Source: Thermoproteota archaeon
GTDB lineage: Archaea; Korarchaeota; Korarchaeia; Korarchaeales; Korarchaeaceae
Reading direction: 5' to 3'
Length of the DNA stretch: 39,445 nucleotides
Assembly (NCBI GenBank): GCA_026986575.1
Contig: JALSOH010000007.1
Location: 1 to 39,445 of the forward strand
The stretch's first letter is position 1. The number at the start of each line of letters is the position of its first letter. A program made the translations under genes and the position numbers. Under the pieces are notes generated by a model. That model saw nothing but the letters and a program-made list of their open reading frames with translations, had not been told where the DNA came from and did no database searches. Below, piece by piece: positions 1 to 39,445 of this stretch.

Positions 1-23
1 CGGCTATATCTAGCGAAAAATAG

Positions 24-3000
24 GATTCTAGCCTACCTAGAAGGGATTGAAACTCCTCGGAGGATGGTGGGATCATCCTCTCCAACTCGGATTCTAGCCT
101 ACCTAGAAGGGATTGAAACCATGCATGTTTCAGCACTAAAGCACCACTTAAACAAGATTCTAGCCTACCTAGAAGGGATTGAAACAGCAAGATGCAGAGT
201 GATCTCAAGGAGGAGCTTTCCGAGATTCTAGCCTACCTAGAAGGGATTGAAACAGTCAGGGTGTCATGATGGCGTTTCAGGGCATAATGGATTCTAGCCT
301 ACCTAGAAGGGATTGAAACAATTGGTACGATGTGATGTATGGAAGGCTCTAATATGATTCTAGCCTACCTAGAAGGGATTGAAACCTGGATGACAGGTAA
401 CCCTTTCAGAATTCATGAGCGGATTCTAGCCTACCTAGAAGGGATTGAAACTATCCCGATCCCTTTATTCTAGATGACATTATCTTCGATTCTAGCCTAC
501 CTAGAAGGGATTGAAACTAGTCTCTATCATCTTGTTCCAGTTCATCTGTAATGGATTCTAGCCTACCTAGAAGGGATTGAAACTGTAGGGGTGTTCTTGA
601 TACACCAATTGAATTGCAGATTCTAGCCTACCTAGAAGGGATTGAAACTCTGAAATTCCATATTCCACCTATCAGCCTTCTTCCGATTCTAGCCTACCTA
701 GAAGGGATTGAAACTCGCTCTATCGGTATCATCACGAATTACAATCCATGGATTCTAGCCTACCTAGAAGGGATTGAAACCGAGTTGATCGATTGCTGCG
801 TCATAAGTATATCCAGGATTCTAGCCTACCTAGAAGGGATTGAAACCTAGTTTGAGCGATTCTGAGTTCCTCTGAAACCCAAGATTCTAGCCTACCTAGA
901 AGGGATTGAAACACGCGGAGGTCTACTACAGGCTGGTAGCCGAGGGAGGATTCTAGCCTACCTAGAAGGGATTGAAACTGAAGGCCCCATCATAGCGCCA
1001 GATAATGGAACAGAGATTCTAGCCTACCTAGAAGGGATTGAAACAGTTACCCGGAGGGACTACGGTAACCGATACGTTCTGATTCTAGCCTACCTAGAAG
1101 GGATTGAAACAACGATGGGGCACCGGCCGACGCTTCGTCAGTCATAGATTCTAGCCTACCTAGAAGGGATTGAAACAGTAAACGCGAGTATAAGTTTCTA
1201 GCAATGGAATACGGATTCTAGCCTACCTAGAAGGGATTGAAACAGGAGGCGCTGATCAAAGATGAGGCGCCTGATCAGGATTCTAGCCTACCTAGAAGGG
1301 ATTGAAACAGGGGGGTTCCGTGATGCCTGAGGTCGAGGAGTTGGGATTCTAGCCTACCTAGAAGGGATTGAAACCGCGTACATGCAGGTGCCCACGTTTC
1401 AGGTGATCTTGATTCTAGCCTACCTAGAAGGGATTGAAACTCCCACACGACTTCGAGTCCCCCGAACTCGTGAGCAGATTCTAGCCTACCTAGAAGGGAT
1501 TGAAACCACGGATCGGAGCCTAGGTACTTAGTTGTCTTGAGGTGATTCTAGCCTACCTAGAAGGGATTGAAACCAGTGAGAGTTGCTCGCAACCACCTCT
1601 TCGTTATCAGATTCTAGCCTACCTAGAAGGGATTGAAACAACTCAATAAATGCGAGCCATTCGCGGATGAATTTGAGATTCTAGCCTACCTAGAAGGGAT
1701 TGAAACTGCCTCGGCCTCCTCCATTCTTCCATCGACGATCCTGATTCTAGCCTACCTAGAAGGGATTGAAACTGGTACCTGTCCTCGCAGTACGCCTTCT
1801 CACTGAAGGATTCTAGCCTACCTAGAAGGGATTGAAACCGGGGAGGAGAAGATGAGCCTCCAGACAGTTGATCTAGATTCTAGCCTACCTAGAAGGGATT
1901 GAAACTGTGAAGACAGGTAAGTGCCCCAGAGGACGCAGTACGATTCTAGCCTACCTAGAAGGGATTGAAACACTGAGCTGAGAACATTGGTGGATGAGAT
2001 ACGCTGGGATTCTAGCCTACCTAGAAGGGATTGAAACATAACGAAGAGAGGCTCATCTCGTTAGATCTTGGTTGATTCTAGCCTACCTAGAAGGGATTGA
2101 AACAAACCATAAATACATCAACGAAAAACGCCGTGATAGGATTCTAGCCTACCTAGAAGGGATTGAAACTTCTACTCTCCCTATGAGGCGCTCCTCATAA
2201 CCAGGATTCTAGCCTACCTAGAAGGGATTGAAACTTCAACTACTTCAACTTCACACAACCCATCAACCTGGATTCTAGCCTACCTAGAAGGGATTGAAAC
2301 CTGATTAAAGAGTTGCTGAAGTTTCTTGCTATAACGGATTCTAGCCTACCTAGAAGGGATTGAAACTTCGCAGAGCGACTCAATAGACCTCTCTTTACTA
2401 TAGGATTCTAGCCTACCTAGAAGGGATTGAAACTAATAGATAATTTCCCAGATGAATTAGATACCGTATGATTCTAGCCTACCTAGAAGGGATTGAAACA
2501 AAGAGAAAGGCTATACCTTTGATGCCGCGCTAGAAGATTCTAGCCTACCTAGAAGGGATTGAAACTCATTACTGGCCATATGGGAGAGGTTCGGTATATC
2601 GGATTCTAGCCTACCTAGAAGGGATTGAAACATGCAGTCTCTACCAGTAGGTCTCTTACATATTCATGATTCTAGCCTACCTAGAAGGGATTGAAACCAT
2701 CCTTTACACATATCTTGAGGTCACCTTCACTGGGATTCTAGCCTACCTAGAAGGGATTGAAACTACTTCTCGAGTATACCGAGGTATCCTTCTATCAGGG
2801 ATTCTAGCCTACCTAGAAGGGATTGAAACTAGCGCGTATCACAATAGTTCTATCACTATAGTGTGGATTCTAGCCTACCTAGAAGGGATTGAAACTCCAG
2901 TATAGGCCAGTTCTCCCCATTGAATATATCAGATTCTAGCCTACCTAGAAGGGATTGAAACCGATGATCAGTAGCCTCCTGACAGCAGCCTTGACATGAT

Positions 3001-4020
3001 TCTAGCCTACCTAGAAGGGATTGAAACTTCTTCGCGACGATAGTGCTAGCCGTGGCCGTGGCGAGATTCTAGCCTACCTAGAAGGGATTGAAACCACTCC
3101 GTGGTGCAGCCCACCGACTTCAGGACAATAGGATTCTAGCCTACCTAGAAGGGATTGAAACACGCCCTTGATCCTCCCGCTGTCATCCCTCACAGCCGAT
3201 TCTAGCCTACCTAGAAGGGATTGAAACTGTGGAGGTGGTAGCATGGTGAGAAACGTTCCCAAAGATTCTAGCCTACCTAGAAGGGATTGAAACTATCCCC
3301 TAGCCCTCAGTAGCTGGGCTAGGATCTCTGATTCTAGCCTACCTAGAAGGGATTGAAACGCGATATAGTCGAGGCCTACATCCGTGGCTATATCGGATTC
3401 TAGCCTACCTAGAAGGGATTGAAACCCCCAAGGCCTTCCTGGTGATCCGAACCCTCCAGCAGGATTCTAGCCTACCTAGAAGGGATTGAAATTTTCCTGA
3501 TCTTCCCGTCCTCATACCATTCCTTCGGGATTCTAGCCTACCTAGAAGGGATTGAAATCGTTCGTGCCGGTCGGAAAGAGGTTGGTGCCGTCTTGATTCT
3601 AGCCTACCTAGAAGGGATTGAAATTCCCATAGACCTCAAAGTACTTCTCCGCCAGATCCTGATTCTAGCCTACCTAGAAGGGATTGAAATCGCTCATCGG
3701 TCCACTGAGTATCCACCAGCTCCACCGATTCTAGCCTACCTAGAAGGGATTGAAATGTAGTTTTCTCTCATCCATTCGGTGAAGCTGTCAAGGATTCTAG
3801 CCTACCTAGAAGGGATTGAAATTCCGCCGATCCTCTGCTCACCAGCCTATGCAGTACAGATTCTAGCCTACCTAGAAGGGATTGAAACAGAAGGCGGAAA
3901 CTGAGGGCCTCCCCACTCCCGAAAGATTCTAGCCTACCTAGAAGGGATTGAAACTACGCATGTGTATATCTCGGCGGGTAAGAGTATGGAGATTCTAGCC
4001 TACCTAAAAGGGATTGAAAC
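24..4020 (+). CRISPR. Large CRISPR array, 61 repeats and 60 spacers
   Basis: A 30-base repeat recurs 61 times. Start-to-start spacing is 66 bases in most units (range 65-68), so spacers are 35-38 bases and mostly 36. The repeat begins GATTCTAG and ends ATTGAAAC. Its inner part is a perfect hairpin, TTCTAG and CTAGAA around a 5-base loop, followed by GGG and then the 8-base ending expected to become the crRNA 5' handle. Repeats ending in GAAAC normally have their leader on the 5' side, so the array is read on the plus strand and the leader lies left of base 1. The final repeat (3991-4020) carries a G-to-A change that breaks one stem pair, as expected at the leader-distal end. Six consecutive repeats starting 3463-3793 end in GAAAT. 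The array may continue beyond the left edge. No cas gene adjoins it here. Confidence 0.99.
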
Positions 4021-4363
4021 AGTCTGACTAAATATCAATCAATTATACGCCATGTAGATTCTGCGATCTCTACTCTATGGAATAGATCACGAGACCAATT
4101 ATCTTGGCCCATTAAGCTCATGAATATGGTAATATAGCAAGTTGCCTTAGGATACGCAATATAACCCAATATATATTTGATTGTCCTAGCGGATATTAGT
4201 CGGAGGTTAGCGGGCTGATACGGATGGAAAAACTAGTACCTGAGTTTGAAGGGTCTGTGGTTTCAGACGAGGGGAGTCAGGCAATGCCGGCATCATCACC
4301 GCTCAGGGCCGGGTAGTACAGATCATCCTCCCCCTTATAGGTGCCAGTCCTAAAATATGAAGG
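4021..4363. other. Array trailer with degenerate 62nd repeat; no gene
   Basis: No credible gene lies between the array and the prepilin peptidase gene. At 4057, exactly 66 bases after the last recognisable repeat start, the sequence again begins GATTCT and then diverges. This fits a decayed terminal repeat after one more 36-base spacer (4021-4056). Just before the next gene, TTATA at 4335-4339 lies about 27 bases from the ATG at 4364 and is a likely promoter. Confidence 0.5.
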
Positions 4364-5083
4364 ATGGTGGTGGGTTTGCTGGAACAGCTGCTCGCCTCTA
4401 CCGTCCTGTTGATCGCCAGCGCATACGACCTGCGCAGCAGGGAGGTGCCGGACTGGGTCTGGATTCCCGGATTAGTGGGAGGGGCTGTTCTGAGGATTCT
4501 AGATCCGGAGAAGACCCTCTCTTACCTAGAGGTAGCTTGGCCCATAATTCTAGTACTGGGCATCATGCTCCTAGCTGAGTGGCTCCTCTCAGCCAGCGGG
4601 GAGGCTGATCTCCTGGCCTATCTGACCCTCGCTTTAATCTCCACCGAGCCATACCTCCTCCTGCCTCCGCCCTTCCTAGTCTACCTCATCTCCAAACTCC
4701 TCATGGTGATGGTCCTCCCTCTCCAGTTTCTCGTCAACCTTCTGAGAGTCCTCCACCATCCAGAGCTCCTAAGGGGATTTGACGAGCCCTCCTACAGGAA
4801 GATCATAGCCCTGTTCCTCCTCTCCCCCTACTCGAGGCACTTGGCAGTGGGGGCCAGAGCTGCCGAGGTCGATGAGGGAGGAAGGAGAAAGTTCGTCCTG
4901 AGGGCTGCACTGTCCCCGATCGACGACTCCGACCTAGATGGGTGCGAGGGTGTCTGGATAGCCCCCACCTACCCCTTCATCCCATTCATCCTCGCAGCCT
5001 ACGTCATCGTCCAGCTGCTCTTCCTATGGCCTCCATTAGCTCCGCCATCTCCTCCTCCCTCAGCCTGCCGTAACTCACCCTGA
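4364..5083 (+). CDS. Archaeal type IV prepilin / preflagellin peptidase (A24A family)
   Basis: This is a 239-residue polytopic membrane protein. Aspartyl prepilin peptidases of the FlaK/PibD type cut class III signal peptides from archaellins and pilins at the cytoplasmic face. Both active-site aspartates can be seen: D22 in AYDLRSREVPDW after the first hydrophobic helix, and D82 in GEAD, the equivalent of the family GxGD motif, in a later helix. Several hydrophobic segments follow, with a charged loop near residues 150-190 and a C-terminal helix. The ATG start is supported by a TATA-like box 27 bases upstream, implying an almost leaderless message. The last 80 bases overlap the convergent aminotransferase gene. 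No pilin or archaellin gene adjoins it, so its substrates must be encoded elsewhere. Confidence 0.85.
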   Translation: MVVGLLEQLLASTVLLIASAYDLRSREVPDWVWIPGLVGGAVLRILDPEKTLSYLEVAWPIILVLGIMLLAEWLLSASGEADLLAYLTLALISTEPYLLLPPPFLVYLISKLLMVMVLPLQFLVNLLRVLHHPELLRGFDEPSYRKIIALFLLSPYSRHLAVGARAAEVDEGGRRKFVLRAALSPIDDSDLDGCEGVWIAPTYPFIPFILAAYVIVQLLFLWPPLAPPSPPPSACRNSP

Positions 5084-6092
5084 ACCACTCCTTCCCGCCC
5101 CTGAAAGCAGTTGCTGGCACTATTCCCACGACAGGATCTGAATCTAGGAGCTTCAGGGCCAGCTCCTCCGAGTCTTCCACTTCAGGGTATCTGGCGTAGA
5201 GGTAGAAGGCCCCTCTGGGTTCCACGAACTCCAGGCCAGCCTTTGAGGCCTCCCTGACCAGCGCGTCCCTCATCCTCCTGTAGTGCTCCCTGACCCCCTC
5301 AAAGTACCTGTTGCTGGCCGCCTCGATCATCCTCATCACCAGCTTCTGCACCACCTCAGATACGCCGGCTGTGGTGAGGTATGCCAGCCTCCCCACGAGC
5401 TCCCTGCCCTCTGCACCCCAGTAGATGTAGCCAGCTCTCATCCCCGGAAGGGAGAAGGTCTTGCTGAAGGTGTCTATAACCACGTCGCCGACGACCTCAA
5501 CCCTCTCACCGAAGTAGATCTGTGAGTAGGCCGCATCATTCAGCAGGAGGACGTTCCTCCTCAGGAGCTCTTCCCACAGATCCCTGAGCGCCGAATTAGG
5601 AGGTAGGTGACCCGTGGGATTGTTCGGGAAGTTGATGAGCACCGCGGCAGCGCCATAAATCTTCTCCAGCACCTCGTTAACCAAGTCCTCGGCTAGGGGG
5701 TTATAGGTCTCCACGGGATAGGAAAACTCCACGGGGTGTTCGAAGTACTGGATGAAGCCTGGCGCTGGTATGAGGATCTTCCCCTTCTTCAGCTTCCAGG
5801 CTGCTAGTGAGGAGATCAAGAGGGCCTGAGCCCCTCCGTTGGTCATGAAAACTCCATCCCTCTTGTAGTCCCTCCCCAGAAAGCGTGAGGCGAAGTCCAC
5901 CACGGCATCCTTTGCCTCGTCCATCCCCGTGAAGGGAAGGTAGTTCCGCCCGACCTCGCCCATCTCTGAAAGTACCTCGGACACTGGGAGGGGTGGATCG
6001 TGAGATGGGGCCCCTATATGGGCTCCTATGACCCTCCTCCCTTGGGCTGCCTTCCTGTTGCATGCGTCGAAGATGTCCCTTATGGTAAGCAT
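5004..6092 (-). CDS. PLP-dependent class I/II aminotransferase
   Basis: This is a 362-residue fold-type I aminotransferase, cytosolic and normal in length. NNPTG at 157-161 is the cofactor-binding loop. D186 in LLLNDAAYS should bind the pyridine nitrogen. K211 in DTFSKTFSLPGMRAGY is the Schiff-base lysine. R338 in FRVSYG is the expected substrate carboxylate anchor. Family members transfer amino groups between amino acids and 2-oxoglutarate or pyruvate; which substrate is used cannot be told from the sequence. It is not part of the his operon, which has its own HisC. The ATG at 6092 is preceded by a TATA-like stretch about 23-29 bases upstream, and no Shine-Dalgarno is seen, so the message is probably leaderless. 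Its 3' end overlaps the convergent prepilin peptidase gene. Confidence 0.88.
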   Translation of the reverse strand: MLTIRDIFDACNRKAAQGRRVIGAHIGAPSHDPPLPVSEVLSEMGEVGRNYLPFTGMDEAKDAVVDFASRFLGRDYKRDGVFMTNGGAQALLISSLAAWKLKKGKILIPAPGFIQYFEHPVEFSYPVETYNPLAEDLVNEVLEKIYGAAAVLINFPNNPTGHLPPNSALRDLWEELLRRNVLLLNDAAYSQIYFGERVEVVGDVVIDTFSKTFSLPGMRAGYIYWGAEGRELVGRLAYLTTAGVSEVVQKLVMRMIEAASNRYFEGVREHYRRMRDALVREASKAGLEFVEPRGAFYLYARYPEVEDSEELALKLLDSDPVVGIVPATAFRGGKEWFRVSYGRLREEEMAELMEAIGRAAGR

Positions 6093-6108
6093 ATACTAGC
6101 AGGAGGGG

Positions 6109-6121
6109 ATAAGATAAAATC
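6109..6121 (-). promoter_or_regulatory. TATA-like promoter of the aminotransferase gene
   Basis: On the minus strand this reads GATTTTATCTTAT and is centred about 23 bases before the ATG at 6092. The spacing fits a leaderless archaeal transcript. Confidence 0.5.
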
Positions 6122-6151
6122 ATCCTGTGACTTCAGGGAGCGGGACTTCAG

Positions 6152-7459
6152 GTGGGGAGGGCTGAGAGGGTAGCCATCGCTTCCGTAGTTATATCAGCTG
6201 CGATAGTGGCGGTGAAGCTCTTCGTGGCCCTAGTCACTGGCAGCATGGCCGTGCTGGGGGAGCTCCTCGACTCGCTGGGAGACATCCTGACATCCTCCGT
6301 CACCCTGATGGGCATAAGGCTCTCAAGAAAGCCTCCGGATGCGGACCACCCCTACGGACACGCGAAGCTCGACAGCCTGCTGGGCCTCCTCTCCTCCATC
6401 TTCCTAGTGGAGGTGGAGGCCTACGTGATATTCAGGAGCATTTCAGCTCTCCTCGGACCTCTAACCCCACCTAGCGTGACGAACAATGCTCTCCTGCTGC
6501 TGGCAGCCACGAGCTTGGTGAACGTGGTCAGATCGCTCGCCCTCTGGAGGACGGGCGGATCAGAGGGTGTGAGGATGATGCAGTCCGAGGCCATCAACTA
6601 CGGGTGGGACGCGGCTAGGACTCTTGTGGTGGTGGGGGTGCTCCTCATTTCGAGGGAGCTCCCGCTTGTTGATCCCCTCGCCGCTCTGTTGGCCACCGCC
6701 CTCGTGGTGCCCTCCACTCTCAGGGTGGCCTACTGGTCGGCCAGCGACCTACTGGACAGGATAGATCCCAAGCTCCTTGCCAGGATATACTCCCTGTTGG
6801 GAAGTTGCAGGGAGATAGTGGCGGTCAGGAGGGTGAGGGCCAGGAAGCTGGGTAAGATAACACTAGTGGATGCTGTGATCGAGGTCGATCCGTCAATCAC
6901 GGCGGAGAGGACGAACGAGATAATCAGGAGGCTCGAGAATAGGGTCAAAGTGGAGATAGGACCTTCAGAGGTCATGATAGTGCCCCTCGCAGCGGGAAGA
7001 TCGAGGGAGAGCGTAGCCAAGGAGGTAACGGAGTCGGTGGAGGGCGTGAGGGAGGCCCACACCTTCGAGTTCTACGGTGAGAGGGGGGAGAGGCTACACC
7101 TGCATGTGGTCCTCGACGATGACATCAACCTGAAGAGGGCCGACGAGATCGCCAAGGAGGTCGAGTCTAGGTTGAAGGGAGCCTTGGGCGTCAAGGAAGT
7201 CATAGTGCACGTGGATCACTCGGGCAGGGGCGTCCCGCTGGAGGAGATAAGGGAGAGGATAGAGGAACTGGGGGGTGTGAGGTGGGCGTCCATCGAGACC
7301 GTGAGATCCGGAAGTTGCGTGAGGCTGGAGATAAGGGTGGGCGCGGACCCTGAGATTAGGGCCAGGGAGATCAACAGGTTGCAGCACGATGTAATGGCCA
7401 TCGCTGCAGAGCTGGCCCCAAAGGCGAAGGTATCCGTTAGAGTGGTCCCGGCCTGCTGA
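6152..7459 (+). CDS. Cation diffusion facilitator (CDF) family metal exporter
   Basis: This is a 435-residue inner-membrane metal/proton antiporter. The N-terminal 200 residues hold the six-helix CDF domain with GSMAVLGELLDSLGD (D40 and D44 of the transport site in helix 2) and the family signature DHPYGHAK after helix 2. In helix 5 the site reads N149-Y-G-W-D153, so Asn replaces the His of zinc exporters. The DxxxD plus NxxxD combination suggests a metal other than zinc, perhaps manganese; this is inference. The cytoplasmic part is long (about 235 residues) and appears to hold more than one ferredoxin-like metal-sensing domain, including one around VEGVREAHTFEFYGE. The GTG start at 6152 is the first one in frame. 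The next gene begins 53 bases after the stop from its own promoter. Confidence 0.88.
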   Translation: MGRAERVAIASVVISAAIVAVKLFVALVTGSMAVLGELLDSLGDILTSSVTLMGIRLSRKPPDADHPYGHAKLDSLLGLLSSIFLVEVEAYVIFRSISALLGPLTPPSVTNNALLLLAATSLVNVVRSLALWRTGGSEGVRMMQSEAINYGWDAARTLVVVGVLLISRELPLVDPLAALLATALVVPSTLRVAYWSASDLLDRIDPKLLARIYSLLGSCREIVAVRRVRARKLGKITLVDAVIEVDPSITAERTNEIIRRLENRVKVEIGPSEVMIVPLAAGRSRESVAKEVTESVEGVREAHTFEFYGERGERLHLHVVLDDDINLKRADEIAKEVESRLKGALGVKEVIVHVDHSGRGVPLEEIRERIEELGGVRWASIETVRSGSCVRLEIRVGADPEIRAREINRLQHDVMAIAAELAPKAKVSVRVVPAC

Positions 7460-7479
7460 GGCCGTCATATCACTTATCA

Positions 7480-7487
7480 CTTTATAG
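7480..7487 (+). promoter_or_regulatory. TATA-like promoter of the Lrp/AsnC gene
   Basis: CTTTATAG is centred about 29 bases before the ATG at 7513. No Shine-Dalgarno precedes the start codon, consistent with a leaderless message. Confidence 0.5.
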
Positions 7488-7512
7488 GTATTAGCGGGGA
7501 TCCCATTAACCG

Positions 7513-7974
7513 ATGGGCATAGGCATCGAGGAACTGGACGAGCTGGACGTGAACATACTCAGGATCCTTCAGCTCAACTCCAGGATCCCGTTCAGCGAGC
7601 TGGCCAGGAAGCTCGGGGTCCCCGAAGCCACCATAAGATATAGAGTAAAGAAACTCGTCGAGAAGGGAGTTATAAAGGGGTTTTACACGCTCTTGGACCC
7701 GAGGAGAGTGGGTCTTCCCTTTTCCGTGATAGTTCTGGCGGATGTGGATCCCGAGCACCTAGATCAGGTCTTCGACAGGCTGAGGGAGATGCCTGAAGCC
7801 ACTCACGTGTTCAAGCTGACGGGGAAGTACAACATAGTGGCGATATTCCACGCAAGGGACATGGAGCACGTGTCAAGGATAGACGAGGCCGTTAGATCTC
7901 ACAGGGGCGTGAGGTCCGCGGAGACCCTTCTCGTGACAGGCCTAGTTCACATAAACCCCGAGCTCCCCATATAA
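7513..7974 (+). CDS. Lrp/AsnC family transcriptional regulator
   Basis: This is a 153-residue DNA-binding regulator of the feast/famine family. The N-terminal winged helix spans about residues 8-60 (LDVNILRILQLNSRIPFSEL, then ATIRYRVKKLVEKGVI). The C-terminal RAM/AsnC effector-binding domain spans about 70-150, with the glycine-containing THVFKLTGKYNIVA segment that shapes the ligand pocket. Such proteins form octameric or larger rings and respond to amino acids. The length is normal. It has its own promoter and lies between a metal exporter and a structured spacer, so its targets cannot be inferred from position. Confidence 0.92.
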   Translation: MGIGIEELDELDVNILRILQLNSRIPFSELARKLGVPEATIRYRVKKLVEKGVIKGFYTLLDPRRVGLPFSVIVLADVDPEHLDQVFDRLREMPEATHVFKLTGKYNIVAIFHARDMEHVSRIDEAVRSHRGVRSAETLLVTGLVHINPELPI

Positions 7975-7992
7975 GTCTGCGATCGTGGATCT

Positions 7993-8060
7993 TCCGGAGG
8001 CTTAAACGCTTGGGCATCTCCCTCCGGACCTCGGGGCATCTCCGTGCACCAGTAACACGG
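7993..8060. other. Structured spacer with two hairpins and a direct repeat
   Basis: TCCGGAGG (7993-8000) and CCTCCGGA (8021-8028) form a perfect 8-base-pair stem. The 10-mer GGGCATCTCC occurs at 8012-8021 and again at 8034-8043. CCGTG (8042-8046) can pair with CACGG (8056-8060). The element follows the Lrp gene stop. It could be a terminator, a leader element or a regulator site for the next gene; it matches no RNA family I recognise. Confidence 0.35.
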
Positions 8061-8166
8061 TTTGAATGTGGAGCCCTGCCTTCCCGGTAAAACAGCACCT
8101 GGCGGGGTGATCCGTCGGGCGGGGATCGTGAGGTGGGTTCGGATAGGCAACCTTATTAACCGTGGG

Positions 8167-8694
8167 ATGGAAGATAATGGGGATAATTTGCTCACTTCTT
8201 CTTGGAACAAGATAACGAGGCTGCTCTCTCTGCTCGGCTTAGCCCTGCTCATACTCAGCTCTCTCCAGCCATGGGTCGTGATGTATCCCCCAAGTAAGGG
8301 AGTGAGGACCTTCACGATACTGGAATTTCTCGGGTCCCTCTCGGCCATTCAGGCCGACTACGGGATAGTAAACGGGAGTTCGGGCCTCCTCTACATGACC
8401 CTTATCCTCCTGATAGTGGCGATGTTAGCGGCAGTGGCATCAGCCTTCTGGTCCCCCCTCTCCCTGCTCGCTGGTGGGACAGGCCTCCTCTGCGCTGGAT
8501 TCTGGATGGCGACCCTATGGATATTCAGGCTCAGGCTGGAATCGGTGGGCGGAAGGGATCTAGCCGCCACTGTCGGCCTCGGGTTCGGACCGACCCTCCT
8601 CATAGTTGGTTCACTCGTCCTCCTAGCTTCCTTCGTGCTGAGCATACACTTGGGCCTCAGTTCACAGGAAGGGCCTTCTCCTCCCTTATCTTGA
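8167..8694 (+). CDS. Four-helix membrane protein, function unknown
   Basis: I do not recognise this family. From the ATG at 8167 it encodes about 175 residues with roughly four hydrophobic helices: one near residues 18-35, a pair in the middle around YMTLILLIVAMLAAVASAF and the following LLAGGTGLLCAGFW, and a C-terminal helix. A short extracellular loop contains PPSKGVRTFT. The frame is open further upstream to a TTG at 8062, but that extension is proline/arginine-rich, unlike a protein N-terminus, and crosses a likely promoter (CCTTATTAAC near 8150). A TTG at 8188 is also a possible start. The 3' end overlaps the convergent acidic-protein gene by 38 bases. Confidence 0.6.
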   Translation: MEDNGDNLLTSSWNKITRLLSLLGLALLILSSLQPWVVMYPPSKGVRTFTILEFLGSLSAIQADYGIVNGSSGLLYMTLILLIVAMLAAVASAFWSPLSLLAGGTGLLCAGFWMATLWIFRLRLESVGGRDLAATVGLGFGPTLLIVGSLVLLASFVLSIHLGLSSQEGPSPPLS

Positions 8695-9121
8695 CCCCCA
8701 CCATTACCTCCGGCAGGCTAGAGTCCTCGAACACCCTCCCGGTTCTCAGGAGCAGGGGACCGGCCGCCACGCCCAAGTGACCCCCGACCCAGTCGATTGA
8801 ATCGTCTGCCAGGAACTCCTCCAGCTCCTCCTCGAGCTCCGCCAGCTCGTCATCATCGGCCAGCCAGTAGAGAGCCTCTAACTCGTCCAGAGAGAAGGCT
8901 AAATAGTAGGAGATCCTCAGGAAGCCCTCATCCCTCATCACCATGGCAAGAAGGTAGCTCCCATTCTCCTCTTTTAGGGCCCAGATGTAGTTGGAGGCGG
9001 GATTCGAGGATGCCATCCTCTCGCATTCCTTCCTCAGGACATCCATGCTCTTGGAGTGGCCTATATCCGCGAGCAGCTCGTCGTAAGGCCTGTGAGCCAC
9101 CAGTTCGTAAGTGAAGCTCAT
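8657..9121 (-). CDS. Acidic soluble protein of unknown function, with a remnant copy elsewhere in the window
   Basis: This is a 154-residue acidic, probably cytosolic protein that I do not recognise. It has a very acidic helical stretch in the middle (WLADDDELAELEEELEEF) and a conserved-looking C-terminal part around DSIDWVGGHLGVAAGPLLL. The ATG at 9121 is chosen because a TATA-like TTTATTA lies 24-30 bases upstream; the frame stays open further but without promoter support. A degraded copy of its C-terminal 50 or so residues lies at 20221-20385, which shows that the family has duplicated and that this frame was translated in the past. Confidence 0.7.
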   Translation of the reverse strand: MSFTYELVAHRPYDELLADIGHSKSMDVLRKECERMASSNPASNYIWALKEENGSYLLAMVMRDEGFLRISYYLAFSLDELEALYWLADDDELAELEEELEEFLADDSIDWVGGHLGVAAGPLLLRTGRVFEDSSLPEVMVGVKIREEKALPVN

Positions 9122-9144
9122 GGTGGTGGTTGGCGGAGTCAACC

Positions 9145-9151
9145 TAATAAA
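9145..9151 (-). promoter_or_regulatory. TATA box of the acidic-protein gene
   Basis: The minus strand reads TTTATTA, centred 27 bases before the ATG at 9121. It fixes the start and implies a leaderless transcript. Confidence 0.55.
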
Positions 9152-9225
9152 GGATTTCCATTGTGCTGCCGATGAGCCCGTCAAATCCGCCGTGGAGAGT
9201 CGTCTACCGCTAACTCATTCCCCTC

Positions 9226-9640
9226 TCACAGATCCTCCAGCCACCTGATCAGCTTCTTCCTCGCCTTCTCAGGATCCTCTCCCATGGGGGCCTTGAGGAA
9301 GGATATCTGGTAGATCCCCTTCATCGTCTTCAGGTTCAGCGTGAGTATGTTGACCTGATCCCTGTTCCACCCCTGCACCTTCATGCTATCCGCCGTGATC
9401 AGCCTGACATGGGGTCTCTCAACCCTTTCCTCATCACCTATCCACCAGTCGGCGATCTCGTTCCTCTCTAACTCGAAGCTCCTCCCCCTGAGGATCCTAT
9501 GGAAGACATTTGCCCTGAAAACCAGCCTGTTCCTCCTTATGAGGAGCTTTCCCCCTGAGTCATACTTGGACCCGGGGACGACAGCACCACACTACCCAGA
9601 TCCTCCGACAAGCGTACCGAGCACCTATTATCATCTGCAC
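9226..9640 (-). pseudogene. Broken gene for a small beta-rich (PH-like?) protein
   Basis: The minus strand contains a convincing reading frame ending at a TGA at 9226-9228, with segments such as GKLLIRRNRLVFRANVFHR, MKVQGWNRDQVNILTL and the tail KLIRWLEDL. The frame has no usable start codon and is closed by a TAG at 9592-9594. A second frame upstream continues it in sense (RLSEDLGSVVLSSPG), joining at a CCCCGGG run near 9572. The opening GGKLLIRRNRLVFRAN resembles the strand pattern of bacterial PH or GRAM-like domains, but only loosely. The gene is either a pseudogene with one or two frameshifts or an intact gene damaged by an assembly error. Confidence 0.55.
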
Positions 9641-10082
9641 GGGGTCCTTTTTCAGTTTTTCCTTAACGAATCGACGGGAAAATACCATCGTATTTAATGA
9701 AATGATCTTCCTATGTCAACCCGGTGGGGCGTCCTCCTAGATGGAAAAGGGTGAAGAATTCATTTTCAAGCTCGAATATGTTAATCCCTAAGTAGGAACG
9801 TGCGTCCTTGCATCTTTCATGCTGAGCTAAGCTTGAACGTTCAACTCACATCGGGAGGGGGAATATCCATGTCAACACCTCCCCATCCCCCCTCGAGAAG
9901 TAGGAGGATGGATCCTCCGAACCGATCGCAGCGATCCTCCACAATCCTAGCATCTCCCATCCTAGACCTTTGCAGCCCCGAAGGAGTCTTGAGGCTGTGC
10001 GTCGATTTGGCGGCGATCAAGCCATGGGATCATCTTCGAGCCTGAAGGTTCCCTAAAACGGGTGCCGCCCTTCCCACCTTCC
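9641..10082. other. Intergenic region without a supported gene
   Basis: About 440 bases with no frame showing convincing protein character. The minus strand is open for some 55 codons ending near 9850, without a family-like motif or promoter. Decayed coding sequence is possible, since genes on both sides are remnants. Confidence 0.35.
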
Positions 10083-11114
10083 CTAGCTGTGAGATCGGGA
10101 GAAGACGTACTTCCCCCTCACCGGAATCGTGTGGCCGCACCTAGGGCATCTGTACCTCCCCTCCTCCTCGGAGAGCTCGAACTTCACGACCCTGTACCCC
10201 CTCCTCACGATGAGGACCTTCCCACAGGTGGGGCATCGGGTGGTCTCAAGCTCGGGATCGTGGACATTGCCCACGTAAACATAGCGGACTCCCTCCTTCA
10301 CTGCGTGCTCCTTTATCTCCATCAGTCTCTCGAGAGGGGTCGGTGGTTCCCTCCAGAGGTGTGCAGGGTAGTACCTGTTAATGTGCAGCGGCACATCTTC
10401 GCCGAGCAGGTCCAAGTGCCTCCCTATTATCCATTTATAGCACTCATCGAAATCGTTGGCCCCAGTAACCACCAAGTAGACCATCTCCACGTGAGCGCCA
10501 GCTTCTAACAGAGTTTTAGCGTTCCTCATCACCCTCTCGTGGTCCACATGGGGAAGGGCCTTCATCCCGGGGCACCCCTTTATGTCCACGCTCCATCCGT
10601 CAGCACCGGCCCTAACGAGCTCCTCCAAGGCCTTGGGTGTTAGATAGCAGTTGGTGACCATCGTGGAGTAGAGACCCCTCTCGGTAGCCAAGGAGAAGAC
10701 ATCCACAAGATAATCGAAGTTCGTCGTGGGCTCGTTGAAGCTCGCGCATAGGCCCTGATCCCCCGTTCGGATTGCCGTCTCGACTAGGACCTCGGGAGGG
10801 GTTACGGGATCTCCTTCCCTGGGTGACCGGAAGCTCAGGCCATGGTTCTGGCACCAGAGGCAGTGGAAGTTGCATCCCCAGTTCGAGAAGGTGAGGGCCG
10901 TGCTGTTGGGCCAGTAGTGGAAAAGGGGCTTTATCTCTATGGGCCTGCTCTCCACGGCGCTGAGCCTCCCATAGCCGAGGTGGTAGAGTTTCCCTCCCCT
11001 GTTCACGTAGTTACCGCATATCCCCCTCTTACCCTGCCTTATCCCGCATCTGTGCTCGCACACCCCGCACTCGACCTTATCATCGAGCGGTGTGAAGAGG
11101 CGCGCCTCCCTCAT
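10083..11114 (-). CDS. amrS: Radical SAM protein of the AmmeMemoRadiSam (AmrS) type
   Basis: This is a 343-residue cytosolic radical S-adenosylmethionine enzyme. The 4Fe-4S cluster motif is C81-x3-C85-x2-C88 in GCNFHCLWCQNHG. An N-terminal cysteine cluster (C16, C19, C23, C33) is typical of this PflA-like subfamily, as are SFNEPTTNFDYL and the following VTNCYLTPKAL. The C-terminus adds a zinc-ribbon-like domain, CPTCGK and later CPRCGH. The reaction of AmrS proteins is not firmly known; they often sit beside AMMECR1 and Memo genes, neither of which is present here. The start ATG at 11114 directly follows GGGAG, and a TATA-like stretch lies near 11142-11150. Confidence 0.88.
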   Translation of the reverse strand: MREARLFTPLDDKVECGVCEHRCGIRQGKRGICGNYVNRGGKLYHLGYGRLSAVESRPIEIKPLFHYWPNSTALTFSNWGCNFHCLWCQNHGLSFRSPREGDPVTPPEVLVETAIRTGDQGLCASFNEPTTNFDYLVDVFSLATERGLYSTMVTNCYLTPKALEELVRAGADGWSVDIKGCPGMKALPHVDHERVMRNAKTLLEAGAHVEMVYLVVTGANDFDECYKWIIGRHLDLLGEDVPLHINRYYPAHLWREPPTPLERLMEIKEHAVKEGVRYVYVGNVHDPELETTRCPTCGKVLIVRRGYRVVKFELSEEEGRYRCPRCGHTIPVRGKYVFSRSHS

Positions 11115-11200
11115 CTCCCTGCCTCTTGGATCACCACTCTAAGATAGAAGTTGCTACTGGCTGCCCGGTACGGTACGGGGAGAGACGAGCGCGGGCCAAT

Positions 11201-11207
11201 GTTTTTA
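11201..11207 (+). promoter_or_regulatory. TATA box of the decayed vapBC locus
   Basis: GTTTTTAT is centred about 27 bases before the GTG at 11231. The promoter looks intact although the genes behind it are broken. Confidence 0.4.
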
Positions 11208-11230
11208 TCCACATTACACGTATCTCACAT

Positions 11231-11322
11231 GTGGCAAATATAACACTAAGCGTGCCGGACTGGCTCACAAGTTGATGAGGAGGTACAAGAGGGTGAACTG
11301 GTCGGAGGTGGCCAGGCGGGCC
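11231..11322 (+). pseudogene. vapB-like antitoxin remnant (ribbon-helix-helix)
   Basis: A GTG start gives VANITLSVPDWL, the strand-then-helix opening of ribbon-helix-helix antitoxins. A one-base shift then moves the sense to another frame that reads HKLMRRYKRVNWSEVARRA, the typical helix 1-helix 2 region. The usual C-terminal toxin-binding part (some 30-40 residues) is missing, because the next codon is already the vapC start. The antitoxin is frameshifted and truncated and is unlikely to work. Confidence 0.6.
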
Positions 11323-11674
11323 ATGATCCTTGATACCTCCTCTGTCATCCGAAGGGTCAGCCGAAGGAGGGAGTGGGGGGAACATCACCTCCATCACCCT
11401 CATAGAGTATGCGCCCGTGAGGCTCTACGGTAAGTTCCGCGGGAAGATATACTTCCTGACCGAAGCGGACCAACTGAGAGCTGCCTTCTTGCAGGAGAGG
11501 ATGGGATCTTCAGGGAAACCAATGAGCGCCGACCCCCTCGTAGCTGCTGTATGCCTGAACAGGGATGAAGAGCTCCTCACCATGGATGGGGGTTTCCTGT
11601 CCGCATTGGAAGTTGCGGTCTGGAGTCGTGAAGCGGATGAGAGTGTTCCATCAAACCAACTTTTTGGTTCCTAG
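11323..11674 (+). pseudogene. vapC-like PIN-domain toxin remnant, frameshifted
   Basis: The first codons read MILDTSSVIRR, the N-terminal strand of a PIN nuclease with its first acidic residue. The frame then changes and continues as GGNITSITLIEYAPVRLYG (with the second acidic residue in IEY), SADPLVAAVCLNRDEELLT (third) and MDGGFL (fourth). All four blocks of a VapC ribonuclease are therefore present, but in two frames and with sequence lost after the first block. Both partners being broken suggests the module was inactivated as a unit. Confidence 0.65.
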
Positions 11675-11822
11675 CGGAGCGCAATCTATCAGGAAGCCAG
11701 CTTTCGTTGGTATGTGGATTTTTTACGATAGGGGAGATGGATCAGGAGAGGGTTACGGAGCATATTTTCCGGAACAGGGATTAGCTGATCCTTGGGATTG
11801 TTTGACGAAGGGGCTGACCTAA
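11673..11822 (+). pseudogene. 3' tail fragment of a GH99-like secreted protein
   Basis: The frame reads SIRKPAFVGMWIFYDRGDG and onward to a TAA at 11820. It matches the last 45 or so residues of the intact protein at 30592-33135 (there SIRTSYVGIWMFYDRGDG) nearly residue for residue, ending LADPWDC in both. DNA identity is high as well, for example GGGGAGATGGATCAGGAGAG in both. Only the 3' end of the gene is left, fused directly to the vapC remnant. Confidence 0.75.
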
Positions 11823-11942
11823 ATAGCATTCCTTCGTACTGCTGGCGGGATCTCTTGTAGGAGCTCCTTCACCGATCTCCCTGGGGCTGGAGACCTTGCG
11901 GTAAAGCATTGAGGGGAAGGTGTCAAAGAGGTGGTCTCCAGC

Positions 11943-12941
11943 TCAGACTGTATCTCCGGGAAGTCCGGGTTCAATCACCGGGACCCTTACCTCCGCGGTC
12001 CTTCCATTGAATCCTAGGAGGAGGATTCCTGTGCCCTCCTCGATCCGGACCTCCACATCGACTACCTTCCTCACCTCGTACCCCTTTCCTCTTATTTTCC
12101 CTTCTCCTCCGTACTGGGGCTTGTTCACTCCAACCAAGACACCCACGACTTCAATCCCTAGAGATTCGAGGGATTCGAGCAGGGCCGCAGCGGTCCCCCC
12201 TGTGGAGAGGGCGTCATCAACCATCAGGACTTTATCGTTCTCCTTCAAACCGTAAATGCGGTAAGTCCCCTCCTCGTATCCGGATGCGTAATCCACCTCC
12301 GTACCTCTCAGGCCGAGGTCCCTCTTCCTCACCACCGCCATGGGCAGACCCGTCTTGTAGGCTATCACCGAGCCTAGGGGGAGTCCCAAGGCTTCGGGCA
12401 CTACTACCTTGTCAAGATCCCTGAAATCCAACCCCTCAAGCAGGTAATCGGTCATGAGGGACACTAGCAGGGGATCAGGTGGAGGAATAGAGTCCGTTAT
12501 CGGATTGATCACGTAGAGGTAGTCTCCCTCCACACCGATTCCGCGTCTGGGCTGCACCTTGGCGAGGGAGAAGGCCTCCAAGAGGAGTTCCCAAAGTACA
12601 TCCCACCTCGTATCGTATGGGAGCCTGTTATGGAAGCAGCTCCACCTTCCGGTGTGGCAGGTCGGACCTGAGGGAACTACCTCGTATATCACGGAGTCGA
12701 AATCACAGTCAGTCCTTATCCTCAGGACCCTGAGCACGTTCCCCGACGTTTCCCCCTTCTTCCATATCGTGTTCCTCGTCCTGCTGAAGAAATGAGCGTA
12801 TCCCGTTTCCATGGTCAGCCTGAGCGCCTCCTCGTTGGCGAAGGCCTGCATGAGTATGGTGCCATCGACGGAGCTCTTAACGATCACGGGTATGAGGCCG
12901 CCCATCTTCCCGAAGTCCAGGTCCTCTAACCCGACCATCAA
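11943..12941 (-). CDS. hisI: HisI (phosphoribosyl-AMP cyclohydrolase) fused to an Hpt-type phosphoribosyltransferase
   Basis: This is a 332-residue two-domain cytosolic protein, last in the his operon. Residues 1-110 are HisI, which opens the adenine ring of phosphoribosyl-AMP in histidine synthesis: the metal site D78-C79-D80-F81-D82 and the zinc cysteines C95 and C102 in [11 protein letters not shown] are all present. Residues 140-320 resemble archaeal hypoxanthine/adenine phosphoribosyltransferases: [44 protein letters not shown] and the PRPP loop [13 protein letters not shown] (238-250). HisI is normally a single domain of about 110-130 residues or is fused to HisE; here the purine-type domain occupies that position. 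The start overlaps the hisF stop by 4 bases (ATGA). Both domains look catalytically complete. Confidence 0.9.
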
Positions 12942-13708
12942 GGGAGCCTCACCTCCACACCCCTCTCCATCAAGTACCTCTTCAGGTCGGGGATCCTCAC
13001 CTCCCCGAAGTGAAAGACGCTGGCCGCCAGGACGGCGTCGGCCCCCGCCATTAAGGCCTCGTAGAAGTGCTCCATCCTCCCTGCACCGCCGCTCGCTATT
13101 ACCGGGATTGAGACCGCCTCAGAGACTTCCCTTATGAGGTCTAAGTCGTACCCTGTCTTCGTACCGTCCCTGTCTATGGATGTGAGGAGTATCTCTCCTG
13201 CCCCGAGATCCTCCACTCTTTTGGCCCATTTCACAACATCCATGCCGGTCGGCTCCGTTCCTCCCCTGATGTAGACCTCCCACCAGCCCCTTCCATCCCT
13301 CCTCTTCGCATCTATGGCAACCACTACACACTGGGAGCCGAAGATCCCAGCCGCTTCCCTCACTATCTCAGGCCTAATCACAGCAGCCGTGTTCACCGAT
13401 ACTTTGTCCGCCCCGGCCCTGAGGAGGGAGAAGAAATCATCCACCGATCTAACCCCGCCACCCACGGTGAAGGGTATGGAGAGGCTCCCCGCTACCTCCC
13501 TCACCAGTTGGAGCAGGGTCCCCCTCCCCTCAAGGCTGGCGGATATGTCGAGGAAAACGAGCTCGTCAGCTCCCTCCTCATCGTATATCTTGGCTTGAGA
13601 GACAGGATCCCCAGCATCCCTCAGGTTAACGAAGCTGATCCCCTTAACCACCCTCCCTCCCCTGACATCGAGGCATGGAATGATCCTCTTTGCGGTCAAA
13701 TCTCCCAC
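12938..13708 (-). CDS. hisF: Imidazole glycerol phosphate synthase cyclase subunit HisF
   Basis: This is a 256-residue TIM barrel that, with HisH, turns PRFAR and ammonia into imidazole glycerol phosphate and AICAR. The catalytic aspartates are D14 ([15 protein letters not shown]) and D133 ([10 protein letters not shown]). Phosphate-binding loops TVGGGVRS and PVIASGGAG are present. The length is typical. The GTG at 13708 overlaps hisA by 13 bases; a TTG four codons in, overlapping the hisA stop by 4 bases, is an equally good start. The 3' end overlaps hisI by 4 bases, so translation is probably coupled along the operon. Confidence 0.97.
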
Positions 13709-14388
13709 CCCATCCCCCTGATCTCTCCCAAGAGGCCCTCGTAGAGTGCTCTCCCCACCACCGCCCCGGAGAAACCCCCGTCCCTGAGCAGCTCCAAGTC
13801 CTTTATGGATCCCACTCCGCCAGCATACACGATCTCCAGCCGGTTGAATGCTCTGGGCAGATGGAGCAGCTTCCGATCTGGTCCGGACAATGTACCATCA
13901 GCCCCTATCCCGGTGACTAGGAAGCTCTCCACACCTAGGGAGGATAACCGCCTCATGGCTTCCTCAACGGTGACAGGTAGCTCCTCCTTCCATCCCCTCA
14001 CCCTGACCCTCCCACCGTAACTATCGATCGCCACAACTATGGGTCCGAGCTCAAGGCCTCTCTCTATGGACTCCGGTTTAGAAAAGGCCATGGTGGAGAC
14101 CACCGGGATCGCTCCCCAGGAGAGGACCTCCTCAATCCTCTCTAGGCTCCTGATCCCTCCCCCGACCTGCGGGACAATCCCCGTATCAGATGCCCGCTCC
14201 ACCAGAGTCCTCACCATATCGTAGTTTCTCCCTTCACCCATGGCAGCGTCTAGGTCCACTATATGGATCCTTTTGGCTCCTAGGAACCTATCCAGCCAAT
14301 ATAGCGGGTCCCCGTAGTCTAAAATGACGCCTCTAGCTAGCCTGACCGCCCTTCCACCCATCAGGTCTATAGCAGGTATGACCATCAT
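13696..14388 (-). CDS. hisA: ProFAR isomerase HisA
   Basis: This is a 230-residue TIM barrel catalysing the Amadori rearrangement of ProFAR to PRFAR. The catalytic pair is D8 ([14 protein letters not shown]) and D122 (VVAIDSYGG). The phosphate loops QVGGGIRS and YAGGVGS are present. It differs from HisF at just the places expected (PAIDLMGG rather than PCLDV). The start overlaps the hisH stop by one base and the end overlaps hisF. Confidence 0.97.
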
Positions 14389-14948
14389 CAGCGCCTCGCC
14401 TCCTTCAGGAAGTTGGAGAGCACCTCCCTCCCAAGCCTCCCGGACTTCTCAGGATGGAACTGGGTGCCAAAGAGGCTTCCCTTCTCTATTATGGCTGGGA
14501 CGTCCACCCCGTATCTGACGATTCCCCTTACTACGTCCTCTCTAGGCACGGCGTAGTATGAGTGGGCGAAGTAGAAGTAGCCGGTTCCCTCGAAAATCCT
14601 GCTCCATCCCCTAACGAGGCTCCATCCCATGTGCGGAGCCTTCATGCCCCTCGGGAGCCTAACAATCTCGCCCCTCATGAGGCCGAGACCGGGAAGCGAG
14701 CCCTCCTCGCTCCTCTCGAAGAGGAGCTGCATACCGAGGCATATGCCCAGTGTAGGGGTTCTCTCGGCGAGAGCGTCCCGCAGGTGGCCAGCCCTCTCCA
14801 GAGCCCCATCGTAGCTGCCCACCCCCGGCAGGATCAGGGCATCGTAGTCCTCCTCGACTATTTCCGCTCCCAGATCCCTCAGCGCTTTGGTCACACTGAA
14901 CACGTTGCCCACCCCATAGTCGAAGATCCTAACCCTCAACGTCCACAA
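14388..14948 (-). CDS. hisH: Imidazole glycerol phosphate synthase glutaminase subunit HisH
   Basis: This is a 186-residue class I glutamine amidotransferase that supplies ammonia to HisF. The nucleophile is C70 in TLGICLGMQLLF, and H165 and E167 in TQFHPEKSG complete the triad. The N-terminus RIFDYGVGNVFSV is typical. The start is TTG; either the one at 14948 or that at 14939 (giving MRVRIFDYG, the usual length) could be used. Both lie inside the 3' end of hisB, so the genes overlap by 11-20 bases. Confidence 0.96.
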   Translation of the reverse strand: MWTLRVRIFDYGVGNVFSVTKALRDLGAEIVEEDYDALILPGVGSYDGALERAGHLRDALAERTPTLGICLGMQLLFERSEEGSLPGLGLMRGEIVRLPRGMKAPHMGWSLVRGWSRIFEGTGYFYFAHSYYAVPREDVVRGIVRYGVDVPAIIEKGSLFGTQFHPEKSGRLGREVLSNFLKEARR

Positions 14949-15495
14949 CCCCCTTGGTGCTCCTGAGCTCAGGAGAGGGACCCATCGCCTGGGCTAGCGA
15001 TAGAGCCAAGGACTTGTAGGTCGCCTCCACGGCGTGATGTAGGTTTCCCGCCCTGATGGCTATAACGTGGATCGTCGCCAGCGACCCCCTAGCTAGGGCC
15101 TCTATCCCGTGCATCAGGTCATCCACCGCCAGTCCCTCGACCTGGCCCCCCTCGAGATTGCAGGAGAAGTGGGCTCTCCCACCCAAGTCAACGGAGGTCA
15201 TGACAAGGGATTCATCCATCGGTATCGCGGACCACCCGAACCTCGCTATGCCCCTCCTATCCCCCAGTTCCCTGGAGATGGCCCTCCCCAGGAGGAAGAG
15301 GAGGTCCTCTAAGAGGTGGTGGGCCAGATCCCACTCGGCCTTGACCTCCAAATCGATACCCGAATGGAAGACCAGCTGCTCCAGCATGTGATCGAAGAAA
15401 GGGAGACCGGTCCTCCCCTCGAGGGAGCCGGTACCCCTCAACTCCAGCCTCAGCCTTATCCTGGTCTCGGCGCTCTCCCTGCTCACCTCTATCAT
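14929..15495 (-). CDS. hisB: Imidazoleglycerol-phosphate dehydratase HisB
   Basis: This is a 188-residue manganese-dependent dehydratase making imidazole acetol phosphate. It shows the duplicated metal-binding motifs: FFDHMLEQL and DLAHHLLED in the first half, PMDESL, and GNLHHAVEATYKSLALSL in the second. The ATG at 15495 is chosen because it overlaps the hisC stop as ATGA and gives the normal N-terminus MIEVSRESAETRI; the frame is open 15 codons further, but those codons lie within hisC. It is monofunctional, with no phosphatase domain, so histidinol-phosphatase must be a separate protein encoded elsewhere. Confidence 0.96.
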   Translation of the reverse strand: MIEVSRESAETRIRLRLELRGTGSLEGRTGLPFFDHMLEQLVFHSGIDLEVKAEWDLAHHLLEDLLFLLGRAISRELGDRRGIARFGWSAIPMDESLVMTSVDLGGRAHFSCNLEGGQVEGLAVDDLMHGIEALARGSLATIHVIAIRAGNLHHAVEATYKSLALSLAQAMGPSPELRSTKGVVDVEG

Positions 15496-16436
15496 GGGAT
15501 CACCTCGAGTTCCTCTAACAGGCCGTCCATCACCTCCCATGGGACTAGAGTGATCCTGATACCCCTGGCTCCAGGCCTATCCACGAGCCTCACCGCGAAC
15601 CCCCTAGCCCTCAGGCGCTCCCAAGCTTCCCTGCCCAGCGACTTTATGAAGACGAAGTTCGTGGAGGAGTCGGGCACCTCGAATCCAATGGCCCTGAGCC
15701 TGCCTGTTAGTCTCTCTCTGACCCTCTCGACCTCCTTCACGGACTCGTGGACCAGACCACTCATTTCCAAGGCCCTGATGGCCATGGCCTCTGAGGGCGC
15801 TGACACCTGATAGGGGAGGGATCTCCCCTTAGCCAGCGTCACGACCTCCTCGGGAGAGATGGCGTACCCGACCCTCAGTCCCGCCAACCCCCACGCCTTG
15901 GAAAAGGTCCTCACAACGGTGAGCGTCTCGTCCACGTCCCTCAGGAAACCCTCCGACCCTGAAAACTCCACATAGGCCTCGTCAACCACCACGTGGCCGA
16001 TGGATCTCAGCTCCTCCACGAAACCTCGAGAGTAAGAGAGGCCCGTGGGATTGTTGGGAGTGTTGACTATTATGAGGTCGCATTCGGCCAGCGGGTCGAT
16101 ATCCGGGTAGACGGAGGATCTCACCTCCTTGCCCATAGATCTAGCCAAGTGTTCGTACATTGAGTAGGCTGGCTCGACTATACCGACCCTATCCGCTCCG
16201 GATATAAGCATCCTCAGAACATCATCGGCCCCGGCCCCCGGGAGGACCGAGCCTTCATCAACATTCAGGAATGAAGAGAGGGCCTCGACCAGGCGATCGG
16301 CCCAGGGAGTCGGGTAGAACCTGATGAGGTTCATCTCGACGACCTTAATCAGCTCCTCGTAGTAGGTGGAGGGAAGGAAGAGGTTCTCGTTGTAGAAGAG
16401 CCTTTCTCCCCCCTCGTAGATGGGGATAAGCTCCAT
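15492..16436 (-). CDS. hisC: Histidinol-phosphate aminotransferase HisC
   Basis: This is a 314-residue PLP enzyme converting imidazole acetol phosphate to histidinol phosphate. Motifs are RFYPTPWADRLVEAL, the cofactor loop NTPNNPTGLSYS, DEAYVEF and the Schiff-base lysine K180 in VRTFSKAWGLAGLRVGYA. It is a little shorter than bacterial HisC (about 350). It shares one base with hisG at its start and 4 bases with hisB at its end. Confidence 0.94.
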   Translation of the reverse strand: MELIPIYEGGERLFYNENLFLPSTYYEELIKVVEMNLIRFYPTPWADRLVEALSSFLNVDEGSVLPGAGADDVLRMLISGADRVGIVEPAYSMYEHLARSMGKEVRSSVYPDIDPLAECDLIIVNTPNNPTGLSYSRGFVEELRSIGHVVVDEAYVEFSGSEGFLRDVDETLTVVRTFSKAWGLAGLRVGYAISPEEVVTLAKGRSLPYQVSAPSEAMAIRALEMSGLVHESVKEVERVRERLTGRLRAIGFEVPDSSTNFVFIKSLGREAWERLRARGFAVRLVDRPGARGIRITLVPWEVMDGLLEELEVIP

Positions 16437-17410
16437 CAGCTCTCACCTATCCCCTCCACATCCTCCAGCAGAAGGACCTGCCTTGGATCGGTCACCACAA
16501 GTCCCTGGGCAAGTCTTCTAAGCCTAGGGAGTAGCTCCAGCAGTTTTCCCCTCTCCAAGACCGTGTTGACCGCGAACCACCCTTCTTCGGAGAGCTTGGA
16601 TATGGTCGGACCCTTCAAGGCAGGGAGTATGGAGATCAGTTCCTCGAGATTATCCTCCCTTACGTTGAGGAATATGTGAACCCTCCTCCTCGCGTACACG
16701 ACACCTCTGAAGAGAGCGTATATGTCCTTTATCCTCTCAAGCTTGTCCTCGTCCCTAAGAGAATCCTTGTTCGCTATTAGCACCGCGCTGCTCTCGCATA
16801 CCTCCTCAACGACCCTCAAACCGTTCTGAGCTAGGGTAGTCCCCGTGGCTGTGTTATCTATTATCGCGTCGGCATCCTCCGGCGGCTTCGCCTCGGTTGC
16901 CCCGAAGGAGAGGATGAGCCTGAACCTCTCGTTCCCCTCCACCCTGTACCACGGTGTTATTACAGTTGGGGGTCGGTCGTAGACCTCCTTGTAGCTTGGC
17001 CTGCTGGATACCCATTCCGACGCCAAATTGAGGTACTCGGTGGAGATACTCACCGGTCTCTCCATTGAGAGATTCACCAGGTCGTCTAGGGAGCTTATTT
17101 CAGAATTTACCGGTGCTGCTAGGACGAGTCTCACTTTCCCGTAATCCAAGTCAAGCAGTTCCCTGACATCGGCCCTGTTCTCCCTGACCCAATCCCTTCC
17201 AGCTATCCCCAGGTCGTAGGTCCCCTCCTGAACTAAGACCGGTATCTCCTGCGGCCTGAGTATCTTCACGCTGAGGTCGGGGTAATCGACCTTAGGCCTG
17301 TAAGATCTCGAGGCACCGTATATATTTATTCCAGATTGCCTGATGAAGGAAAAGGTGTCCTCCTCCAAGGAGCCCTTTGGAATGGCCATCCTAACGGTGA
17401 ACGGGATCAC
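16436..17410 (-). CDS. hisG: ATP phosphoribosyltransferase HisG, long form
   Basis: This is the 324-residue first enzyme of histidine synthesis, joining ATP and PRPP. The catalytic part shows MAIPKGSLEEDTF, the YDLGIAGRDWV block and the PRPP loop DAIIDNTATGTTLAQNG. The C-terminal 80 residues (from about VHIFLNVREDNLEEL) form the ferredoxin-like regulatory domain of the long hexameric form, which is feedback-inhibited by histidine and needs no HisZ. It is the first gene of the operon. GTG at 17410 is the likely start, and an ATG seven codons in is the alternative. A TATA box is centred about 40 bases upstream. Confidence 0.96.
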   Translation of the reverse strand: MIPFTVRMAIPKGSLEEDTFSFIRQSGINIYGASRSYRPKVDYPDLSVKILRPQEIPVLVQEGTYDLGIAGRDWVRENRADVRELLDLDYGKVRLVLAAPVNSEISSLDDLVNLSMERPVSISTEYLNLASEWVSSRPSYKEVYDRPPTVITPWYRVEGNERFRLILSFGATEAKPPEDADAIIDNTATGTTLAQNGLRVVEEVCESSAVLIANKDSLRDEDKLERIKDIYALFRGVVYARRRVHIFLNVREDNLEELISILPALKGPTISKLSEEGWFAVNTVLERGKLLELLPRLRRLAQGLVVTDPRQVLLLEDVEGIGES

Positions 17411-17444
17411 CGGTCATGAGATCACCACAACGACCTCACCCTTC

Positions 17445-17455
17445 CAATATATAAG
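17445..17455 (-). promoter_or_regulatory. TATA box of the his operon
   Basis: The minus strand reads CTTATATATTG. The predicted transcript would start near 17424, leaving a leader of about 14 bases before hisG. No other promoter-like site is seen within the overlapping genes, so the seven cistrons are probably one transcript. Confidence 0.55.
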
Positions 17456-17489
17456 CGTGACGTGGATGGGTCTATTGGAGGATGGCTAG

Positions 17490-17669
17490 GTAGCTGGAAC
17501 CACGGGCGTTAACCGCTCTCATGGACCACCTATTACAAATACTCCGACGCTCAGCCTCGAGGGAGGTTCGACCAAAGTTTGGACCTCTATCCTCGCCCTT
17601 CTCGCATCCTTTCTCCTTGGTGTTCCTCATTTTGGTATACTTGAATCCGCGCGAGAACAAGCGAAGTAA
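17490..17669 (+). pseudogene. Possible 3' fragment of a membrane-anchored surface protein
   Basis: A 59-codon frame with no start codon (a TAG lies just before it) ends at a TAA at 17667. It reads like the C-terminal anchor of a secreted protein: a Thr/Pro-rich stretch (NTPTLSLEGGS), a hydrophobic helix (TSILALLASFLLGV) and a charged end (ESAREQAK). I could not match it to another protein in this window. Confidence 0.3.
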
Positions 17670-17840
17670 CATGGGGCGCTTGGCATAAGGGGAAAGGGAA
17701 AAGTTTGTATTAACGGTTCTGATGGAAATTGCGGCTCCAAGTGGTTGGAACTTTCTCGTATTCTACACCAGAGGTGATCGCGTTCTGCTCGGAGCCGGAT
17801 CCTTAAATGGCGGACCCAACGGCTATTATCGAGGGGGTCC

Positions 17841-18218
17841 ATGGAACTGGGTAGATGGGGGAGCGCGGGAATCGTCCTGCTCGGTATCGCCGCCCTGATA
17901 ATCGCTTTGCTGGCAGTCCACTTCTACGTCACATCCCTCCTCTCACGCCCTCCGGACATGTTGAGATCCGACTTCCACGCCTACTGCGAGTACGGCACCG
18001 TGATAATCCACGCTAACGCCCGTCTCGATGGGGTGAAGGTCATGGATGCGAGAGGTAATCTCATCTGTAGGTTGCCTGAGGTACCTGCGGGCAGCGACGA
18101 GGTGTGCGAGGTTGGCGGGAGTGGTGTGTACGTGGTGGAGTCGGGACGTGCGAAGAGGGCCGTGGTATGCAGGGAGATGGGCGTGGTTGCGGTGACCTCA
18201 GCCAGAGTCGGCGACTGA
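17841..18218 (+). CDS. Small membrane-anchored exported protein, unknown function
   Basis: This is a 125-residue protein that I do not recognise. It has an N-terminal signal anchor (about residues 9-30, GIVLLGIAALIIALLAVHF) and then a beta-rich extracytoplasmic domain of about 90 residues with four cysteines (in AYCEYG, NLICRL, DEVCEV and VVCREM), which could form two disulfides. Short beta segments such as VKVMDARGNLI look like a small Ig- or barwin-like fold. It stands just ahead of a secreted barrel protein on the same strand with a gap of 174 bases. The upstream TATA candidate CTTAAAT at 17802-17808 is about 36 bases from the ATG. Confidence 0.6.
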   Translation: MELGRWGSAGIVLLGIAALIIALLAVHFYVTSLLSRPPDMLRSDFHAYCEYGTVIIHANARLDGVKVMDARGNLICRLPEVPAGSDEVCEVGGSGVYVVESGRAKRAVVCREMGVVAVTSARVGD

Positions 18219-18392
18219 GGAAAGAGCTAGACCGACTGAACTACTCACTTAGGGTACACACCATCCGATCTGCCTGCGCGATCGGCAGCCGAGGCTTCCC
18301 ATATCTCTTCCCGTAACTGACCAAGCGCATCGACGCGAAAGGTTTTTCCCCTCTGTGGGAGCGGATGAGACCGAAATAGGAGGTAAACCACC

Positions 18393-20111
18393 TTGTTGCA
18401 AGCGAGAGTTCCCCTGCTCTTACTGATCCTGATCTTATCGGGACTTATCAGTATGGCGGTCCCGCGCCCCGAGCCCAACGGCAGGGTACGCCTCTACCTC
18501 ATGGGCCAACCAACCCCTACCAGAATGAGGGTGGCCGCCATCTCCGAGATCGTTGAGGTGGAACCGATAGGGGATGCTATCAGGGAGCTGAAGCGCTCTG
18601 GCGCAAGACCCATCCTCTACGACTGGCTCTTCGCCAGATATGAGTGGGAAGCCGGGGATTGGAACGAGTCCCTCTTCTTAGTGAGGTTCGATGGTCCATA
18701 CGGTCCTGCCCTAGCCTACGACTACGGTAGCGAGGAGGTAAGGTCTCTGAGGGCCAAGGAGCTGATCGACAGGATGGTGAGGTACGGGTACGAGGGGGTC
18801 TTCTTCGACTGGTTCCCCGTGGCCTGCGATCCCGATATAGCTGAGGAGGAGTCTCCGGGCTACGTGGAGGAGTTCAGGAGGAGGCACCCCGGCGAGAGCC
18901 TCCAGGAGGCCCTGCTCTCTTTTATAGGCGAGCTCAGGGAGGAGGGAGAGAGGAGGGGCCTGAGGGTTTTCATAGTCTCCAACCAGGCCTACAGGTGCGG
19001 ACCGCGGGTCATGGCCTCCGTGGACTGGGACATCAGCGAGTCCTACTTCACCGATGTCAGGAACGGGACAACGGTCTTCTTCCCATGGGAGGCTGGGAAC
19101 TGGGAGAGCCCAGCTGCCTACGTCCCCGAGCTCGTGGAGTCCGTGTACGAGGAGGCCAAAAGGATTAATTTCAGGCTGGGGTTCACGCACGTGAGCTATG
19201 CACTGCCCGGAGATGAGGACGCATCCTTTTACGCCTTCGCCGGAGCAATGACCTTCGGACACGACGGGATCGCTCTAACACCTTCAGAGCTTGAAGGGGA
19301 GGTGTTGAGTGACGGGGTGCCGAATGCCTACTGGCTGGGATGCTTCCGGTACAGGATCAACTCGAGCCACTGGGCCCTCGCGGTCTACGACCTAGGGGTG
19401 GTCGCGGCCGGTCAGGTCCCCATCGAGGTCCCGGGCGAGCTGAGGGGGGCGGAGGTTTACGACCTTAGGGAGGGGAGGGTCAGGAGGCTCGATGTGGTTG
19501 GGAGGAACGGTCCCTGGGGAGATGTGTTCCTGAGACTGCCAGCCAGATCGGGCGTGCTCTCGTGCCCCGGGGAGAGGCTTGAGGTGAGCTTGTGGTCAGA
19601 CCTCGTTGAGGGAGCGCTGGAGACCCTCGCGTCCCTTGGGAAATGCTCTCTCCGCGTTAAGGAGCTGTCCCAGGCAGAGAGGGTGGAGTCATGGTCTTGG
19701 AGGGAGGCGAGCAGGGAAGTGGTCGTGGTGGCCAATGACATAGACTGGAGGATGAGCGGCCTCCTCCTGGAGAAGAGGCTCAAGGAGGAGGGTATTCAGG
19801 TTTCCAGGGCTCCTCTATCCTTCCAGGGGTTGAGGGAGGCGCTCCTCGACAGCAAGGTCCTCATAGTACTCGGGGGCAGGAGGAGTCTGGTCACCGGACC
19901 CCTGATGGAGCCCGTGACCTCGAGGCTCGATGGGTGGGAGGGGAGGCTGGGGCCTGGCAGACTAGTGATGTGGTTATGGGGGGAAGATAGGTACGGGACG
20001 AGGGAGGCGACGCTCTCCCACCTAGAGGGCGTGGTCTCGGAGGTCAAGAACGTCCTCTCGCCGCTTCCCAGGTGCCCCTCAGGCGATCGGCTCAGGACCG
20101 GAGGAGGGTGA
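18393..20111 (+). CDS. Secreted TIM-barrel glycoside-hydrolase-like protein with Rossmann-like C-terminal domain
   Basis: This is a 572-residue exported protein. Residues 1-24 are a signal peptide (VPLLLLILILSGLISMA). About 30-390 look like a barrel of the putative glycoside hydrolase type: RPILYDWLFARYEW, YGYEGVFFDWFPVACD with acidic residues at a strand end, ASVDWDISESYFTD, and AMTFGHDGIALTPSE. Substrate and catalytic pair are unknown. Residues 430-555 are a separate domain, VVVVANDIDW through KVLIVLGG to GEDRYGTREATLSHL, also present in the secreted protein at 26246-28420. The TTG start at 18393 is supported by GGAGGT at 18379-18384, the clearest Shine-Dalgarno in the window. Confidence 0.7.
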   Translation: MLQARVPLLLLILILSGLISMAVPRPEPNGRVRLYLMGQPTPTRMRVAAISEIVEVEPIGDAIRELKRSGARPILYDWLFARYEWEAGDWNESLFLVRFDGPYGPALAYDYGSEEVRSLRAKELIDRMVRYGYEGVFFDWFPVACDPDIAEEESPGYVEEFRRRHPGESLQEALLSFIGELREEGERRGLRVFIVSNQAYRCGPRVMASVDWDISESYFTDVRNGTTVFFPWEAGNWESPAAYVPELVESVYEEAKRINFRLGFTHVSYALPGDEDASFYAFAGAMTFGHDGIALTPSELEGEVLSDGVPNAYWLGCFRYRINSSHWALAVYDLGVVAAGQVPIEVPGELRGAEVYDLREGRVRRLDVVGRNGPWGDVFLRLPARSGVLSCPGERLEVSLWSDLVEGALETLASLGKCSLRVKELSQAERVESWSWREASREVVVVANDIDWRMSGLLLEKRLKEEGIQVSRAPLSFQGLREALLDSKVLIVLGGRRSLVTGPLMEPVTSRLDGWEGRLGPGRLVMWLWGEDRYGTREATLSHLEGVVSEVKNVLSPLPRCPSGDRLRTGGG

Positions 20112-20220
20112 TGAGATCCTCCTCACCCCAAAGAACGCTCATTTTCCTCCCAATCACATCCACCAGCACCTACTCCTTCCTCCTTCCGAGGAAGCTGAGG
20201 ATATCGCGCGCATGAGCTCG

Positions 20221-20385
20221 GGTGTGAGCTCACAGGAAGAGCCCTCTCCCATTATATTATCCAATAAAACCTCCAGCAGGATCGAGTCCTCGAGCACCCT
20301 CCAAGCCCCCAAGAGGAGGGAGCCAGTCGCCACGCCCAAGTGACCACCAACCCAGTCGATGGAATCGTCGGCGGGAACTCCTAGG
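20221..20385 (-). pseudogene. Remnant of a second copy of the acidic protein gene (8657-9121)
   Basis: The minus strand reads DDSIDWVGGHLGVATGSLLLG and then RVLEDSILLEV, which matches DDSIDWVGGHLGVAAGPLLL and RVFEDSSLPEV of the intact gene. Upstream the match continues only after a frame change (the ELEEF region). The N-terminal two thirds is missing. DNA similarity is obvious through CACGCCCAAGTGACC and CCCAGTCGAT. This is a truncated, decayed paralogue. Confidence 0.75.
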
Positions 20386-20649
20386 GAGCTCCGGTGGAGT
20401 GAGGTAGCAATTGTAACAACAGCAGCTCAGAGCTTCCTCTCAGCAGTGAAGGGGAAGGGTCACGTGAGCGATATATAGAGGCGCGCCGCTTTTTTCCTTA
20501 CCTCTTACCTCTTACCTCGCTAAGAGTTCTTCGAAGATAGGTTTGGCATTGTGACCGATTGCCACACCCTAATTGCTCGGTGGGGGAAGGAGATACGTAT
20601 GATCCACGATCTTCCCGCTTGCGATCCCGAGTGGGCAGGCCGGGGATTA
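20386..20649. repeat. Gene-free stretch with triple CTTACCT repeat
   Basis: No gene is seen. At 20497-20517 the 7-mer CTTACCT occurs three times in tandem, directly after a T6 run. The T-rich run may act as a transcription stop for plus-strand messages. An AT-rich GATATATAG lies at about 20470. Confidence 0.35.
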
Positions 20650-21046
20650 TCAGAATACCCTTGTAACCCAGTCAATCCGGTCAAAATCCCTGTCATTACT
20701 CACCACTATTCTTATTCCTTCCCTCTTCATCTGGGCTGCTATGATCAGATCGTCCCACATTTTCAGGCTTATACCCTCTCTCCTAGCATAACTCAGGGGC
20801 CTCAATGAAGTCTTCAAAGAGGGTGGGCAGCACTTCCACTGGATGATCTTCCAAGAACTCGAGAAATAGAGGAATTGCGTTCAGAGATCCCTTCCTCTCC
20901 AAGTGAGCCAACACTTGGGAGATCACCAGGGTGGATGTTACCAATCTTCCTTCCCCGAGGAGGACTTTGGCTCTCTCCCCGTACCTGGGATCCGCTCTCA
21001 AGACATACAGGAATACGTTAGAATCAACGAATTTCCTCTCTGGCAA
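20650..21046 (-). CDS. VapC-like PIN-domain toxin with one frameshift
   Basis: VapC toxins are ribonucleases held in check by a co-transcribed antitoxin. The N-terminal part is intact: D8 in KFVDSNVFLYVL, then STLVISQVLAHLERKG. The frame breaks at a C4 run (plus-strand G4 at 20796-20799). Removing one C joins it to SYARREGISLKMWDDLIIAAQ and IRIVVSNDRDFDRIDWVTRVF, the third and fourth acidic blocks, ending at 20650. The conserved Glu of the second block appears as Gln (Q44), which may weaken catalysis. The probable start is TTG at 21046, inside the 3' end of the antitoxin gene. It may be a pseudogene, or intact with an assembly indel. Confidence 0.65.
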
Positions 21047-21254
21047 GTCCCCCCTCCACATCCTCCAGTTCCACCTCTCCAACGCCCGCGGCTCCGAATA
21101 GATCGTTAACAGAGACCTTTCTCTTAGGGATGAGGACTATCTTTCCCTCCTTCACTTCCATTATGAGGACAGTGCCCTCCTTCAGTCCCAGAAGTTTCCT
21201 AATCTTGGAGGGTATCACTACCCTCCCTCTCTTTCCGAGCCTCACCTCCAACAT
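21024..21254 (-). CDS. AbrB/SpoVT-type antitoxin (VapB-like)
   Basis: This is a 76-residue DNA-binding antitoxin. The swapped-hairpin AbrB domain fills residues 1-45: LEVRLGKRGRVVIPSKIRKL, then LLGLKEGTVLIMEVKEGKIV. The C-terminal acidic tail (about 47-76) should wrap the partner toxin. The ATG at 21254 gives the usual N-terminus; another ATG four codons earlier (21266) is possible, and the TATA-like CTTATATG at 21284-21291 suits either. The gene overlaps the vapC-like gene by 23 bases, as toxin-antitoxin pairs often do, and such antitoxins repress their own promoter. Confidence 0.85.
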   Translation of the reverse strand: MLEVRLGKRGRVVIPSKIRKLLGLKEGTVLIMEVKEGKIVLIPKRKVSVNDLFGAAGVGEVELEDVEGGLAREEIR

Positions 21255-21437
21255 GTTATCCAACATGCTAGTGTGGGATTTCCCATATAAGAATTCCCAC
21301 AGCAATCTCCGGTCCTTCGAAGGTGAGGCATCTGCGCACACTATGAAGAGGTAAGGGGGTATGAAGAGGGAAAGGGAGGTTCGCCGTACGAAACTGTTAA
21401 ATAAATACTTAATAGTCAAATATACTCATAGGTTGAC

Positions 21438-22049
21438 ATGGAACGACACTATACAATGAGAGAAGCTGCTAAGATCCTGGGCGTCTCAGTCAGAACGATC
21501 CAGCGATGGGATAAATCGGGAAAGATCAGGTGTATCCGCACTCCTGGAGGGAAAAGACGTGTTCCGGAGTCGGAGATAAGGAGGATACTCGGCCTGAGTG
21601 AGGAGCGAGTTGTGGTGGGCTACGCCAGGGTCTCCTCTAGATCGCAGAGGGACGACCTGGAGAGGCAGGTTCAGGCCATAAGGGAATACGCGAGCCAGCG
21701 GGGCTACGAGCTTGCCGAGGTGTTAACTGACGTCGGCTCTGGCCTGAACGAGCGGCGTAGAGGCTACCTGAGGCTGCTGGAAATGGTAGCTGAGCGCAGG
21801 GTCAGCAGGGTGATAGTCACTTACCCGGACAGGCTGACCAGGTTCGGCTTCTCGACGCTAAAATTCCTCTTCCAGGCGTTCGGCGCTGAGATAGAGGTGA
21901 TCAACGCCAGGGAGATGACGCCGAGGGAGGAGTTGGTGGAAGATCTCATAGCGATAGTCACGTCGTTCGCCAGCAGGCTCTACGGTAGGAGGAGCCACAG
22001 GTACAGGAGGCTCGTTCAGGGGGTGAGAAAGCTTGTCTCGGAGGAGTGA
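21438..22049 (+). CDS. tnpA: IS607-type serine recombinase TnpA
   Basis: This is a 203-residue transposase. Residues 1-50 are a MerR-like helix-turn-helix ([20 protein letters not shown], then [12 protein letters not shown]) that recognises the element ends. Residues 57-200 are the serine resolvase domain: [16 protein letters not shown] with nucleophile S66, [10 protein letters not shown], and the helix E region around [20 protein letters not shown]. It cuts and rejoins DNA through a phosphoserine link, excising a circular intermediate. It overlaps tnpB by 17 bases. Confidence 0.95.
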
Positions 22050-23193
22050 GGTTATCAAGAGCTATGCTGTGCCCGTAAAGGCTCCCAAAGACCTCATAGA
22101 TGCCTACCTAGAGGTCAAGAGGAAGGCGCTGGAGGCTGTGATAGCTTACGTATCCTACAGCAAGGGGAAGGCCAGGCTCCGGCTAAAAGCCGAGGAGAGG
22201 CGCGAGATCAGGAGTGAGCTGCTCAAGGATTGGCCGTACGCGAGCCACTACATCGACTCCGCCATCAACTCAGTCATAGGCCTAGTGAAGGGTTGGATAA
22301 AGCTCTACAACAGGGGTAAGGCGAAGAGACCACCGGAGATAACGAGGAGGATGGTCTACATCAAGAGCACGCTGTTCAGGATCAAGGAGAACAAGCTGAT
22401 CATCAGGATAGTAGCCAGGAGGCGCTACCTGGAGGTGGACCTGTCGAGGTTCGACTACCTGCCCAGGGACTACGACTCTATTGGGGGCCTGCTGCTAACA
22501 GATGACAGGCTCTACATCACATTCAAGCGCTCCTCCGAGCCTAAGGAAGTCAGGGGGTGGTCCGCATTCGACGTTAACGAGGCCAACGTGACGGAGGCGA
22601 GGGACGGATTCGGAGTGATCAGATACGACCTCAGAGAACTCTACCACATCCACAGGGTCTACGAGGAGAAGCGCCGGAGGATGCAGGCGCTCAGGAGGAC
22701 CCACCCTAAGCGCTCTAGGAGGCTCATGGAGAAGTATGGCAGGCGGGAACGCAATAGGGCCAGGGACTTCCTCCACAAGCTGACCACCGGGATAGTCAGG
22801 GAGCTGGCCGCGCTGAACTACGGGATCATCTTGGAGGATCTGAGCGGCATAAAGGAGAGGACTGCCAGGAGAGGGAGGGCAAGCAGGAGGATCAGGCGGA
22901 GGCTCAGCAAGTGGGACGCCCGCACGCTTCAGTCCATGCTGGCCTACAAGGCCAGGTGGCTGAGCCTTCCCGTGCGATTCGTGAACCCCGCCTACTCCTC
23001 CAGGACCTGCCCCGTGTGCTCAGCGCCTCTGAAGGCCTATCGGGGCAGGCTCATGCGGTGCGAGGGCTGCGGGCTGATCATCGACAGAGACGAAGCTGCA
23101 GCCCTCAACCTTCGGATGCGGGGCGCCCGGGGTTCCCCCGAGAGGGGCGGATCTACGGAGATGTGCCCAAGGGAGGCGTATGTCCACAAATGA
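22033..23193 (+). CDS. tnpB: TnpB RNA-guided nuclease of the IS607 element
   Basis: This is a 386-residue TnpB, the ancestral relative of Cas12. The RuvC residues are all present: D180 in [13 protein letters not shown]268 in [12 protein letters not shown], and D353 in [11 protein letters not shown]. The zinc finger between the second and third motifs reads CPVCSAPL and CEGCG. The N-terminal wedge and REC region (1-170) is of normal size. TnpB proteins use a right-end-derived omega RNA to cut DNA and keep the element in place. TTG at 22033 is the likely start, inside the end of tnpA. The 3' end includes GC-rich DNA that can fold (CGGGG and CCCCG around 23128-23140), which fits an overlapping omega RNA. 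Confidence 0.93.
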
Positions 23194-23481
23194 CCATGTC
23201 TCCCGAACCCCCGTAAATATCAATCGGCGCGGGCTGCTCTGCTCTATCGGTTCCAACTGCTTCCACCCTCCAACAAATGTAGTGAATCCCTCGCGTGGTT
23301 ACGCTATCTTCCCAATCCCCGTTGGGCAACGAGAGGGAGTGCTGATCTTTTGAATCCAGCAGCGCTCCAAGCGATTTACCGTTGCTTAGACGATAGACCA
23401 GAGAGTGGTGTCCCTCATGGTATTTCTCGTAGGATGCGTCCGGGAGAGGAGCAAGCAAGCATCCTTTAGAACGCTATAAAA
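23194..23481. other. Right flank of the IS607 element; candidate omega RNA region and hairpin
   Basis: No gene is seen in these 288 bases. In related elements the omega RNA starts in the tnpB 3' end and finishes at the element's right end, so it should lie here if present. AGGATGC (23431-23437) and GCATCCT (23459-23465) form a perfect 7-base-pair inverted repeat. This lies 17 bases beyond the stop of the convergent surface-protein gene and could be its terminator. Confidence 0.35.
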
Positions 23482-26061
23482 CTAGTGGGAGAGGGAGGAG
23501 GTGGCCCTCGAAGCCATCAGGCGTGAAAGAGTCAGCGGAGGTATCGATAGGCAGCTCAGAACCAAGGTCGAAGCGGAGACCATGGCTAGGGGATCGATCA
23601 TCGCCACCGCACCAACTCCAAGCAGGATGGCCGATCCTGCAGCTATTACGGAGGCGACCTTCAGATACTTGAGGTCGGAGAGGCGCCTGAACTTCAGGGA
23701 CAGTAGAGAAAGGGGCCACAGGTAAACCGAGCCTAAGATCAGGCTGACCAGCGATCCCATTACGATCATAGACAGATCTCCGCTCGGGAGGAAGCTGTAG
23801 AGGGTGCTGCCTGCTTTCAGGGCGTAGATGAGTGGGGTTATAGCCGCTCTAGTGATAGATGCGAGCACGGGGCTCCCCCTTATCACTGCGGCCACGCCCG
23901 GACTCCAGGAGTAGTAGAAGGCGTTGAACACAGTCAGGAACCTAGAGCCGGAGTAGGTGGCCATCACCGTCGCATCCCTGAACCCCCTCAGGTAGCTCAC
24001 CTCAGGTGCCAGCTCGGAGCCGAAGGCGGCCGTGGCTATGATGCACCTCGACTCCTCTGCCCTTATCTGGAGCTGAAATGTAGCGGACCTCTTCAACCCG
24101 CCTGAGGTCCCGGTAACCACGACGGTGAACGTGCCGGTGGTCTGCCCAGCCTGTATGACGAGGGAGGAAGTGCCCTCCTGAAGAGCAGGTGGATTGAAGG
24201 TCACCCTGACATCCGACGGAAGGCCTGAGGCTGAAAGCATGACCGTGCCGCTCCCCCTGACCCTCCTGACTGTCACGGCCACCGATCCCGTCGAGGAGGG
24301 ATTGAGCACCAGCGTGGTGGGCGTCACGGAGATGGAGAAGTCGAATCTCTGAGCGGTTCCGGTTCCTGTACCCGTTTGCGTTCCGGTTTGAGCCTGCTGG
24401 GTCTGGGATTGGGTTTGGTTCTGGGTTCTCGTGACGGTCAGGGTCACGGTGGATGTTCTGGTGATGCCGCCGCCCGACGCCATCAGGGTGAACTGGTGCG
24501 TACCTATGGGGGCGCTGTTGGTGGCGACGAGGGTTATGTTCGCTGTGAAGTCCGGCGGGGCGTTGTTCACGTTGGAGGAGATGGTCACCCCCTGGGGCAG
24601 TCCTGAGGCTGAGAGGGTGACGGGGCTGGAGAATCTGCTGATGCCCTGAACCCTCACCGTGAGGTAGGCCACGCCTCCCCGCGACAGGGTGACCGCGGAC
24701 GGGTCCACCCGGATGAAGAAGCCCTGCGTGGTCGTAGTCGTGGTAGTGGTAGTAGTGGCAGTTGCGGTAGAGGATGAGGTGGAAGCTGGGGTTACCGTAA
24801 GGGAGACGGTGGCCGTGTGAGTCTTGCCGCCCCCCTCGGCCGTCACAGTTATCGTGTAGTCACCCGACGGCGTCGATGCTGAGGTGGTGATCCGGAGGTA
24901 GATGGTGGACCCGGAGGAGACGAACTGGTAGGTGGACCCGGGGGGTATGCCGGATGCCGTGAACTGCACCGTGCCCGAGAAGCCAGCAACCGGAGTTACA
25001 GCTACCGAGTACTCGGCCACCTGTCCCTGCGTCACTGTGACTGACTGGGGGGAGACTGAGAGCGAAAAATCAGGTTCCTGAGCGCTCGTCACCTGGATCG
25101 TGATGTTGACCTTGTCGTAAATGTTGTAGTTACCCTCCTTGTTCTTCGCCTTGACCTCCAACTTGTACTCGCCTGGAGCGGTGGAGTCGGACACGTCTAT
25201 CTCGAGGGTGGAGGCGAAGGGGACCTTGTCTGAGGTCTTGCTGTACGTGAGGGTGATCCCGCTGGGGGTCGGTCCCACCCACTTGTGGGACAGCTCCGCG
25301 TCCCCGAGGAAGGTCCCCCCTATGGCGAGCTGGACGTAGGCCTTCTCTCCCTGCTTCAAATTGAGGGACGTCTGACTGGCCACCACGTCGATGTACGGTC
25401 CCTTGTAGGTGATCACGAGGGTCGGCTTCCAGCTGTCGTACGGAGCCCCTTCCCTGGAGTAGAACGAAACGCCATCGTCCGTGCTGGAGGGTACCTTGAG
25501 CAGGAATCCGTGTATCGCGCTGCCCGTCCCTACCTTCCCCTTCACGTACGCGGTCACATCGAAATTGACCTTGGTCCCGTCGTGGGCGTCGAAACTGATG
25601 TGCTTCGTTGTTATCAGGGGGCCGTAGCTGTTGGCGTGACTCGACCAAGTCACGGTCGACTCGGAGAAGCTCTTGGTGAGGGGATAGACCTGGACATCTA
25701 CCCCGGTATTGGGGGGCTGCTTCACCGTGAGAGTGAGCGTGGCCGCCTGCACCTCAGAGCCCGGGGGGATGAGGCTGTAAACATCGAAATTAACCACAGA
25801 ATACCAATTTATGGTGTAGGTCACCACATTGGTGGAGATCTTCCTCCTCGCGACACCGAGCTCCGGTTCGCTGCCGAAGTTATCGGAAGGGGTGAAGCTG
25901 TTGAGGGTGGCATCCTCGCTGGCAGGCAGGCTCTTCATGATGGATGCGATTATGTACCACGGGGGTGGGGTGTACGTTATCGTGGGGGGTAAGGAGGCAA
26001 CGGGAACCGCGGGAATTAGGAGGGAGAGGACCATCAGGGGAACGAGGTACCTAATGCTCAT
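23482..26061 (-). CDS. Large secreted surface protein: DNRLRE, Ig-like repeats, CFI box, membrane tail
   Basis: This is an 859-residue exported protein. A signal peptide spans 1-26 (YLVPLMVLSLLIPAVPVA). About 40-225 resemble a DNRLRE/CBM-like beta domain: DATLNSFTPSDNFGSEPEL, VTWSSHANSYG, and FDVTAYV. Three Ig-like domains with NPTEAT-style motifs (TASGIPPGS, SASGLPQGV, SASGLPSDV) lie at about 330-420, 445-545 and 570-660, separated by a Thr-rich linker and a Gln/Thr/Gly linker that are likely glycosylated. C673 begins RCIIATAAFGSELAPEVSYL, a CFI-box C-terminal sorting-type domain. Three or four hydrophobic helices follow. The ATG at 26061 is chosen because GGAG lies 6 bases before it and a signal peptide begins there; the frame is open 33 codons further without meaning. 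Confidence 0.8.
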   Translation of the reverse strand: MSIRYLVPLMVLSLLIPAVPVASLPPTITYTPPPWYIIASIMKSLPASEDATLNSFTPSDNFGSEPELGVARRKISTNVVTYTINWYSVVNFDVYSLIPPGSEVQAATLTLTVKQPPNTGVDVQVYPLTKSFSESTVTWSSHANSYGPLITTKHISFDAHDGTKVNFDVTAYVKGKVGTGSAIHGFLLKVPSSTDDGVSFYSREGAPYDSWKPTLVITYKGPYIDVVASQTSLNLKQGEKAYVQLAIGGTFLGDAELSHKWVGPTPSGITLTYSKTSDKVPFASTLEIDVSDSTAPGEYKLEVKAKNKEGNYNIYDKVNITIQVTSAQEPDFSLSVSPQSVTVTQGQVAEYSVAVTPVAGFSGTVQFTASGIPPGSTYQFVSSGSTIYLRITTSASTPSGDYTITVTAEGGGKTHTATVSLTVTPASTSSSTATATTTTTTTTTTQGFFIRVDPSAVTLSRGGVAYLTVRVQGISRFSSPVTLSASGLPQGVTISSNVNNAPPDFTANITLVATNSAPIGTHQFTLMASGGGITRTSTVTLTVTRTQNQTQSQTQQAQTGTQTGTGTGTAQRFDFSISVTPTTLVLNPSSTGSVAVTVRRVRGSGTVMLSASGLPSDVRVTFNPPALQEGTSSLVIQAGQTTGTFTVVVTGTSGGLKRSATFQLQIRAEESRCIIATAAFGSELAPEVSYLRGFRDATVMATYSGSRFLTVFNAFYYSWSPGVAAVIRGSPVLASITRAAITPLIYALKAGSTLYSFLPSGDLSMIVMGSLVSLILGSVYLWPLSLLSLKFRRLSDLKYLKVASVIAAGSAILLGVGAVAMIDPLAMVSASTLVLSCLSIPPLTLSRLMASRATSSLSH

Positions 26062-26245
26062 GTGAAACTCCGTATGAAATAACCTGAAGGTTAATATAGA
26101 TATTTCGCTAATCCTGATTCCCCTGTGGATGCTCCCCTTGGCCCGCACCGAACGGCGCAAGGCCGTTTCACGCCGTAATATCTTAATCCTTCAGTTATTT
26201 TAACAAATAGTTTATAATCGTTTCCGGGAAGATGAATGGATAGGG
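26062..26245. promoter_or_regulatory. Divergent promoter region of two secreted-protein genes
   Basis: The minus-strand gene has an AT-rich TATA candidate at 26091-26104 about 35 bases from its ATG, leaving room for its GGAG ribosome site. The plus-strand gene has TTTATAAT at 26211-26218, about 32 bases from its ATG at 26246. Both promoters are within 110 bases, so the two surface genes may be co-regulated. Confidence 0.45.
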
Positions 26246-28420
26246 ATGAGGCAGATCCTCTCGATCCTCCTCGTCGCTCTCCTCGCCATCCCAGTTCCCG
26301 CTCCGGCGAAGTCCCAAACCGAGTTACCCACCAAGATAATAGTGAGGATCCACGTCACGAAGCTGTGGCTCGCTGAGAATGCGGACCTCGACATGGGGGG
26401 TAACGATCCCGATCTCTGGCTGTTCACCCTCGCGGAGCAGATCGGACTGGGAAAGAGCGTTAGATCCTTCGGCGAGAGATCGATCGATCCCAAGGACTAC
26501 GATACGGATCAGAACAACAGGTACGATCCGAAAAAGGACAGGACATTGAGCCCGCTGGAGCTGATGGGCGGAAAGGGCGTTCAGGACACGGTGATCTATT
26601 CCAGCGAGCAGTGCAAGCCCGTACGTCTCTTCAACCTCTATTTCAGGATGATAGATTCGGATATTGGAGGGAGCGACAAGTCCAGCTTCTTTGACAAGGT
26701 CGCTAACAAGCTGTCCGGCTACTTGGAGAAGTTCCTCACCAAGGGGGTGAAGTTCATAGTTAGTGGGCTGGTATCCGTAATCGGGAAGCTCTTCGAGAAC
26801 TCCTTCGACCTCGTTGGAGTGGGACGGAAGATGGAGTGGCTTCCCGCAAAGAGATACGAGGTCCTCAGGGGTTCCAGTGGTGGGGACTGGAACCTCGGAC
26901 CCGAGAAGGCGTGGAAGGATGGAGAACTGCCGCCTCCCGGCAAGACATGGGTCTCGGAGGAGACCAGGGTCGATCTCAAGTCAGGTGGGAAGCTCGGCGC
27001 CATAGTGTGGTACAGGCTAGTGGCCTACAACACGGGGGATCTTTGCGCCAGAGCGAAACCCGAGGTGGAGAAGGTCGGCGAGAGCAAGGCTTCGATAGAA
27101 TCGATCGAGGTGAGCAGGGGACTGGAGGCGCGGAAGCTGGTTTTCGAGGTCACCTTCGGGGGTCCCATAGACGAGCTCAACATTGACCTGAGCATCTCCG
27201 TACAGGAAGGAGGCAGGACCGATGTTTACAGGGTGCTGGGCGAGTCAGGTAATCTGAGCTGGAGTGGCGAGGGCCTCAAGATTACAGGAGGGGGGAACAG
27301 ATCCCTGATCGGGGAGTTGAGCGTTGATGCCGCTGAGGTGAATGTGACCTTCGCCTCTCTGGTGGGAGGCGAGATGGTGAGCCGGGCCTCCGTCCTCGCG
27401 AGACTCCCCGGTCCGGACGTAGTTCTGATAGCGAACAGGGTGGACAGGATCGGGCTCGATCCCCTGCTTCACGGCCTGCGGTCGAGAGGACTTGAACTCT
27501 CAATAAGGGGGCCGCCAGGCTCCCTCCAGGGGTTGAGGGAGCTGGCCTCAGAGACGCCGGTCCTGATAGCTGGAGGACCGGACGCCTACGAGGGGGTGGG
27601 TGAGCTGGTGAGGAGGCTGCTTCCCAAGGATGTTGCCGATGCTATGAGGAGGGAGGCCAAGCTGGCTAGAGTCGATTGGCTGGCGGAGAATCCTGTGTAC
27701 ATCGCGGCGGGCCCAGATCGCTACGCTACCCGGTCTATTCTCTCCTCCTTGGTTAGCCTAGTGGTCGACGAGGCCACCAAACACGACAGGAGCCCTCCGG
27801 TGGTGGAGATGGGCCCCGGGATCTTCATGGGAGAGGAGCAGGATCTGGAGGACATCGGGGCGAGTGGCTTCCTCCTCAGCGAGCCGGCTAGGCTCTCGGA
27901 GGTCAACCTGACGTACATGGCGCTCGGGCAGGAGGTCCCGCTACTTGGGGGGAGGGTGACCATTCACGACAGGTGGGTTGAGCTAGAACTGCCTGCCTAC
28001 AGGCCCGATGAACTCATCCTGACGGCCGATCTCGCGGACCTGAGGAACAACAGCGCCACCGTGAGGTTGAAATTCAGGAGCGGCTCCACAGTCCCCTTTC
28101 TCGTCATGAGCAAGGTCTCGGAGGAGCAGGAGGGTCCGCTGTCAAAGACCTTCACCTTAGAGGCCGCCAACCTAGGAACCGTCCGCATGACGCTGCAGTT
28201 CTCCGGCGTCCAAGGGGCGCCACCCTTCATAAGGGTAGAGGCCAGACCCCAGATGTGTCTGATCGAGCCCGGCCTATCCACCCTGGTGGATCTGAGGGTC
28301 GTGGTATCGGAGGAGGCTCCTAAGGGAACCTACACCTTCACCGTCGTCTTCGAGAACTTGGAAGCTGGGGTGTACGAGCCCGTGAATGTGACCGTGGTGG
28401 TCTCGCGCGGGGAGACCTGA
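26246..28420 (+). CDS. Secreted protein with Ca-loop-like N-terminus, Rossmann-like and Ig-like domains
   Basis: This is a 724-residue exported protein of unknown function. A signal peptide occupies 1-23 (SILLVALLAIPVPAPA). Residues 45-100 are rich in Asp, and DTDQNNRYDPKKD (about 86-98) looks like an EF-hand or dockerin calcium loop. A helical segment lies at about 150-185. Residues 388-512 form a domain shared with the protein at 18393-20111: VVLIANRVDRIGLDPLL, LQGLRELASETPVLIAGG and YIAAGPDRYATRSI. That GG then GPDRY-TR pattern recalls archaeal S-layer C-terminal domains. The last 110 residues are Ig-like (APKGTYTFTVVFENL). It is divergently transcribed from the large surface protein, which suggests a shared envelope role. 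Confidence 0.65.
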   Translation: MRQILSILLVALLAIPVPAPAKSQTELPTKIIVRIHVTKLWLAENADLDMGGNDPDLWLFTLAEQIGLGKSVRSFGERSIDPKDYDTDQNNRYDPKKDRTLSPLELMGGKGVQDTVIYSSEQCKPVRLFNLYFRMIDSDIGGSDKSSFFDKVANKLSGYLEKFLTKGVKFIVSGLVSVIGKLFENSFDLVGVGRKMEWLPAKRYEVLRGSSGGDWNLGPEKAWKDGELPPPGKTWVSEETRVDLKSGGKLGAIVWYRLVAYNTGDLCARAKPEVEKVGESKASIESIEVSRGLEARKLVFEVTFGGPIDELNIDLSISVQEGGRTDVYRVLGESGNLSWSGEGLKITGGGNRSLIGELSVDAAEVNVTFASLVGGEMVSRASVLARLPGPDVVLIANRVDRIGLDPLLHGLRSRGLELSIRGPPGSLQGLRELASETPVLIAGGPDAYEGVGELVRRLLPKDVADAMRREAKLARVDWLAENPVYIAAGPDRYATRSILSSLVSLVVDEATKHDRSPPVVEMGPGIFMGEEQDLEDIGASGFLLSEPARLSEVNLTYMALGQEVPLLGGRVTIHDRWVELELPAYRPDELILTADLADLRNNSATVRLKFRSGSTVPFLVMSKVSEEQEGPLSKTFTLEAANLGTVRMTLQFSGVQGAPPFIRVEARPQMCLIEPGLSTLVDLRVVVSEEAPKGTYTFTVVFENLEAGVYEPVNVTVVVSRGET

Positions 28421-28728
28421 CACTCCCAAGGTTGTTGACTCCTCCAAGAGTGTAGTCTGACATTAAAGGTAAAGAGGGGGCGGGAGTAAGAAGGAAGGGA
28501 GGGCCTTGGCCGCCCCCACATCGCATCGGCCTATGGGCCTCCATTCCCCATTCATATCTCAAATCCATATACGATACTCATGTGGCATTCTACATGCGCA
28601 TCATTTATCCTGGGGATGTGCGACCAGGGCCCACTCGCCGCACCGGCGGTGGACTTATAAAATTTTCGGTTCATTTCCGTCGCCGCTGACCGAAGCTGGA
28701 AGGAACGGCGAAAAATGGGTGAGCAGCC
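28421..28728. other. Intergenic region with GC inverted repeat and orphan TATA box
   Basis: No gene is seen. GGGGGCGG (28476-28483) and CCGCCCCC (28510-28517) are a perfect 8-base-pair inverted repeat 55 bases after the upstream stop, a possible terminator. CTTATAAAAT at 28654-28664 is one of the best TATA boxes in the window but leads to no recognised gene. The sequence after it (28665-28710) can fold through TTCGGT/ACCGAA or CGCCG/CGGCG. Confidence 0.35.
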
Positions 28729-29243
28729 TCAGGGGGCCGGAAAGGCCTCCACGGCTGTACCTGGGAGTTCCGGGAGCTTCAGGAAGTGGAGCTCCCTCCT
28801 GCTCCTGTCTATGAAGTACACCTTCCCGTCCTGTCCGCAGAACATTATGCTGTCGCCGAGGTCGATCCTCTTATCCCCGACCACGAGGGTCAGCTCCTCC
28901 ACGTGCCTGAGTCCCGTTGTGACAAGGTTGACCTCCCTGAGTATGGTTCTGATCTCACCGTTCTTGGAGACGGAGACGAGGCTAGACGGCATAGCGTTAC
29001 CGGATGAGAGGTACAGGTTTCCCCTCTCGTCTAGATCGAACTCCCCCGACCAGCGACCAGCTAGGTAGCGTTCGATGAACTCCACCGTGACGTTGAACAC
29101 CATCTCAGCCTCACCCCGTCCGAGACCCTGAGGACATATCCGGGTCCCTCGAAAGAGGTCAGGATGAAGTAGACCCCGCCGTCGGGACCCACCCTCACGG
29201 AGTTGATGGATCCCCAATACCCTCTAGCTTCCGAAGGGGTGTG
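28729..29243 (-). pseudogene. Beta-propeller (NHL/SMP-30-like) gene fragment, frameshifted
   Basis: The minus strand has two consecutive frames that read as one protein. The first gives GYWGSINSVRVGPDGGVYFI and EGPGYVLRVSDG; the second gives LAGRWSGEFDLDERGNLYLS, SLVSVSKNGEIRTIL and DGKVYFIDRSRRELHFLKL. These are blades of a six-bladed propeller with the repeated DxxGxxYF pattern. One extra G in the G4 run at the join (DG-GVRL) would restore the frame. A TAG upstream at 29244-29246 and the lack of a signal peptide or start show that the 5' end is missing too. Confidence 0.65.
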
Positions 29244-29353
29244 CTATAGAGGTCGCCTCAGACCCGTTTAAGCGGCAATCGTCTGTCAAGTGCTCGATGC
29301 AGTCGCCATGATCCCTGACAGGACAAGCTGGCGCTTGGTAGCAGATCGCAGAG

Positions 29354-29361
29354 AATTATAT
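29354..29361 (+). promoter_or_regulatory. TATA box of the aldo/keto reductase gene
   Basis: AATTATAT lies about 30 bases before the ATG pair at 29386 and 29392. It rules out the longer open frame that begins at 29290. Confidence 0.5.
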
Positions 29362-29391
29362 GGGAAGCATCTCCAGAAAGTGGGGATGCCT

Positions 29392-30339
29392 ATGGAGTTT
29401 AGATATCTGGGTGTTTCCGACATAAAGGTCTCGACGGTGGGACTGGGGACTTGGCAGTTCAGCGAGTCCTGGGGAGTGACCAACTACGAGGAAGCGAAGA
29501 GGATCGTAGAGAGGGCCATAGAGGTTGGGATAAACTTCTTCGACACGGCAGCGGTTTACGGCAGGGGGATGAGCGAGACCTTCCTCGGGAAGGCGCTGAA
29601 GGAGCTGGGAGTCAGGGAAGATGTGGTGGTGGCCACGAAGCTTCCGGGGGAGTTCCTGTCGAGGCACGACGTATTCAAGGGGACGAAGAGGTGCCTGGAG
29701 AGGTTAGGGACCAGCTACGTCGATTTGATGCAGGTCCACTGGCCTCCCCTCTGGAACAACTTCCCCACCTGCGAGTACATGCGAGCCTTGGAGGAGCTGA
29801 TGCATCAGGGTGTGGTGAGGTACATAGGGCTCAGCGACTTCCCGGTGGAGCTGGTAGAGTCGGCGTGGTCGTGCCTCTCCACGGAGGACCTGGTGAGCAA
29901 CCAAGTGAGATATAACTTGGTAGAGAGGGATGCAGAGAAGGAGATAATCCCCTATGCTGAGGCCTACGGGCTCAGCATCCTGGCTTGGTCGCCCCTAGCC
30001 AAGGGGGCCCTCACGGGGAAGTACACCCCGGACAACCTACCGGAGTTCAAGGACGTGAGGACCGGCAGCGCGCTCTTCCACCCCGACAACTTCAGGCAGA
30101 TATACGAGGTGGTCAGGCTGCTGAAGGAAGTGGGGGGAAAGCACGGAAAGACGCCCGGCCAGGTGGCCCTGAACTGGCTGCTGACGGCCAGCGATACGGT
30201 GATAGTGATACCAGGTGCCAAGACACCCGAGCAGGTGGAGGAGAACGCTGGAGCGGCTGGCTGGAGGATGAGTTTCGATGAGTGGCTGGAGCTCGAGCAG
30301 GCGAGCTCCAAGGTGAGGATAAGCCGCGTGATCTGGTGA
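29392..30339 (+). CDS. Aldo/keto reductase
   Basis: This is a 315-residue NAD(P)H-dependent TIM-barrel oxidoreductase, cytosolic. The catalytic tetrad can be read: D51 and Y56 in FFDTAAVYGRGMSE, K83 in VVATKLPGE, and H116 in LMQVHWPP. The cofactor region shows LAWSPLAKGALTGKY and VIVIPGAKTPEQVEEN. The length is normal. It acts on aldehydes, ketones or sugars; the substrate is unknown. MEFRYLGVSDIKVSTVGLGTW is the standard N-terminus, so the ATG at 29392 (or the one 6 bases earlier) is the start. It is a single gene between a decayed propeller gene and a secreted glycosidase-like gene. Confidence 0.92.
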   Translation: MEFRYLGVSDIKVSTVGLGTWQFSESWGVTNYEEAKRIVERAIEVGINFFDTAAVYGRGMSETFLGKALKELGVREDVVVATKLPGEFLSRHDVFKGTKRCLERLGTSYVDLMQVHWPPLWNNFPTCEYMRALEELMHQGVVRYIGLSDFPVELVESAWSCLSTEDLVSNQVRYNLVERDAEKEIIPYAEAYGLSILAWSPLAKGALTGKYTPDNLPEFKDVRTGSALFHPDNFRQIYEVVRLLKEVGGKHGKTPGQVALNWLLTASDTVIVIPGAKTPEQVEENAGAAGWRMSFDEWLELEQASSKVRISRVIW

Positions 30340-30591
30340 TAGGAGCTACGGAGGGAGGGAGATATCCCAAGTGCATTGATGAGGGTTCGTGGGAATAGAG
30401 ATGTAGCCCGTGTGGTGCGAGACCCCTGCTCCATATCCCACTGCTCCAATGGGCTTCAGGGGTCGGTATGATCTTGGCACGCGAAGATATCAGATCTTGA
30501 AGATCTGTGGAGCTCGGGCCCCCAAAGAGACCTACTCCCGATTAATCGTTCCATCCATCCAAATAATTTTTAGATTTGGATCTCCCAACAA
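30340..30591. promoter_or_regulatory. Upstream region of the GH99-like gene with a 17-base palindrome
   Basis: No gene is seen. CAGATCTT and AAGATCTG (30491-30507) form a perfect inverted repeat around one G, a size and symmetry typical of a dimeric regulator's operator, 85 bases before the next start. An AT-rich, TATA-like AATAATTTTTAG at 30562-30573 is about 26 bases from the GTG at 30592. Confidence 0.4.
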
Positions 30592-33135
30592 GTGAGCGCT
30601 TCTATGAAGAACTCGCTCGCGCTTTATTTGACCTTGGCTCTCTTATCCTTCCTAATCCTCACCTCCATTATCTTCATTGATTGGGGGCGTACTGAGTCTT
30701 CAGCACCCACCTCCAGCATGGTAACGGCCCCAAATGGATCAGAGGATTCGAGGGATTCGACAAGTTCCACGACTCCCTCAGCGACCACCCGTGGGGCGTC
30801 TGTCGCATCCCCGCCATCATCGCATCCGGGCCCGGATCCCGTCACTGAGTACGCGGAGGAGAGAGGTGCTGGAGAGATCTCAAACCACCTTAGACCTCTT
30901 GGAGCGGATGGCCGATTGGATCCAGAAGATAAAAAGCTGGTGGACTTAATAGCGTCCCTTCCATCCGAAGAGCTGGACGATGACCTCATCAGGACGTTGG
31001 ATGAAGTGGTCTCCGATGGGAGGGTTGATGGGGGTGAGCTCTCCCTGCTGGACGACAGGTACGTCAATCCAGAGCCTCCATCGATCATGAGATTGAGCTT
31101 GATCCCGAGTCGGGTCGTCAACGGGAAGATTTATGGGCTGAGGCTCTCCTTCCAGGTTGCGGATTCTGAGACTCCGATAGCCTCTGCAACACTCGAATGG
31201 ATCCCTTTAAGGTATGGGGGTCTACCGGATAGGGCCTTCCCCAGTGAGGACACTAGGATCCTCCACCTGACGCCCTCCGATGGCGGGTATGGAGATCGGG
31301 TGGAGGAGTTCCACGTAGCGATAACCGATTTCAGGGGCGGCAGGGAGTACGAGATCAGGGTGGAGGTCGAGGACAGGGCCGGAAACAGGCAAGTGACCAC
31401 GATCAAGACCCCCTACATCAGGGAGTACGAGGACGTCGCGGGGCGAGACGGCCAGCTAGTGGGCGCGATTTACTACCCCAAGTACGACCATGGTAGACGA
31501 CGGAAGAGATGCAACGACGCGCCCCTCCTAGGAGAGTATGACCCGGAAAACGATGTGGTCATCTCCAAACACATAGACTGGGCGTCAGGACATGGTGTGG
31601 ACTTCTTCTTGGTCAGCTGGCGGGGTCCCGGTAGTTATGAGGACTCGATTCTGAGGGGCCACATAATGAGGAACCCCTTGGCAGGGAGCATGAGGTTCGC
31701 CGTGCTCTATGAAGCCGACAGGCTGGGTGATCTGGACCCCGCAGAGGCGGGGCAAGTGTTGAGGAACTACATCGACTACCTGAATGGGACGTATTTCAAC
31801 GATCCCCACTACCTCAAAATAGAGGGTAAACCCGTACTGGGGATACATGTTGTGGGAGAGCTGCCAGGGAGCGTTCTAGAGGCCTTATCCGAGTGCAAGG
31901 GGGAATACGACCTCTACCTCGTAAGGAGCCTCGATCACCTCCGGGATCGATCTGAGGCGGCGCGATTGAGGTATTTCGACGGGGTTGTTCTGGGCAGTAC
32001 TCCCGACCTCCTGGGAGCGATGGGGGGTTCCAGCCTAGGCTACCGTGAGTGGCATGCATATCTGATGGCCTCTGGAATCGATTTCATCCCTTCAGTCGCG
32101 CCCCCTCTGGATGACGGAGCAGCGGATGGGGAGAAGGTTTCCTCGAACATTGAGGTGTTTAAGGAGCGGCTCATAAGGGCCCTTCACCATTCCTGGCCTA
32201 GAAAGGTGGTCTTAATATCATCTTTCAACGATTGGGCCAGCTGCAATCCCATAGAGCCCTCTGAGGAGAATGGGATTAGGTACCTAGATGCCGTCCTTGA
32301 GGCTGTGGGGGAATACGAAAGGAGGCAGAGGGGGTTGAGGGGGATAGTATACATCCTCCCCTCCGGGGCGTGCACCGATGCTTGGGAGAGGAGGTACGGA
32401 GACAGGATCTACTTCTACGTCCACGCCAACTTGTCCGATTACAGGGACATGATCGAGAGGGATTTCTCTCTGATAAGCGAGAATTACGACACGGTCATCG
32501 TGATCATTCCGGCTGATGACACTGAGCTCTTCCTACACAACCTCAAAGTCATCAGCGATATTGCCAGCGAGCACTCCCTGCGAGTCCTCTGGGGCATTTT
32601 CCCGAAAGAAAAGTACGGGATCGAGGAGAGCTACCTGAGGTCGGGGACCGCCATGAACGAGCTGGTGATAGAGCTAATGGAGTACCTCTCATCCCTCGAT
32701 TCGACATGGAAGGTGGCCGTGTGGTACGGCTGGGAGGGAAGGCAGGATTATAGGGAAATACTCCACTTCTATCGCAATCTACCCGAAGATCTGAAGGAGG
32801 GATTTGCTATCTGGCTAGATGAGGAGTATGCTTCGGTATTAAACGGATTAGCAACCGTCGAGCCCGGTTTCTTCGTGGTAACCGAACTGTACAGTGGAGA
32901 GGAGATAGCGAGGTACTCTGGGAGGTTTGAGCGCCAGGTGGTGATCACCGGGCACGAGGCAGGCAGTGCGGGGGATTGGTTGAAGGGGATATGTCCCCTG
33001 TTGAGGTCGATCAGAACGTCTTATGTCGGTATATGGATGTTCTACGACAGGGGAGATGGATCAGGAGAGAGTTACGGAGCCTATTTCCCGGGTGAGGGAC
33101 TGGCAGATCCATGGGACTGTATTAAAGGGGGATAA
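30592..33135 (+). CDS. Membrane-anchored extracellular protein with GH99/WbsX-like barrel
   Basis: This is an 847-residue exported protein. An N-terminal signal anchor (about 7-29) is followed by a Ser/Thr/Pro linker (34-80). Then comes an acidic helical region with LGADGRLDPEDKKLVDL and VSDGRVDGGELSLLD, which resemble calcium-binding EF-like loops, and an Ig-like domain (165-275). Residues 285-575 resemble GH99-type barrels: GAIYYPKYDHG, LLGEYDPENDVVISKHIDWA, DFFLVSWRGPGSYEDS and VVLISSFNDWASCNPIEPS. The last 260 residues are another domain, possibly a second barrel, ending FYDRGDGSGESYGAYFPG. Function is probably polysaccharide processing at the cell surface; this is inference. A tail fragment of a second copy lies at 11673-11822. 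GTG at 30592 is chosen for its TATA spacing; an ATG four codons on is possible. Confidence 0.7.
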   Translation: MSASMKNSLALYLTLALLSFLILTSIIFIDWGRTESSAPTSSMVTAPNGSEDSRDSTSSTTPSATTRGASVASPPSSHPGPDPVTEYAEERGAGEISNHLRPLGADGRLDPEDKKLVDLIASLPSEELDDDLIRTLDEVVSDGRVDGGELSLLDDRYVNPEPPSIMRLSLIPSRVVNGKIYGLRLSFQVADSETPIASATLEWIPLRYGGLPDRAFPSEDTRILHLTPSDGGYGDRVEEFHVAITDFRGGREYEIRVEVEDRAGNRQVTTIKTPYIREYEDVAGRDGQLVGAIYYPKYDHGRRRKRCNDAPLLGEYDPENDVVISKHIDWASGHGVDFFLVSWRGPGSYEDSILRGHIMRNPLAGSMRFAVLYEADRLGDLDPAEAGQVLRNYIDYLNGTYFNDPHYLKIEGKPVLGIHVVGELPGSVLEALSECKGEYDLYLVRSLDHLRDRSEAARLRYFDGVVLGSTPDLLGAMGGSSLGYREWHAYLMASGIDFIPSVAPPLDDGAADGEKVSSNIEVFKERLIRALHHSWPRKVVLISSFNDWASCNPIEPSEENGIRYLDAVLEAVGEYERRQRGLRGIVYILPSGACTDAWERRYGDRIYFYVHANLSDYRDMIERDFSLISENYDTVIVIIPADDTELFLHNLKVISDIASEHSLRVLWGIFPKEKYGIEESYLRSGTAMNELVIELMEYLSSLDSTWKVAVWYGWEGRQDYREILHFYRNLPEDLKEGFAIWLDEEYASVLNGLATVEPGFFVVTELYSGEEIARYSGRFERQVVITGHEAGSAGDWLKGICPLLRSIRTSYVGIWMFYDRGDGSGESYGAYFPGEGLADPWDCIKGG

Positions 33136-33390
33136 CTGGCACTGGGCCGTGCCCCACCCAAGACGATCAGGCCTCGGAGGTCTCATTTCTGCTTTCAGGT
33201 GCCCCTCCCTCTCAAGTCATATCGCTCTTAGAACGTTGAAACCCTCTCCTGTCACCTAGAATCGGGAAAACCCCATGAGGGCCTATGCCTCCGGGGCGTG
33301 CAACTTCGTCCCGTCAAAAGCGTGCAATCTCTTGGAATTTCCGGGAAACAGGATTAAATATTGGTCACTCTGGCCCAAAACGGTGGTGTA
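33136..33390. other. Intergenic region and promoter ahead of the CARF operon
   Basis: No gene is seen in these 255 bases. TTAAATA at 33354-33360 is a TATA candidate whose predicted transcript start (about 33384) lies just before the TTG at 33391. Confidence 0.4.
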
Positions 33391-33990
33391 TTGTCCATAG
33401 GACTCGTGACCACGGTGGTAGGTTTACTGGTGGATTCGGTAGAGGTCGTGAGGCTCGGGAAGGAGCTGAAGGGCTACCTGTCGAGGAGGAAGAGTTCCGA
33501 TGAGAGGATAGACATACCAAGCGACCAGGAGGACAGGATGAAATCCCTCATCGGTGGTGTGATCGGATCAAAGCTGGTGGACGCTTTCATATCCTACGTG
33601 GAGAGCGGCGACCCAGGTCCGATGATGGAGGTCATAGATGGGGTGGAGAGGAGAAAGGAAGTGAGCGCATCCATCGACGTGATAGGCAGGAACCCTGAAG
33701 TCATGTACAGGAGGCAGTTCGGCAGGGATCCCGACTACATCTATAAGTACGTTCCAGATCAGGGTGGTTTGAGCGTAAAGGAATTCCCTCTGGTAGCGTT
33801 CAGCTCGGCGAAGTTTCTGGAATTGATAAACAACCTGCATCCTTCCGCCAAGAAGAGGCTCATCCTCTCGGCACCCGTGATCTTGGGATTTCAGATAGGT
33901 CAGCTCGTGGGAACCACGGCAAAGTTCTATCCCCTGCACCTAGTGAGGGAATCCGGTTACGCCGAGGTTAGCCCCGTCGTCAGGTACTGA
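33391..33990 (+). CDS. Membrane protein with SAVED/CARF-like C-terminal half
   Basis: This is a 199-residue protein from the TTG at 33391 (a TTG ten codons earlier overlaps the promoter). A transmembrane helix lies at the very N-terminus (SIGLVTTVVGLLVDSV), followed by a basic stretch (LGKELKGYLSRRK). The C-terminal 90 residues alternate strands and helices, and LILSAPVILGFQIGQLVG followed by FYPLHLVRESGYAEVSPVV strongly recalls the last strand-helix-strand of SAVED domains, which sense cyclic nucleotides in CBASS and CRISPR systems. The middle (about 65-125) contains DVIGRNPEVMYRRQFGRDP and is unassigned. It is first in an operon with a Csx1-like nuclease whose start is 9 bases after its stop. 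Function as a membrane sensor or effector is inference. Confidence 0.55.
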   Translation: MSIGLVTTVVGLLVDSVEVVRLGKELKGYLSRRKSSDERIDIPSDQEDRMKSLIGGVIGSKLVDAFISYVESGDPGPMMEVIDGVERRKEVSASIDVIGRNPEVMYRRQFGRDPDYIYKYVPDQGGLSVKEFPLVAFSSAKFLELINNLHPSAKKRLILSAPVILGFQIGQLVGTTAKFYPLHLVRESGYAEVSPVVRY

Positions 33991-33999
33991 GGCGATGCC

Positions 34000-34437
34000 A
34001 TGTCCCACGTCCTAGTCCACGTGGCTGGGGACACCCTGCTGAGGGGATCGAGGAAACTCTACGAGGTTAGGGCGCCTGGACGAAAATCCATTCGGTTGAG
34101 GGCTTCATCCACCGCACTGCCCGTCTCCATGGAGGCGCTGGGCAGGGGGAAGGCCGACCCGGGCAAGCTCAAGATGATCGTTCCCCTCCCCCACTCCCTC
34201 GTAACCCACGCCGAGAAGTTTTGGAGGCTCCCAAGGATGGGGGAAGGAGTGGAGGAGTGGATCCTAGACGCGACCCGGAGACTAGTGGTCGAATTCCCGA
34301 GGCTACTCGTCAAGGACGTGAATGAGGAGTTACCGGGGGACTTCGGAGGCCTGCTTGACGGCTCTCCTCTATCTTGGCTAGGGTGGTCCAAGTCAGGGGC
34401 ACCTTCACCCTGCCTCTGGAGGACGGGACTGGCGTGA
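34000..34437 (+). CDS. CARF-like N-terminal part of a Csx1/MJ1666-type protein
   Basis: This 145-codon frame starts at an ATG preceded by GGCGAT. It resembles the N-terminal Rossmann (CARF) part of Csx1-type proteins: HVLVHVAGDTLLRGSRKLYEV, ASSTALPVSM and MIVPLPHSLVTHAEKF. CARF domains bind cyclic oligoadenylate made by type III CRISPR complexes. After about residue 122 (FGGLLDG) the sequence no longer looks like protein, and the sense continues in the next frame from about 34374. Either a frameshift splits one gene of about 650 codons, or two proteins form a split receptor. It follows the SAVED-like gene by 9 bases. Confidence 0.6.
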   Translation: MSHVLVHVAGDTLLRGSRKLYEVRAPGRKSIRLRASSTALPVSMEALGRGKADPGKLKMIVPLPHSLVTHAEKFWRLPRMGEGVEEWILDATRRLVVEFPRLLVKDVNEELPGDFGGLLDGSPLSWLGWSKSGAPSPCLWRTGLA

Positions 34438-35963
34438 GGCTCAAATTCGAGAGAGGCGGGCCCTCCCACATATTCGCCGAGGTTTACCGATCTCTTAGGG
34501 AACTGGGAGATGTGGAGAGGGTGGTCTTCGATCTGAGTCAGGGGTGGAATCACCTGACCGTAATGGCCTACATAGGAGCACTGGCGTACGCTGAGGTGAA
34601 CTGGGTGAATCTGATCCCCCTGACCTCAATGCCCGTGTTGGTCCCATCGGGTAGACCCCCCACGAGGACACGCCCAAGCCCTGATCCATACCAGGAGGGG
34701 TTAGCAGGGGCAGCAGGCCGAGCCGTCGAGCTCCCAGTGGATTTCATGGATGTCGAGGAGGCTCAGGTGATTCACGGACTTGTTGTAACTATATCGAAGT
34801 TGCTGGCCCACAGCAGACTTAGCCCCGGCATGATAGCGGATATATGGGAGAATGTAGTGAGGAGGGAGTTCGATCGATACGGAAACCTAGAGAAGGGTAA
34901 GGAGCTCCTGAAATCCCTGATCAGGCTCAGGAAGGTCTCTTGCGCGCTCGATACCACCATGCTAACCTACCTGCATCACGCTTTGAGGAGCTTCAGCGAA
35001 TCCCTCCATTCTATTCGCGAGATGCTCAATTACCTCAAGGAGAGGATGGATAGAGGGGACTACGTGGAGCGCCTGAAGCCGAATCCGGATGCCTTCGCTG
35101 AGGGCTTTGATGAGATCGTGATAGAATACGAGCTTGAGCCTCCCCTGTCCTATCCGCTGGCGGATTCAGTGAGCTCCTTCGCCCTCAAGATAGGGATCGA
35201 TACGTTGAATCATCACTTGAGGAGGGATCACGCGTCCCTGAGGTTCGCTCAGGAGGTCAGGTCCCTCTACCGCTCGTTGGGCATGCACCCGAACGAGGTC
35301 TTGATAGCTAGAGAGCTAGCTATGATCGATAGGAGCGGCAACCTCAGAAGCGTAAACTGCATGGTGAGGGAGGCGCCGGGAGGCACAGCCTTGGGCTACA
35401 TGAGGTCGTACATCGAGGAAATGGCCTGCGAGATGGTTAAAAAGAGGATCAGAGGATCGGTCGCCTCCGTCCGTGATGTTTACCCGTTCGCGATTCTGGG
35501 CAGGAGGTGCCCGGATGTCGTGAGGGACGCCTATAGAGAGACCAGTAAGTTCGATAGGAGCTCAACCTTGGTGGATCTCCATGAGGAGAGCCTGAAATGG
35601 GAAATCTTCAGGACTAAAGCGGTAGATTTGATGGAAAACTCTTCGTGCAAGGACGATTGGTGGGTCAGGAACTTCCTCTCGGCGGATAAACTGATGAGGG
35701 GAAGAGACGCGGTCAGCCCGGAGGAGGTCTCTTCACTCCTCAGGAACCTTGCCGTCCATGTTGGCCTCCAGCACTTCTCCGTGAGGAATCTAGTGCCCGT
35801 CCTCGATCGTGGCGGCGTGATCGAGGATGTGGAGATCCACTATTACCATGAGCTCTTCGAGGGGCTGGAAGATCTGGCCAGTGGGAAGTTGAGGGGAAGG
35901 TTGGATGGGATGCCCGAGGACCTCATCAGGGAGATCGGGTGTCTATGCGATGTAGGGATCTGA
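34374..35963 (+). CDS. Csx1-like protein, DxTHG-variant plus HEPN ribonuclease part
   Basis: This is a 529-codon frame from TTG at 34374. It begins with beta strands (VVQVRGTFTLPLEDGTG) and then has VVFDLSQGWNHLTVMAYIGA with D53-L-S-Q-G57, at the place where MJ1666/Csx1 proteins have the DxTHG signature. A long helical region follows. Near the end R457-N-L-A-V-H462 is the R-x4-H active site of HEPN ribonucleases, in the context SLLRNLAVHVGLQHFSV that is usual for Csx1. Such enzymes cut RNA when cyclic oligoadenylate binds their CARF domain, which here lies in the preceding overlapping frame (64 bases shared). No classical slippery heptamer is seen in the overlap. It is larger than most Csx1 proteins (400-520). 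Confidence 0.7.
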   Translation: MARVVQVRGTFTLPLEDGTGVRLKFERGGPSHIFAEVYRSLRELGDVERVVFDLSQGWNHLTVMAYIGALAYAEVNWVNLIPLTSMPVLVPSGRPPTRTRPSPDPYQEGLAGAAGRAVELPVDFMDVEEAQVIHGLVVTISKLLAHSRLSPGMIADIWENVVRREFDRYGNLEKGKELLKSLIRLRKVSCALDTTMLTYLHHALRSFSESLHSIREMLNYLKERMDRGDYVERLKPNPDAFAEGFDEIVIEYELEPPLSYPLADSVSSFALKIGIDTLNHHLRRDHASLRFAQEVRSLYRSLGMHPNEVLIARELAMIDRSGNLRSVNCMVREAPGGTALGYMRSYIEEMACEMVKKRIRGSVASVRDVYPFAILGRRCPDVVRDAYRETSKFDRSSTLVDLHEESLKWEIFRTKAVDLMENSSCKDDWWVRNFLSADKLMRGRDAVSPEEVSSLLRNLAVHVGLQHFSVRNLVPVLDRGGVIEDVEIHYYHELFEGLEDLASGKLRGRLDGMPEDLIREIGCLCDVGI

Positions 35964-36306
35964 GACGAGATTGGCTCGGGTTGGGCTTTTAGCATCAACC
36001 TCACCTACTCGGCTGGTGATGAAACACTCTCGGAGATCATCAAGGGGCCCCAAGCGGTGAAACGAAGGGGGAGAATGAGTGAGATGAGAATACGTCCTCG
36101 CGCGACACGCGATGGCTGGGTGGAGGATGGGTAGCCTCCCAGAACGATCGTCTCTGGTTGGATTAAAACTCGTAAACCCCCATAAAGCGGAAATCATTCC
36201 GCTAGAAGCTCAGTACCGTCCTAGACCCGAGAGGACCGTCGGTTCAACTACTCGTAAGTCGAATCTGGCTATTCATGCACTAGCGGGAGGCTCCCTAGCA
36301 CGTCGC
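35964..36306. other. Convergent intergenic region without a gene
   Basis: No gene is seen in 343 bases. GCGGAA and TTCCGC (36187-36202) form a 6-base-pair hairpin with a 4-base loop that could help end transcripts from either side. A GTGATGA at 36016-36022 resembles a C box, but no matching D box is near. Confidence 0.4.
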
Positions 36307-37068
36307 TCACTCCACAGCCTCCCTCATGGCCTCTCCTATAGCCCTACCCAGGTCTGTGGGTATGATCCTGCCTCCGGATACCTGTATAAGGCCTGAGAAC
36401 CTGAGGGCAGCTATGTAGTCTTCCCCAAGATCCTCAAGTTCCGACCTGCTGCCTCCCTCGCTGAGGATCCCCGCCACCCTCCTGACTATCGAATAAGGCA
36501 GTGGAAGCATGGGTATCCTCATCACGCTGTAGGTCAAGGGGGGATACATGAGGATCTGCAGCTCCCTATTCTCCCTGTAGTAACTGAGAGGATCGTCCGA
36601 TGAGGCGAGTTCCTCTATCTTCGGTCTCAGCCTCTCTAGCTCGATGTTAACCACCCTCACATCTGGCACGACCACATGGTAGATACCGGATACCGCAAGC
36701 ACCTGCCCCAGAAGGGCCACCTCCACCGAGACGCTCTTCCTCCCCCCTGAAATGAGTAGGTAGACTGGCTTCTCCAGTCCAGCTATCTCTGAAGCCGCTA
36801 TTCTCATGAAATCGAAGGCCACGTTCTCATTAACGATGTCCTCGTAGTCCAGAGTAAGGCTAACCACCTTGGCCTTGGGATACCTGTCCTTCACGGCTGC
36901 CTCAACTAGCCTGGCGCCTTCCTGAACGCGTTTGTCCTTTGTAAGGATCAGTTCCACGGTTTTTGGCTTCATGTTGTACTGCCAGTCCAGGTACTGGATC
37001 AGCTCTGTAACGATGGGTGGGCTCAGGCCGAGAGGGGCTAGCAGGGAGTAATCACTGAAGTAACGCAT
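36307..37068 (-). CDS. CARF-domain protein with C-terminal winged helix (CRISPR-associated regulator or ring nuclease)
   Basis: This is a 253-residue protein. Residues 5-150 form a CARF Rossmann domain: the N-terminal loop LLAPLGLSPPIVTELIQYL, then VELILTKDKRVQEGA, and the second ligand-binding block LLISGGRKSVSVEVALLG with G108-G-R-K111, as in NE0113-type ring nucleases. Residues 185-250 are a winged helix (VRRVAGILSEGGSRSELEDL, then GRIIPTDLGRAIGEAM). CARF-wHTH proteins such as Csa3 regulate CRISPR or cas genes in response to cyclic oligoadenylate, and some CARF proteins also degrade the messenger. It is divergent from the APE2256-family gene. TATA (TCTTTATC on the minus strand, 37091-37098) is 26 bases before the ATG. 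Confidence 0.75.
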   Translation of the reverse strand: MRYFSDYSLLAPLGLSPPIVTELIQYLDWQYNMKPKTVELILTKDKRVQEGARLVEAAVKDRYPKAKVVSLTLDYEDIVNENVAFDFMRIAASEIAGLEKPVYLLISGGRKSVSVEVALLGQVLAVSGIYHVVVPDVRVVNIELERLRPKIEELASSDDPLSYYRENRELQILMYPPLTYSVMRIPMLPLPYSIVRRVAGILSEGGSRSELEDLGEDYIAALRFSGLIQVSGGRIIPTDLGRAIGEAMREAVE

Positions 37069-37375
37069 GTGTGTTCAACCCGATACGCCAGATAAAGATG
37101 ATCCATTTGTTACCGGCAGCCGCGCATTAATGTAAAAATGACAGGGCTCTAGTAGTTTCAACTCACAGCTGCCGATGAGGTTAATGTACAGGCACGGGTC
37201 CAGTTGCCGATGGGTCGGGGGTGAATCAAATCCTGTCTTAGATTCACTCATGCAGATGTAACTTATCGCAGACAGCGCATGACTGCACTCGAACCCTCCC
37301 AAACTTTCACTTCGGAGGGAGAGGAATGAAAGGGCGGGCAACAACCCTTATGGTGGACCTGCAGCGAATCCCCTT
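37069..37375. promoter_or_regulatory. Divergent control region between two CARF genes
   Basis: No gene is seen. The minus-strand TATA is at 37091-37098. The plus-strand TATA candidate CCTTATGG (37346-37353) is about 27 bases before the ATG at 37376. GTGAATC and GATTCAC (37221-37247) form a perfect inverted repeat with a 13-base gap, and the 12-mer CAG(C/T)TGCCGATG occurs at 37166-37177 and 37201-37212. These could be operators for the divergent CARF-wHTH regulator. Confidence 0.45.
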
Positions 37376-38131
37376 ATGGCGGAGACTCACGTGATCACAT
37401 GCGGCATCAGTCTCCTCATGAACACTATCAGGTCGACTGAGGAGGACATTCTCTCCTCGATACCAGAAGAAAAGCTCCGCGAACTCTCCAACCCCAGAAG
37501 TCTATCAGAAGCACTAAAGTCCCTCACTGGAGACGAGAGGAGGGCTCTCGAGGAGGCGATGCTCTCCAACCTGAGAAGGGATCCGAGGAGAGCCAGCGCT
37601 GAGATGAATGCCTTCCTCGGGTATATAAACGAGTACTCCACGGAGGTTAGGGATCTACACCTCTTAGTCTCCGACACCGACGCCGGGAAGCTAGTAGCGA
37701 AGATTCTCGACGAATACCTTACAGAGAGTGGGTACAACGTCTCCAAGCATGTGGTCGCTGGCTTCGGCTCCGAGGACTTCGACGCTGCTCTCAAGGAGCT
37801 GAAGGAGGTGGTGGGATCCATAGTGGGGAGATCGGGCGATGTGGTCCTCAACCTCACCGGTGGATTCAAGGCGGAGATAGCCGCATTATCGGTTCTTGCC
37901 GCTGAAAGCGGTCTCAGAGCGTACTACATACATGAGGCCGCCAAGAAGATCGTGATCTTGCCGACGGCCAGCCAGCTGAAGGTGAAGGTTACCAAGTGGG
38001 AGAAGGCCCTAGCCATCCTCACGGCCATCCTGAGCTTCCCGATCGACTCGTTACTCGGCTTCCCCCTCTTCGTAGTAGCTGAAATTGCAATATTCGTGCC
38101 GACCCTCTGGATAATACTGAAGAAGGCCTGA
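37376..38131 (+). CDS. APE2256-family CARF protein with two-helix membrane tail
   Basis: This is a 251-residue protein of the Cas_APE2256 family, whose studied members include CARF ring nucleases (Crn1 type) that cut cyclic tetra-adenylate. Visible are the opening HVITCGISLLMNT, LHLLVSDTDAGKLVAKIL, the ligand block VVLNLTGGFKAEIAALSVLA (N159 to K165) and YYIHEAAKKIVILP. After a basic linker (KVKVTKWEK) the last 45 residues form two hydrophobic helices (ALAILTAILSFPIDSLLGF, then FVVAEIAIFVPTLWIIL) and a lysine end. Plain ring nucleases are soluble, so this one is probably attached to the membrane with its CARF domain in the cytoplasm. The ATG has a TATA-like box 27 bases upstream. A decayed relative with the same tail lies at 38664-39060. 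Confidence 0.8.
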   Translation: MAETHVITCGISLLMNTIRSTEEDILSSIPEEKLRELSNPRSLSEALKSLTGDERRALEEAMLSNLRRDPRRASAEMNAFLGYINEYSTEVRDLHLLVSDTDAGKLVAKILDEYLTESGYNVSKHVVAGFGSEDFDAALKELKEVVGSIVGRSGDVVLNLTGGFKAEIAALSVLAAESGLRAYYIHEAAKKIVILPTASQLKVKVTKWEKALAILTAILSFPIDSLLGFPLFVVAEIAIFVPTLWIILKKA

Positions 38132-38259
38132 AGAGATAACTGGTGAGCAAGCGCTGCGTGATACTGAGAGTTTGCCGTCACCCTCGGTCAAGAGAGCGTT
38201 CCGAAGGTGGAACTGGAGGATGCCTCGCGCGGAATGCGAGAAAATGATACAATTTGTTC

Positions 38260-38405
38260 CTTTCAACTCCCTTTTCGGGATTCTTGTGCCTTTAAATAAC
38301 CATTTCTGATAAGGTCTGTTAGAACTTTCAACTCCCTTTTCGGGATTCAGGACGTCCACGTCAAACCTAGCGAACATGTTACTTTCAACTCCCTTTTCGG
38401 GATTC
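38260..38405 (-). CRISPR. Three-repeat CRISPR mini-array
   Basis: A 24-base repeat occurs at 38260-38283, 38325-38348 and 38382-38405 without mismatch. On the minus strand it begins GAATCCCG and ends GTTGAAAG. TCCC and GGGA pair around GAAAA, and the hairpin ends exactly 8 bases before the repeat end. Spacers are 41 and 33 bases. It belongs to a different repeat family from the large array. The orientation is inferred from the TTGAAAG end and the AT-rich flank on the right. Confidence 0.9.
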
Positions 38406-38530
38406 TAAAGGTGTAATACCTCCCTTCAATATAAATCTCCCCTCTAATAAGTACAATTTTTAACAGGCTTTCGCTGCACCTCGACCTGTAAGGGGTATAT
38501 AAAGGGCAGCGAATATATGAACTACAACTC
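38406..38530 (-). promoter_or_regulatory. Candidate leader of the mini-array
   Basis: This AT-rich, gene-free stretch adjoins the presumed first repeat. Read on the minus strand it contains TTTATATACC near 38496-38505 and TTAAAAATTG near 38455-38465. These could serve as the array promoter, consistent with transcription toward lower coordinates. Confidence 0.5.
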
Positions 38531-38545
38531 ATATGGAATAAGCAT

Positions 38546-38667
38546 CTAGCAAGCGCGAGTCTGCTCTATCCCGTTCAGCGCTGGATGAGGATGCCTCGCC
38601 AGAAGAGGTTCTTGATGAAGACACCGCCCTCGACATATCTACAGCTGTGATGCAGAGCGCTCGCTAG
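38546..38667. repeat. Inverted repeat flanking 100 bases
   Basis: CTAGCAAGCGC (38546-38556) and GCGCTCGCTAG (38657-38667) are inverted repeats with one mismatch. The enclosed 100 bases hold no reading frame of note. It could be a folded RNA or a small non-autonomous element; neither is established. Confidence 0.3.
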
Positions 38668-39060
38668 CTATCATGTCCCGAAAAAGGCCTCGAATACCCT
38701 CCAACAGATCCAATGGGAGTGATCAGGCTTTCAACAGGACGATCAGCAACGATGTCTGGAGGAGGGCATCCTATTGCAGGAGAAGGGAAGCTCAAGAGGG
38801 CGTCGAAAGGGAAGGACATTAATGCACCAACTACCGCCTTCTCGTGCCTGAAGAGTCGGATCTTAGGTCCCATCTCCGGCAGGAGCTTCACCACCTCTTG
38901 AGTCCCTCGTGTATGTAGCAGGCATTCAAGTCGCTTCCAACAGCGATGGCACCCATGGCTGCCTCCTCCGTTTGAGGCCGTCCGTCAGGTCCAGTTTGAA
39001 CTCTCCCTTCTCAGGCTTACTATCCTCCTCAGGAGTTTCTTTATCCTGTTTCACCGCTCA
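38664..39060 (-). pseudogene. Decayed second copy of the membrane APE2256-family gene
   Basis: Minus-strand fragments in three frames line up in order with the intact protein at 37376-38131. FKLDLTDGLK matches VLNLTGGFK, NACYIHEGLKR matches RAYYIHEAAKK, and VVKLLPEMGPKIRLFRHEKA then LMSFPFDALLSFP matches IVILPTASQLKVKVTKWEKA then ILSFPIDSLLGFP. At least two frameshifts separate the pieces. The N-terminal half is not seen. The membrane tail is retained, so this copy was also a membrane CARF protein. It lies on the other side of the mini-array from its intact relative and points toward it. Confidence 0.7.
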
Positions 39061-39159
39061 TTTGTGGTTCTGGGAATCGAATCCAAGGTCCTTCCTAATC
39101 TCCACTCCATCTTCGCCCATCAGCCCTGTCCATGTCGACTACGGACCCTCGGGAAAGAA

Positions 39160-39166
39160 TTTATTA
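39160..39166 (+). promoter_or_regulatory. TATA box of the right-edge coiled-coil gene
   Basis: TTTATTA is centred 26 bases before the ATG at 39189, with no Shine-Dalgarno, as for a leaderless message. Confidence 0.55.
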
Positions 39167-39188
39167 CCCTCATTCCTATCTTTACTCG

Positions 39189-39445
39189 ATGTCTCTAATA
39201 GAGGAACTCTCGAAAGAGCTTGAGGCACATCCCGAACTTGCCAAGAGTATAGCTAAGAAGCTAATCGAGTATATAGAGCCAGAGCTAAGTCTGGCCTATC
39301 AGATTTCCAAAATGGTCGATCAGATAACCAAATTCGTCGAAGAGCAGACCAAGATCTGGCAGGAGATCAAGGCGATCAAGGAGGAGATCCAGAAGATATG
39401 GGAGGAGATAAAGGAGCTGAAGGAGGAGCAGACGAGGCTGAAGGA
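39189..39445 (+). CDS. Coiled-coil protein (DUF3782-like), cut by the window edge
   Basis: The first 85 codons of a gene that continues past the right edge. It begins MSLIEELSKELEAHPELAK and then forms a long charged helix with repeated glutamate, lysine and isoleucine (EEQTKIWQEIKAIKEEIQKI, then EELKE-type heptads). Proteins of this build in archaea often carry a PD-(D/E)XK nuclease-like domain after the coiled coil (DUF3782 type), but that part is not visible. The start is fixed by the TATA box 26 bases upstream. Confidence 0.7.
   Translation, partial: MSLIEELSKELEAHPELAKSIAKKLIEYIEPELSLAYQISKMVDQITKFVEEQTKIWQEIKAIKEEIQKIWEEIKELKEEQTRLK

Follow-up and report, generated by a model that had tools for sequence, protein, structure and literature searches.

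The CARF7 (Cas_APE2256) family includes both the ring nucleases of the Sso1393 type and the Cami1 effectors, which block translation. The window analysed here, a 39,445-nt stretch of DNA that constitutes an entire contig (G000:C7) of a 1.9 Mb archaeal genome, encodes a CARF7 protein of 251 amino acids (positions 37376..38131, + strand, ATG start) with a C-terminal two-helix hydrophobic tail. The locus raises the question of what such a tail does on a CARF domain of this family: does it turn the protein into a membrane effector of CRISPR immunity, does it merely tether a ring nuclease, or is it no membrane element, or no functional element, at all?

The CARF7 domain has the fold and residues of ring nucleases

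The ORF matches the Pfam family PF09651 (Cas_APE2256) with 102 bits against a cut-off of 24.8 (E 3.4e-29), the PADLOC model CARF7--CARF (E 2.9e-41), the NCBIfam model TIGR02619 and, weakly, the NCBIfam 'CRISPR system ring nuclease' model NF040951. An AlphaFold2 model computed from an input alignment of three sequences displays a CARF Rossmann fold like that of Sso1393 and Sis0811, with pLDDT values of about 74-97 for the CARF domain. These same two proteins are the top Foldseek matches (E about 1e-12 to 1e-10; 3.6e-12 for 7pqa), followed by the CARF-RelE effector Cami1 (5e-8) and by weak matches to Sso2081, Csa3 and Cam1 (E 2.5e-3 for Cam1).

The ligand block was located by alignment, with the roles of motifs I and II taken from PMC10018336. 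Motif I (37403..37411, +) reads G10-I11-S12, in which the catalytic Ser is kept and the Thr of GTS is replaced; S74-A-E76-M-N78 (37595..37609, +) contains the conserved Glu; motif II (37856..37876, +) reads T161-G-G-F-K165-A-E167 and keeps the ligand-binding Lys; and Y184-I-H-E187 (37925..37936, +) is a further CARF7 motif. In the alignment G10, S12, E76, K165, E167, Y184, H186 and E187 are kept in 5/5 members of the tailed clade described below. The family assignment, the likeness to ring nucleases (as regards fold) and the intact CARF ligand block, as claimed in the original prediction, are confirmed. In the tailed clade motif I is GIS, GVS or GAS and never GTS (5/5), i.e. Thr is exchanged for Ile, Val or Ala. 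We rejected the idea that the missing Thr means that catalysis is lost, since about 26 of the 85 other CARF7 proteins are likewise without it and the T10A substitution in Sso2081 had no noticeable effect (PMC10018336).

Judging by these residues, it is possible that the protein has ring-nuclease activity, which bears on the main alternative to the membrane effector that we propose below. According to this alternative the tail merely tethers a ring nuclease to the membrane; by clearing cOA the protein would switch off Csx1 or the neighbouring TM-SAVED protein, and would thus be a regulator and not a killer. It is favoured by the closest solved relatives, Sis0811 and Sso1393, being stand-alone ring nucleases, and by the retention of S12, E76 and K165 in all five clade members: S11 and K106, the equivalents of the motif Ser and Lys in Sso2081, matter for cleavage (PMC10018336), as does the Lys equivalent in SyCsm6 and Sso1393 (PMC9676260). 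However, the conserved Ser and Lys cannot separate effectors from ring nucleases, because the CARF7 effectors Cami1 and SyCsm6 keep the same kind of residues, and a pure hydrolase is thus not singled out.

A hydrophobic helix pair follows the CARF domain

The CARF domain comprises residues 1-197, and the 54 residues that remain after it are hydrophobic. A short Lys-rich linker after approximately residue 197 leads into a 38-residue hydrophobic stretch (211-248), in which D224 and E236 are the only acids and which is followed by KKA. The stretch is flanked by K202, K204, K207 and K210 on one side and by K249 and K250 on the other; the tails of the homologues are also flanked by positive residues (Lys/Arg) on both ends, and their turn has one conserved Asp. 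AlphaFold2 models the tail as a helix-loop-helix both in the window protein (helices 207-219 and 230-250; pLDDT about 40-61 by blocks) and in the homologue L009 (207-220 and 232-250; pLDDT about 55-72), the confidence in the tail being low to moderate in both models. On the basis of AlphaFold2 and hydropathy, helix 1 is placed at residues 207-220 (37994..38035, +) and helix 2 at residues 230-250 (38063..38125, +), the latter including, at residues 231-248, the 18-residue segment of highest hydrophobicity in the whole protein. The turn between them, F221-PxDSLLGF-F229 (38036..38062, +), has conserved P222 and D224 in the homologue alignment, the Asp being found in 4/5 members and in a decayed gene copy nearby. 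The C-terminal hydrophobic helix pair that had been claimed is thus borne out by the hydropathy of 211-248 and by the two structural models. Note that E236, a candidate for a conserved pore-lining Glu of helix 2, was rejected, as it is not conserved among the homologues.

In four homologues the hydrophobic moment of helix 2 is near zero (0.05-0.09) and its GES hydropathy is 1.9-2.2 over 18 residues, a profile as expected of a buried transmembrane helix and not of an amphipathic one. Taken together, hydropathy, charge pattern and homologues point to a membrane assignment of the tail, and the positive residues at both ends would, by the positive-inside rule, place the two ends of the hairpin on the cytoplasmic side, like the CARF domain. 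Alternatively, the helix pair could pack between subunits of a dimer or tetramer or lie on the membrane surface, in which case the protein would be a CARF sensor or ring nuclease that is soluble or only peripherally bound. The two acids inside the stretch, the shortness of helix 1, the weak tail of the G011 homologue and the AlphaFold2 confidence values would all be compatible with such an arrangement, but the strong hydropathy and near-zero moment of helix 2 in four homologues, the Lys/Arg residues at both ends and about 88 relatives without a similar tail argue against it, and we consider it unlikely.

The tail is maintained in one small clade

A homologue search covering the window's phylum and other archaea recovered the same tail in four homologues of the window's phylum, namely in G007 (89% identity), G001 (L009; 59%), G016 (L010; about 50%) and G011 (about 48%). 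The window protein and these four form one clade (support 1.0, branch 0.72). P222, P230 and W245 are invariant in the tails of the five members, and position 224 is Asp in 4/5. PxDSLLG is conserved, and the tails of the five genomes, with identities as low as 48%, terminate at almost identical positions. Between the window and G007, which are the closest pair, dN/dS is 0.13 for the tail (2 nonsynonymous and 5 synonymous changes) versus 0.27 for the CARF part; the tail is under purifying selection in this pair. The G011 member has clearly the weakest tail of the clade (GES-18 0.99); its helix 2 contains E and K.

These data bear on the suggestion that the tail is a functionless extension arisen by chance, or a decaying one, through read-through or frame drift. 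While the decayed gene copy and a frameshifted Csx1-like gene nearby would suit such an origin, it is refuted by the homologues: the same tail recurs in five genomes with PxDSLLG and W245 conserved and with a low dN/dS, and we attach hardly any probability to this explanation. The tail is a maintained feature and not a chance extension.

For a family-wide survey, the PF09651 profile was searched in 394 relatives and in 398 genomes of a larger archaeal phylum, and the strong matches were read out. This set comprises 94 distinct CARF7-like proteins, nearly all archaeal and including one bacterial plasmid protein; tail hydropathy was compared among the 93 whose tail has 18 residues or more. Four of the five clade members take the top four places in this comparison (GES-18 1.88-2.20), and all other CARF7 tails have a best value of 1.08 and a median of -0.55. 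A comparable tail is absent from the roughly 88 other CARF7 proteins surveyed, in which its position is occupied by soluble sequence that is often winged-helix-like. In the solved soluble relatives Sso1393 and Sis0811, too, a winged helix is found at this position (PMC10018336), so the reading of the tail is not refuted by them; the winged helix of Sis0811 is autoinhibitory according to work cited in PMC10018336. A search of a further archaeal phylum with the clade alignment returned only two already known tail-less relatives. Judged by sequence, the hydrophobic helix pair replaces the C-terminal winged-helix region of the relatives. The original prediction had described a lasting family feature that is not due to chance. 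The second part of this holds; the first has to be narrowed, because about 88 other CARF7 proteins are without the tail, which persists in a single clade of five proteins and does not characterise Cas_APE2256 at large.

Searched against PADLOC, the tail alone gave no match. No relatives of the CARF7 protein were found in the viral contigs scanned, and a plasmid search returned only distant CARF7 matches, in five bacterial plasmids; the CARF7 protein of the Nostoc plasmid L081 has no comparable tail.

A decayed second copy retains part of the tail

A decayed, frameshifted and N-terminally truncated copy of the gene lies at 38726..39114 on the - strand. Using tblastn only 29 residues of it were detected, and a frameshift-tolerant alignment clearly matched residues 117-230 over 39114-38784 (-), with several frame changes and a stop, a vestige of helix 2 extending to 38726. 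The score of 154 compares with 31.9 +/- 4.7 (maximum 53) for 300 shuffles. The copy is without motif I. Its tail retains ...EKA..VVGALMSFPFDALLSFP, matching EKALAILTAILSFPIDSLLGFP of the intact tail. The whole tail scores 60 versus a shuffle maximum of 44 (0/1000), and the frameshifted helix 2 alone is not significant, its score being reached by 121 of 1000 shuffles; retention can therefore be asserted for helix 1 and the P-x-D turn only. The earlier claim that the copy keeps the same tail is accordingly correct as regards the reality of the copy, helix 1 and the turn, though not helix 2, and the copy begins further upstream than the 38664-39060 first assigned to it.

The CARF7 gene is linked to CRISPR loci

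A three-repeat CRISPR array (38260..38405, +) with the 24-nt repeat CTTTCAACTCCCTTTTCGGGATTC lies about 130 bp downstream of the CARF7 gene in the window. The G011 homologue is located about 250 bp from a 42-repeat array, the repeat of which differs from that of the window at 1 of 24 positions. In G011 a single stretch carries the CARF7 gene, Cas3/Cas5/Cas7, a second array, Cas1, Cas4, Cas6 and a Cmr locus comprising Cmr3, Cmr4 and a Cas10 with canonical GGDD, about 17 kb from the CARF7 gene. The G016 homologue adjoins a 9-repeat array, and degenerate repeats are found downstream of the homologue in G007. The flanks available for G001, which cover about 6 kb to one side of the gene and 10 kb to its other side, contain no cas gene or array; the G001 genome encodes a GGDD Cas10. 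The CARF7 gene is CRISPR-linked and, by its context in G011, a type III accessory. We dropped co-occurrence with Cas10 as an argument, since 4/5 carriers versus 10/24 non-carriers are too few.

In the window genome the Cmr genes are on other contigs, with one locus on C10 and a second apparently split over C10 and C3. The two Cas10 proteins of this genome, encoded on G000:C10 (L047:14326-17667) and G000:C3 (L048:3-1928), have AGDE and GGDQ in place of GGDD, which is kept in most other Cas10 proteins checked in the phylum; because of these substitutions, messenger may be reduced in the window genome.

Upstream of the CARF7 gene the window encodes a CARF5/Csx14-like CARF protein (36307..37068, -; PF09623 E 2.8e-16, PADLOC CARF5 1.3e-65) with a C-terminus that is wHTH-like by sequence, a Csx1/Csm6-like CARF-HEPN effector gene with an HEPN-type RNLAVH (34000..35963, +) and a SAVED4-like protein whose N-terminus contains one hydrophobic helix (33361..33990, +; PADLOC SAVED4 7e-8, homologue 9.5e-8). 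All three genes are syntenic in G007. Compared with G007, where the ORF is intact (655 aa), the Csx1-like gene is frameshifted; the indels, near 34320 and 34367, reflect either real decay or assembly error. The locus appears to be eroding in the window genome, given this frameshifted gene and the decayed CARF7 copy nearby. The SAVED4-like protein is a second candidate membrane-bound messenger sensor of the locus.

The Csx1-like effector would be available for regulation by an anchored ring nuclease, but it is frameshifted in the window genome, there is no obvious reason to anchor a hydrolase of a diffusible messenger, and the tail stands in for a winged-helix domain that is autoinhibitory in Sis0811, as cited in PMC10018336. 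We consider the anchored ring nuclease a less probable explanation, with roughly one chance in four of being correct.

A putative membrane effector of type III CRISPR immunity

Because the usual C-terminal DNA-binding-like domain is replaced by a conserved, putative membrane helix pair, the protein probably acts at the cell membrane upon virus detection. We propose, with about an even chance of being right, that it is a membrane-bound cOA sensor and effector of type III CRISPR immunity. The CARF7 domain (residues 1-197) would be cytoplasmic, dimerise and bind cOA, the ligand most likely being cA4 by comparison with Sso1393/Sis0811 and Cami1. The hairpin (approximately residues 207-250) would reside in the membrane with N-in/C-in topology and the P-x-D turn on the far side. 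Upon synthesis of cOA by Cas10, binding to the CARF dimer would cause a conformational change that is passed on to the hairpin, which would oligomerise or open and leak ions, resulting in growth arrest, as in Cam1, Csx23 and Cap1; opening or disruption of the membrane upon ligand binding was shown for Cap1 (PMC12642688) and is supported for Cam1 (PMC10808066) and Csx23 (PMC11014256). Given that it retains the Ser and Lys of ring nucleases, the CARF domain probably also cleaves its ligand slowly, which would end the response and limit the protein's own action, as proposed for SyCsm6.

Several observations call for caution with the effector reading: helix 1 spans just 13-14 residues before a Pro-Asp turn, the weakest tail sits in the clearest CRISPR locus (G011), E236 is not conserved, the window Cas10 proteins carry AGDE and GGDQ, and the G001 flanks are without a cas gene or array. 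Furthermore, the characterised membrane CARF effectors that we found are all TM-first, and here the putative TM part is C-terminal.

The protein shares with Sso1393/Sis0811 (PDB 3qyf, 7pq2) the CARF7 domain, fold, catalytic Ser and ligand Lys, but these have a C-terminal winged helix and GTS where the window protein has a hydrophobic helix pair and GIS. In the CARF7-RelE effector fusions Cami1 and SyCsm6 (PDB 8phb; PMC11229360, PMC9676260) the C-terminal part of a CARF7 protein is likewise swapped, in their case for a RelE ribonuclease and here for putative membrane helices; Pfam gives no RelE match for the window protein, its 54 post-CARF residues being hydrophobic. SyCsm6 cleaves cA4 and was proposed to be a self-inactivating effector (PMC9676260). 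Cam1 is also a small CARF protein with a membrane helix, and a conserved Asp within or close to the helix may have a comparable role; however, Cam1 has a single N-terminal TM helix followed by CARF (PMC10808066), i.e. the reverse order, and matches the fold only weakly. Csx23 and Cap1 resemble the window protein in combining two TM helices per chain with a cytoplasmic cA4 sensor, and their membrane part changes upon cA4 binding (PMC11014256, PMC12642688), but their TM pair is N-terminal and their sensors, which bind cA4 as tetramers, are not canonical CARF domains, unlike the CARF7 domain here.

A class of CARF-TM proteins has been predicted (PMC9704534), and the PADLOC models CARF3--CARF_TM and CARF5--CARF_TM likewise represent predicted CARF-TM fusions, although of CARF families other than CARF7. 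Among the best 25 of 34 PADLOC families for the window protein there is no CARF7_TM model, the CARF7 models there being CARF, RelE, RelE_like and DUF2103; in Cam1, Csx23, Cap1 and Chp the TM part is N-terminal to the sensor (PMC10808066, PMC11014256, PMC12642688, PMC12715507). Given this order and the PADLOC families listed, a CARF7 protein with a C-terminal TM pair may be a new variant of the CARF-TM class, which the supplement of the 2020 CARF classification may nevertheless mention.

A stronger version of the effector proposal, which we advance only tentatively, is that the effector limits itself: a single CARF7 domain would both gate a C-terminal two-helix pore and hydrolyse its own cA4 activator, providing a built-in depolarisation timer with the domain order reversed and of an origin independent of Cam1, Csx23 and Cap1. 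If this clade does couple the CARF7 sensor to membrane helices, a ring-nuclease-type CARF has given rise to membrane effectors once more, and whether a membrane effector can carry its own off-switch becomes testable. The protein would also be a candidate membrane-acting CRISPR effector for archaea with ether lipids, the characterised ones that we found being bacterial.

Other elements

A long CRISPR array, separate from the short one, occupies positions 24-3954 (-) of the window; it has 54 repeats, which match Rfam CRISPR-DR2. G011 and the window genome have in common a pair of large CRISPR-adjacent proteins (508-574 aa; L049:5892-9222 and L047:5356-9029), which are without family matches except that one of them has a Csa3-like winged helix. 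Finally, a coiled-coil protein with 21-nt internal repeats (39132-39445, +) runs off the contig end.
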